Source of the DNA: Ulota crispa | Taxonomy: Eukaryota; Streptophyta; Bryopsida; Orthotrichales; Orthotrichaceae | DNA: 64,000 bases | Assembly (NCBI GenBank): GCA_963920765.1 | Contig: OY987249.1 | Coordinates: 18,510,483-18,574,482 of the forward strand | Reading direction: 5' to 3' | Part shown: positions 1 to 64,000 of the stretch, one piece after another | Numbering within the stretch: the first letter of the stretch is position 1 | Layout: each line of letters opens with the position of its first letter | The notes under the pieces: generated by a model | The model's input: the letters and a program-made list of their open reading frames with translations, nothing else | What the model was told of the DNA's origin: nothing | Databases searched by the model: none | Translations under genes and position numbers: made by a program

Positions 1-1249
1 CCTATTTATTGCACTCGGTTGGTGACCTCAAATAAAGCCATTACAAATTTGTTCTATAATACTGCAGCATTATCGCTCACTGCAAAGCAATCATGACAAT
101 AATCGTCTTAGAGTAAAAGTAATGACCATATTGAGGCATCAAAAATTGGCCCTCCTTAACCAACGGCTAGTTCACTTAGAAGACTTGAAGTGACTAGGAT
201 GATGCCAGCATAGAATTGGCGCCAAATAAAATGCAAGGACACTCACAAATTCTGTTCTTGTTAGAAAATGATTCATCCAAGTACATTGACTTGGTTCATC
301 CTTCTTCTACAGAAAAGAATTGTCTTTGGATGGCACCTTTATTAAAATAAGATAGAATAGCTGAAGTCAAAATAGAGTGCTAACCCTAAGCCTCTTTTCG
401 CCTAGTTTCATGAGTTCTTTTTAGTATACAGCTAGAAGGACTCCCCGTTTTTTTATTTAAGGAATTGTTGTGGCACTCATCAAGAAGTAGTTGGCCTTTT
501 TACCGCTCCATTATCTTATTGAAACTTACTCTTCCCGTTGTTGCCGGCATTGCTTATACCATAGCTATGCATAGGTCCAGCAATGATTTGTGGAGGTTCT
601 CAGAGACATGGGAAATGACTTGGAGGCTCCGATCAAAAGACAACCATGACGGATGGCTCTTTTTTCAATGTTACTCAAGACTATTTTAATGTTTCTCCAA
701 ATTATTTTAAATTTTTTCTGGTTCCACCATCCAGTAGCTGCTCAGCTTGGGCCACGGTACTATTTCCTTACGCGGCCCTTTGGAGGGCCCATTTTTTCTC
801 TAATGCTAGATTCAAAGGTATCAAATTTAGTCTAAGCCACTAAGATATTTTCCCTTGCAAATTCCTCCTCTCAGGTGAGGACACATGTACAAAAAAACTC
901 TACTGACTAGGTTTTAGGAGGCCTCCTCAAACTTTCACCTCAAAATTTAAAAGTCCCAAAATGTAAGGTTTTTCCCAAATTAATGAATATGGAGTTTTTT
1001 ACACTTTACTATAATTTGACATGAAATTTTTCTCTTACTTAGTAGTCAACTCTAGAAACAACTACAACAATGGACCATTTCTATCAATTCTAAATTTTTA
1101 TCAACATTTTGTAAGACTATCACAAAACATTTAGTTGTAGAATGACACCTTGAATGCTATAGCATCTCAAAAGGTTTCTAAGTCAACAATAAGGTTCAAT
1201 TATGAGATTTGACTTCAATTCACATATGCAGTTTGCTAGTTTCGCTTCA
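1..1249. other. Gene-free AT-rich DNA
   Basis: No coding region is recognised. TTTTTCCCAAATTAATGAAT near 970-992 resembles one end of the AACACCATATT fold-back family (41062-41320), so this is probably a remnant. Confidence 0.35.
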
Positions 1250-1535
1250 AAGCATCTCCACCGGTCCAGGCTCTTTAAGAGTTTTCCATCTGTTTTGGTT
1301 GGCCCTCAAGCCCTGGATCTCCATCCATGCTCTTCAAAAAGGTGGCCTTGCACTCCAACACGCCCCATAAATAAGCAGTTGACCACTTATCAAGAAAGTA
1401 GAGGATAAAGTTCACTAAACTTAGGTTCAATAATGATGAACAGTGGTTTGAAGGGCCCTTGCTAGACACCCTAGGACCAAGTATCTTGAGAGGGTTTGGA
1501 GAGTGGCACAAGGAGTGCACTATACATGATGTTTG
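1250..1535. mobile_element. Tourist-like MITE copy, inverted relative to the copy at 48669
   Basis: It begins AGCATCTCCACCGGTCCAGG and follows the reverse complement of 48669-48983 for about 260 bp, sharing TTTTCCATCTGTTTTGG, GGTGGCCTTGCACTCCAACA and GACCACTTATCAAG. The right terminus is eroded. Confidence 0.7.
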
Positions 1536-2673
1536 TGGGTAGCATGAGTTCAAGCCCCTATAAAATGGGGGCTATGTAGGTTTAAAAGCTTGATTTCTAT
1601 AAGGCTATATTTACCTAACTTTCTAAATTTTGACAATTTCATGTACCCTAGGCTTCATTTGAATTAAGTTCTTGTGATATTTTTGTATACCCTATGTTCA
1701 TTAGAAATACACAATGACACAAACAAAATTACACACATACAATCAAAGACCAAACACTTCAAAACATAACTTGTAACCAATCACATAATACTTCAAACAA
1801 AAACTTGAGAGAAAACAGAAAGCATGGAAAAGCATATAGTATACCTAAAAGCATATTTGAAAATTCAATATAGGATGAAGGAAAAAGTAGTGAAACCCAT
1901 TCCACTTCAACCACAAACCCCTTTTAAGTTGAGCACGCAGAGAAATCAAAGAAAGCATGGGAAAGGAACCCATGCGCAAAGATAGTGTTGCACTTGAACC
2001 TTCACAAAGTCCAAAAATTGCGTGCAAACAAAAGGCTTTGTTGAAGAATCTAAGATAAACCGTGCAATCAAAACCACAAAACATGCAAGCGTGCAAGCAG
2101 GAGTTGCTAAAGCACAACCCAACCCTCAAACCCCGCGCTAACCATATTGTAAGCCCAAGCCACAAGCCCGTAAATGAACAGCAACGGAAGCTCCATCCAC
2201 ATGTCCAACCTTGTTTCATTACCTATATATCATTTATTAACCCTGCAACCCTAAGCTACTATTGAATACAACTGACATTGGATACTTGGACGGGGATCAA
2301 ACATGGGATACTTTGTCATACTCATACACGGGATTCTTTAGCTAACAATTAAATAATTAAAATATATTTAATAAAAGTGTAGATTTTGTTTTTTGAATAT
2401 TGGGAAGGCTATTGTACAACTAAGAAATTTATAATTCTCATTATTATACCGTACCCTTCATTATTTATAAAGAACCCACACCCATTTCAATGATGCTTAC
2501 TTTTTATAAAGCCATGTCAAAAATTTAGGACCAAGGCAATTATACTAACCCTTCATTTGATTGCACCTGTCTAATAAAAAAAAGGGAGTGCACTTGCTGT
2601 GGAGAGTGGCTGCAACACTTTTCATCCACTCCGAGCATGTTGGAGTCATCGGTGGAGATGCTCTCAAGCCTAT
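1536..2673. other. Gene-free DNA
   Basis: Only short unassigned ORFs, for example 124 codons on the minus strand at 1845-2219. A lone GGTGGAGATGCTCT at about 2652-2665 looks like a Tourist-like terminus. Confidence 0.3.
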
Positions 2674-2889
2674 GGTAACCCACTCCAATCCCGACCATGC
2701 ATCTAATCCTGTGTAAGTGTACACCTTGAGTAGATTTCAAGGCTAAAATCAGGCGGGCCCTAGACAGCTTATCTTCTGTGTCATAGAAGATAAGCTATCT
2801 AGGGCCCACCTAGATTTTAGCCCTAAAATCTACTCAGGGTGTACACTTGCACGGGATTAGATGCATGGTTGGGATTGGAGTGGGTTACC
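2674..2889. mobile_element. Near-perfect fold-back element of about 100-bp arms
   Basis: The left arm starts GGTAACCCACTCCAATCCC and the right arm ends with its mirror. Mirrored landmarks include ATGCATCTAATCC, GTGTACAC and AGGGCCC...AGATAAGCT around a loop of a few bases near 2780. The right arm ends exactly at the TTAA of the next element. Confidence 0.85.
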
Positions 2890-3542
2890 TTAACCCCTCA
2901 CCGCCCAAGGGGCCCAAATTGGGCTTCTCTAAATTTTATTCAGAAATGCACAACCTTTTTACAAGATTTTTTTTAGTGATTATTATTATTTTTAAACTCT
3001 TATTGGAGTCTAGTTTTGGCAATAGGAGTTTGATTTTGAAAATGAATTAAAGTGATTTGTCTATTCAAGATTTTGTGGAAGGGTGTCCATTGCAAATCTT
3101 CACTTTCTAGTGTTGAAGGCTCTTGGAAATGAGCTTCAAGTGCATTAGAACTTGGAGAAAAAATCACATTAAAAAATCAATTTAAAAATTGTAGAATAGA
3201 TTTTGAGAAACCATAAATTGATTGGGGTTAAGCATGTTATACTTTACGTACCCATATTTTTTTATTACTCTCAATTTTAGTTTTGAGATGCAAAAAGAGG
3301 ATTGAAAGGCTTCAAATTACTTTCACAGTTTTAACACCCTCATGATCAAACATTATAATTTTTCAATTCATAAATGATATTGTTGTGATTTCTTTTCCTA
3401 TGTGATTTACAACATGTCTACTTTGAATTTATACAATTGCACTCTAAAGAAATTTGATAAGATTAATTAAAATTTTGGCATTTTGTTCATTTTCAAGCAA
3501 ATTCTAAGATAATCCAAACTACCATGGGCGGTGAAGGGTTAA
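2890..3542. mobile_element. TTAA-flanked element, short subfamily (653 bp)
   Basis: Left end TTAA|CCCCTCACCGCCCAAGG, right end CCATGGGCGGTGAAGGG|TTAA. The interior is the reverse complement of 19505-20156, sharing the internal motif CAACAATATCATTTAT. There is no ORF of transposase size. Confidence 0.85.
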
Positions 3543-4545
3543 TGTCATTTGTTGTACAGTACTGGAATCGATCATCAAAAAGGAACTCAGTTTGAAAAGA
3601 AATACCTTTTTAAAGATGGGGTTAATACCGTTAAAATACCAAGTCACTTTACCGCTTGGACTGAGATGCTCCAAAGGTAAGAGCAAAAATGATAAGTAAA
3701 TCTGTTTTGACTTTTTTTTATTAAACTTATAAAAAAAATTTAATACAGTAGTTCTTTATTCAAGCTGGCATTTTGGAAGGCACCAGTGCTCTTCTCGATT
3801 TTCTACAAAGGAGACGCCAGAACTGGGGCATCAAGTTGGAACTTGTACACTTTGACATCTGACGTAAGCTTGTGAGGATTGAGCATTTGTCAAACTTCTG
3901 ATGCTGACTAGAGAATTTTTTTTCTAAGCGATTCATTTGCCACATTCTTACACTAGCTCCTTTCACACCAACAAAATAGTATGAAAAAATGGATAAAAAT
4001 TGTCATATCCTTCACAATGAACATCAGGAGTGTCAAAATTTGGATGAAGCTTATTTATATTAGTAAAGTTGGGGATGAACACGCACACATGGATAATCCC
4101 ATCAATTTTTTCCTTACTTGGATGCATGTTGCTTGACCAATGAAGGAGTAAAAAAAAGTTCCCTAATGCTTACCATTAATAGGAGTCTACTTAGTGATGA
4201 TTGTACCCGTTTGCTTTTAGATATATTTATTATCCCTTGGGGCGTTTTATTTTGATTCTAAGAAATGTGATGGGGACTTGGACCAATGTTTGAAATTTTT
4301 GAAACTCTCCTAATAATTTTACCCATTCACAAATGGGCCATTTCCACCGTGCCGGTTGTCTCGGTTCTGCCCGACCATAGACTAGGACAGTGGCCAGAAA
4401 AACGTGATGGCAAGACACAAATATCCTGCTAGCACAAGCCTACGGCGTGTAGTCGTGTACTTTTGTGCAAACTTACTTTTCAGGCGCGCCTGTGGAATTG
4501 TGGAGAGGGGAGAGAATTGTCAGTGGCTTTGTGTGGACCTGGGAA
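3543..4545. other. Gene-free DNA
   Basis: No recognisable gene or repeat; short chance ORFs only. Confidence 0.3.
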
Positions 4546-4917
4546 AGAGCATCTCCACCAGGGGGCTTTTTATCTGTATCCGGATGGAAATTCATCCGGA
4601 TAGGGAGGAACCTCTTCCATCAAGAGCCTCTATTCCCAAATATAGAGAATTTGGATGAGATGTCAATTCCTTATATAAGTGGCAATATAGGGAACTTAAG
4701 TATGGTAAAATGTATCCTCATTTTTTTCAAAAAAGTGCAATTTTTTATCCCCTTTCACTCCTATTTTCTCTCTTGGCCCACCTCTCCCAACTCATTTTAG
4801 TAACTATGGAGGAAAAAGTTCCCTTATGGGGACAAATTAGTGAGGCTTGCCTTTCCCTATCCCCATTTTTGCTCCAAATGGGGATAGGGGTAGGAAAGCC
4901 CTTGGTAGAGATGCTCT
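4546..4917. mobile_element. Tourist-like MITE (GAGCATCTCC ends)
   Basis: Ends AGAGCATCTCCACCAGGGGG and the inverted CCCTTGGTAGAGATGCTCT. The interior is AT-rich without coding. The right flank is TAA. Confidence 0.75.
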
Positions 4918-5040
4918 AAGAGCATCTGCACTAGGGCTTCTCCATTGGTATCTAGATGAAACTCATCCACATAAGGAAGGGCCCTCCCCCATTATGAGCT
5001 TGTGTCCCTAAAAATTTAGAGAATCTGGATGAGAAGGGGC
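4918..5040. mobile_element. Left half of a second Tourist-like MITE, directly adjoining
   Basis: GAGCATCTGCACTAGGGCTT and the following 110 bp parallel the left part of 4546-4917 (GGATGA...ATCC, TTTAGAGAATCTGGATGAGA). No right terminus is present. Confidence 0.55.
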
Positions 5041-5174
5041 CATAATTTCCTATGTTTTTGTATTTCTTTTCATTTGTCTTGCAATTAGCCTCCACATGTC
5101 TTTGTCACAAGCTTTGTCAATTTCATATCTGGTTGCACACTGAGGTTGCAAAATCCTCTAAGGGTTGCTTCAAA

Positions 5175-5325
5175 CACTACAAAAAATTGTGTCCTAATTG
5201 ACATGTCCAAATTGACTAAATGTGTCCATAATGACAAAAAGATTGTCAAATTAGGCAATTTTTGTAAATTTAGCCATGTTGTTTTGGACATATTTTTGTC
5301 CTTTTGAACAATTATCCTTGTAGTG
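5175..5325. mobile_element. Small CACTA-ended fold-back element
   Basis: CACTACAAAAAATTGTGTCC at the left and CCTTGTAGTG at the right. AATTGACATGTCCAAATTGA in the interior pairs partly with GGACATA. Flanks do not match, so the target duplication is lost or the ends are approximate. Confidence 0.55.
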
Positions 5326-7712
5326 ACACTACAAATCAAAGCAGATTTTTAGCCTTTGACAATCCCAAAGCTAACATTTGACTGGTTAATATGTTGAAAA
5401 TGGCCTCAAGCCCTTTACACTAGGAGTCAAGGTTATTTTTTCAAAACATGTTTTAATATTTAAATAACAAGATTTGACAAGGATTCCTCAACTTCAAAAA
5501 TTGGGTCTTCTAAAATGTGAAGCCAATTCTTGGCCTCTGGGCCATTGTTAGATTTTATTAGGATACGAACACTTTAAATAAAAAACAATCTTTTGAGATA
5601 TTCAACACCTTAGGATGAAGCAAACATATCAATGGGTCTCCTTCATCTCTTTTTTTTATCCCTTTTCTTTTAAAATTTTCAAAACTTGCTCTAGTGGCCT
5701 CAACCTTTTGGCCTCAGAACCTCTACACACAAGAGAGTTAGCTATTATTATACTCATATAATAGTGGGTGCTTAGGGATGTTCTTGAGGCTATTTATGCT
5801 GGAATTTAGGTTGAAATGACCCCAAATCTTGCCCTAAATGTTCATGGCCTTAACTCCTAGTGTAAAGCAGCCTTAAGAGTTTGATATGGGGATTGCACAC
5901 AACACACGTAACAAAGCCCTTGTTTTGCTGTTACCAAGGTTCTTACTTGTGGCTAAATTGAGACTCATGGCCTCTTTACACTAGTGACTAGAGTTAGTGA
6001 CTAGAGTTAGTGACCAAGCCAATCTAAATGGCATCATTGAAGAAGAAAAGCTAGCTAGTCTAATGCCGCTTTCACTAGTTAAAAAAAAGAAAATGATCAT
6101 GGGCAAAAATGGATGAGAAAGTGACATGGAATCCTACATGTCATAAAGTAGATAGTGTTTCATGGTCAACTGGATTTTGTGATGAGATGCTCTGAAGAGG
6201 TTCTCTAACTAGATTTTTCGAGTGACCAAGCCATCCCAATTTTTTTGATTGGTTTAATTTTGTCAAGGTTTAATGTTGTTTACTTTTAGAATGTTGATTC
6301 ACTATTATTTTATTGTTGCAAGAGTAGTGTTATTGATATGAACACAATTTTTCTATTGAAATGTTGTTTTACTACAATAAATGCATTTTGGTTGTCGGAC
6401 TTTTAGTTTTACCGCAATAATTAAAATCTACTAAATTGTTTATTGTAACAAATGAAGCTCAAAGTGAAGTACATTTAATATCATGTTTTCTTACATCTAA
6501 TTCCATTGTAAAAGCACACCAATATAGTTCCATTGTAAAAACACATTTAGACAATGGCATGGCCATTTACTTTGTAGTTTCTAGTTGACTAAAATTTTGA
6601 TGATAAAATTTTGCAATCATTTTGGTTACATGTCTCCTCCTTTCTTTTTGACATCCAAATTTTTGAAATTGTATTAAGAGCGGTGACCCAAATATGATTT
6701 TCACTTTTAACACAAGTGGCTAAAGCAAATGCTATAAAGCTAAAAGTTTCAAATGTAACACTACAAAGTTTACATTTTTTTTAGCTGTATGAAAATTTTG
6801 TTAGCAATCTTGGGTAGTTGCAAGGAACACTTCACAATTTTGTGTCAAACACCCTTAAAATTGGTAGTACTAGGTAATACTATGAGCTTTTGAAATAATT
6901 TATTTTAAATAAAATAAAATTTGGAAAATTTGTAAAACGCTTAAAATAGCATACTTGTGAAAATCCAAACCTAGAAAAAAATTATTCTAAAAGTTATGCA
7001 CAAAAGTAGAGGGATAGAAATTACCAACAAAAACACAATTTCCTTTTTGTTTTTTAGAAAATAGTAAAAAATCTCAAAAAATTAAAACAAAAATTAGACA
7101 TTTTGGTCCACCATGAGGGGCATTGACGGATGCAAATAACTTTTCAAGAATTTTTGTTTCCAAACCCTAATGCTTGTCCAATGGATGCCCACTTTGAGGG
7201 AAAGTGGAAGGCATGTAATTTACATTTTTCTAAAACCCCTCAACTAATCCGTGTAATGTTCAATGAGGAACAACTCCCCAAATTTGTGGCATCAAATTCT
7301 TTTTTTTTGCCTCAATGCAGTACTGAAAACCCACAAAACAGCCAAGGTAGACATATTATTGGAATCCATTTAAAATTAGTGAATGATTTTTAAAAAAACT
7401 CAAAAAAACACAATAGGTCAATAACTTTAGTGTGAACCTTTCTCTAAATTTTTACGTGAAAAGAAGTTAGTAAGCAAAAGATACACCCCTAAAAACCACA
7501 GGCCGAGTAGCAAAGGGATAGAAAGCAAGACAGGTGTTTTTTGCAACTACCCTCCTGCAAAATTTAGCCAGCTTTAAGAATGTTGATCAAGAGATGAGAA
7601 GAAAAAAAAGAGGAGAGAGTAAAAAAGAGAAAATAAAGAAAAGAGTAGAATATATGACCAAATCTTCAAGGGACTAGTTTGAGTTCAGTTTACAATATTG
7701 AAGGTGACCAAT
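5326..7712. other. Gene-free AT-rich DNA
   Basis: The only structure seen is a 15-bp triple repeat (AGAGTTAGTGACTAG type) at about 5984-6020. No coding region is recognised. Confidence 0.35.
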
Positions 7713-8040
7713 AGGGGGCTTCAAACATAAAATCTGGTATACAAGTTTATCACCTCACATAGTTCCCGCTCACTAATGAAATATTTTTGTTCACCCGCAT
7801 GCCCAAAGTTTGACACACTCGTGAGTTTGCGATTAGGGTTTTGTGCACAAGTCAAGGGTTTGAGCGTTTGAGACACCCAAGAGGATGAGCCGTGCAAAAA
7901 TGAGTTTTTGAAGTTCACTCCTAACTTGAATCACGCTAGGAGTGAATTCTAGAGGTGAGCCACCTCGATGTTCACTAGTGAATTCACCGAGGTGGATCAC
8001 AAAGTGAGTCACCAAAAATAGTTGATGTTTGAAGCCCTCT
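7713..8040. mobile_element. MITE with AGGGGGCTTCAAACAT ends
   Basis: AGGGGGCTTCAAACAT at the left, ATGTTTGAAGCCCTCT at the right, 328 bp apart. A central palindromic region (TGAATTC...GAATTCA, CACCTCG...CGAGGTG) is present. Flanks differ. Confidence 0.65.
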
Positions 8041-8104
8041 AGTGAATGAAAAAATTGATTCTTGATCACCATGACCAATACATAAACATGGACTAGCTCT
8101 TGGC

Positions 8105-8391
8105 CACTACACCAAATAGTGCATTTAGGTTGCCTTACCTTGGAAAGTTACCTCATGACCCACCACTTGCCCACTTGTAAGTGCATGCAACTCTTTGTAT
8201 ATTTAGATTTCACTTGGTTTACAACTTGAATATTGCTAATTTGTCTTTCTACAACTTTGTAGTAGTTACCAAGTCTTTTTAAAATTTATTAATTATTGCT
8301 GAAAATTACTGTGGCAATGGTAAAAATTAAAATAGTGGGGAATGTCAAGAAATTAGTCTGGGGCAACCTAAATGCACTATTTGGTGTAGTG
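8105..8391. mobile_element. CACTA-ended MITE with 30-bp perfect termini
   Basis: CACTACACCAAATAGTGCAT followed by TTAGGTTGCC is perfectly inverted at 8361-8391. The interior is AT-rich. A clear target duplication is not seen. Confidence 0.75.
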
Positions 8392-8976
8392 TAAAGAGGC
8401 CCAAGACTGAGACTAAACTAAGGATTCCCTTCGGTGGGCCTTTGTAAAAGCAAAGAGCCAGTGCCACTCTGGACATTCAAACCAAATCCAATTCCAACCC
8501 CGAGATATCCAAGCTTCCGCTCACGTTCGAATCTTACTCAAGCCAAACCGAAGAATCTAGAATCTCAAACAAAAGAATAAAGAATATTTAAATAGAAGCT
8601 CCCAAAATAGCCAGCATTTATCCCGCAACCCTACCATCATGACGAACGTTACTAGATTCACTTTCCTGCAATTGGAAGATTGTGCCGACCACAATGATCC
8701 GTCGCCCTCGGTGCCTGAGCCCTGAGATCTAGGAAATTAGTGGATTTCGGATATAGGTGGTCGCGATTACCGCTGCCGTGTTCTTCCGGCTATCTTTCGG
8801 GCTTCGTGCATGTTTTTCCACATCAAAGCTCGTGAAGCCGCTTCGATCGGCGCTTCTTACTCATTCAGCGGGCGCTCCCTCGGTCCTTTTTGTGTTGATC
8901 GTTAGGCTGCTCTCTGTTTCCTGAACCTCCCGGCGGCCTGTTGTTTTTCCCCCTGGTAGTATTGCAACTATTCGCA
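8392..8976 (+). promoter_or_regulatory. Upstream region and probable 5' UTR of the isocitrate dehydrogenase gene
   Basis: This stretch lies between a CACTA-type MITE and the ICDH start codon. A TATA-like TATTTAAATA lies at about 8584-8593, and base composition becomes less AT-rich after about 8640, as expected of a transcribed leader. No upstream ORF of note is seen. The promoter assignment rests on position and the TATA-like motif only. Confidence 0.3.
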
Positions 8977-11900
8977 ATGACGTTCGAGAAGATCAAGGTC
9001 GCAAATCCTATCGTGGAGATGGACGGTACGGTCTCTGTTTTGTTTGATCGGCGTCGCTGTTAAAAGTTGCGGTGGTTTACTGATTTTGCACAGGAGATCT
9101 AGAGTCTGGATGTTGCCTTTGATATTAGTATTCGAGGTTTTGAAGTTACAGAGCACGATAGAAGATTAGTTTTGTTGTAACGATTGAATATATATATCTG
9201 GCGTGACGATAAGTGCGTTATTGGAGTATGCTCTTTGTATGTGGATATGGCCTAAGCTTCTAACTTAGTGAGGTTTGTTGTAATTTATTCTGAAGGTGTA
9301 GTAGGATTGTCCTGTTTTCAGCGACTTTCTCTTGTCATCGTGTGTCGGAGTTTGTCGTTGTCTGTAGAAGCGGAGAATGATTCTGCATTTAGTTCATTAG
9401 GAATTGGTGCGATCGTGCTGTCTATGATGATTTCAAGTGTCGTTGATGATATGTGCATTGGTTTAAGTATCCGGCAGGGCGGATTGCCATGTCGGATATT
9501 GGTTAGGCCTTGCACGAGATCCGGCGAGTAGGATTGATTTGAGATAGGTAGGTGAGCAGCAGGGGAATTTCCTGTTTTGACCGTCTGTAGATGAAGAGTT
9601 CCGTAAGGTTCTCTCTGGTTTTTAGCGATTTTAAAGATTTTTTTTGTTTACATTATTTTAGCTATTAAAATATTATGATATCCATAATGGTAATATTATT
9701 ATAGTCGGCCGACTTTGAAGCGATTATCCATATATTCGAGTGTATGTTAATGAATGCTTTCTGTGTCGTCCTACAGGAGATGAGATGACCCGAATTATCT
9801 GGCAGATGATTAAAGACAAGGTGCGGGATCCTGAAACTTGCCGTTACTGTATACGAGTACTGTCAGATCGGGTTTGCGTATTCGATTGTTGTACTGGTCT
9901 TTATCTTTCGAATGCAGTTTGACAATTGAGAGAACTGATGCAGAGCTTTAGAGGAAGAGGTAGATGTGGATCTGTAGAATTGTAGCTCCTTCAATTTCTA
10001 TTTTCAGTTCAATCGTCTTTGGGTTGAATATCACTTTAGTTTCATTTCGAAGAAGGTGGTAAGGAGTGTGTACTGCCATAATGCTCTTTGCGTAACTGTG
10101 CTATACTCTATTGCAGCTCATCTTCCCGTTCCTTGATGTGGATCTTAAGTACTTCGACTTGAGCATCGAGCACCGAGATGCTACTGATGACAAAGTTACT
10201 GCTGAGAGCGCAGAAGCTACTTTGAAGTAGAATAATCTTTTCCCTCCTCGTTTTTTCTTTCTATAGTGTTTTATTCAGTGCATTTGAGGCAGGGGTCTGC
10301 AGGGGTCGGGTTTGCAACAGAGTCGCAGTTATATGCGGTTGCCGTTGTCTTAAGTTTTACAGCACCACCGAGTTATCTTTTGTAGTAGCATCAGGAGATC
10401 ACATAGTATCCGCGTTTGCCCTCACTGATGTAACCATTGTTTTCAAAATATTCCTTTCACTGTGTCAGTTTTCGGAATTGGATTAACTCTTTGCTTGCAC
10501 TTTCAGGTACAACGTAGCTGTGAAGTGTGCAACCATTACTCCTGGTACGTCTCCAAGATCTCTTTTGAAATCCTTACTCACAGGGATGTATTAATTGCTA
10601 CGAACAGTTATGGAATTTTTGGCATACCATTTCAAGCGTGGGTAGATATTCGATTTATGCTAGCTCCTACTCATGTCATGCCGCAGTATAGTTTTTTACT
10701 TGAGGATATGAATTTGAGGCCTCTTGAAAAGAAGTGTAGCGTAGCGGTCCTTAAAAAAGTTCAGGATATATTTTGCGGTACCCTTTGAGCCTGTTGCTGT
10801 GAGTGTTTGATTGCACTCACGAATACCGTATGTCTAAATTGCTCCAACAAGACATCGCTGAATTTCTTTCGGTCCACAGATGAAGCACGAATGGAGGAAT
10901 TTAAATTGAAGACCATGTGGAAAAGTCCCAATGGAACTATCAGAAATATCCTGAATGGTGAGTTTTTAAGAGTTTGGTGCCTTCGGTTACCAGTTATATG
11001 GATGGCTCTAGAGACCTTTTTCAGTTGATCTTGGTCCAGTGATCTGTTTGAACTGCTTCTGCTAATTTGGCTACATTGTGATCATGGTGTCTTTGCAGGC
11101 ACTGTGTTTCGCGAGCCCATTTTGTGCAAGAACATCCCCAAACTTGTCCCAGGTAATAATTGTTCGATTAATCTGAAAACATGATTAGAATGTGAACAGT
11201 GTCCTGCTTCAATTCATTTTTATAACTTGCAATGTTGAGTTTAGCGATTTTGCACGTACCGGTTACTTCTGTGCTTTCATTCATTCTCTGATATGGAATT
11301 GCTAATCATGGATCTATTGATTTGGTACCAGGATGGACGCAGCCCATCTGCATTGGCAGACATGCCTTTGGTGACCAATACAAGGCCACTGATGCTGTCT
11401 TCAAGGGTCCAGGAAAACTGAAGATGGTCTTTGGTACGGCTTCTCACTTTTGTCTAGTCCCTTGTGTTGGATGGACAGAGAGGGTACAGAGTTTTTTTGT
11501 ACATTTACACTGGTTGATCATAATTTTCTGGGAAACGTTGCATGTGCTATTGCATTTCAAATTGATGTGTCGCATTTCGACCATTATTGAACGATAGCAT
11601 AGAGCCATTGTTTCTACTACTTCAATTCATTGAAGTCGTATCTCAATGAAACTTTTTTATAGCTTTCTCTTTTCATCTGTCCATGATCTTGAGGCACCCT
11701 TCATTACAGTGTATAATTAGCACAGGTCAATCACCGTGTCTATTTACGGGTCGTTAAGACAGTTTCGGAAGGATAGCACTGACTGTTCATGTCGTTGGCT
11801 GGTGCAGTCCCTGAAAATGGTGGAGAGGTTCAGGATCTTACTGTTTATGACTACGAGGGTGCTGGAGGTGTTGCTCTTACCATGTACAACACTGACGAGG

Positions 11901-13986
11901 TTGGTCTACTATCTAGAACAATGTACAGAATATATATACATGTCCTGTGAAACGAATAGTCGGTCTTTCTGTTCTGTGCACTGATGATAGAAATGAAAAT
12001 GAGTATCAACTGGGAAGTCGAATCTGGGAACTGATATAGATGGGATCATATTAGATCAGGTTAGTTAAGTGCTCTACTAGTGTCTCATGCGACAAATAAG
12101 AACTGGACAAAGCAGACCTTCACTTCCTAAACGTTTATGGTTGTCTATTGCAGTCGATTCGGTTCTTTGCTGAATCATCTTTGGCTATGGCATACGAAAA
12201 AAAGTGGCCTTTGTATTTGAGCACAAAGAATACCATTCTGAAGAAGTATGATGGGAGGTATGTCGTTCTTCCAAACACCTTTCTTATCAGACATGTATAC
12301 GCTCTCTCATGGACGATTACTTGTATATTGGGTATTTAAAGAAGGTTCTCAGTAAATTTTACTGATGGGACTCGACAACGAAGAGGTTGCGGCTTTCTTT
12401 CCTAACAATCCAGACATTCTTGCATTACAGATTCAAAGATATCTTCCAGGAGGTTTATGAGACGGAAGGTTGGAAGGCGAAGTATGACGCAGCTGGAATT
12501 TGGTAAGTTACTTTAGTTGGCTTGAATCGTTGGAACGAAATATACCTTCATGGATGCAAGTACCGTATACGCTAAATAAAAATTTCCAGCTACTACCTTG
12601 GTTGTTTTTATCACGATTTCCTACTGAGCGCATCTTGTTAATTGTTCATTCCACAGGTACGAACATCGCTTGATAGATGATATGGTTGCTTATGCTCTCA
12701 AGAGCGAGGGAGGTTACGTGTGGGCCTGCAAGAACTACGACGGTGATGTTCAGAGTGACATGCTTGCTCAAGGTATCCATCCATTCCTGTATTTTGACCC
12801 TGTGTAAACGTGCTGTATGAGCAAACGCAATGTGTCTGTTGGGTTGTCACATAACTTGCTATTATTATAGATTTAGTGTAAATTTGAATTATAACATAGT
12901 AGGTGCAGTTTGACCTTTTAAGCAAGGCGATATTTATTTAGGTTATACACGTTTTGTATCTGGCTTAAAGAAGAATTGGAATTAGTTCGGAATTGTTTTT
13001 GATGGTAGTTCCGTGAAACGTTCTGCACAATCTGCAGGTTTTGGCTCACTTGGTCTGATGACATCAGTGCTTGTAAGCTTCTACATCCCTATAACGCCTT
13101 GTGTTTTTTTGTTAGTAGTTTGCCAATGGTTCAGTATTTCTGTAATAGGATTGGCTCGTTTTAGCTGGAGTCTTTCATTTTATTACTTTTGATACTTGCA
13201 TGAAAGTGTGATAGATTTTGCTGTTTTGGCTAAACCCTTCGCTCACTCTTCTGTACAATTTGACCTCCAGCTCTGCCCCGATGGAAAGACTATCGAAGCT
13301 GAAGCTGCCCATGGAACAGTGACGCGTCACTACCGTGTGCACCAGAAGGGTGGCGAAACGAGTACCAACAGTATTGCTTCCATCTTTGCATGGACCCGGG
13401 GTCTCAGCCACAGGTCTATTTTGTTTCAAACATGCCATCCTCTCACATATCCTTGTCTTCACTGCATGAAAATTTGTTAGGAAGTTCTCAATTCCTGAAT
13501 TTGAGTGATCTTATCGGGAGTAGAGCATATCTATGACTTGCAGGAAGTCTGACCTGGCCGCGGGTTGTTAGACTTCAATTTTATTTCATTCATAAAATAG
13601 GTATTCAAGGATCTACTTGCCCTTGGGCTGTAATTTGTGGTGGCAGGGGAAAGCTTGATGGCAACGAAAAGCTACAGGACTTTGCAGAAAAGGTTGAACA
13701 AGCATGTGTTGGCACTGTGGAGAGTGGCAAGATGACCAAGGATCTTGCTCTTCTGATCCATGGACCCAAGTAAGATCTCCATTGATTGGTCCCTTGATTA
13801 GTGGTTGCTTCTGGTGTCTTTTATGCAACGTAGTCCTTCCTTTTGGTTCATAACTCCACAGTTTTTAACAGTTCCTGCACTCATTGATTTGTGTGTGACC
13901 GTTCTTTCAGGCTCTCAAGAAGCACGTACTTGAACACGGAAGAATTTATTGATGCAGTTGCTGACGAGTTGAAAACTAAGCTCTGA
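8977..13986 (+). CDS. ICDH: NADP-dependent isocitrate dehydrogenase, cytosolic type, 15 coding exons
   Basis: The spliced product is 411 aa and converts isocitrate and NADP+ to 2-oxoglutarate, CO2 and NADPH. Exons: 8977-9025, 9777-9820, 10117-10226, 10507-10544, 10880-10957, 11099-11152, 11332-11433, 11808-11899, 12154-12257, 12431-12502, 12657-12772, 13038-13072, 13271-13413, 13647-13769, 13911-13986. All junctions are GT-AG and keep frame. The eukaryotic dimeric IDH signature is complete: [17 protein letters not shown] in the substrate region, [16 protein letters not shown] followed by NYDGDVQSD (Mg-isocitrate aspartates), and the [19 protein letters not shown] block. The start is the first ATG of the conserved [20 protein letters not shown] and leaves no transit peptide. 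The C-terminus is ELKTKL; TKL is at best a weak peroxisomal PTS1, so cytosol is inferred. The length is normal for the family. Confidence 0.96.
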
Positions 13987-15466
13987 ACAAACTAGATTTG
14001 TGAGTGCTGTACTTGCCTCACATGTACAACCTACAGTGACTTGAATTTGGTTCTATTGCTTTTTGTGGCTTGTTCGGTTACTTATTTGGAAAAAAGTTAG
14101 TTTACTAACTATTTACTTTTCTTTTTGCAGGATATTTGACGCGACGTCAAAATGCCTCGAATTTACTCTTAGACGGTTCAGTTAAACTCCTTAGGGTGAA
14201 TTCCAGCCTTTATTTATGTCTTTTTTTCGAAGATCTTTCATTCCAGTGCAAGATTCTGAGGTATTTGTAGTCTTTAACGGTAATCGGAATGAAAGTAGTG
14301 GCATTCTTCGCAATCGTCTCCAGTTCTCGAAGTTGCATTCTAGGAGAAACTGTCGATTGATGATATCCTGGGCCTTTTCTCCTTCAACAGAGTTGCACTT
14401 GAGGTAATATGCACTCTTTAAGTTGTGGATGTCCGAGTCTCTACTTTTGCGTTTAACGAATTCCTTGAATATACGACGGATGTTTCTATTTTGAAGTATG
14501 ATTGTCGTCTGCAATCGTAGCCGCAGCTCTTTCAATAATGCAACTACTGTAGTATAACCAATATTAGTAGCTTTCATTAGAAACATGCCCTGATGATCGT
14601 CGGTGGAGAAGGGAATTGTGCGTCTCTTGGCAGTGCTGGAAATTGGCTACCGCTGCACGATCAGGTGAAAGTTTGTTTTGTACAATATCCCACTCTTACG
14701 ACAAGGAGACGGCAGGAAGCAGTGCAATTAGCATAGGAGTCATTTAATTATGAAGAAGCTCTTTTAGAAGGTACCCGTAGGAGACCGCGTGAATTGTTGT
14801 CGTTGCTTTCTGAGATTTATGTTTCGTGATATTCTTCGTGGCTTTGAGTTCGTTCGGTGATGTCTCGGTCGCCTTTGGGGTGCAGCCTGCTGTTTCTTTC
14901 AGGGTGTGTGAGTGCTTCTTGGATTCTGTTTTTTTGAGTGTGGAACTGACGAACAAGTGCTCTAGATTTCACTCAGATTTTATTTTTCATTGAATCGATT
15001 ACAATGCACGGATTTCTTGTTTAATGTTTTTGCAGAGTTTTTTGTGGTAACGCGGACGCTTATGTTAGCGTATACTCGTGGCTAGTGTTGATCTGGAATT
15101 TTGTTGGGCGGTGTTGAATCACATTCTGTGCGTTCCTAAACTCATAACTTATATGCTTGAACCAGTAATCAGTACATTGAGAGAAGAGCGACTTGTGCAT
15201 TTGTGGCCACGTATGTACCAGAATTTCTTGAAGAATGCCTGTATATTGGATTTCCCAATATGAGGCTGGATTCCAAATTGAGTCAATGTCCGAGCATAAC
15301 CATGTCGAGAAACTTTTATATAAAGCCTGGCTATTAATGCAGGCATTGCATGTCAACAGCATTTGTCATTTCCACGTTTGGTTTTGAGCTGGCGTGGAAT
15401 CTTAAACAGGCTGGTATGTAGTGTCATCCTGACACCTATACACTTGGGAATTTTAGCTATACCGAG
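13987..15466 (+). other. 3' flank of ICDH, no further gene seen
   Basis: This holds the ICDH 3' UTR. An acceptor-like TTTTTGCAG at about 14130 could end a 3'-UTR intron, or simply lie in transcribed sequence. Short ORFs on both strands (for example 14191-14586, minus) have no recognisable domain and look like chance. No repeat was noticed until the hAT-like MITE at 15467. Confidence 0.4.
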
Positions 15467-15741
15467 CAGGGTTTAATTTTTGTAGAGCGATCCGCACCCC
15501 AGCCTGCTCGCAGGTAAGGAAAATCTGGCTAAAATAGGAACAAATGAATGATACACGAAAGTTCATCCAAAAAACTGCTATTATAAGCTACTTTTGTCAA
15601 AAATCTGGTGAATGGGGATACTACTCCAGGAAGGATCTGGCGTTTTCATCCATTTTTTCAAGTTCATTTCTTTGTGTAAAGGTAGCCAGTGCAATTTCGA
15701 GGTAAGATTTAGGCAAAATTTCGCCAAGAAATTAAACCCTG
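15467..15741. mobile_element. hAT-like MITE with perfect 8-bp target duplication
   Basis: Termini CAGGGTTTAATTT and AAATTAAACCCTG, 275 bp apart, are flanked on both sides by ATACCGAG. The 8-bp duplication and CA..TG ends with GGG fit the hAT superfamily. No coding capacity. Confidence 0.88.
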
Positions 15742-16459
15742 ATACCGAGTATTGGGGAGGGCTTTTGGAGTAATAACAATAATGAGTACAAAGACATTTT
15801 GTGAGTCAACATGATTACCATTGTGTTAGCCATCATTTGTTGGTCCAAAGTGCCTTAACCCCTGAATGCCCAAGGGTACCTTTCTTGTTTGTGGAAGGCG
15901 GTTTTGAAGTTTTTGAATTATTGTTGTAAAATCATTATTAAACATCACAACAAATTATAACTATAGGAACTTGATTTTGAGGCTTCTAGATGGTGCTGGC
16001 AAAAGAAAAACTCTAAAAAAGTCATGCAATTTTTAAGATATTTGGGTTTGAATGTGGATGAGTATGGAATTTTGAAGCTGCTCAAAGTTTCTAATGCAAA
16101 AATGGCAATTTTTGTGTACAAAATTGGGAAACATCCACTTATAATGATTTGATGTTTATTGTTTTTACTTCAAACTAATGACTAGTTAACTACCCTTCCA
16201 AATCCATGACCACAATTTCACAAATGAGCCTCCAATACAATTGTCAAAAAGCTACCACCTAATTTAAAGAAACTTTTTTGCTCCAATTATTGACCAAAAA
16301 TTATAAAGACTGAAAAAAAATTCAACAGTGGATGAATTCTAATTTGTATAACAAAGACATTCCGAGTGAAATTGGCCCAAAAGCACATTTACATTTTATT
16401 AGATGATGAATTTTCAATAGAAAGGTCCTCATTGCCTAGGGGGGTGCCCAAGGGAGATC

Positions 16460-17219
16460 ATAACCCCTGAGTGCCCCACAGCCGCGATCTCGTCGCTCAC
16501 AATTGCAGTCGGCATTTTGGGGGACTAGATCTAACTTTTTTACTTTACAATAAACTACAATTATCAAGGTATTCAAGTGGTCCTTGCAAGTGAAGTAATT
16601 GCAAGTCAAGTCAAATGTTGTACAAGTAGCTAGAGAGTCATGATTGCATGGAACACCATATGTGATGAGGTGGCACAAAGCATCTTACAGGCTACAACTA
16701 GTCAATATCCCTTGCAAACTTCCTTCCAATGTGTTTTGTGGTAGCAAGGAATTCACTAGCAAGGGTTCAAACATGTTCTAGACCTTTTTCAAGGTAATTC
16801 TCACCCACTCTACCAGACATCATTTTCTGCGCCATAGCAGTTTGAAGCCCTCAAACTTAGCATTCAAAGAAGTACAATCTTTGATAATTTGCAAGTGAGT
16901 GCATTTACTTTGAATCTTCCTATCCACAAAATTGAGATGAATTGATGGCTTATATAATTTTGTAAAAGTCAACGAATAGCACTTACTAGCCAAAAAATGA
17001 GATTTTGCCATCACTTGTTGTTTGATCAAATGTTATAATCTCCCATCTCCCATGATCAATTGTCCCCAAAGTTTGCAAGCCCTTTTCCAAGAAGGTGTTC
17101 CAATGTTTTCAATGGCCACTTTTTGTGGATCATCCAATTGATTGAGATATGATGTATCAAAGTTGTAGGTCTCCGGAAACCCTCATTTTGATGAAAAACT
17201 CTGGGCGCTCAAGGGTTAA
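16460..17219. mobile_element. TTAA-type element nested in a relative
   Basis: Ends ATAA|CCCCTGAGTGCCCC and GGGCGCTCAAGGG|TTAA. The relative at 60945 is continuous across this point (near 61240), which supports a later insertion. One flanking copy has changed to ATAA. Confidence 0.65.
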
Positions 17220-17411
17220 GTTTTTTCTCAACTTGTTGCCCGTCTTTCCAATTTGGTAACTTGTCATAGATTATTTAGTGACACTATTCATCACACTTTT
17301 TGATGCGTAAGAAGCATGCTTGAAGTTTAGCTTTCACCAAAATAGTTGAAATGTAATATGAAGGACATTTAAATTGAACATTGAAGCTAACTTCAAGCTG
17401 CATCTTCTCCA

Positions 17412-17640
17412 CGCTACAAGAAAAGGGCTTTTTTTGACTAAGACAAATGACAACCAAAACAATTAGGACTTTTGGATTAGTCAAGTGTTAGTTAAGTGTT
17501 TAATTTATGATCACATATAGTCATAAATAATTTAATTTATGACTACATGTAGTCATAAATTAAACACTTGACTAGTCAAAAAATCCTAGTAGTTTATGTA
17601 GTCATTTACCTTAGTCAAAAATGTCCTTTTTCTTTTAGTG
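17412..17640. mobile_element. CACTA-type fold-back MITE with 3-bp duplication CCA
   Basis: Left CGCTACAAGAAAAGGGC, right GTCCTTTTTCTTTTAGTG, arms inverted along most of the 229 bp around a centre with TAATTTATGACTACATGTAG. CCA flanks both ends. Confidence 0.85.
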
Positions 17641-17729
17641 CCAAAAAAATCATAATAATAAAAATCTATAACAAGGTCTCAAAATTTCATGAACACTTAA
17701 CTTTGGTGCCTCAAACATTTAGAGGTTAA

Positions 17730-18830
17730 CTTCAAAAGCAATTAGCACTTTTGAGACCAGAGCTGCCTTGTATTGTGACCGTTTAAGAACACATCTATTA
17801 ATGAATTTTTGGGTTGTTTTTGTGCATTTGACCATATAATCCCAATGTTGATATGACTTTGTATATGGAAAATTCTTCTAGATCCTAATTTCTTGCCACT
17901 GAAAAGATTGTAAAATTTCAAAATAAGTTTTTTTGAGTTTTGGGCTTTACAAAAGGGAGAAATTTGCTTTCAAGGACTTGTAACTTCAAATTTCATGCTC
18001 TTAAACCTTGTAAGTTAACTCTTGAAATTATGTGTCTAAAAGTATATTGAGCGTGTATGCTAAAAATAGTTAAACTAATTGGACATATCTATCATGGTGA
18101 TAATGAATTATTTATTGAAGTAGTTTAGCAATTTTGCTATATAGGGAATAAATTTTGAAGGGTGTAAAAAATAATCTAAAAATTCTGGTAGATCAAAACA
18201 ATGAGCACGTAGCTTGTCTAAGATTTGTTAACCATGATTTAAAAATAATGATTGATTATAACCTTTGAACTTAGAAGCCTTTGACATTGGAATTTTAATT
18301 TTTTGGACACTGCTCAAATAGTTGAAAACTCATTATCTCACTAGTCTACTTCATGTGCTTGTTATCATTGAAACTCTTTGAAGTATGTTAGTTTACATGG
18401 GTGTGTTGAGAGTATGCGTGAAAACTTCCAAATCAATTGATCCTTTTTCTTGAGGCTAAATTGTCCAATTTCAAAGGAAGTCACATATTTTAGATAACTT
18501 TTTGCCATTTTGTTCAACATTTTAAAATTTTAGCGCTCTAGAAAAAAACTCCTTGTGCACGTCAAGTTCAATGAAATATTCAAAAGGATTTGAGCCAATT
18601 TTTTTCACAATTAAATGCCCAAAATTTCTAAGTTGCTAAAAAGCGTTGTTTGGTCCCTTAGAGGTTAAATCACATCAAATGATTTTTACAATTTAGATTG
18701 ATTTTTAAGACATCAAAAATACTCATGAAAGTTGTAGCAAAAAAAGTTTCAATAATTTTCATCAACTTTGAAGAAGCATGAATAAATTGATGTGCCACAA
18801 AAGCTTAATGCTTTTTACTATTTTGTTTTT
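17730..18830. other. Gene-free DNA
   Basis: AT-rich, no ORF above 60 codons, no repeat noticed. Confidence 0.3.
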
Positions 18831-19238
18831 GGGAATTGATATGTGCACACCGGGGGTTGATATTTGCACACCCCCTTGGGAGGTAAATTATAGATTTTTA
18901 CCATTGAAAATCTGAATTTGAGAATTTTGAATTCAGATTTGGACTTGGAGACCATGAATTACTCTTGAACCATACAAAAGGTTGCAATTGAACAATACTC
19001 AATGAAAAAGCCTATCTTTTTTTACAAACAAAAGTAAAAGTAATACTTTTCCCCCTAGTTAAACTTTTTCACTAGATGTTATTCAATTGCAACCTTTTTT
19101 ATAGCTCTAAAATAAACCATGATCTCTAAGTCCAAATTTGAATTCAAAATTCTCAAATTCAAATTTTTGATGGTAAAAATCTATAATCTACCTCCTAGGG
19201 TGTGCAAATATCAACCCCGTGTGCACATATCAACTCCC
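18831..19238. mobile_element. Fold-back MITE (GGGAATTGATATGTG ends, 9-bp duplication)
   Basis: GGGAATTGATATGTGCACAC at the left is mirrored by GTGTGCACATATCAACTCCC at the right. Long arms pair around GGTTGCAATTGAA and AAATTTGAATTCAAAAT. Flanks TTTGTTTTT and TTCGTTTTT agree at 8 of 9 positions. Same family as 22387-22796. Confidence 0.85.
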
Positions 19239-19504
19239 TTCGTTTTTTCCCCAAAATTTTGCACGTCTTCTAATTGGACGTATCTCTCAATGATTTGTAA
19301 ATCAAAATAACTTTTGGACTATTACTTATGGACTTTCCATAATCCATATCTAATTAAATGAGGCGTCTTTATGTGACAATATTTTGCACAATCGTGACCT
19401 TTGAAACGTTTTCGAAATATTCTACAAAGTATTTTCTATTTTCAAATGGACAAAATCGCCAGAATCCACCTAGAGGAATTTCGAAGCAGAAAAAATTGCC
19501 ACAC

Positions 19505-20156
19505 TTAACCCCTAAATGCTCAAGGCTTTTCTGAACTTCTTGGCATTTTCAGGAAAGTGGATAATCAGCCAATCTTTTCATAAATTTCATTGAGTTTTTT
19601 TTAATTGTAACCGTATAAATTTAAACTATACATGTTAGAGATTACATGGGAAAAAAAAACGCAACAATATCATTTATAGTTTGAAAGATTATAATGTTTG
19701 AACACGAGGGTGTAAAAACTGTAGAAGTGACTTGAAATCTTCTAATCCTCATTTCACATGTCAAATCTAAAAGTTGGTCATCAAAAAAATATGAGGTTTA
19801 AGGTCATTACATGTTTAACCTCAATCAATTTACGTTTTTCAAAATCTACTCATGTATGTTTTTTAAATGGATTTCTAATGCGGGTTTTTCTCCAAGCTCT
19901 AGTATATTTGAGGCTCCTTTTCAAGGTCTTCCAACACTAAAAAACTTGAGATTGCAATAAAAACCCTTGTACAAAATCTTGAATAGAAAATTCATGAACA
20001 TTCATTTTCAAAATCAAATTTTTGAAATTGAAAATAAACTTCAAAACAATCTTGTGTTCAAAAGAAAATACCACAAATAGTGATTTGATAAGATTTTATT
20101 TGTCTTCAAAGTTTTGCAAACACCCAAATTGGGTGCCTTGGGCATTTAGGGGTTAA
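19505..20156. mobile_element. TTAA-flanked element, short subfamily (652 bp)
   Basis: TTAA|CCCCTAAATGCTCAAGG at the left, CCTTGGGCATTTAGGGG|TTAA at the right. It is the inverted homologue of 2890-3542, of nearly identical length. No coding capacity. Confidence 0.87.
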
Positions 20157-20574
20157 ATAAATGTGCATATATTTGGACGGATGTTTCATCCAGAATCTAC
20201 ATCGAAAATGGCTTCATCCGTCCCTGTCCTTTTTCACATTTATCCACACACATGATAGCTGAGATTTAAGGTAGCTTCACACCAATACCTGCTAAAGCAG
20301 TTCCCGGTTATCCAAACCGGGCCACAAACACTAGAACCTCGATTTCACGACGTGCTAAACCGGTAACCCCGTCCTCCACGAAACACGTGTACTCTTTCTA
20401 GAACGCCCCCTTCGCAGAGTCAGTCAGTGTTGTTCGCCATTCTTGGGCCTCTTCATTTTCCCTGCTCTCGATCATCCGCATTCCGCTTGTGTTGTGCAAC
20501 AATTCCATACTAAGCTTGGTTCAATCATCTGCGTCTTTGCTTTTGCGATTCCAAACCTTTTCTTTCGGACAAAA
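20157..20574 (+). promoter_or_regulatory. Upstream region of the IF1-like gene
   Basis: The region runs from the end of a TTAA-flanked element (20156) to the start codon. Sequence becomes GC-richer after about 20280. No clear TATA box is seen close to the gene. The last 140 bases are C/T-rich, typical of a plant 5' UTR. This is inferred from position. Confidence 0.25.
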
Positions 20575-23082
20575 ATGGCGATGAGAATGATGGCTCGCAG
20601 GCTGGTGAACCCTACCGGGGAGGCTCTGCTTGCTCGATCGTCCGCGCGGCGAAAGATGAGCAGCGGCCCTGGCAACGTGCTGCACGAAGAGGAGAAAGCT
20701 GCCGAGAACGTCTTCATCAAGGTCCGGTGGTTGCGTTCTTTAACCTGAAAGTTTTTTGAAAGTTGAATGTGGCCATGCCGTCTTTAGTGTCTCGGTGTGT
20801 AAGACGTTATTGCCTGGTTGAGCTGTGTTAGATATTCTTGTGGTTTGAATAAGTGATTGTATGATACTTTGATTAGCGATGAAAGTTTTTTTGAAGTTGA
20901 ATGTGGCCATTGCTTGCTTTGCCGTCTTTAGTGTCTCGAGGTGTAAGACGTTATTTATTCTCTGGTTGAGCTGCCTTTGATATACGTGTGGTTCGAACAG
21001 AATAATGTATGATAGTTTGATTAGCGCCGATTCTTAACCTAGAAATTTTTATTGTTAAGATTCTTCTTGATATTTGTAACGTATCTCGGTTAAGCGGCTC
21101 TTTGTCTGTTTGTTGGAGACTAGGTTTTGCAGATTTTCTGCGTTAAGGTCTGGTTGAGTGCTTTTGATTTCATGCCGTTCTTGAGTGTTTATTGAATTCA
21201 GCCCTTGCTTATTGTTTTTGGTGTCTCGTTGTAAGGTATTGTTGTCTGGTTGCGTCGTCTTTGCTTTTAGTGTTTTAAATCATGTTTTATGGAAGACTTT
21301 TTGATTAGGACTGTTGTTTTCGAAACTCATGATCTAGAATATTATTGATTCGAGAGATTCTCGATTTTTAGTTTGAGAGTAAGTCTTGCTGCGTGTTTAG
21401 AGTGTATACAGCACCAAATGCTGGAAGAGTGAGAGCACAACTCTGATTGCAGTAAATGCTTTCCATGTTTTCAAGTATTGTAGGACGCACTTTCGAACAT
21501 ACCTGGATGTAGAACGTATAGCTGGAAGCATTTATAGGGAACATTTCGGAGTCTAGGAATAAACCTTCAGAGTCTGCTACATGTGGACGGTCTTCAGGTT
21601 TGGTAGGTCCCATTCGGTAATGTCTTATAAAGGAACAATTCTGTTTTAGATGACTTCGTTCATCTAGTTTGTAGTTGTAATATCCTTCGTTGAATGTGGA
21701 AGTAGATATTTATGTCGAGAAAGCGAACGCTATTCACATCCAATCATCGAAAAGTGGATACCGTATTTAGGCTAGGGTGTGTTGTCATTGTCACGGGATG
21801 CACTTGTTCTATACAATGACACGGATGAGATAATTAAGCTTTCTGCTCAGATTTAGAGGAAATCTGAGTACGTGCTTGAGGAGTCGATTCGATGTTGTGA
21901 TGAAGTTGCCCATAATGTGACGTTCTTCAATTGTAAACCTACGGAGTTTGTAAATCTGTGAGTGTATGTCTGAAAGTTTCGCTTGTCAATCGCCTTTGCA
22001 CTTGCATTAGTAGTTTGTTTTGGTCCAATTTAGTTGACAGTTTGTGCAGAGTATACCTTGGCAATAAATACCTGCATGAAATCGGTGGTTTCTAAATTAT
22101 GAAGTACATTTGAGATTGCTACTGAGAATATACTGCATGTGACTAATTAATTTTCCCTTTCCATTTACTCTAATACATCCAACAGAGTAAGTGTTCGTTC
22201 AAATTTACTTGCATCGACGTTCCCCGCTGTTTTTGAGTGAGAGATGCAGGTTTATTTCTCAGTTCTAACTGTTTTCCCCTTATTTGCTGACAGAAAATGG
22301 AGAGGGAGAAGCTGGAGAAACTTGCTCAGAAGGTACTTATATCGAAATGCTGCTAAGATTCTTCCACTTCGATGATTCTTTTTAGGGAATTGATACATGT
22401 ACCACTCGACTATTCTACCACAACCTACTATATATGGTCACTATTTACAATATTAAAATAGGTGTGGACCACGGCAAAAATATCACTAATTTGAAAATAC
22501 AGCTTGACATAGAAGATGCAGGTTTTATTTTATTTTTCAGCTCTTAATTCTACTCATAGCATCAATTTTTTTAAAAATTAATTGAATAAAACATAATTTA
22601 GATTTTTCAATTGATACTATGAGTGGGATTAAGAGCTGAAAATTAAATAAAAACTGCATCTTCTATGGCAAGTTGTAGTTTTAAATTAGTGATATTTTTC
22701 CAATGGTCCACATCTATTTCAATATTGTAAATATTAATCATATATTGTAGGGTGTGGTAGAATAGTCAAGAAGGGGTGGTACATATATCAATTCCCTTCT
22801 TTTTAGACTGCATGGTATATTCTTTTGGAAGTTCCGAAAGTTACTGATCTCTCGGTTTATGCCTGCCAGGGATTTTCGGCAGAGGAAGCCCGGAAAGCAG
22901 TCGAGGGTCATCCCGAAGCTCATCCCGAGGCCATTAAAATAGCAAACGAATCTCCATCAACAAAAACTTCGACCGACAGCACCACCAACTACGCCGTCAT
23001 TGGTGGAATCGTAGGAGTGCTTGCTATCGGGTATTGGTACTTTTCTGGATCTCCCAAGAAGGAGGATGACAAAAAGGAGTAG
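20575..23082 (+). CDS. Mitochondrial F1F0-ATPase inhibitor (IF1)-like protein with C-terminal membrane segment, 3 exons
   Basis: Exons 20575-20721, 22294-22332 and 22870-23082 give 132 aa. Residues 1-30 are Arg/Ser-rich with almost no acidic residues, as in a mitochondrial presequence. Residues 36-62 carry the IF1 signature HEEEKAAENVFIKKMEREKL; in IF1 this helix binds the F1 catalytic interface and stops ATP hydrolysis. The C-terminal third is unlike animal IF1: it has a tandem HPEAHPEA, a Ser/Thr-rich linker, a hydrophobic segment at about 103-119 (NYAVIGGIVGVLAIGYWYF) and a charged KKEDDKKE tail. From memory, angiosperm IF1-like proteins share this layout. Both introns are inflated: intron 1 by a tandem duplication, intron 2 by a fold-back MITE. 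Whether it inhibits the ATPase or sits in an inner-membrane complex cannot be told here. Confidence 0.88.
20747..21020. repeat. Tandem duplication inside IF1-like intron 1
   Basis: Two direct, imperfect copies of about 135 bp (about 20747-20880 and 20881-21020). Both contain AGTTGAATGTGGCCAT, CCGTCTTTAGTGTCTCG, GTAAGACGTTATT and TTGATTAGCG in the same order. They enlarge the first intron. Confidence 0.8.
22387..22796. mobile_element. Fold-back MITE (GGGAATTGATA ends, 9-bp target duplication) in IF1-like intron 2
   Basis: The two halves are inverted copies along most of the 410 bp. The left end GGGAATTGATACATGTACCA mirrors the right end. Internally, a motif around AAGAGCTGAAAAT and one around GAAGATGCAG appear in both orientations. 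Flanks are TTC-T(7)-A on the left and TTCTTTTTA on the right, read as a 9-bp target duplication with poly-T slippage. This suggests a Mutator-like non-autonomous element. It lies 73 bp before exon 3 and would fold into a long hairpin in the pre-mRNA. Confidence 0.8.
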
Positions 23083-24562
23083 GCTTCCCTTAAACGTTTT
23101 GCCCAACAGAGGTCGAGTGTTGTTTGGCTACTACAGTTGGGTACTTTAACAGAGGCCGGTCATACCACGATCTGTAAATTTGTTTCTCCCGTACAAGAGT
23201 TTTCACGGCTTTGCTTGGCCTGAACTTTCAAAGCATAAGGACGCTCAACTGAACTTGGAGCTATCAACAACGTGTGACAAAAAAAGTCTACTTAGAATAA
23301 GCACTAAGTGTTGAGATGGACACCTGTGAAGCTGTAAACGTTGGAGCTTTTATCGCTAGCCATATGGATTAGAGCTCGAGGATCCATTTCGAAGACTTTA
23401 TTTTGTTGTGGAGCTTTGATGGTTTTCAAGTGGAGTGAAGTGATTCTATCTTCCTCAGAATACTTTTCTTTGTAGCGTTGTATTAGTGCATTGGATGCTG
23501 TGCTTCAGATCTACTGTGTCCATTGTTTCTCTCTAGTTTTTTTTTAGTATTCCAGGCTCCAGATGATATTTTTTCGGTGAAGGGCTTGGTCATCAACATC
23601 AGGTTTGATTATTTCGCCAAACAGGACTAACTTACAAGCAGCTACTCTTGATCTAAGGTGATGTCAGGGTTGGGTGATTTGATTTAGTTGGAGGTCAACG
23701 AAAATCCACTCCCCACCGGCCTTATCTGCCTAATTGTGACTGCATGGCTCGCATGTGCCTCCTGTACAATGAAACTATGATAACCAATGCTATCGTTTGA
23801 TAACTTGAATTCTCATGGGTACCAGCTGATGAAGTCTTCATGAAGCGCATGTTCCAATCGGTACAGCGACGTTGGAGTAGCTGGCGCCCTTTGTAATGCT
23901 CCTGGAGTGCGGTTAATTGATAATCTAAAATAACAGTGATTATCTGAGGTTTTCATTAGGGGTGTCAAGCCTTCCTCTTTATTCTCCATGACTTATAAGT
24001 TTGTATACTAAATTGGGCTCAATGCACCTCGTCATTCCTCAAAGTATTTGATGCAGTGAATTGCATGCCAAGGGCCGCCATGGCCAAAGAAATGGGCTGA
24101 AAATTTGCAATAAGATATTGTGTTCGAAACGTTTGGCTGGCCTTAATGTGAAAGCAAAAGTCCTAACTCTTGGCAATAAACTTCCACGACCTCTCAACTC
24201 AAAACGGCCTTAGTGATGCGTATCAAGGCCATGGGTTGAAACCCAAAATCATAACATTTATTAAACTTTCCAAATCTAACAGTTGAAATCTTGTCGGTTT
24301 TTGATTTATTTATGAAAAAAATATTATTTTAGGAAGAAAAATTGATTGCCTCTCAACCTTAGTTTGGATATCAATTATCAAAAGAGATTGTTTTGGATGA
24401 AAAATTGATGTCATGTAGGTAGTTTGGAGGGTGAAGGATTTTGTGCTTTGGTCACACTAATGTAGCAGCATCCATGGTTATGGGTGACTCAATGATGGTT
24501 ATGGGTGATGAAGTGATGGTTGTGGGTGACTAGCATGAGGTTTTGAGTACCCATCTCATTGT
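23083..24562 (+). other. 3' flank of the IF1-like gene, then gene-free DNA
   Basis: The first few hundred bases are probably 3' UTR. From about 24440 to 24562 the sequence, with short GGTTATGGGTGA-type repeats, is duplicated at about 57626-57714. No coding region is recognised. Confidence 0.4.
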
Positions 24563-25480
24563 TTAACCCCTAAAATTCTTTTGTGTTTAGAGGCCCAAAA
24601 TTGCTTCAAAATACTAATCCCCAAACCAAGGTCAAATTCTTCATTGAAACTTACTTTTTCACAAATCCAACCATAGGATCCTTTAGTTGACTTGCACAAG
24701 TACATTGTCCCAAAATTTTAGAATGAATATCTCCACCAATTGCAAGATCAATGTGCCTAAACTTCAAAATGTAGATTTTTCTAGTCCTTCCAAGAGGTGA
24801 AGTTTTGATTTTCAAACTTTTAAGAAAAAAACACATATGTTCCATTTCTTGTGCAATTTTTGCTATATGTTGGAAAATGGGTTGAAAGCATATATAAAAA
24901 ATTTGACCAAAAAAATTTGGATTCATTTTTACAAAAATTGTAAAGTGAAAGGTATTGATGAATGAAAGATATAACTAATATGCTAATAAGTTTTGGAAGA
25001 ATCTAAAAATTGTTAATCCCGATGGTGAGAATGCTCTTACAGACAATTAGTAACTTTATTTTTCATTTTCATTTGTAATTTTTCAAAATTGAGAGTAAAA
25101 GATAACTTTATATGTTTTTTCTACCCACTTCCTACCTTCATTGCCTGCAAAAGAAAACTCCTTGTAACTCTTACCTCATTATTTGAAATTGAGTGATCCA
25201 ATTTTTTTTGAGTAGGTGCCAATCTATAAAATTCTATAAAAAAATAAAAATAAAATTTAGAATATAATTTTTGCTGCCTGGCTTGACATTGAAATTGAAA
25301 AAACCTTCTAGCTTTTGCAATACTTATCCAAATGACATGAAATAAAGCTTCACAAGTAGATTATGATGAGTAGCATCCATCCTAAAAATTTCAAGAAAAA
25401 TTTCCAAATTATGAAGTCAATAGAGCTTGCCCGAGTTCTCATAAAGCCCAAAGTGGGTTCCTTGGGCCTTTAGGGGTTAA
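24563..25480. mobile_element. TTAA-flanked element with an identified empty site
   Basis: TTAA|CCCCTAAAATTC at the left, GGGCCTTTAGGGG|TTAA at the right, 918 bp including both TTAAs. The flanks recur at 57626-57945 joined through one TTAA. The largest minus-frame ORF inside is about 91 codons with no similarity I recognise. Confidence 0.9.
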
Positions 25481-25804
25481 TAACCAACTATCCTTGTTTT
25501 TAGCATCTCTTACACATGGTTCCTACAATTTCAGTGATTTTGGACTTTGAAAAATCTTTGTGAATAAATGCTTGTAGTTAGAACCTTGAAATTGATGCCA
25601 ATATTTTTGGTTTTCACTTTCTAACTTACAGTATTTTTTTCAAAGTTAGTCAGTTGTTTTACCTACTCCAAAACCCTTATTTCCATGCTTATGGGTGCGC
25701 CTACCTTACGTGGAGAGGCACCCTTTTTGTTGTAGCTCTCAAAAGCAAGTGTCACTTGCTGTTGACACTTTTTTTTTGGGTACTTACCAAATGAAACACT
25801 AAAT

Positions 25805-26212
25805 TAGACATCCCCAACTCCGTTCACTTCCCAATATTGTTCAATTGTACGGAAGGATTTCATTTCTCAAGTCAAATGTATGCCCTCCATAGACGGCTTA
25901 CACTAGAAGAAAAACAAGGATAAACAATTCCACAAATCACAACGACTAGGTCACTAGAACTGCCTTGCAACTCCACTAACAACTGCACAACAACTGCACA
26001 ACTAGATTGTAGTTGTGCAAATGTTGTGGAGTTGTTGTGCAATTGCAAGGCAGTTTTGGTGACCTAGCCATTTATCCTTGTTTTTCTTCTAGTGTTATTT
26101 TTTGAGACTCAAAAAATAAGCCCTCTATGGAGGGCTTACATTTGACTTGAGAAATGAAATCCTCCCGTACATTTGAATGGTATTGGGAGGGGAACGGAGT
26201 TGGGGATGTCTA
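25805..26212. mobile_element. Outer fold-back element split by a nested CACTA-type MITE
   Basis: TAGACATCCCCAACTCCG at the left and its mirror CGGAGTTGGGGATGTCTA at the right. Arms continue inverted through TTTCATTTCTCAAGTCAAATGTA and CCCTCCATAG for about 95 bp. Confidence 0.8.
25901..26094. mobile_element. Nested CACTA-type fold-back MITE, duplication TTA
   Basis: CACTAGAAGAAAAACAAGGA at the left, TCCTTGTTTTTCTTCTAGTG at the right, TTA on both flanks. The arms pair almost to the centre (CAACTGCACAACTAGATTGTAG region). Confidence 0.9.
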
Positions 26213-26269
26213 CCTTATCTTGTAAAGTTCTAAAATTACCGTTGACATCCCAAGTATAGCTAATATCTT

Positions 26270-26395
26270 CACTAGTAAAAAACAAGTCCTAAATGACTAA
26301 GTGACAATGACTATAATGATTATACAACAACTACAAAATGATCATGATTTAGTCATTGTCACTTATTCATTTAGGATCTATTTTTTTTACCTGTG
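26270..26395. mobile_element. Small CACTA-type fold-back MITE, duplication CTT
   Basis: CACTAGTAAAAAACAAGTCC at the left; GGATCTATTTTTTTTACCTGTG at the right is its diverged mirror. CTT flanks both ends. The interior TAAGTGACAATGACTA is inverted as TAGTCATTGTCACTTA. Confidence 0.8.
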
Positions 26396-26655
26396 CTTCC
26401 AGCATGGTAAGAGCAATGAAACACATACCACAGAAAGGAGTTCACTTGGAAACTCTCACAGATTAGTCCGAATTCAAACAAGTTGCCTTTAAATGTGATA
26501 ACCAGAAGTTCTGCAACATTGTGGAAGCCAACAGTCTTGAACAAACATCCAGAGAATATCAAAGAAATATATGGGCTTGTAGGATTTAGGAAGGTCGTTA
26601 AAAAATCCTATAGCTCCCCAGATATAACATTCTCTATACAGCTCCTTGTCTTCTA

Positions 26656-27013
26656 CTCCCTCTGTCCCAAAATGATCTTCTTTGTTGACCTTTATCTAGT
26701 TTTCAAAAATGATCTTTTTGTTGGAGGAGGAAGGGAGCTAGTGACTCTTGCACATAGTCCAAAAGTATGGGCATGCTAACCAATCCCATGTCATCAAGTG
26801 AGTGGCCACCAGTGCTCTTCTAAAACACCTCAAAATTATATTTTCAATCATTTTGAAACCAAGCTTTGAAATTTAATTTGAAACTCAATATTTTAGAACA
26901 ATAGAAGGACATCAAACTCTATTCATATGTCAAGTTTTTTTGAAAAATGGTTCTTTTTGAGCTTAATCTATAACATTTTGTGTGAAGGGAAGATCAAATT
27001 GGGACGGAGGGAG
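26656..27013. mobile_element. Stowaway-like MITE (CTCCCTCTGTCCC ends, TA duplication)
   Basis: CTCCCTCTGTCCCAAAATGATC at the left; GATCAAATTGGGACGGAGGGAG at the right; TA flanks both. The interior differs from the 27990 and 39498 copies, so this is a separate subfamily. Confidence 0.88.
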
Positions 27014-27954
27014 TAATAGAGTATGATCGTGAAATTGTATAGTGAATCTGAACTAGGCACATCTACGACAGTAACAGTGGATGTAGAATTAGAGGAAAGA
27101 AATACTGAACATATCAGGAATTGCTGAAATAATCACTGAGCTCACAGGAAAAGCTTGGCAGAGCAGAGCAGTACGTGGAGGGTGAATTGAAGTCGATTCC
27201 GAGTATGATCTGTGTGTTCACCTCACCAACTGTTTTTAATTTACTGCAACGAACTCGGTGGGAGCCTTGTGTGCTCAACAAGCAGTTTGTATGATGACTC
27301 ACGCTACACATCATAACCAAAGGACTCCCAGCCCATAGCAGCAGCATGGCTAAAAAACAAGTCGCCCTGCATACCTCTCTTCAAAACACTCTCTTCTTCA
27401 TTCTACAGCCTTTTGTCAGCTTATTTCACATCTCTTGTAAGCCAGCACTGCCAACTCTTGCATGTAATACAGTACCTAGGTTTTGATCTGCTATTAAATG
27501 TTGAGTTTGTCCTGTTCTGCTTATTGCACTTGCCCAGACGTTAAGGTAGTCGGCTCGAAAACCGACCATCTAAGGGGCTCATTCCCCTTTTTCAGGGTTT
27601 TCCGTGCGTGGGAGGACTTTTAGTTCATTTCTCAGACAAAGAGAAAGAGATGCGGAATGTAACACATGTCGTTTCATGTTTTTTGAAGCATTTTTGAATT
27701 ACCTATGAATTTGTGCATGTGTCATAGGTCTCTATTTATGACCCTAGACCTTCCAAGGACCATTCATTTGTAAGTTGTGGACAGATTTGAGAAAGTAAGG
27801 AGGATGATTGGCTCTTGCGATTAAAAACAACTTTTTCTTTCAAGCATTTAGTGACTGTAAGAGGGCGCTTTAAGAATCACTTCATATTCATTTCAGTAGA
27901 GTCTACATGGGTGGTTTGAAATGACCAAACGGTTTTAGAATTGACCACTTTAGC
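27014..27954. other. Gene-free DNA
   Basis: No domain is recognised. A minus-strand ORF of 77 codons at 27114-27347 and others look like chance. Confidence 0.3.
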
Positions 27955-27989
27955 CCTTAGGAGCTCAAAGTTGTGCTAGTTTATAAGTA

Positions 27990-28417
27990 CTCCCTTTGTC
28001 CCTCTAAAAACGTCCAAAACGCTTCCTTGTGAAGGATCAAATGTGTTTTTAGTCTTTGTGCAAGTGACACACGCATTCTAGAATCAATATACCATCTACT
28101 CAATGTAGGCAAAATCTCTAGCTTTGATGTATTTGTTTGCGCACCCAAATTCCATGCAAAGAGTACCACATTTGTGCATGTTGTGAGCTCCTCATTATTG
28201 ATGGTTTAAAGATTAATAGCAACAACAATGGTACCCCATGTGGGTAAGGCCAAGCTTGTTAGGAGAAGAGAAATGCTTCCTAATCTCTTAACTTGCCCCC
28301 ATGAGATCATTGAACATGATAAACGGTTTCTTAGCGTTTGAAATCAGCAAAGGGAGCTTGTTTTTAGTGGTACAAGAAACGTGTCTGATTTGGAGCTTTT
28401 TAGTGGGATAGAGGGAG
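27990..28417. mobile_element. Stowaway-like MITE (428 bp)
   Basis: CTCCCTTTGTCCCTCTAAAA and the mirror TTTTTAGTGGGATAGAGGGAG, flanked by TA on each side. The interior matches 39498-40060. Confidence 0.9.
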
Positions 28418-28651
28418 TAGTTTTTTTGGAGGTCAGGAGGAGAGAGACGGCGCTAGAGAGGGGTGACTAAAGTAGACCTTTCTTTTTATCAAAATATGCA
28501 ATGCTCTTCACCAATTCAAATGATTTCAAATTTTGGCGCCATTGCTCTTATCCAGACGTTAACCCTTAGAAGCTCAAAATCATGCCAGTGTAGCAGTTTT
28601 TTGGAGGTCAGGAGAGAGGAGTGACAAGAGTGGACCTTTCTTTTTATAAAA

Positions 28652-28966
28652 GGGAAAATTTCATGGATACCCCTGAAGTTTGCAATACTTTCATAGATAC
28701 CCCTACTTTTTCAGAAATTTCACAAATACCCTTGGACCAAAATTTCAAGCGTTTTTTTGTTGTGCATGTCATGTCCCTTCTCCCTTTGTGTGTACACTAC
28801 TTCTTTCTTGTTATGCATGCGCACAAAGAAAGAAGAGAAGTGACATGCACAACAAGAAAAACACTTGCAAATTTTAGTCCAAGGGTACGTATTTATGAAA
28901 TTTCTGAAAAAGCAGGGGTATGTATGAAATTATTGCAAACTTTAGGGGTATCCATGAAATTTTCCC
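28652..28966. mobile_element. GGGAAAATTTCATGG fold-back MITE, 9-bp duplication
   Basis: GGGAAAATTTCATGGATACC and its mirror; the arms pair across most of the 315 bp. Flanks TTTATAAAA and TTGATAAAA; the paralogous empty site reads TTTATCAAA at 28485-28493. It ends 209 bp before the BURP start codon. Confidence 0.92.
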
Positions 28967-29175
28967 TTGATAAAAATATGCAATGCTCTTCACCAATTCA
29001 AATGATTTCAAATTTGGCGCCATTAGTCGTTTTCGATCCATAAGTTCTTGGTTTTTTTGGCGGTTGATTGAAACTTTGTCCATTTCATAGTCACTTGCTG
29101 TTTTTGGATTTCAATGAAGCCTAAGGAGTGATTCTGTTTGTATTTGAAAAATGACAGGCGGAACAGATACACACA

Positions 29176-32100
29176 ATGGCGGCAAATACCACAAGGCTTA
29201 TGATGCTCTTCCTCCTCGTTGTAAGTTGAATGAATTGCCGGTGCTTCCGGAATAATTGTTTTTGTGTCGTCTTTTATTAAGTTTTCTAAATTTGAAATGA
29301 AGCGAAGCGCCGGTGTGGTGGTGGAGTTTGTAGTTATTAACTTAGTTGCTGGAAAACAGGATATTCATGATCTTTTCTAAATTGTGTTTTTGATTGGCTT
29401 GTTTTGATTCTGTTTAAGAATTCTTTGTTCTTAAGGTGTTACTGTATGTCTTTAAGATGAAAATGTTTGAAGAAACGTTTGAACTGATGCTGAAACGGAG
29501 GTTGGAGAAAGAGAGGGCATTTCAGTGACGGAGGTTGTTTATGGAAAATAGGATGTTCTTGATTTCATGATCTTTTCTGGATTTTGTTTTTTGATTAACT
29601 TACACTGAGTGTGTTTGTTTCGATTCGGTGGAGGAATTCTTTGTTCTTAAGGTGAAAGTGAAGGTATATAAGATGAAAAGGTTTGAAGAAATGTAAGTTT
29701 GAATTGATGCGGAAACGGAGATTGGAGAACGAGTGTATTGAGTGACGGAGGTTGTTTAAAATACATGCGCAGGGAGTAGGAGTTTTGGTTATTAACTTAG
29801 TTGATGGAAAACATGATGTTCTTGATTTCACGATCTTTTCTAAATTGTGTTTTTGATTGGCTTACACTATGTTTGTTGCGATTCGGTTTAGGAATTCTTC
29901 GTTCTTAAGGTGCAACTGTATGTATATAAGATGAAAAGGTTTGAAGAATTGTAAGTTTGAATTGATGCTGAAACGGAGATTGGAGACTGAGTGTATTGAG
30001 AGACGGAGGTTGTTCAATTCAGGTGCAGGGAGTAGGAGTTTCGATTCTGCTTAGGAATTCTTTGTTCTTAAGGTGCAAGTGTATGTCTATAAGATGAAAA
30101 CTTTGAGGAAGTGTTTGAACTGATGCTGAAACGGAGATTGGAGAACGAGTGTATTGAGTGACGGAGGTTGAATGTTTGACACTTGCGCAGGGAGTAGGAG
30201 TTTTTGCTGTTGATGGACAGAAGACAAATGGAGGACGGAATCAGGCAAAGAAGGTCACGGACGCGAAAAATTTGGCGGGCGTCGCGATGCCGGCCATTTT
30301 GATGGACCACGCATCCCCGCTCGACACGAATGCGGCTTCAGCGTACGCCGCAAAAATCAACGACGGCTCTCTGGCGCAACACGCCAAGGATTTCTGTGCG
30401 GAGGCGAAGCTAATGTGTGACGCGGATGCGCCTCTACTGGACCCGACCTTGGACATCTCATTGAAGAACTTGCTGGAAGGGGGAAACCTCCTCGAGCGGG
30501 CGAAGGCGATCGTGGACGCCTCGAAGGCGATGTTCTTCGACGCGAAGGAGCTCGTTGTCGGAAAGGACATCAAGATGCCAGCAACTCTTCGTGATCAGTT
30601 TCCGACAACCTCGTTTCTGCCGGAGTCGCTCGCCTCGAAGCTCATGCCGTTCTCCGGCGATAAAATCGCGGAGCTCCTGCAGACGCTCAACATCCCGCCG
30701 AACTCGAACCTGGCGGTGATGATGTCGCGAACATTAGCTCAGTGCGACGCAAAAACTACAGCGATTAAGACTGAGGAGGCGTCCGGCAAGTGCGTCACTT
30801 CGATGGAGGACATGACTAAGTTTGTGGCCGGTCGCTTTCCTCAGACGGACCGCGTTGATGCTCTTCAGCGTACCAACCCTGCTACTACTGGTACGTCACT
30901 TCGCTGAGCTCTTTTTTTTCTCGTGTTTGAACATCTGCTGCTAAATGACGATGCACATTCAAGCTAAGGAGGACAAAACATTCCTGTTCTTCCCATTTTT
31001 TCGTTTGCGTTCTTGGTTGCGGTGTTTCTTAATCGGTCCTTAAAAAATACTTTGCTGATAAGCTGCAAATGCTCACACAAAAAACAATTGAATGACATGT
31101 AAAATTCAAATTGTTGCTGAACTTGTGGCCCGACAACAAAATGTTCCGGTTCTTACATTTTTTTCGTTTGCGTTCTTGGTTGCCTTTCACTTCGGTGTTT
31201 CTTAACTTCGGTTCTTAAAAGATTTTGCTGATAAGCTGCAAATGCTCACACAAAAAAACCTAAATGACATGTAAAATTCAAAATTGTTGCTGAACTTGTG
31301 GCCCGACAACAATAAACATTCCGTTCACCTGTCACCAAGCTGAGCAAGCTGGAATATGCTTTTTCCTAATTGGAAACCGTATATAGCAAACCGTTGATGC
31401 TCTATGAGACTAAATTGCTGGATAACAGGATGACCTTGGTTTCGCGAGTTTGCAATTGCTTTTTTTGATTGCCTTATTCTGGTTGTTTGATCGATTCTGT
31501 AATTGAAATACTCGGTCTGTTCTTAAGCTGAGAATTGAAAGCAAAAGATCTTAAAAACATTAAAAAGCGTTGTAATTGTTGCTGGATTAATTGCTGGAGC
31601 ACGAAAATACTCTCTCTTCTTACTACCGAGCGCTGCTTTGTCCATTTTGCTTGTTGTCAAATATTTATAATAAATTGATAGGGCCAATTGAAGTGGCATC
31701 TCGACTTGAGGAACATTGATGTTGGAGTAAGTATTCGAGTCCACAGACGCACAGGACTCCGCCGCACGAAATTGTGATATAATCCCCTGTAAAGGAATCA
31801 ACTGCACTCACGAGACGACTATGTGCGTGCCGGGGTACATTGTGGCAGATTCTGCGCCTTTGAAAACGGGAATCTCGACGTTCAAGGTGCTGGACGTGCA
31901 GGAGTATTCGCACTCGGTTGTGTGCCACAAAAACATGTTCCCCTTCGCAGTGTACGAATGCCACAACATGGATGCCACCAAGAACAAGAACGTGCAAGAC
32001 AACATGAAAATCTACGCGGTGTCCATGGAGTCCCACGAAAACGGCCGACGCATGAACCAAATTGCGTCCTGCCGTGCAGCCGACGCCGTTGAACGGGAGA

Positions 32101-32201
32101 AGTCGAGGAATGTCATGATTCCTGAGGCTGCTGCCTGCCACTGGCTCTCCGACGCCTACGTCTGGGCAGCACCGACCAATGCTGCTGAGACCAAGAATTA
32201 A
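29176..32201 (+). CDS. Secreted BURP-domain protein with altered Cys-His spacing, 3 exons
   Basis: Exons 29176-29220, 30191-30890 and 31747-32201 give 399 aa. Residues 1-24 are a signal peptide whose hydrophobic core (LMMLFLLVGVGVFAV) is completed across intron 1. Residues about 25-127 are a variable region. The BURP domain starts at the FF pair (130-131, KAMFFDAKEL) and continues with LPFSS-like MPFSGDKIAELL, the KCVTSMEDMTKFV block, and CHKNMFPFAVYECH (CH-X10-CH exact). The third canonical CH is CR (IASCRAAD), the gap before it is about 35 rather than about 25 residues, and the last CH (AAACHWLSD) follows after 20. A short Cys-rich stretch, CDIIPCKGINC, begins exon 3. BURP proteins are plant-specific apoplast or cell-wall proteins of varied role (USP, RD22, PG1-beta types); no subclass is assigned. 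Both introns carry internal tandem repeats. Confidence 0.9.
29300..30175. repeat. Four-copy imperfect tandem repeat filling BURP-gene intron 1
   Basis: A block containing TTGTTCTTAAGGTG, TAAGATGAAAA, GATGCTGAAACGGAG and GACGGAGGTTG recurs four times. The GAAACGGAG marker sits near 29492, 29712, 29970 and 30128, so the period varies from about 160 to 260 bp. The last copy runs into exon 2. It has no coding potential. Confidence 0.8.
30985..31315. repeat. Two-copy tandem repeat in BURP-gene intron 2
   Basis: Two direct copies of about 163 bp share TTCGTTTGCGTTCTTGGTTGC, GATAAGCTGCAAATGCTCAC, AATGACATGTAAAATTCAAA and TGTGGCCCGACAACAA. The second copy starts near 31146. Confidence 0.8.
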
Positions 32202-33025
32202 TGAATAACAGGTCTCATCTCTAGAAAAGGTGAAGTCCAGATTGTCGACCTTTGCTAGAAACCATTATATTTACCGTTACGATGAATTTCGTTGCCTCTC
32301 TCTGAGCACTGAATTCATATTCGGAAGCCATAGCGACAGTTTGCGAGTGTGCAATGTGCTTTTTGGTGCCAGAGCTTGCTGTTCGCGTTTTTGCTGAGTG
32401 AAGTCTCTCCTAGAGATGGTCCTCGTCTTGTATGTGTCTGGTTTTCTAATAAACATCCAAGATTTGCTTTCTGATTAGCGCCTAATGGTTTTTTTGGATG
32501 TTCCCGAGTTTCGTTATATAAGCGGGTTTTAGGCTTTGTGGAACACGAGCAAGACTTTGGCTGGTGAATGGAGATGTCCACAAGGCAACGATAAACCCTC
32601 GGTGTTTTCTATCTATTCCAGTTGTTGTTGGTTTCACCTCACCTAAGTGTGCGTTAATGAGCTCTCTTGTTATCGTTATAGTCACCAATCATCTCTCGGG
32701 CCCCCTCGATGTTTCATTATCGGTGATGTGGTGATTGGACTAACTTCAATTTTCATTTCTTAGGGTTTGAAACTCACTCTTGTAGCAGTACACGGAGCCT
32801 TTTCCCTTCGGAGGCCTGTGAATGCTTTATAACACATGTAGCCTTGAGCTTACCTCGTCCACAGAAGCTGCGAAAGACCATTATCGGCCACTGAATTGTC
32901 GTTTTCTTTCTTTTCGGCAACCATAGAATCTTCGTACTTTGGAGTTCGCCTTGATTACAGTTTGTGATGAACTAACTTTGAAATTGCGATGCGAGCATTT
33001 TAACTGTGTCGAGTAGTACGTGGCC
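32202..33025 (+). other. Between the BURP and formiminotransferase-like genes: BURP 3' UTR and probable downstream promoter
   Basis: The first part is presumably BURP 3' UTR. A TATA-like TTATATAAGC at about 32514-32523 lies 0.5 kb before the next start codon and could drive the formiminotransferase-like gene. No repeat or ORF of note. Confidence 0.3.
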
Positions 33026-35416
33026 ATGGCTGTCCAGCAACCAGTGAAGCGCTTGTCGTCTCTCTTGTGCTGCAAGATCTACATCTCCGACACTTGCAAC
33101 GCGGTTTCGTTGCAAGAAATTGAGTCCACCTTCCGCACACATCCCAAGGCTCCTCTTCTGCAAGTATTTGAAGACCGCGAGTACAATCGTGTGGGCTACA
33201 CTCTTGCAGGTAACTCACAGCTCTGTTCACCTCTGATTTTTCCCAAGCTCGAATTTTTCAGCTTTTTGTACATTTCACGGTCACCTATCCTTCGGTCATT
33301 CCAGAACTGCAGCTATAAACCCCTTGCTAACTTCATTTAAAACCCTACGGTAAAAAGCTTCAGTTGGTTATTGCAACATCAATTCTGAAAATTAGAATGT
33401 GAGTATTGGCTTGTTAGCAGGGCTTCTTTCGTAATTTTCCAACAAGCTCTCGTTCATACTATATGAACCGCAAATGAGCAAAATATCTTGAAAAATCAAA
33501 CTTCTTGTTGGTTCTTCACGTAGTCTGCTGTCATACTATTCGCGTGCCTCCAATTTCTGGTTGCGATTTCGATATTTTTAGTGAGCTCATTAGGAGCATA
33601 ACTCCCGGAGCTGTTTCAATACTTGAATAAGTTTGAGCACAAAATCTTCATGGAAGATTTTGAGTGAAAGCATGAATGTTTGAGGCCTAGAGCACGCTTG
33701 AGAACAAGAATCAAGCAACCGTGTCTTCTCGAGAGCCACTGAAAGGAACCTTATCCTGTCTGTGCAGGCGCTCTCTCTGCTCCCGAAGCTCGCACCACAA
33801 GGATCCCGCTTCTGTCGGCGGTCGCAGATGTTGTGCGGACGGCATTGCACACCATTGATCTGAGGCAGCATTCTGGAAGCCATCCCCGGTTAGGAGTTGT
33901 AGATCACATATGCTTGCATCCGCTGGGAGCAGCGAACATCACGGACGCATCTGCGGTTGCACAAGAGATTGCTTCCGAAATCGGTGAAAAGCTCAAAGGT
34001 TCGTCAATCCTCTTATTTTCGAAAATCTCTTCAGGGTGGAGCAGTACTTGGGGTAACAGCACCGTGGTAGTGGATTTCAAACATTGTTGACTATGATGCA
34101 TTCCCTGGTGAAAGTTTTCAGCTCTATAGTGCAAGACACCATAAACAACAAATTTAATGACCAAAAACGTCAAAGAATTGCAGACTTTGAATGCCGATAA
34201 CTTTTTTTGGCAAACGATAGTTCCAATCTGTTTTTGTAACTTCATGCTAAGACCTTCCAGCTTATAGTTACAAAGCGTTTCAAACTTATGAAGGGGGTGC
34301 TATGAATAGCTCATATGGTTGTTAGGTCTTTGTTGATTTATGCTTTCATGCACCGCACAGTGATAGACTTGGTGTGAATGGTACCCCGCTTCGATACTCA
34401 CAGCAACTAGAACCAATTGTTGGTGGTTTTACTTGGCTTGAGCAAAGCATTGACTAGACTTCTTAACTACTGTATAATAACATAATTACCCACTTAGGGT
34501 CCTCGACGTTTCTCTGAATGATGTGACTCACGAATTCATCCGGTTCCTAGGGTGCTCAAGAAGCCGGACTTGGTTTGAAATTGCCGTTACGGATCGTTCA
34601 AACATCGGCTACTTAAGCAAGGGTTTTAACGTTCACAAATCGACCTGCTTATTAGTTGTTTTTTCTTCAATTGTTTTTCAGGGGTTTGTTTGGTTTTGGG
34701 AAAATTTCATGGATACCCCTGAAGTTTGCGATATTATCATAGATACCCCTGCTTTTTCAGAAATTACACAAATACTCTTGGACTAAAAAAATTCAGGCGT
34801 TTGTTTGTCGTGCATGTCACTTCCCTTTTTCCTTTGTGCGCATATTGCTTCTTTTTTGTTTCATTGATTCCCTTCTTCTGTTGCAGTTCCGACTTTCTTA
34901 TATGGCGATGCGCATCGAAGCAGACGGCCATTGGACGACATTCGGCGTGCGCTGGGCTACTTCCAACCAAACAACAACGGCCTCTGGATTGGGTCGAACG
35001 TGTTCCCTGCCAGCATGCAACCGGACTTCGGCCCATCCCGAGCACCGCCCGGCAGCGGAGTGGCGGTGGTGGGGGCGTGCCCGTGGGTGATGAACTACAA
35101 CGTGCCGTTGGAATCCACGCGGGCGGACTTGGACTTGGCCCTGGCGAAACGCATCGCCAGGAAAGTGAGCCAGCGAGGTGGCGGCCTCGCCAAAGTGCAA
35201 GCCATGGCCTTGCTCCATGGCGCCCACTGCATCGAGATCGCTTGCAACTTGCTGGACACGCACGTCTCCAGTCCTGACGCCGTGCAACACTTGGTTGCCA
35301 CGCTGGCAGCGAAGGAGGGCATTCGAGCCTCTGGCGGATACCTTACCGGCTTTTCCAACGACGAAATCTTCTCCTTGGCCTCGGAGAAGCTCAATGCTTT
35401 TGAAGACGCGCCTTAG
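33026..35416 (+). CDS. Formiminotransferase-like protein (FTCD N-terminal family), 3 exons
   Basis: Exons 33026-33209, 33768-33998 and 34887-35416 give 314 aa. The protein matches the formiminotransferase part of FTCD (glutamate formimidoyltransferase), which moves a formimino group between folate and glutamate; there is no cyclodeaminase part, as in the plant homologues. Visible landmarks are CCKIYISDT at the start, FEDREYNRVGYTL, LRQHSGSHPRLGVVDHICLHP (the family's catalytic-His segment), VPTFLYGDAH, DFGPSRAPPGSG followed by GACPWVMNYNVPL, RIARKVSQRGGGLAKVQAM and a C-terminal GYLTGFSNDEIFSLA. The ATG at 33026 is preferred; an in-frame GTG lies 6 nt upstream. Intron 2 ends in half of a MITE that reaches the acceptor, and another element begins right after the stop codon. 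The plant substrate is uncertain. Confidence 0.9.
34698..34880 (+). mobile_element. Half copy of the GGGAAAATTTCATGG MITE, ending at the exon-3 acceptor
   Basis: Only the left half of the fold-back element is present: terminus GGGAAAATTTCATGGATACC, then the internal landmarks TGCATGTCAC and GTGCGC in the usual order. It aligns best with the full copy at 62279-62599 up to the shared pyrimidine stretch TCCCTTCTTC, a few bases from the AG at 34885-34886. No right terminus or target duplication remains. Confidence 0.75.
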
Positions 35417-35418
35417 TA

Positions 35419-35890
35419 AGGTAGGAGGCTCATGAATGGAGCATCAATGGGCTGAAACCGAATTCTGGGGAGGTGTTCTTGATTGAAATATTCTTCAGTA
35501 AATTTTCCTTGAAAGACCAGAGGAAGACCAGAGGAATTGACATCTGACCCAAGTTGTTTCATATTTTTTGGAATTTTGTGGAATTAGTTATGAAATTTTG
35601 AAGTGGAAAGGTAATATAGCTCTCACACTAAGGCAGACAGACCCATACCTGAGCTTTTTAAGGGTTTGGGGTACCGTAAGGTCTTGGAAAATTCAAGAAA
35701 AAAAATCCATAGGATTAGTTTTTCAACAAGCAATCATGAAATGTCATTTTTGTGGAAAAAAGTATTGTAGAATATTTTGTATCAAGGGGCAAAGTTATAG
35801 CTCATAGGGTTCTTAAAAGCAATTTTAGACTAACCCTGAAATTGCTTGGATGTATTCCTATAACAGCACTTGACGGACCCAATCCCCATC
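35419..35890. mobile_element. TA-flanked dispersed element directly after the formiminotransferase stop codon
   Basis: From TA|AGGTAGGAGGCTCATGAATG, two bases beyond the TAG stop, the sequence matches the reverse complement of the element at 61648-61972, sharing GGGGAGGT, TGGCATCT/TGACATCT and CATATTTTTTGGA. Further on (about 35630-35890) it matches the reverse complement of about 49210-49480, including AATACATCCAAGCAATT and CTTGTTGAAAAACTAA. The right end is not defined. The gene's 3' UTR and poly(A) site must lie in this repeat. Confidence 0.65.
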
Positions 35891-35927
35891 TCTCCTAAAC
35901 AAGCTTAACAACCAACATGTGGCAGGA

Positions 35928-36205
35928 TTTTCTTGTGCAAGTGGCATTTAGTGCTCCACTATTTTCTTGTGCAAGTGGCATTTTAGTGCTCCACTTTGAG
36001 TTCAAGAGTGTATGGTGAACACCACAAATGTAGGGTGCAAAATTGAGAGCTGCTCAAGAATGGTTATGTCTAAGGTAGGGGTACCCAATTGCAACACCAG
36101 TTGTTCTCTGACATCTAAAATTAAACCTAAAGTAGACAGATATGCACCCAAATAAGATACAAATGCACCCAAACAAGACACAAATGCACCCAAATCAGAC
36201 ACACA
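35928..36205. repeat. Two short minisatellites
   Basis: A 34-36 bp unit (TTTTCTTGTGCAAGTGGCAT...) is duplicated at 35928-35997. A roughly 22-bp unit containing ATGCACCCAAA is repeated three times at about 36140-36205. Confidence 0.7.
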
Positions 36206-36713
36206 AGTTGACATAAGGGAATAGAAATTATGTAGGCGGCAGTTTTTGATTGGGTGTGACATGCACATGACATGGTCTTGTTGTTGTTTTTTTGGGGGTC
36301 TAGTGTTTATAATAGGTAAGTCTAGGGAGTTGTCTTCAACAATTCATAATTTATTCATATGATCTCAGAAAATTCCAAAAACAATTTTCCTTGCATCTAT
36401 ATCCATTTCCTAACAAGCCCATGCCATCAGATTCTCAGAAGACCCTCCCAATTACCACATCTGAGGTAATTGTCGCATTTGGGTGCTTCTACCTTAATTC
36501 CAGCTTGCTCTTCTTGAAAAGACAAACTTGCAAGTAGTAATTATAGAAACGTCAAAATTCTTTTATGGTATTCCTTCTACTTGTGACACATGTCACTCAA
36601 GAGTTCTATCTTCTGATAAAAGTTCTAATCTAAAAGCCCTCTAATACATCTCTTGTTCTTGTCATGTCTGGCTTATCACATCAGCTGTATTGTAATCTAA
36701 ACAAACACATTAG

Positions 36714-36902
36714 GGGGTTTTAGGTATCTCAAAAAAACAATGAACAAATGGTTGTTGTGAACTAGTTTTTGTTCATCGGTGAATACACCGTCACAACCTT
36801 AGGAGTTTGTCATGGCTCATTCACGGAGTGACTTGGTCGGGTTATTCACCAATTTCATTCACGTGAACGAAATTGATAATGAACGGCATATTTGAAACCC
36901 CC
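36714..36902. mobile_element. Small MITE with AGGGGGTTT ends
   Basis: The ends AGGGGGTTTT and AAACCCCCT are inverted, and both flanks are ATT, a possible 3-bp target duplication. The interior includes ATGAACAAATGG and ATAATGAACGGCAT. Only the ends are clearly inverted, so confidence is moderate. Confidence 0.5.
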
Positions 36903-38348
36903 TATTATGTTTCAACAATTACAATTCGCGATGGTTGGTTATTCATCCCGCTACTTTGTTGAAGTAAATTTGTGTCTGAGGTTCGTCCAAGCTTGGATCT
37001 GCGTAACTCATCTGCTAACTTAGTGTAATTCAAAGTCCAACTACAGAAGACTCCGAGCTGGTGGTTAGCTTTGCAAAACCGTCACCTTCAATTCCTCTTT
37101 TATTTTTTCCTTCAGATTTCACAAGCTCTTAAGTTTATTTGAAATGTTTGTCCAAGTTCGAGAGTCGATATTTAAGCCACACTATTTAAAATCGTATCTA
37201 TAACATCTGAGACGGTTCGTGTCCTCAGGTCTATCGCTTTTGGGGTCTCAGAGCCTAAACTGAAAGGGGGGAACAGATGTGGAGTAGAGAGAGAGAGCGA
37301 GACAGTATAGAATATTCATAGTAAATGTAGAGTAGAAAAGGAGGAACAGGTGTAGAGTAAACGAAGAAGTTTTTAATGTTCAGGGAATATCAATTAACTA
37401 CATTTTCGCTTGTTACAAACTTGACAGTTTTATCAAGAGATCACAACAGTCTATTTTCACACACGTGTGACTCCTGACATGAGAATAATCAGAAATTCTT
37501 CTGCATGTCTGTACGTCCAAAAACTTTTATCAACTTTTCACAAAGCTCCCTTGTTCAAAAATTTATGAAAATATGGGTGGAGATAAACTTGAAAGTTTTG
37601 AAGCGACATTGAGAAATGACAATTCTTATCCTGGGCGAAGAAAACAGTGTTTGAGAAAATCAACATTTCGGTGAGCAACCATCAAAGGGTTTGAAATACC
37701 TCGTTGGAATGGAAACGGCCATTTAGGAGGAGAGTATATAGCGTAGAGGTAGGTAACTTTGCAGAGGTATTGGTAGTAGAGACATCTTACCAATCCTGCA
37801 AAATTGCAGAACATCGAATTCTTTCAAATTACGATTGAACTCGAGCTCTTTCAATATCAAGCTTGTATTCTCCTTTACTAATGATCCTAGTACATCTCTT
37901 CAAACTTGGAGAATCACTACGACTCTTTGAATAGTGCATGACTTCTCTGTGCTAATTTGTGCAGTATCTTTTGTCTAGTGTGAAACTGTGGCACGCCTCC
38001 GCCCTTGTTCTATAAGTAGTAGGGATTCTCCACGTAGTAGGGATTTGGTCACAACCTTTTGTTGTCCTTCAGATAGCAACTTTGTGTTGCAGCCTTTGTA
38101 ACACAACACAACATCCTTCACACACTCTTCTGTATAAGATACATGCTTGCAAATTATCCTTCAAGTTTTGACCACTTCAATCACACTATATGAGATTGTG
38201 TTTTTAAGTACTTTAGCCCGTGGTATACCATATTAACCTAAATGATTGTGAACCACTTTAATAGTGCCCCTTTCAAATTTACTTATTTCTTAAATGAATC
38301 AGTGCAAGTTAGCGTTATCAGTGTGGACGCAGTAATTGAAATAACTTG

Positions 38349-38460
38349 CACTACAAGAAAATCATGGTTGAATCTACAAAAAGTTGACAAAAATTGTGAC
38401 CTAATCTACAATATAGGTCATAATCTTTGTCAACTTTTTGTAGATTTGACCATGGATTTC
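38349..38460. mobile_element. Partial CACTA-type fold-back element
   Basis: The left end is CACTACAAGAAAATCATGG. AAATCTACAAAAAGTTGAC-type sequence recurs inverted about 70 bp later, then CCATGGATTTC replaces the expected terminus, so the right end is damaged. Confidence 0.5.
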
Positions 38461-39169
38461 ACACAATTGTGTACTTATAAGAGATTGGAACAAACGAGAA
38501 TTCTCACATGCAAAATGTCGGCGGTTTACAAGTGACACAACCCGAGGTTGTGGATATGCAAACAAGAGAGAGGCTAGGGCTGGAACGTTGAAGGGAAAAT
38601 AAAAACCAGTAAACAAGTCTTTCGAACCTGATTATTTCATGAGATGAAAAGGTCGAGAAATAGTAGGATCAAGTTCTCCATGAGCGCATGTGAGACAAGC
38701 AGCCACTGCTCGAATGGCTTCAAAGAAATCTTTCTCTGCAATCCGAAGGTTCAAGTATTGCATGTTATTAGAATTTCATCAGGTGTCTCCGAAGTAAAGA
38801 ATCCCTTCGTCCATGGATTCATGGGTATGAGATCCTTAGTATGCAGGTCCTATCTTGCAGCACCACCAATACAGCTTCTTCCCTATTCTGCTTTCAATTT
38901 CCATTTCCCTGCAGTCACTTAACAAGTGAGCACATGTCTATATATTAGCCACTTCTAACATGAAGCAATATTTCCGAGATTGAAAACTGCTATTCTGGAG
39001 TGAGCTCCTATTGTGTAGATACTTAATAGAAAACTGTTTAAGGGCCACCATTTTTGTGTCATAAAAAAAAATCTTTGGGTCACGGTCAAGAGAGGTAGTG
39101 CAAAAAGCCTACAAATTACCGGTAATTAAAATCTATAGATATGCAGTTCATGTGAATGCAAGTACCACT

Positions 39170-42100
39170 TTAGTCGACGATGTCACCATTCGCTGGAGTA
39201 GATGAGAATGGTTGCAGATTCGCATCAGGAAATAGAACTTTTGCAACTGCCATCCAGCCAGCTTGAGAAGGATGAATTGCGTCCCAGAAAAACGACTTCG
39301 CCGGATCTTTGCAGACGGTGAACATTGGTTGTCCGTTGGGATCTACGTCTCCACAATTACGAGTGGCACGAGCCGCGCCCATACAACAAGGGGTCAGCGC
39401 GTCTGAGGAAAAACCTGCACAAGTTGTTGAAGTGCCAGTAAGGTAGGAAATTCATAGTGGTTAAACTGTCACGGCCAACCGGGGGACGAATTTAGTACTC
39501 CCTCTGTCTCTCTAAAAACGTCCAAAAAGCTTCCTTGCAAAGGATTAACTGTGTTTTTAGTCTTTGTGCTAGAGACACATACATTCTAGAATCAATATAC
39601 CACCTACCAAATGTATGCAAAATCTTCAGTTGCCGTTTCTGCACCCAAATTCCATGTAAAAAGTACCATATTTGTGCATAGTTTGTGCTCCTCATTATTT
39701 TAGTCTTTGTGCTAGTGATGCACGCATTCTAGGATCAATATACCATCTACCAAATGTATGCAAAATTTCCAGCTTTGATGTTGTTGTTTGGGCACCCAAA
39801 TTCCATGTAAGAAGTATCATATTTGTGCATGTTGTCAGTTCCTCATTATAGGATTTTAAAGATTTGTAGTAACAATGGTACCTCATATGGGCAAGGCCAA
39901 GCTTGCTAGGAGAGGAATGTTTCCCAATGTCTTAACTTTGCCCCCATGAGATCATTGAACATGAGAAATGCTTTCTTAGTGTTTGAAATCAGCAAAACAG
40001 AGCTTTTTAGTGGTACAAGAGATGTGTCTGATTTGGATGTATTTAGAGGGACAGAGGGAGTAAAAACCAACAATTCTTTTGTAATCTATATTAATAAAAG
40101 AACAGCGGTCAGTCAGTTAGGGCCTATCATATAATAGCATTCAATTAATTAGGGTCGGGCATAAGTTAGGTTTGGGCATGGCTAGGATTGAAAAGGTATA
40201 AATGGATGAAGTAAAATCACCTATGACTCTCTTTTATCTGCTTCACTAGACGTTAACAACAAGTCACTGGAAGTTGCACCGTCAACTTTCTCTCGACCAA
40301 AAGGCATGGGGATAAGGGGCACGGGGATAAGGGGGCATGGGAATAGAGGCACAGGGATAGAGGGTACGGCAATATGGGAGCACAAGGGATCGGGGAGCAC
40401 ATGGATAGGGGGTGGGGGACATAAACCCGTTGGTATGACGGGTAGTATACTAGTATTTAATAGAAATCCGACATCATTACAAGTCTAATACCTAGAGCAG
40501 TTCTAGAGAAAAATAACCTAGGTTTTGCAACCAACGAGAATGAAGAGTCTGTTGTGAGTAACTCTACTATCCATGCCACATTGACTGCGGTTCACCACTC
40601 AAACCATAGCGGCAAGAACGAGGCATGCACAGAGTTAGTCAGAATACTAACCGTGTTTTGCAGGATCTCGGAGAATAGTTCGAAAGGCACTGAAGTGGTC
40701 CAATATTGTGAAGTTGGCTTCAGGTAGCCGCTTTGTCATATTCGCTATGGCTGCAACCAGAAGGTCATTATGTCGAGCCGACACAATTGCGTTATTGACC
40801 TCACTGCATGCCTTGAAGTTGGGTCGCGTCGATGAAGGCAGGCATCCAACAGGCTGCATTTTGTTGACGTAGAAAGATTTCAAGCCCAATTTGTTCAAGC
40901 GCTCCAGCTGCGAGACCATTTCTTTGACCACTAAAGCTTGAAACAGTGGGAGTCCCTGCAAAGGAAAACACCTCAAGCTGTTTATAAAAGAGACCTGGTC
41001 GAATCAAAAAATTGGGACAGGAGTAAGATAGAGGACTACCTAGTATATCCATATTACAAAGAACACCATATTCGTTAAATTGGGAAAAACAGAGGTACCA
41101 CTTTGTACTCCACCTTAATCTTACATACAATAAATGTAGGCATAGCTATAGCTCAAAGTTGAAAGTTCTTTGAAATTTTTGTAGGCAATCACTGAGACTT
41201 CAATATTGTACAAAAAATTGCATGTTTTTTTCTTTTGTAATATGCTGAATTTCACATAATGACAGAAATAGTGAAAGTCCCAGAATGTACTCTTTTTCCC
41301 AATTTAACGAATATGGTGTTAAAGTGTACATATAAAGCCAGGTCAATGAGTTCAATCCTTCTGAGTAAGTTGTTGTTCAGCCCTACATTAGATAGCCTCC
41401 ACGGCATAGCAGTCATTACAACCGTATCCCAAATCCTCCTCTCTTCAGTTTGTGATTTATGAAGTCGTAGAAGAGCACCCTGAAACGAGGATCAGGGACT
41501 TCATCTGCGAAGTTTTTAGAGCATCACGGCTTGATGGAAGATACGCCATAATGTATTTTCTACTCTGGGTTTTCTATAGTGAGAACCAGCCAAAATGCTC
41601 ACAGGCAAACTACTGCTACCTATTTCATGCAAGAAGAAGAAGAAGAAGAAGAAGACTAACGCATCTCAAATGAGTGCTTGTTGGGGGTATATCTTCGAAG
41701 TGAGCCTCGTGACACAGAAAGCGAACCTAGGTCCCCATTTGTAAACGTATTGCTCAATGTACCGACTCAAATTCTTCAATAAATTGAGACTAAGTTGATA
41801 CAGCGAAAGTTGAAGTCATTAGGAGTTTGAGAAGTGCTGAAAGGGTTTGTCAGTTCAAACTCACAGTGATGGGGTTGCCCTTCGCAATATAAGCACCGTA
41901 GTCATTCCCGTGAATACCAACAAGAACCACCGAATGTTGGAGGAATGCTGTTGGATAAACCGTGCTCGTTAAGGACTCAAACTGGTCGATCTGACCCCGC
42001 AAACTGAGCATTCCATAGGGATTAAATACACCCGACCCACCGGTTGCAAAATTCATACCATGCTTGGGTGCATTTGGATCACTGTTCCTTTGCTCGTATG

Positions 42101-42241
42101 CAATAGGAGAGAGCATCAACAGGGCATTTGCTGCAAAATTACCAGTATGTGTTAATCTTCAAAGCCGCAGCAAGAACAACTCAAAAGGATATTGATAAGG
42201 TAGAAAGAACCGTTTCTGTTACCCTACTGAATCATAATATA

Positions 42242-42277
<36 letters not shown>

Positions 42278-44225
42278 CATACATATATAAGAATCCTTTT
42301 GTAACTTGGTATCAGTAAGACCTAAAACTTTCGTAATAGATGCCTTTAATTTACATGAGAGACAACAAGGTTGTAAGGTAATAGAGCCTCTACTACACAC
42401 ATTTGTGACTTTTTGAAAACTATTCAAGATGCATCTTTGTGACGTTTCATGATCATCGACAAATATTGACTTGAAGATCTGCAGTAATTACAAAAACTAT
42501 CCAAAAATAATCATATACTCCTACAAAATCATCATTTGCACACAAAGGACAACTAATCTCTGACTATAATTTGAAGTATAATTACAGAAACCAGCTACTT
42601 ACGGAATGGAGCATACCTACCTAGTGGATATTGTCAATCCGGATGGTTCAAACGAGATTCACGTACCAAAAACGTCTAGGAATACACGGCCGTCGGAAAA
42701 TCGACCGGTAGGTGTTCCAGGATAGGTCATTCCATATGGTGTGGTCCACGGGCGATTCAAACCAGCTGATTTGTTATGATTTCCTGTGTCTACATACGAA
42801 TCGCCAAACGCAAAGATTGCATTCGGAGGGGGAAGTACATCGGTTTCTAGGCCTGCACAGATTGCCAACTGTCCCTCTTAAGTACATCAACAAATCACTC
42901 TCATATCTCCTAAAATGATATCAGAACATAAAAATCATAGCATGCAAACCCTGAAAGCACCGAATTCCATGGTTTTCACATAACGAATTTAATTGATCAT
43001 CATTTAAAACTATAATTAAACCATAGTTGTAAATCATCAGTATTAATGAAGACCATGGCATAAATGGTTCAGAGAAAGAAAAAAATGATCAAAGAGAAAT
43101 TCTCATATGACCTACTAGGAAAACATGAGACCCAACTTAAGGCTCTTGTCCTATTGAGGCTAAATTGAAAAACAGGAATCATAAGCTTCATGATGTGTTC
43201 CACCTGGAAAACGTAAAACAAACCTAAAAAAATGTACGGCACATTTAGATAACGATACTCTGTAGTAAATTACCAGCTATAAGAAGACACCCAAGCAGCA
43301 ATGGAAGACACAATCTCCACTACTAAAAGCTTGGAGACGTTCATTATGCTCGTAAAGTGGCTTCCGTGGAAACAATGTTCATTGACATTACTCGTACCTT
43401 CCATTATCTGCGTCGTTAGCTGAAGATTTCATTGTAGACGTGTCCTACAGTTCTTGTGCAGATGGCGGTACAAATGGCTACAAAAATTTAAGTATTTTGT
43501 GTAAAGACCAGAGTCAAAGGAATACGAGTAAAAGAATGCGCGTGATCATCGATACCACTTTAGCTGGCCAACTCAATCGCAAACGAGGAAGAGAATAGCT
43601 CACGGCACGCTAGTTTCAACAAACTGCCTTAATCAAACTGGTATATTAACAAAACAAACCTTGGAATATGAGACCTGACCTAGCTATTGGACTTGTGAAG
43701 CATTAAAGAGCTTCAAGAGAGCACACATACCACCGCAATGAAGGCTATTCCATAAGAAAATCTAGACCTGCAAGCAGAATGCCGTTGCCGACTGTAGTGT
43801 ACTTTCCAAACGCTTTCAAGCTTTTGGAAAAGTGCAAATAAACTTATAGAAATACTGAAGTCAGCTCACAGCACGCTAATCTCAACAAATTGCCGTCTTT
43901 TAGATTGACAGAACGGGCCTGGTCTTGGCAATCCAAACTATCTATTGGACTTGCGAAACTTTAAATGTCATCGAAATAGCTCTTCTAGTACAGCAATCGT
44001 ATTCGAAGTTCTTTCGAAAGGCTAGACCGGCAAGCACAGAGTCATTGCCAACTTTACGGTAGCTTCATATTTCCAAGCCTAGTTTTTGCTCAAGTGAAAA
44101 TCAAAGAAATAAAACCAGAAATCAGCAGCCTTACCGTCAACAATAGATAATAGAAATGCTGTAGAGAACAGAAGCGCGCAGGCAACTCCGCCGGCGAGCT
44201 CTCTCCGGGTGGCCATGGCGTCCAT
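39170..44225 (-). CDS. Secreted GDSL esterase/lipase (SGNH family), 5 exons
   Basis: Exons in transcript order are 44225-44135, 42852-42667, 42130-41865, 40955-40652 and 39414-39170, giving 363 aa. Exon 1 encodes a signal peptide (hydrophobic ACALLFSTAFLLSIV). Block I is FAFGDSYVDTGN with nucleophile Ser49, block II NFATGGSG (about 119-126), block III GIHGNDYG with Asn168, and block V FFWDAIHPSQAG with Asp327 and His330. All four SGNH catalytic blocks are therefore intact. Plant GDSL enzymes hydrolyse acyl esters such as cutin, lipid or polysaccharide acetates, mostly in the apoplast; the substrate is not predictable here. The length is typical. Introns hold a Stowaway-like MITE, another fold-back element, a minisatellite, a TA run and a duplicated 270-bp block. 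Confidence 0.94.
39498..40060. mobile_element. Stowaway-like MITE (CTCCCTCTGTC ends, TA duplication) in GDSL intron 4
   Basis: The ends CTCCCTCTGTCTCTCTAAA and the inverted TTTAGAGGGACAGAGGGAG are each flanked by TA. The interior matches the copy at 27990-28417, but a block beginning TTTTAGTCTTTGTGCTAGTGA is duplicated (about 39545-39690 and 39698-39840), which explains the larger size of 563 bp. Confidence 0.9.
40301..40430. repeat. G-rich minisatellite in GDSL intron 4
   Basis: Degenerate tandem units of about 16-18 bp on the pattern GGCAYRGGGATAGRGG are repeated about seven times. On the plus strand the guanine runs could favour G-quadruplex formation; the gene is transcribed from the other strand. 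Confidence 0.65.
41062..41320. mobile_element. Fold-back MITE (AACACCATATTCGTTA ends) in GDSL intron 3
   Basis: The ends AACACCATATTCGTTAAATT and the mirror AATTTAACGAATATGGTGTT are perfect 20-bp inverted repeats. The inversion continues as TGGGAAAAA against TTTTTCCCA. Both flanks show AAAG. A related element lies at 47742-48008, and a half-like remnant near 970-1000. Confidence 0.75.
41631..41655. repeat. AAG microsatellite in GDSL intron 3
   Basis: A perfect run of about eight AAG units. Confidence 0.9.
42243..42289. repeat. TA/TACA microsatellite in GDSL intron 2
   Basis: A run of TA dinucleotides followed by TACATACATACATATATA. Confidence 0.9.
43590..44130. repeat. Degenerate tandem duplication in GDSL intron 1
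   Basis: Two copies of about 270 bp. Shared landmarks in order are AGCTCAC(G/A)GCACGCTA, TCAACAAA(C/T)TGCC, CTATTGGACTTG and GCAAGCA with GTCATTGCC/GCCGTTGCC. The second copy begins near 43861 and ends at exon 1. Confidence 0.65.
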
Positions 44226-45984
44226 TGTAATCGCCGCCACCTTCCAAAAGGCACAAATAACTCTTGCGCTTCATAATAACGGAAAAGCGTCAGATACTTT
44301 CAGAACTAAGCTTAATACTCCATCAGGGCAATTAATAACGAAGAAAGTGCTGTCCACTTGTGCGCCTTCCACGTTTCCGGCACTTCCCCTAGAACGAAAA
44401 GGTCTGGCGTACTTTGTACTGGTGTGAAAGAGAAGGTGTGGCCTCTCAAAGAAGACGACCACGCACCTCACCGTACTAAACACTCGGAAACCTCTAGACT
44501 ACAATGCCCTAAGCTTACCAGGGATGAGAGTGAATAAAAAGTACAAGCAATAAACGTCCAGATCAAATTTTGTGTTTAATGTTTTAGTATTTTGAAGAAA
44601 CGATAGCCGGTAACGGTCAACTCTGCTTTGGTCTCAAATATAAATGCAATTCTAATTAGGATTTTATTCGGGATGGCGGGGATGGAGGAGAAAGATGAGC
44701 ATTGTAGGCCATCCAGAGCTTGCTTGTCAACCTGCTTGAACAGACACACGGCATTTGAAGTAACAAAACTTGTTATTTCTCTGCGACAGCGTAAATCCTC
44801 CTGCGGAAACGATAGGAAGATCGACTACAATCACGCCGATGCCATTAAGCATCATGAAAATATGAAAATATCTGCACAATGTCGTTGGTCGAGTCCACGG
44901 CTTAAGATTATCGGAATGAATTGGACACAAATCATACAGCAGGCAAGCAGAGTCGAGCTTTTGAAGCAATACTGTCATCGACTTGACGCTTCCCCGGAAA
45001 TGGCAATGGTCACCATGTGTTGGTTACTAAAATAGACTGAGAATTCGCAAAACAAATTTCAACACGAATATAGATCTTTAACGGGCAAAAATGCAAATAA
45101 AATATTGCAAGCCTGCCGCAGAGTCATCAAGTTAAGATTGATAAAATAAATTGGACATGGATCTTACATCAGAAGAGCAGACTGAACATCATAAAGCAAT
45201 TCTGTCTCGGTATTTCTTGGTTGAACTCAATGGAATCTATAATCGTCACCATGCAAAATTACCGTACTGAGATTCTCCGCTCTAATTAAGGAAGCAAAAT
45301 CATTTTAAAGCAAACTCAGCTGTCAATATCAAACAGCATATTGCAACTACAGCCACTCAAAAGCTTCTGACCACCACAGTCGCATGACTTCGATTTTATG
45401 TGACAAACAACCTGAAAGGCAGGTGCATCTCTCAAGTCAATCAACTTGTAATCTAAACAATGTCGGAGTAAAATTACAAGACTCCCGAAACATCTTCCAT
45501 TTTTCAATCCGCCTCGCCGACGGACCAATGCTTATTCTTACGATCAGAAAGCACTTTGAAATTATGCAAATTGAAGAAGAAAAATCCTTACCACGTCGTA
45601 CCTCGATTGACCATGACAACCGGCGTGTGGCCAAGATGAATAAGAGATAATACTCAATTCTTAGGTTAGTTTCTCATTTCTAAAGCACCGCACAGAAGTC
45701 TGTAGCAAGGTTGGACAGCATTTCACCAGGTCACAAATGACAGTGAAGCACTAATGGAGCATGTAAGTACTCCATCCCGACTCTTTTCACGCATTTCGTT
45801 ACTAAAGCTCCACTGTCCGGCCCGAGGACGTGGCCCTTTCAGCCTCAAGAGTTTTTTTCTCATGTCTAACTCATGTCTAAAACATTGCAAAGGTGTGAGG
45901 CCTTCGTCTTTCTCAAGCCAAAAAACATGATGCAGGAACAGGAAGACATTTTGATAAAAATGCATAATGACAAACGTTGTGATG
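44226..45984. other. Upstream of the GDSL gene; no recognised gene
   Basis: The GDSL promoter should lie in the first few hundred bases. Between about 44870 and 45290, two degenerate direct copies (around AATGAATTGGACAC and AATAAATTGGACAT) are seen. Short ORFs on both strands, including one of 135 codons at 44628-45035, match no family I know. An intron-containing unknown gene on the minus strand cannot be excluded. Confidence 0.3.
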
Positions 45985-47065
45985 TCAAGATTTCGTAACA
46001 CTCTGTCGTGCAACGCTCTGCTCCTCACATGGTGGTTCATCCTCACAGTTGAAATAGGCTCCTAAAATGCTATCAGTTTTCTGTTCATTGTGCGTTTCGA
46101 TCTCTATGGCAGCAGCGCTCACTGCATGCGCTCTCAAGAGCAACATTACTCTCTCAACCTTCAATAGCCACACCAAGGCCGCTGCGCTTACAAGTTCCGC
46201 TACGGCTCCTCGGTTCATCGTTAACATGTGACAACCGGCTCAAGATTTCGTAACAGTGTGTCTTGCAGCGCTCTGCTCCTCACATGGTGGATCATCCTGG
46301 CAGCTGACAGAGGCTTCTAAGATGCTATCAGTTTTCTATTCATTGTGCGTTTCGATTTATGGCAGCAGCTTCAGCCATCGCTCACTGCGTGCGCTCTGAA
46401 GAGCAGCATTCAATAGCCACGCCAAGGCCGGTGCGCTTACAAGTTCCGCTACGGCGCCTCTGTTCGTAGTTAACATGTGACAACCGGCTCTATTTTTTAC
46501 ACACCGGCTTGCACACTCGACGTTCTTTCGAGTTCCAGTAGTTGTGTTCATATAAGTTCTTCACCGCAGGATCCTTGAGTGAAATCACAGCATTCCTAGG
46601 GTTTCAGAGGCGGCCTTATGATTTCTATCTGCAGATCTAAGAAGTTTAGGCGCAATTGCAACTTGTCAATGTAACAAAAAAAGAAACTGGCATTCCATTT
46701 CATTGTCACTTCTCTCTGCAACTAAAGTGAGTTTACCGCATTTTCTGAATTGTTTTTGCAACAACATGTGGAATTGTGACAACCGGCTCTATTTCTTACA
46801 CACCGGCTTGAATGCGCACTCGCCTTTCTTTCGAGCGCCAATTATGTTCAAATAAGGTCCTTGCTGTAGGATCCTTGAGTGAAATCACAACATTCATAGG
46901 ATTTTAGAGGCGGCCGTATGATTTCTATCTGCAGATCTAATAAGTTTAGCGCAATTGCAGCTTATTCAATATAACAAAAAAAAAAACTATTCCATTCCAT
47001 TGTCACTTCTCTCTGCAACTGTAGCGGGAACTATAGTGAGTTCATCGCTTTTGCAACAACGTGTG
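45985..47065. repeat. Composite tandem array of about 250- and 300-bp units
   Basis: The first pair of units (about 45985-46239 and 46240-46487) shares CGCTCTGCTCCTCACATGGTGG, ATGCTATCAGTTTTCT and GCTTACAAGTTCCGCTACGG. The second pair (about 46488-46775 and 46776-47065) shares GGATCCTTGAGTGAAATCAC, CTATCTGCAGATCTAA and GTCACTTCTCTCTGCAACT. The boundary motif ACATGTGACAACCGGCTC occurs at the first two junctions (near 46226 and 46475), and GTGACAACCGGCTC again near 46775, linking the two pairs. Confidence 0.85.
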
Positions 47066-47268
47066 GAATATGTTGTTTGAATCTGCTGGTTGAGGTGTGT
47101 CAAAGCTCGAGGTAGAATTTGTGACGCAAGTTGCTTTTCTAAGACTGGATCAGGAGGCAAGAGGTGAGGAACAATCTTCATGGAGCTAGGAGACTGCAGC
47201 GCCTTCTTCGCTGAGTTATCGAGGAATGAAACGAGCTGCAGTCTAACTAAAGCTTCGACTCGATACAA
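46987..47268 (-). other. Unassigned ORF at the end of the tandem array
   Basis: The minus frame stays open for about 93 codons; its first ATG encodes MKIVPHLLPPDPVLEKQLAS. Upstream on this strand is a telo-box-like AAACCCTAGC, often seen in plant 5' UTRs. The last third runs into the tandem repeat. I recognise no domain and no convincing downstream exon. It may be a chance frame or one exon of an unknown gene. Confidence 0.15.
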
Positions 47269-47741
47269 GAAAAGTGCATGTTATTGCTAGGGTTTGCTAA
47301 AACAGGGGACCATCCAATGGTTGAAAAATAATTTGCCCCCTATAGTGTTCTATTATATACTCCTCTTGAGTTTAGACTAAATTAAGGTCTTTGAATCTAG
47401 ATATGAAATTAAAATTTTCAACTTCAATCTCTTAACCCTGGAGCGCCCCACCTCCCCAAAATGGGGCGTCCAAAATTTGTTTTTGGTTTCCCTTGTCCCA
47501 TATTTATTTATTTTGAGGGGAACAAGGTACCATGTACTTGGCCCGTAAGTTTATAACAAGGCAAAGTGGGGCAATATAGTGGGCAGCCATTCAATTGTGC
47601 ATGGGAGCTCCTTGACCTCATGTTTTCTTTGAAATTTGTTTTTGTGATTTGCGGCCCCAAAATGGGTGACCAGTTTGACTACCGCCAAGCGGTTCCATAC
47701 CGTTGGGCACATTCCCGCGCGCTTTTGGCTATCTCCACATA
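47066..47741. other. Mostly structureless; one possible TTAA terminus
   Basis: A lone CTTAACCCTGGAGCGCCCC at about 47432 resembles a degenerate TTAA-element end without a partner. GTTTGCTAAAACAGG and a telo-box-like motif lie near 47285-47300. Confidence 0.3.
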
Positions 47742-48008
47742 CATATAACACCATATTTGTTATAATGAGAGTTTTCTAGTGAATTGAGAGTAATTTAAAG
47801 GATACACAACTTGAAATTAAAAAATTTTAAGGCAATTTGACAAAAGGTTATAGGTCAATTGAGTTGAATTGACATAAAACCTTTCAGATTTGACTTAGAA
47901 GTGAAAGATTTTATGTCAATTCAGCTTAATTTGAGCTAAAAAATTTCATTTTAATGTTTATTTTGAGAGGTCCCCATTCTCTCATTATAACAAATATGGT
48001 GTTATATG
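47742..48008. mobile_element. Fold-back MITE (CATATAACACCATATTTGTTA ends)
   Basis: CATATAACACCATATTTGTT and the mirror AACAAATATGGTGTTATATG, continuing inverted through ATAATGAGAG. It is related in sequence to the element in GDSL intron 3. Confidence 0.75.
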
Positions 48009-48668
48009 GGGCATGTGTACAGCGGGTAGCGCGGGTGACGTGTGAGTCACAAAAGTACAGGCTAGCAGGTCGACTTCCATTCCGGATGCAGTATCCCTTG
48101 CTTCAAGACCGCATTTCGCATCCTTCCCAGTTCCCACGATTATGAAGATCTGAAAATTTGCAAGCACATTTGAGACTGAACCCTCCAACTGCCCTATCAA
48201 TCTTGGCAGATTTCGGTATCCCGTCCTACCAACGCCGGAGCCTCAAAGTTCGGAAACCACAAAAATCAATGAGAATCTCAAATTTCAACGCGCAGTTGAC
48301 TGTTATAGAATCCAAATCTAACCGCTAAGTTCTTCCCAGAAAAGCGGGAGCCACCGCATGTACAAGTTCTTCCCAAGATTCTACGGTCAGGTCGCCTTGT
48401 TTCCTAAACGCAGTGAGGTACGAGCCTTTTTCTGCGCGGAGGTCGAGCAAGGCACCAAAACACAGAACATGGCCCAAACGCTCAGGGGATAATGGTAAAT
48501 TTCCAAACTCTCAATATTTCTAAAATGTGAAAGAGTGGAGCTTTTTCACCACGACTCTACAACCTCTTAAAACAGTTTACAAATCTCTTGAATCCATTCA
48601 TTCAAGAAAAGGGCAATGAGGGGGTCATTTCACCCTAGCTATATCTTCTGTTGATGGGAGGAAATTTA

Positions 48669-48983
48669 GAGCATCTCCATTGGTGTTTCAAACACGTTCA
48701 AAGTGGATGAAAGGTGCTCTTAGGGCTTGCTCAAAACCCTCACAAGACACTGTGTCCTATCATTTCTAGTAAGAACCCTTCAAGGCACTATTCACTATTA
48801 TTCATCTTAAGTTTAATGAATTTTATTTTCTACTTTCCTTGATAAGTGGTCAAATGATTATGTATTGGGCGTGTTGGAGTGCAAGGCCACCTTTTTGAAG
48901 AGCATGGGTATAGACCAAGGAGCTTGAGGGCTCCCCAAAACAGATGGAAAACTTTGAAAGGGCCCAGACTGGTGGAGATGCTC
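48669..48983. mobile_element. Tourist-like MITE with TTA duplication
   Basis: GAGCATCTCCATTGGTG at the left, CTGGTGGAGATGCTC at the right, TTA on both sides. The 3-bp TTA duplication and size fit PIF/Harbinger-type MITEs. Confidence 0.85.
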
Positions 48984-51059
48984 TTACCAAAAGAGCTTCA
49001 AAATCTCCCCAAATATTGTTGTGAACTTTTTTCCTTCAACAACAAACATGATCGACAACAAACCTAGTAAGGTAGACACACTCTTCTCTATCCCCTCCCA
49101 ATTCTGCACCCAACTTTTGAGGTCTTCTCCACCCATTGTTAAACCCAAAGTGGAGTAATGAATGCCTCTTGCATAAGCAAATTCTGCCACATATCAAGTG
49201 CTAAGTTACTTTGAGATAATTGGGATTGGGACCCTCAAGTGCCATTATAGGAACACATCCAAGCAATTCCAAAGAATAGTTTAGAGTTTCTAATAAGGAC
49301 CTTATGAGTTGCAACTTTGCCCTTTTATATAAAATAATCTACAATACTTTTTTTCACAAAAATTTCGTTTCACAATAGCTTGTTGAAAAACTAACCCTAC
49401 TGATTTTTTTTTTCTTGAATTCTCCCAGACCTTGAGATACCCCTAACCCTTACACGGTTAGGTATGGGTCTGTTCACCCTACTTCAAAAGAGCCCGGACC
49501 TGTGGAGATGCTTTTACCGGAGGAGCTTCAAAGTCTCCCCGAATACTGTTGTGAAATTTTTTCCTTCAAAAGCAAACATGATCCACGACGAACCTGGTGT
49601 TCTTTCTGCTCTCATGCCCCGCGAGCACCGTCTGCACCGCCACTTTCCTTCAAAGCTTCTTCTCGCATCATATGTAAGTTTTAAGCACAATTCTAGTGAA
49701 ATGCACTTTGTGTCTTCTTTTGTCTCTGAGACTGAACTAATGGCGCTGGCACAAACTCATAAGAGGTGATCGCCACAAAAACGATACACAGTTGCGAATA
49801 CTTGTCTCCACTTCAAAGTAGAATTTGAAAACCTAATTAAGCAGCTTCAAGTTCACGAATGTATGCACTTATCGCAGGGATTCTTCTTCGTTCCCCTTTA
49901 GATTTACCATTGTTAGCTCAGTACGACAGTAGTCGTTAGGGTTTGATTGGGAAACACAAGATCTGGTCAAGCTAAAGATGTTGTTCTTGTGATTGGTGAT
50001 TACACGGTCTGGCAATTCTTTTGTGCGAAACTGTAGGTTAGAAATTTGATGAATGAAATAAGACGTGAAATATGAAGAAAGAGAAATATGATGATTGAGA
50101 GGGTTGCAGGACTTTGGATATGCATTGTTGCTCGGTCACAAGCTTTGCGTATGTCTCTACCTTTGGTTGCAGTGAAGGTTGGTACTGATATCTGCTGCTA
50201 TTTTTGTTTAGGTAGCAAAAATAAGTTCATCCCCGGTTCTGCAGGAGTGGAAGTGGCAGAGATGCTTTTGATAAGCGTTGTAACTTGTAAGTATGCAGGC
50301 ATCCTGCATGGCACATGCTTTTTCTTGAGGATACTTTTATAACGTGCACGAGTATATTGGTCTTTCTATATCATCTTCCAAACCTGACCTTAGGATTATT
50401 GTAAGGAACTGCGAAAGTTTTGTACCCTTACCAAAACTTGCAAGTAAGAGGGTGTTAAAATGCTAGTGAGACAGCATAAATGAAGACCAGAAGCTCTATC
50501 CCTTCAGTTGGGAATGTCGAGCCTCGTGATTCTTGCTCCACAATATGTAGATTTGGTATCAAAGTAGGCATACTTGATTCTATTATCTTCAAAGTATTAG
50601 CTCGATACTAGAGTTCTAGAACATGATTCTGAAATTGCTCAACACCTCTGGTGGAGTTTCTGCTTGATGTTTGTCTGTTGGACAGCGAACCTTGTAATGC
50701 TTGTACCTTTTTCGTATAAAGAACACTGGCGACGTAGCTGTTCAGGCAAACTTGAACTTGGCATACCTGATTATCCATTGAATGTGATTTAAAATCCTAG
50801 CACAAGTCTTTTTTTTGTCAGTTGGAATGGATCAGCTCCAAGTAAAAAAGGGGATTATGGCTGCGGTTCAGTGTGACATCAGACTTATAATTCGGAAAAG
50901 AATCGTATGTGCTTAGGAAGGAATTTGACCACCGGTGGTAACAAATGCAGAATTATTGTGGAATCTTGAGATCTTTGCGGTGTAACTGGTGAAGGTAGTT
51001 GTTACAGCAGCTTCGGTCGTAAGACGTGCTTTCTACACAAGTGATATTTACCAGTTCAT
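48984..51059. other. No established gene; duplicated segments and dispersed repeat
   Basis: About 48984-49075 is repeated at about 49516-49600 (GAGCTTCAAA.TCTCCCC, TGTTGTGAA.TTTTTTCCTTCAA). About 49210-49480 is a dispersed repeat homologous to 35630-35890 in inverse orientation. A possible exon at 49579-49674 is treated separately. Nothing else is recognised. Confidence 0.4.
49579..49674 (+). other. Possible orphan first exon
   Basis: An ATG-led frame (MIHDEPGVLSALMPREHRLH, about 32 codons) of raised GC ends at a good donor, TAT|GTAAGT. No continuation or family match is seen, so this is only a candidate. Confidence 0.15.
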
Positions 51060-51132
51060 GCGCCTGTAGCTCAGTGGATAGAGCGTCTGTTTCCTAAGCA
51101 GAAAGTCGTAGGTTCGACCCCTACCTGGCGCG
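51060..51132 (+). tRNA. tRNA-Arg (anticodon CCT)
   Basis: 73 nt, no intron. Acceptor strands are GCGCCTG and CTGGCGC (one T-T mismatch), the D arm has GCTC...GAGC, the anticodon stem-loop is TCTGT-TTCCTAA-GCAGA with CCT at 34-36, the T arm is GTAGG-TTCGACC-CCTAC, and the discriminator is G. Both internal Pol III boxes are intact. Confidence 0.96.
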
Positions 51133-51250
51133 GCTGATTATTTCATATCTTTTACTTTGCCTTATAATGATTTTGCGTTTTGTTATCTGACTTTGGCTTA
51201 TCCATTTTCACTGTAAGGGGCACGTTACACTACTATAACACTTAATCTAA

Positions 51251-51562
51251 GGGAAAATTTCATGGATACCCCTGAAGTTTGCCATATTTTCATGGATACC
51301 CCTGTTTTTTCAGAAATTTCATAAATACTTTTGCACCAAAATTTTTAGGTGTTTGTTTTGTTTGCATGTCATTTTCCTTCTTCCGTTGTGCACATGCATA
51401 ACAAGAAAGAAGTAGTGTGTGCACAAAGGGAGAAGGAAGTGACATGCACAACAAAATAAATGCATGAAATTTTTGGTCCTAGGGTATTTGTGAAATATTC
51501 AAAAAAGCAAGGGGTATCTATGAAAATATGGCAAACTTCAAGGGTATCCATGAAATTTTCCC
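51251..51562. mobile_element. GGGAAAATTTCATGG fold-back MITE beside tRNA-Arg
   Basis: 312 bp, ends GGGAAAATTTCATGGATACC and mirror. Flanks TTAATCTAA and TTACTCTAA agree at 8 of 9 positions. It begins 118 bp downstream of the tRNA gene. Confidence 0.92.
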
Positions 51563-52097
51563 TTACTCTAAATGTATTGGGACCAATAGTGAGATGAATT
51601 TGAATGTCATAATAAATTTTGATGAACATAACCAGAGAAGAGATTCCCTTAGGGATTGTCCATGTCATGTTCCACATCCCACTAAATTTGGGTTGAGAGC
51701 CAAAAAGTTTGGATTTTGCAATTCACGTTATGTTTCAAGTCCTAGTTCACTACATTTTGCTTACATAACATCATATTTTAAAAGTTTTTGTGACAAGAGG
51801 GTGGAACTTCACTCAAGGTTTGGATCAACCATTTTGCTCAACCCAACACTTCAACTCAAGTCTCACCAACTTTTTTGTATAAAAGATTCAATGAATTATT
51901 TTAATGTTTCCCTTTGCCCTTAATAACCTAACAAAGATGGGATCTTGCATTGAGGCGAGGCTTTGCAAAGATGGGACTAGACATAATGTGAATCACGTCT
52001 AAGAGCATTCAACTAAAAAGGAGAGGATAAAGAGAAGAGAAGAAGGGTAGGGAGAAGGGATTGGTCAATGAAAATGTTCAAAGAATGTTTTGCTTTG
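51563..52097. other. Gene-free DNA
   Basis: No recognisable coding region or repeat. Confidence 0.3.
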
Positions 52098-53033
52098 TTA
52101 ACCCCTAAAGGACCAAGCCCTTTTTTCAGTGAAAGTTTCTAAAACTGCCATTTTTGGGGAAATGAGTAGAAAGGTAGGAAAAGCAATTATTTTTGGAAAT
52201 CCAACTATAAGATGTTGCCCTAGATTATGGGAGGTACTTGTGGGAAAAAAATCAGCTCATTCTAGATGGTGAGGAGTGAGATATTGACATTTGAAGTGAA
52301 AAAAAAAGTTTTTTTCCCTATTGCCCAAAAATTTCAGAACCCTTTGATTGCCCCTAAATCAAAAAAATTGCTCTACGCAAAGTTGAGGTTTATTTTTTCC
52401 ATGTAGAAGCCCAAGTTAGGTAAGTGGGAGAATTTTCAAATGAATTGGAGGTGTGAATCATACTTTGTAAAATCTTGCAATGCTGTAAGGCCATCAAATT
52501 TGGAAATACACTAGGCAAAATTGGAAGATTTATGTAAAATTGAGAAATATGAATAACATTGATCCAAATGGTGAAAAACAAGGAATCTTAGTCTACTACA
52601 ACTTGGAAAAAAAAGAAGTCAAAAAACAAATTCACAAAGAGCACAAAAAAGTAAAGTACCAACAACAATAGAAAGGAATTATGGGAGTCTCATACCTGCC
52701 CGCAAACTAAAACTTTTCACTCATAAATCCAAATTGAATGATTCAAAACTCCCCACATATATATAAATCTAAAGAACCAATTTCAGATTTTTATTTTGAA
52801 AAAAAATTATTTAAAAAAAAGTTTTTGGCTGCCTGATCTCGCATGTTTTCAAAAATTCATGCATAACTTCTTCAATATTTGTCGGAATAAAGGAAAAATT
52901 AGATGCCCATGCAGATTTTTGAATTCCCCATCTTCAATAAAAGTTTCAAAAAATCACATAAAGTAGTTTAGCCATAGGTACATGCCCGAAATCCCATTTG
53001 CCCCCATAAGAACAATGGTCCTTTAGGGGTTAA
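52098..53033. mobile_element. TTAA-flanked element (936 bp)
   Basis: TTAA|CCCCTAAAGGACCAAG at the left, TGGTCCTTTAGGGG|TTAA at the right. The interior is the reverse complement of the element beginning at 63176 (GGGATTTCGGGCATGTACCT, GTTATGCATGAATTT). Confidence 0.88.
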
Positions 53034-53470
53034 GGAGCATCTTGGTTCCAAGGTGAGAGTTTGGATTAAGAAATTGGTTGGAGTGTATTCTAGGGTTGGA
53101 ACCAAGAGAACTTGATGCCAAAATGGTGCCATGTAAACTCCATATCATCTTCACATTCTTGGTCTCAATTTCTAATATAAAGCTTTTGGGACCAAGTTTT
53201 AGGTATTCACCAATATGATTGCTTCATCTTTGAGTTCTCTTGGTCTTGATTCTCATTGTAAGATAGATCCAACTATTACCTGTTTTTGTAGAATACTAAC
53301 CTAACCCTTTAATGTCAATGGGGACAAATTGTCCCCGTCAAATACAGTGAGCCCGTGTATTTGCAGCAATAGGCCCCGGCGCTTAAGCTGCACTAAAACC
53401 AATGCACTAAAACCAATGAGTGAGAGCCAAAAAATGATTGTTAGTTCCAATGCAGGTCGACTACTAATTT
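53034..53470. other. Gene-free DNA upstream of the tRNA-Pro 3' end
   Basis: Nothing recognised apart from TAACCCTTTAATGTCAATGG near 53303, which only loosely resembles a TTAA-element terminus. Confidence 0.3.
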
Positions 53471-53542
53471 GGGGCATCGGGAGAATCGAACTCCCGACCT
53501 CTTGCACCCTAAGCAAGAATCATACCACTAGACCAGATGCCC
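53471..53542 (-). tRNA. tRNA-Pro (anticodon AGG)
   Basis: 72 nt on the minus strand. Acceptor strands are GGGCATC and GATGCCC with discriminator C, the D arm is GGTCTAGTGGTATGATT, the anticodon arm is CTTGC-TTAGGGT-GCAAG with AGG at 34-36, and the T arm is TCGGG-AGTTCGATTC-CCCGA-like. No intron. The first anticodon base is expected to become inosine. Confidence 0.95.
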
Positions 53543-53607
53543 GTGCGCATGTTCAGCAGCCATCGCAGGTTAGTTATTCCTCATCAAACTTGCAAACTAT
53601 TATTTTC

Positions 53608-53906
53608 GGAGAATATATGTCAAGTGCCCCTGAAGTTTTACGTATTTGTACAGATGCCCCAGGTTTTTCAGATACTGCGTACATATCTTTGACATCTCAA
53701 AGGATCATCTCAAGATAGTTTTGCAAGTTTTAAACTGTTTGAAGCGTACGAACACACAAAAACGGAATAAAAGATTTCAAAAAAATGCTTGCAGAACTAC
53801 CTTGAGATTGTCCTTCGAGATGTCAAAGATGTTTGTGCAAATTCTGAAAAGCCAAGAGAATTTTTACAAATATCTCAAATTTCAGGGATATCTATCAAAT
53901 TTTCCC
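53608..53906. mobile_element. Diverged relative of the GGGAAAATTTC fold-back MITE
   Basis: Modular similarity (TGCCCCTGAAGTTT, GATGCCCC.GGTTTTTCAGA, right end CAAATTTTCCC) and inverted arms (ATCTTTGACATCTC, GAGATGTCAAAGAT), but sequence and flanks have drifted and no 9-bp duplication is seen. Confidence 0.65.
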
Positions 53907-54842
53907 TTTGGAATTCAGAGAAATGTGAACGACGCAATGAACAATATTATCAGCAATTTGAGCTGGTTCTGAAAGCCCCTATTGTGCAAACACAAGGGGA
54001 TCCCACACCCGCTAAAGGTTTTTTAATTTTTAGAGAGTATGCAATGCACAGGTGGTAGGGTAAAAGTGCCACTTTACCTCCTTGAATTAAAACTTAAAAA
54101 AAAAACCGGTACTTCCCCTCTCACTCAAGCTCCAGTCTGTCTAATTTCCAGAGATTTTGGAAACTTGTGCATTGCAATTTGAGCTAGTAATGAAAGACCC
54201 TGGAAGGCAAAAACGAGGGAAACCACCCCTAAACCGCAATTTGGCAGGCTAGATAGGAATGTCACAGATAGGATTCACTAGTATGCAGTGTATTTATCAA
54301 TACTCACAAACCACTTTCCAACGGTGTCCATCTGTTCGAAGAAATGAACACTCAACTTCATCTATTTCCATAATTTAAAATCCATCAGGGTACTTCACCA
54401 ATGAAAGTGATACAATGAAAGACTGTTGCAGAATGTAGAATAGGGTCTCCTAGAAGGAACTCTGAGCATATTACAGGGCCTTTTTAAAAACAATCGGCAT
54501 TGATACAGAAGCTACCTCTCAAGAACGCAAACTGTTCTTCAGCTCCTCATGTGGTGATTGCTTCTCTAAAGCACCTGCTCCTTCAACCCTTATAATGCTG
54601 GATCAACCTTTATCTAAAAACACCGGCAGTGCTTGCAATTTGTCAAACAAATAGAAATATGTAACGAGCTGCTTGTACAGGCTCACAGTGAAGTTCTTGC
54701 TTACTGAATCAATCATAGAATATTACAGATGCAATGGGTAAGGCAAAGGTCATAATGCTAACCGCTTACCAAAGGCTGCCATACTCGATGAGTACGCAAC
54801 TAGCTATATGACCATCACACGCACACCGCTGCATCAAGATGT
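53907..54842. other. 3' flank of the RNase T2 gene
   Basis: The right part should hold the RNase 3' UTR (minus strand). No repeat or other gene is recognised. Confidence 0.35.
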
Positions 54843-56096
54843 TCATATGCTGCTCATCAGTGCAGCGGCATTTACGTTGTTTGTGATGAGTCGATGATGT
54901 GATGGGTCAAAGACTGGAAACTCTACGGAGCCCTTGCATTCGGTACTAGGAAAGATGGGGCAGTTAATGAGAGTAGATCCGTCTTTGGCAACGCAGATCC
55001 AAACTTGGTAGATTTGTCTGTTACCCTTGGCGTCCTTGTTGCAGTCAACTCCAGGAAGATGGCCATCAATTGCAGTGCTGATCGCTTTGCGAACTGCCTC
55101 AATTTCATAATGCTTGCCGTCTGGAACTATTCCTGCAAGAACATACATATGACATCGATTGTAAAGTTCGAACTAGCTTCAACTGGAGATTCTTGAAAAC
55201 GATCACTGCCAGTATCATTCTGGTAAATTCAAAGAGAATCTTTTTCAAAAAGAATAGACTAAAACATTTACCCGCATTCGCAAGGGCAGCAGTAACATCG
55301 TATTTGATGTACAGGTCGAGGGCAGCCTGAAAGTAGCCACGTTGGCCTAGTCCTGAGCAAGTGCCATGCTTCGTCCATTCATGCTTCCAGAAAGTATGAC
55401 TGTCACTTGAGGGACAAGCCAGTGAACCCCAATCGTCGTCCATATCGTCTATCACATCCGCCACCTGCAGTGAAAGACAATGCAGCACATGTCAGTAAAA
55501 AATCAAACAAATGGAAACAAAAGAAAGTCCAATATGACCTATGATGCCTCTCGGTCCTTTTAGTAGTTTACAATACCAGCATCTCAACTAACAACACGAG
55601 CCTCTTGATTTTATTATACCTTGTAGAGAATTATTGATGTGAATTTTTTTGAATGGAAAAGGTGTGGAGCGGTGTGATACCTCCTTAGGGTTGAAAGGTT
55701 CTTTGTCGCAGAACTGAGGCCAAGAGCCGTCATCGTAATCGGGCCAGAGGCCATGAATACCAAACACCGCCTTAGGTTTACTGCTGATTGGAAAACAGCA
55801 GCCCCTCCTTGTATCACAATATGAACCTGGCCACTGCTCGAATCAACCAATCGAAATATCAGCTTGAAAAGTAGAAGCATGCCTCAAGCTGCTTATCACA
55901 TTGCTTTCTTCTCTCAGCTCTCTCTTCCTATAAGGGCATTAAAGCTAAACATGAAGGAAAACGAAGGATGTAGGGCAAAGAATGGCGCGCGCACCTGTTG
56001 CACGAAATAGAAGAAGTCAAAATCCTTTGAGGCCTGCACTACTGAACCGCAAATGACGCTCCAAGCAAGCAACGCCAGTACCACTACGGAAGTCAT
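54843..56096 (-). CDS. Secreted S-like ribonuclease T2, 4 exons
   Basis: Exons in transcript order are 56096-55995, 55833-55681, 55464-55272 and 55132-54843, giving 245 aa. The signal peptide occupies about residues 1-22. FFYFVQQWPGSYC is the typical mature start. CAS I is FGIHGLWP with His61; CAS II is FWKHEWTKHGTC with His113, Glu114, Lys117 and His118, so all catalytic residues are present. Cysteines at 40, 46, 47 and 102 and in the C-terminal half (VDCN, WICV, INCP, TECK) fit the family disulfides. The enzyme cuts RNA through a 2',3'-cyclic phosphate and acts in the vacuole or apoplast, often in phosphate recovery, senescence or defence. The lack of any self-incompatibility context favours the S-like class. 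Confidence 0.95.
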
Positions 56097-58284
56097 CGCC
56101 GTTGTCTCTCTTTTGCAAGCCCTAACAAGCCTGATCCGTTCGTCAAATGCAGATATAGAGTTCTTGAACCGTAAGCAAACAGAGCACCGCTCAAAACCTT
56201 ATTCCTTCGAATTCGCACGATGTTCTTTTGTGATGCACAAAACACGCAATGCAATGCAAGTCAAGGCCATTCTTTTCCGTTCAAGACCTCGGCAGCCGCG
56301 ACGCCTCTGATCTCATCTCGTAGTCGAATTGCACTAACTCAGCCAGAACTTGAAAACACTCAAATCTTTCTCAGGATTTCGAAACTCACCAGCGAATTCG
56401 TTGTTGTTGTAAAAGGCAGATGCTTAATAACTCGAAAACTTTCCGATAAACGCGTAGATCTCAGCGCAACTGGAGAGCCGGTCGAAATGTAAGAGAACTG
56501 CCGCCCTGACGAGAATTACCGCATGATTGTCCACAAATGCAGCTTCAACATGAGTTGAGAAACGGTGTCATCGTAGATGCCAAGGAAAGATTCCAGCGTG
56601 CCACTGCAGCAAAGGCAAAGCGAAGTGTTCAGGAAACTGGGGAAAGAAGCAACAGCAACAATCTTTAGTGTGGTAGTGTGAACGGGTCTCGTGAGACGGA
56701 GTCACGAAGTTCATCCGTGGATGAACGTGGTGGATGGAAAAACGTAACTTGTTCTGGAGCGTAATGAGGTCATTGCGCTTTGTGCGTAAGCTTACTTGGA
56801 TAATTTGCTTGGGACTTGAGGTACATTTATTTTACAAGGATTTACCAATGGTCATTTAAATGTATCAAATAATTTAAACAACACAAAATACATAAACATT
56901 GCTTGAACAAAATTCTTTGCATTTTTGGTGGTCCTCATCAATACCTTAAATGAGATTGTTTGTTTGTTTGGCATATTGAGATCTCCCAAACTATGTGTTC
57001 TCTTGTCACGTGCTAGATATTGTTGGAAAGCTCTCAGCCATGAGGGGTGCATGGGCTTGGTTTTGTGATATATGGGCCTACGGTGAAAAAGTTATTGAAA
57101 TTTGAAAATTTTCATGGATTAAAATTTTAAAATTTACTTTTGTTTTTATTTTGGTGGCGTTCTTGGTATTGTTGGAAAGCTCTCGCCAAGGAGGGGTGCA
57201 CCAAAGCATGATTTAATCAAGATTAAAATTGGGCCAATAGCACAGGGCCACACTAGTACTTGTGAACATAACAACAAAAATTGCGAAGTGGTGTCACATT
57301 ACATTACGCCACTCTTACCACTAAAAAGGAATGTGTGACAATACTTTGTTCAAACAATAGTTACACAAACTAAGGACCTCACACACAAACAATGTCATGT
57401 TTGCACCATTAATTACTCAAGCTCTGCCCTTATTCCTAGTGACTTAATTGTGAGAATGGCATTGCATGAGACCCTTACCCTACACATAAAAAAACCTTAA
57501 TTTATCTTCTAATTTTGCTTGTTGGGAGTAATGTCTATTCCAATAGTAAGATAGCTGCATCCATAAGCGTTGTGTCCCCATGACCGTTACTTAACAATGG
57601 CAGAGGCTAATCAATAAGAAAACAAATGGTTGTGGGTGACTGAGTGATGGTTATGGATGATGAAGTGATGGTTGTGGGTGGCTAGCATGAGGTTTTGAGT
57701 ACCCATCTCACTATTTAAGAACCAACAAGTCTTATTTTTAGCATCTCTTACACATGATTCTTACAATTTCAATGATTTTGGACTTTGAAAAATCCTTGTG
57801 AACAAATGCTTGTAGTTGAAACTTTAAAATTGATGCCAATATTTTTGGTTTCCACTTCCTAACGTACAGTATTTCAAAATTAGTCAATTGCTTTACCTAC
57901 TCCAAAACCCTTATGTCCACGCTTATGGGTGCGCCTACCTTATCCAGAGTAAGATCCCCCACCTTAGTTTGGTGGGCAGCCATTGCAACAGAAGAACATT
58001 TCGCTACCAGAAGTTTTTTAGTCCAGCAGAATTCGGTTATAGAAGAAGACTCACGCGGTGACAGGCCGTCTCCTTATCCACTTACACTACGCTCATCACC
58101 GTGACTTGGAAGAAGCTCTGCCAGTGTGCTTTGCTGCAACAAGTCCAGATTAGACGTTTTGTGGCATCGCCTGTGATCTCAAGCCCCAGTAGCTCTTAAA
58201 ACTCCTGATTTCGGTGTTCCTTCACATATGCCAAGCATTAGGGTTTAGGGTTTTAGCAAAACCTCGGCTTCGAAATCCGCCGCG
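56097..58284. other. Gene-free DNA between the RNase T2 and CRM genes
   Basis: The RNase promoter lies at the left edge on the minus strand. From 57626 to about 57945 the sequence duplicates the two flanks of the TTAA element at 24563-25480 without the element (single TTAA at 57715-57718). A short direct repeat (GTTGGAAAGCTCTC...GAGGGGTGCA) lies near 57024 and 57170. No ORF of note. Confidence 0.45.
58236..58256 (+). promoter_or_regulatory. Telo-box upstream of the CRM gene
   Basis: TTAGGGTTTAGGGTTTT lies about 30-50 bp before the start codon. Telo-boxes of this kind are common near the transcription start of plant genes for translation and organelle biogenesis, which suits the product. Function is inferred from the motif. 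Confidence 0.45.
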
Positions 58285-60412
58285 ATGACGGTGGGACTCA
58301 TGACTGCTGCAGCCTCTTTGCAACACCGAATTCTCCCTCCTTGCTTGCAAATCTCATCTCTTTCCGCGCTTTCTTCCGCCTCACAACACGTCAACCTCCG
58401 CATTATCTCACCCTCCTCTTCGCTTGTATGGGACCTGTCTCCGAGGCGACGGAGGTTCCCCATGGAGTCTCGATTGGGGAGGACTCCTATTGTAATTGCA
58501 GAAGACGAAGACAAAGAAGAAGACGAAGATGAAGAGGACGAAGAGGATGCGTTGGCTTTGTACGAGGAGGAATTAGGACAAGAGGACGAGGAGGAAAAAC
58601 AAAACCCTAACGCAAACCCTAATGGAAACCCTAATGGTGTGACAGTGAAGAGGACGTTTAGGTTGTTAGGAAATAAGGAGAAGAAGGAGCTCCGTGCTTA
58701 TGCGCATCAATTAGGCAGTGATATTTGCGTCCACCAGGTTTGTCTGCTTGCTACAAATCCTTCCGTGTCGAGTATTTTAGAGGGTTTTCAGCTTTTGTAA
58801 AACTCTAAAACTATGTCTGTTGTGTTGCAGTTTGGACATTTTCAATAGTGCTGAAACCCTACTTTTGTTTTGCAGGTTGGGAAATGGGGCTTGACTGCGA
58901 ATTGTGTTACAGCTATCAGTGACGCATTGGAAGCAAACGAACTCGTCAAGGTGATTCTCTTCTCTCTCTTTACTCTCGTGGCGAAACCCTAAATTTTCAA
59001 GGTGGGAAGCCATTCCTGTGGCTTTTCTAACTGTTTAAGGTAGGAGAACCTAAAACCGACAGTTGCTTCAAATATTGTGATCTTTTCGGAGTATAATGGA
59101 ATGTGCTTGTTAGGAAATAGGCACAGATGCAAGCAAAATTGTTTTTGGAATTTTCTGAGATCGTATGAATAAATTAGGAATTGTTGAAGTCAACTCCGTA
59201 GACCTACCTATTGTAGACACTAGACCCCATTGAAATGCTTGTATTGAAATGAAAAAACGACAACAAAAGACCTCATTGAAATGTTCGTATTGAAACGAAA
59301 AAGCGACAACCAAAAGACCATGTCACATGTGCAATTTCTCCGTCACCTACACAATTTATGTTCCCTATACCCCATTATTGTGACAAGTTTTGTTAAACTG
59401 TGTGTCTTGTTAGCCTGTAACGTATGTCTGTTTGTAGATATCGATAAACGACTGGTGTTACATTTAGGTTCTCCTACTTTAGAGCCGTTTCTCGTAATAG
59501 TACGGGTCGTGTCCTCATTTTGGAAAGGATCTTATGCAGTATAGTATATATTTTGCTGTGTTGCAGATTAGGGTTCTGGATAACCTGGATGAGGAGCTTA
59601 ATGATACTGCGACTCAGCTGGAAGGCAAAACCGGAGGTCAGGTTGTGGGAAAGATGGGGAGAACAGTGTTGTTATATCGACCTAGCATGCGCAAGCTCAA
59701 AGCAGCACAAGCAGCTGAACAGAAGGCCTACCAGTACCAAAAGAGGAAAAATGTGCTAGCCTCAAGAGCGGTAATTCCTTCTACTCTCCTCTCCTCTCCA
59801 GGGCCTCTTCAAATAATGAAAATTTCTGATAATATTTATTTTTATGAGTAGGATTAGCACTTTGATGTGATTTAGCGACTAACAAAAGTAGCCACATGCA
59901 ATTAAAGCCCTACTAATCATGCCATTATAGACATGCCATCTGCATCTTGAGCCTTCTCTTTGTAAACCTCCATCTTATTTGCCAACACTGTTCATATGTC
60001 ATTTATAAGGACTTTTAGGAATAATACGAGTTGTTTCATGGCCATGGAACTTTTCTTTACGTATCCTGGAACGTTGTAGAATTGCTTTAAATAAACTTAG
60101 GGATACATAAACTTAATCCTGATTATGCAATGAATAAATAAATGGTAATTTCATATTGTAGTCACTCGGAGGCTATTTTTTGGAAGATGTCTGTGGAGGA
60201 ATTCTGCAATTTTGGAGAGGTTCGCCATTTATGGCCAGTGCTGCGGTGTTGCTGGTTTTTCTCTCCTTGATTTTTCATGCAGATCTTGCAATCTAGATGC
60301 AGGAATGAAAATTTGGTTTCAGGATCATATTGTAATGTACAAAGACCGTGCCCTCTTTGTTCTGCAGAAAAGTAGCAGATCATTTCTAGGAGCTCCGAGG
60401 GGAAAGAGATGA
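58285..60412 (+). CDS. Single CRM (CRS1/YhbY) domain RNA-binding protein, organelle-targeted, 4 exons
   Basis: Exons 58285-58737, 58876-58950, 59567-59770 and 60368-60412 give 258 aa. Residues 1-65 are Ser/Leu/Arg-rich with almost no acidic residues until about 50, as in a plastid or mitochondrial transit peptide. Residues 72-106 are almost entirely acidic, then NPNANPNGNPNG. The CRM domain spans about 129-225: NKEKKELRAYAHQLG, the GKWG loop in HQVGKWGLT (153-156), ALEANELVKIRVLDN, and GKMGRTVLLYRPS. The tail is basic (KAAQAAEQKAYQYQKRKN, ending SFLGAPRGKR). CRM proteins bind RNA in group II intron splicing and in organelle ribosome assembly; a single domain resembles the bacterial YhbY-like plant members. 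The short last exon is the least certain; the alternative is read-through after 59770. Confidence 0.87.
58601..58637 (+). repeat. Telomere-like repeat within the CRM coding exon
   Basis: AAAACCCTAACGC followed by two AAACCCTAATGG units encodes NPNANPNGNPNG. It is in frame and lies between the acidic tract and the CRM domain. Confidence 0.8.
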
Positions 60413-60944
60413 CATTCTTCAGCAGAAAACTGTAACCTTTTTAATCTAGTTTAGATTGGTTTACCGGGTAACCTGATAGTATTCCGGACACGTGTATTGC
60501 TGCTTCACGTCGATGTTTTCCAGGTAGTGGTGTTTCTTTTCCCTCTTCACCATGTATTATTATCTCTACTAGTTCCTTAAAATCATAAGAAGTGCACTTG
60601 AGGTCTAATAGAATTTCTCCTATGGTGAGAAATGGTTCCACACGTATGTACCCTTAGCTGAATAAACTTGCACCTTTGAGGTTCAGGTTCTAAGTTTTTC
60701 TTTCATTATCTGTAAATCATTTCGTCTCAATGACCTTTTATATTCTTGAGATCTAATAACGAAACGTTGTTACCCGAGTGTTCAAATGTGCTTTAAACCT
60801 GAATTAGGCATCGTCATTGGCTTAAATTCTAAACCCTGTAAATTTTGCGAAAAATGTAATGAGAGAGCCTACAGTCAATTTTACAGTGAGGATTGTCACG
60901 AATTCTGTATATCCTCTGGGTCACGGGTACCGGCCTTCGCACTC
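60413..60944 (+). other. 3' flank of the CRM gene
   Basis: Probably 3' UTR at first; no other gene or repeat is seen before the TTAA at 60945. Confidence 0.35.
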
Positions 60945-62080
60945 TTAACCCCTAAATGCCCAAGGCACCAAAATTTTGGTGTTCAGGAAACTTTGAGACC
61001 TTGCTGAAGGCAAATCTATTTGAATGTTAAACAAATTTGAAGTTAGCTTCAATATCAAATTTGAATGTCCTTCATACTAAATTCCAATTATTTATTTTTG
61101 GTGGAAGCTAAACTCTAAACATGTTTGATGTGCACAAAAAAGTGTGCTGAAAATTGTCAAAAAAAATGTGCTGAAATTGTCTCTAAAGAGCTTATGATAA
61201 GCTACCACTTTGGAAAAACATGTACCAAGTTGAAAATAAAGTCAAAATCTCTCCTTGGGCAATGAGGGGCTTTATTGAAAAGTCCATATCTAATAGAACT
61301 TAGATGTGTTTTTGTGCTACCTTCACTTAGGATTTCTCTTTTATAGGAATCATAATCAATTCACTATTAAATTTTCTTTATTCATGATGGTTTTTGGTCA
61401 ATAATTGGAGCTAAAATTTCTTTGTGAGTTAGGTGGTAATTTTTTGATGGTTGCATTGCAAGGTCATTTGTGAAATTGTTGTCATTGATTTGGAAGGAGA
61501 ACCATTAGTTTTGACTAAGCAACAATAAATACCAAATTGTTGTAAGTGGTTGTTTTCCTCTTTTGAACACAAAAGCTCCCATTGTGGCATAACAATTTTT
61601 GGGTGATTGCAATAAAAACAATAAATTAACATTTTAACATTTGTGTAAGGTAGGAGGCTTGAAAATTGTCCAGGCTCTAAAACCGCTCACCCTCTCAAAT
61701 GTACTCTTCCTATACATGCTTTTTTTCATAGGTTTCCAAAATGTACAATTACTGTACATTTGAGGAGGTGAGCAGTTTTAGAGCCCTATGCCACTTTAGC
61801 TTCAAATTCTCATAACTAATTCCACAAAACTCCAAAAAATATGAAATAACTTGAGTTAGATGCCAATTCTTCTTGTCTTTCAAGAAAAATTTACTAAAAA
61901 TATTTCAAGAAGTTCTACCTCCCCAAAATTCAGTTTCAACCCTTAGATAGTCGGTTTATGAGCCTCCTACCTTAACTTTTATGAATATTTTTCAGCACCA
62001 CCACCTAGAAGCCTTGAAGTTCAAAATCGTACGGTTACAATTTTATTGCAATGTTTAATAATGATTTCACAACTACAAAG
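60945..62080. mobile_element. TTAA-type element, long subfamily, right end lost
   Basis: TTAA|CCCCTAAATGCCCAAGG at the left. Homology to the reverse complement of 15855-17729 runs to about 62080 (AATGTTTAATAATGATTT), where it stops before the terminus. A TA-flanked element is nested at 61648-61972. Confidence 0.7.
61648..61972. mobile_element. TA-flanked nested element (AGGTAGGAGGCT ends)
   Basis: TA|AGGTAGGAGGCTTG at the left, AGCCTCCT|TA with intervening ACC at the right, and a central palindrome (ACCGCTCACC...CAAATGTAC, GTACATTTG...GGTGAGC). It is homologous to the repeat after the formiminotransferase stop codon. Confidence 0.7.
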
Positions 62081-62278
62081 CACGTGGAACTGAAGATGGC
62101 TATGCGTGTCTGGATAAGCTAATCCGTGAGTAGGATCAAAGGTGGGGAACCCATTTCCGTGACTTGTATTTCAGTGGGCTTAGAATGACTTTTAACGTGA
62201 GTCTTTTTTTTTTTGTCCTATTTTGAAGAGGACTTTTAACACACTAAATTGCATTTTCTTAAGATGCTATTTTATAAA

Positions 62279-62599
62279 GAGAAAATTTCATGGGTACCCC
62301 TGAAGTTTGCATTATTTATATAGATACCCGTGCTTTTGTAGAAATTGCACAAAATACCCATGAACCAAAAAAATTAGGCTTTTGTTTGTTATGCATGCTA
62401 TTTCATTTTGTTTTTGTGCGCTCGTTGTTTCTTTTTAATTTCATTACACTCCCTTCTTCAACATTGGTCATGAAAGAAGTACAAGCACAGCATGAATGCT
62501 TAAAAATTATGGTTCAAGGGTATTTGTGCACAATTCTCGAAAAAGCAAGGGTATATATGTAAATATTGCAAATTTCAGGGGTATCTATGAAGTTTTCCC
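62279..62599. mobile_element. GGGAAAATTTCATGG family MITE, right-hand copy
   Basis: GAGAAAATTTCATGGGTACC at the left, GAAGTTTTCCC at the right, 321 bp. Flanks TTTTATAAA and TTATATAAA agree at 8 of 9 positions. Confidence 0.88.
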
Positions 62600-63175
62600 T
62601 TATATAAACAAACGGCCTTTCTACAAGAGGGTTTACATGTATTCTTGTAGCTTTAGGTTTAGGTTTTGTCCTTGTAGCATTGACTTGCTTTTTAAGTAAG
62701 GTATCTATTCAAACTTTCTTAAAATGATTTCACTCCATCCAAAGCTTCCTCTGTTACAGCATGTACTTTTGAACTATGAAAAAAATTGCTTGTGGACAAA
62801 TATAATTGTAAACAACATTTGTTCTTGAGTTTGTTGTATACTTGCATATTCAATTCCACATTGCATTTATGAGTCACCATTGCTCCACCTATAATACAAA
62901 AATTGTTTCTAACATATCTCTACCAAAGGTCTAACTTGTTATGGAAATAGGATCTTCTAATGAAATTATTGGTTCTAGAAGAAAAAATTGCAGAGACTTT
63001 TTGATTGCCAATATGTATACAAAGAATTATCTTATTAATATACACATACAATCTACATGGAACCCTTCCACTTGGCATCCATGTTATTTTGTACGATGCA
63101 CATGGACAAGAGAGATAGAACCTACTATAATGGATGGGATTCATCTAGTACCTCTAGGTGGTGGGCTCCCAATCC
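62600..63175. other. Gene-free DNA
   Basis: No gene or repeat recognised. Confidence 0.3.
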
Positions 63176-64000
63176 TTAACCCCTAAAGGACCAATGTCCC
63201 CTTGGGGGACAAATGGGATTTCGGGCATGTACCTATGGCTAATCTACTTTTTGTGATTTTTTTAAACTTTTATATAAGGTGGGGAATTCAAAGATCTACA
63301 TGGGCATCAAAAAATTTCTTCATTCCAACATTTGATGAAGAAGTTATGCATGAATTTATGAAAAACAGTGCTCAAGGGGCAACCAAAAACTTCTTTAAAA
63401 ATTTCTTTTTTTTCAAATAAAAATCTGAAATAGGTTCTTTAGACTTATATAGACGTGGGGAGCTCTGAACCATTCAATTTTGAAAGATGAGATGAAAGTT
63501 ATGAGGAGTTTTTGTTTACGAGCAATTCTAGATTCTCTACTCTAAAATAAACTTTGAAGTCCTTTATTTTACTCAATTTTCAATATTTTGAAAGAAAAAA
63601 AAAAAAAACCAAAGGATGTAGATTGTTTATCACAACATTATGACCATTGAGATTTGCGTTTTTCATTTTTATAATTAAATTCTTAACAATTTAGTGTTTT
63701 GACTCATTCTCTACTTCTTTTTACTTACTATTTTTTCCCCATGTGTTGTATAGTTCCAATTGATTTGAAAATTCTCCCACACATACCTAACTTGGTCTCC
63801 TACATGGGAAAAATAAACCTCAACTTTGTGTAGAGTAATTTTTTTGCTCTAAGAGTGGTCAAAGCCTTCTGAAATTTTTTTGTAGCAGCAAAAGAAAACT
63901 CATTTCTGCAATTCAAATGTAAATATCTCACTCATTTTTGTGTAGATTGAGCTGAATTTTTTAATACATGTACCTCATGTAGTCTACTATAAGATCTTAT
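63176..64000. mobile_element. TTAA-type element cut by the window edge
   Basis: TTAA|CCCCTAAAGGACCAATG, then homologous (inverted) to 52098-53033 through the rest of the window. An 81-codon ORF ends just inside it and is not meaningful. Confidence 0.85.

Follow-up and report, generated by a model that had tools for sequence, protein, structure and literature searches.

Short TTAA-flanked elements of probable piggyBac type in the genome of the moss Ulota crispa

Elements of the window and their copies in the genome

The DNA analysed was a stretch of 64,000 nucleotides from the moss Ulota crispa (contig OY987249.1), referred to below as the window. It contains a set of short elements with CCCCTNA at the start and TNAGGGG at the finish, C-rich at the 5′ end and G-rich at the 3′ end as in piggyBac. 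The elements, and one site without an insertion, are listed here; all are on the plus strand.

24563–25480, plus strand: 918-bp non-autonomous element (MITE type), very probably a piggyBac; both TTAA counted; recognised from its sequence, its terminal inverted repeat, and empty host sites
57626–57945, plus strand: empty target site in a copy of the host repeat, with a single TTAA at 57715–57718
2890–3542, plus strand: 653-bp element; left end TTAACCCCTCACCGCC, right end read inward TTAACCCTTCACCGCC
15855–17729, plus strand: element whose left end is clear; its right end, with one mismatch (TTTAGAGGTTAA at 17729), is doubtful; holds the nested relative
16460–17219, plus strand: nested relative of 760 bp, with ATAA as its left tetramer and TTAA on the right
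19505–20156, plus strand: 652-bp element with TTAA at both ends
52098–53033, plus strand: 936-bp element with TTAA at both ends
60945–61269, plus strand: element with TTAA on the left; the right-type end at 61269 has CTTT after it in place of TTAA
63176–64000, plus strand: element with a left end, leaving the window at 64000

The preliminary description of this DNA had placed seven left ends at 2890, 15855, 19505, 24563, 52098, 60945, and 63176; when the window was read again, TTAACCCCTNA was found at exactly these seven positions. An exact TNAGGGGTTAA right end closes the elements at 19505 (to 20156), 24563 (to 25480), and 52098 (to 53033), and the same sequence with one mismatch closes the element at 2890 (to 3542) and the nested relative at 16460 (to 17219). 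TTAA had been reported at all visible ends of the elements. It is present at both ends of 19505, 24563, and 52098; the right end of 15855 is doubtful, 60945 has TTAA at one end, and the right end of 63176 lies beyond the window. The nested relative, also described earlier, is present with TTAA on its right and ATAA on its left. What looks like a right end at 61269 may be part of a different element from the one at 60945. The 24563 copy has a perfect 12-nt terminal inverted repeat of which TTAA forms part. At the left end of its family (window positions 24563–24600) there is also an inner terminus-like motif, TTTAGAGGCCCAAA, approximately 17 bases in, which aligns with the terminus of one of the transposase-bearing loci, L050. 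No transposase was recognised in the window in the preliminary description.

The window also holds part of a ribonuclease T2 family gene (55105–55488, minus strand; PF00445, E 8.2e-17) and a separate repeat family with members at 28641–28976, 34698–34860, 51248–51565, and 62270–62608. In this family CCCCTGAAGTTTGC is preceded by GGATA or GGGTA, not by TTAA, and the members at 28641 and 51248 match their own reverse complements at 80–82% over their length.

The abundance of the elements was determined in the genome (274.8 Mb). The terminal pattern TTAACCCCTNANNNCCCAAGG occurred 1,921 plus 1,958 times (3,879 ends), compared with 0 occurrences of the reversed pattern, and is thus far in excess of chance. 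A looser end pattern, TTAACCCCTNANNNNCC, occurred 13,167 plus 13,142 times (26,309 in all), compared with 37 plus 33 (70) for its reverse. If each element had two such ends, this would correspond to an estimate of about 13,000 elements; many elements, though, have an alteration in one end or a right end of another kind. For the 918-bp family, the best 40 of 1,280 candidates were scored as matches with 91–100% identity, the window copy included, and eight copies, again including that of the window, had pairwise identities of 93.1–95.1% (mean 94.1%).

Transposase genes and their relation to the short elements

A search of the genome with the PF13843 (DDE_Tnp_1_7) profile gave 120 matches at about 116 places or more, the best with an E value of 1.3e-73; 116 of 528 candidates were scored, and every match listed was above the cut-off. 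None of 14 control genomes, one of which is named as a cyanobacterium, gave a match, which demonstrates that the search is specific and says nothing about absence of the family from plants. Stops were found inside 110 of the 120 matches, and several of the 10 stop-free ones were partial; most of the transposase copies appear to be broken now. All seven open frames that were tested against Pfam matched PF13843 alone (E up to 0.001). When one frame was compared with the PDB by phmmer, the only matches with E up to 0.01 were the piggyBac transposase 6x67 (4.1e-20) and piggyBat 9c0f (5.8e-17).

The catalytic residues of piggyBac are D268, D346, and D447 (excerpt of PMC7351741). Among the 17 transposase loci scanned, L051 (C2:34592500-34598500) had the motifs ITVDE, VTDNFFT, and MKGVDIVDQ together in one stop-free frame, so that the DDD triad appears, as judged from these motifs, to be complete in this locus alone; the other 16 had two or fewer intact catalytic motifs by patterns that are blind to frameshifts, and L052 had N in place of the third catalytic residue. 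A cysteine-rich motif, corresponding to the C-terminal domain expected of piggyBac, was found in 9 of the 17 loci (including L047, where a stop lies inside the motif) and was absent from 216,656 bp of control sequence; cysteine-rich domains are discussed for piggyBac-related transposases in PMC8086355. In L051 one stop lies between the transposase domain and this motif, and no TTAA element ends were recognised in the 6 kb around the locus.

The preliminary description had proposed a search for a longer copy encoding DDE_Tnp_1_7, and the search was positive. In L049, on contig C3, TTAACCCCTCATCGCC at 263 and an inward-facing TTAACCCTTCATTGCC ending 5,027 bp further on enclose a PF13843 match. 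This 5.03-kb element has the termini CCCCTCATCGCC and CCCTTCATTGCC, the same kind of ends as the short elements, and a second copy on contig C10 (L057 plus L048) is 90% identical to that on C3. The similarity between the two copies stops within one base of the terminal tetramers, which are TTAA and TTAA in one copy, and TTCA on the left and TTAA on the right in the C10 copy. Thus, the DDE_Tnp_1_7 transposase occurs in elements of the same type.

Two further loci, L050 and L081, are copies of a second transposase family, with 67–77% identity over four collinear stretches, among them the transposase and the final 810 bp. Their left ends were looked for and not located, and the terminal tetramer of L081 is altered. 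A repeat just outside the right end of L050 reappears 160 bp outside that of L081; because it is also found inside the window element 15855, it is read as a separate dispersed repeat. Within L050, positions 3872–4471 consist of a tandem repeat of 4-bp units (matches shift by 4). In L054 together with L083, TTAACCCTTGCACGTCC and TTAACCCTTGCATGACC lie about 7.5 kb apart with a transposase between them, in one copy only. The left ends assigned to L052 and L054 (in L082 and L083) have one copy each as their basis. One transposase family is carried by a 5.0-kb element, present in two copies, whose ends are of the TTAA and CCC(C/T)T kind; other transposases lie beside one such end.

An alternative explanation is that the short elements and the piggyBac transposases are unrelated, the short ones having been mobilised by another enzyme. 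In its favour, no long element was found that could be the direct parent of the 918-bp family, and 2890 and 16460 clearly match the transposase-bearing loci only in their outer 20 nt or so. The 20 nt after the left TTAA of 2890 have 3 mismatches to the left end of the 5.0-kb element in L049, and the 20 nt inside the right TTAA of 16460 have 1 mismatch to an end in locus L084; beyond the outer 25 bases the similarity is at best marginal, with 1 to 3 of 200 shuffles scoring as high in the best cells. The ends of other short elements argue against independence. The terminal 590–655 bp of L077, L078, and L080 match the L050 and L081 right ends at 75–82% identity and up to the same end; L078 and the right end of L081, for example, are 82.4% identical over 655 bp. 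Of 43 matches to L050, 37 end at most 5 bases from position 5437, where the right end of L050 lies, and 22 of these 37 stop precisely at that position.

Similarity was also found at the left ends of two window elements. Two stretches in the left 250 bp of 52098 have counterparts, in unchanged order, at the right end of L050. After removal of the outer 25 bases, this left end had a score of 136 with L050, compared with a mean of 52.7 for shuffled sequences, and the left end of 24563 had a score of 112, compared with 63.9; none of 100 shuffles scored as high in either case. The same result, 0 of 100, was obtained in 7 of the 72 cells of the comparison, two with the left end of 24563, two with that of 52098, and three with the right end of L078, one of these three being the unexpected pairing of L078 with L052. 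For eight copies of the 918-bp family, which are related and not independent, the left ends scored above 200 of 200 shuffles against L050 in seven copies and above 199 in one, and above at least 193 of 200 against L081 in all eight. Against the right end of L078, 1 to 32 of 200 shuffles scored as high. The best alignment of the 918-bp left end with L050 is shifted by approximately 17 bases from the terminus, and the right ends of the family score like shuffles against the transposase elements. A link between 24563 and a transposase-bearing element is thus supported by the alignments, as a distant one at one end only, and the assignment of this copy to piggyBac follows mainly from the target rule and from termini that it has in common with transposase-bearing elements. 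Because that rule and the CCC(C/T)T ends are common to both groups, and because of the long shared termini and the scores above shuffles, we consider it highly unlikely that the two groups are unrelated.

An even slimmer chance is left to the possibility that Kolobok-type transposons made these elements. The TTAA duplication by itself would fit them, and Kolobok elements, with 5′-RR and YY-3′ termini, have been reported in red algae and one green alga (excerpt of PMC9587614). The termini here are CC..GG, and PF13843 is what the long element with ends of this kind encodes; Kolobok was rejected on both of these grounds.

Length and sequence of the target duplication

An empty site for the 24563 copy had been described within the window. 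The two flanks of this copy do occur joined, at 57626–57942, where the sequence is 92% identical to one flank and 89% to the other. With this empty copy as the query, the host repeat was searched genome-wide, which gave 42 rows, two being additional short fragments. The repeat was uninterrupted at the site in the best 40 of 2,365 candidates, among which is the window copy; because the scoring prefers uninterrupted copies, this demonstrates many empty copies and not a rarity of filled ones. All 13 empty copies that were read, 12 plus that of the window, contained a single TTAA. A second, weaker case was found at L006, for which partly similar counterparts without the insertion contain TTAA (L004) or TCAA (L010), over 66 bp at 77–79% identity. 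In L038 (1501–1600) the right side of another TTAA element meets the same host repeat as 24563 (GAACCAACAAG), also at this TTAA, and the left flank of that element is unmatched; a second insertion at that site, followed by rearrangement, is possible.

At TTAA sites, a duplication of TA by elements that begin with A and end with T, with a preference for TTAA, would be indistinguishable by sequence from a duplication of TTAA. Such elements would be of the Tc1/mariner (Stowaway-like) type. For this reason, ends without TTAA were examined. Ends of the same pattern that do not begin with T numbered 243, compared with 3,879 with TTAA (a count that excludes ends beginning with T other than TTAA), and 19 loci (L058–L076) were picked by hand among the first 100 of the 243. 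Three of the five loci picked for CTAG (L063, L064, and L065) had CTAG at both ends, and L061 and L062 had no matching second end; a further CTAG pair is present at C3:11471604/11472233 among the 100 ends listed. Of the two loci picked for ATAT, one, L076 (C1:31304189/31305108), had this tetramer on either side; the other, L066, showed a single end. Six copies of the L076 host repeat were found without the insertion, two in L036, three in the window, and one in L002, all of which read GGTATATT with one ATAT each. In total, 20 rows of paired ends were read: 8 with TTAA/TTAA, 3 with CTAG/CTAG, 1 with ATAT/ATAT, and 8 unequal, including one artefact (L059). The other picked loci were left out of the alternative targets, because their opposite end carried TTAA or some different tetramer, or because the pattern revealed no second end.

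The tetramer ATGC, seen at 3 of the 100 ends listed, was rejected as a target, since what precedes L059 and L060 is CCCTAAATGC, in which the terminus itself is repeated in tandem; L058 has the same repeat at its right end. In these loci (L059 1–60, L060 1–60, and L058 990–1030) the terminal 11 bases are doubled in tandem (CCCCTAAATGC CCCCTAAATGC), perhaps by slippage or faulty end processing.

Because of the CTAG/CTAG and ATAT/ATAT insertions, and the single ATAT in the empty sites of the latter, we conclude that the duplication is four bases, not TA. With a TA duplication, both terminal bases of an element would have had to change jointly at each of these insertions. The CTAG and ATAT insertions refute a Tc1/mariner (Stowaway) TA duplication, which retains hardly any credibility. 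The duplication is TTAA-specific, apart from rare insertions at CTAG or ATAT, and 4 bp long as in piggyBac, the length being given by the CTAG and ATAT cases, and the earlier claim that TTAA is a target duplication and not part of the terminal repeat is upheld by these cases together with the single-TTAA empty sites.

Interpretation and comparison with known systems

That animal piggyBac DNA contaminated a plant assembly is a negligible possibility, even with animals as the best-known hosts, because the transposase matches are spread over contigs C1–C11, the short elements lie on large contigs and are nested in host repeats, the genome encodes PsaD, and the window encodes a BURP-domain protein (30158–30907; PF03181, E 1.9e-17), which we take to be a member of a plant-specific family. 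For a 93-residue piece of PsaD, the top hit was 9vfj (2.7e-100, summed over three repeated stretches with 109–111 bits each), followed by 7ksq, 8htu, and 6l35 (1.5e-54 to 8.2e-54, 183–185 bits), structures from the moss Physcomitrium, and by a further chain at 2.5e-51; this order of hits suggests a moss.

We are confident, with little room for doubt, that the short elements are non-autonomous (MITE-type) piggyBac cut-and-paste transposons in a land plant. The piggyBac assignment in the preliminary description had been made without a transposase; it gains support from the PF13843 transposases in the same genome, the shared ends, and the single-TTAA empty sites. PiggyBac-type transposases from such long elements would have recognised the shared termini, cut the short elements out, and joined them into TTAA sites by DDD chemistry. 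Transposition of this kind would have multiplied several short families.

The preliminary description had treated piggyBac as a superfamily known mainly from animals and some other eukaryotes, and not from land plants. The last point was too strong, since plants are named in passing as piggyBac hosts (excerpts of PMC8086355 and PMC10813416). PiggyBac is included among plant DNA transposon superfamilies in a review (PMC10794571, in part), and a fern repeat table has 1,230 PiggyBac entries totalling 122 kb (PMC6890710, in part). In a chromosome-level moss genome, terminal-inverted-repeat transposons are dominant, with CACTA the largest part, and the word piggyBac is absent from the portion of that paper available (PMC11704416). 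An apparent moss report (PMC10619864, in part) was rejected because its two matches are the word "piggybacking". In the literature covered, largely without subscription papers and preprints and judged mostly by title and the start of the abstract, no description of moss piggyBac elements, or of MITEs belonging to them, was found. The kind of element is thus already known; the host and the scale are what is new and notable, thousands of short piggyBac copies being unusual in a land plant.

A wider reading, plausible but tentative enough that we stop short of favouring it, is that several distinct piggyBac lineages, resident in this moss for a long time, gave rise to one of the largest non-autonomous piggyBac amplifications known (about 10,000 elements), with relaxed targets (TTAA, CTAG, and ATAT, in which the outer bases are complementary), and that some intact catalytic frames without element ends were perhaps adopted by the host. 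PiggyBac is a widely used tool for genome engineering, and animals are its best-known hosts. Several transposase lineages and thousands of short derivatives in a land plant would be a source of transposases adapted to plants. They would also document target choice as it occurs in nature, and would allow descent to be tested against horizontal transfer as the origin of plant piggyBac. If plant repeats are annotated without a piggyBac class, elements of this kind would be classified wrongly.

Among known systems, Kolobok has the TTAA duplication in common with these elements and differs in its 5′-RR/YY-3′ termini and its transposase (PMC9587614, in part). PiggyBat (9c0f) belongs to the same superfamily (E 5.8e-17) and is a distant relative, with an alignment that runs through the third catalytic region. 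Its termini differ from those described here. The piggyBac element of Trichoplusia ni (IFP2; 6x67) has a DDD transposase alike by sequence (E 4.1e-20), and its termini, like those of the moss elements, begin with CCC. Its integration is TTAA-specific, as here (excerpt of PMC7351741). IFP2 is 2472 bp long (excerpt of PMC10803768), whereas the transposase-bearing elements delimited in this plant host are 5.03 kb and perhaps, in one case, 7.5 kb long. The moss also differs in its large non-autonomous families and in having some CTAG and ATAT targets. The piggyBac MITEs of animals are short, flanked by TTAA, and without coding capacity, like the elements described here; in contrast to them, the present elements have a land plant as their host, and in its 275 Mb a single end pattern occurs 26,309 times.
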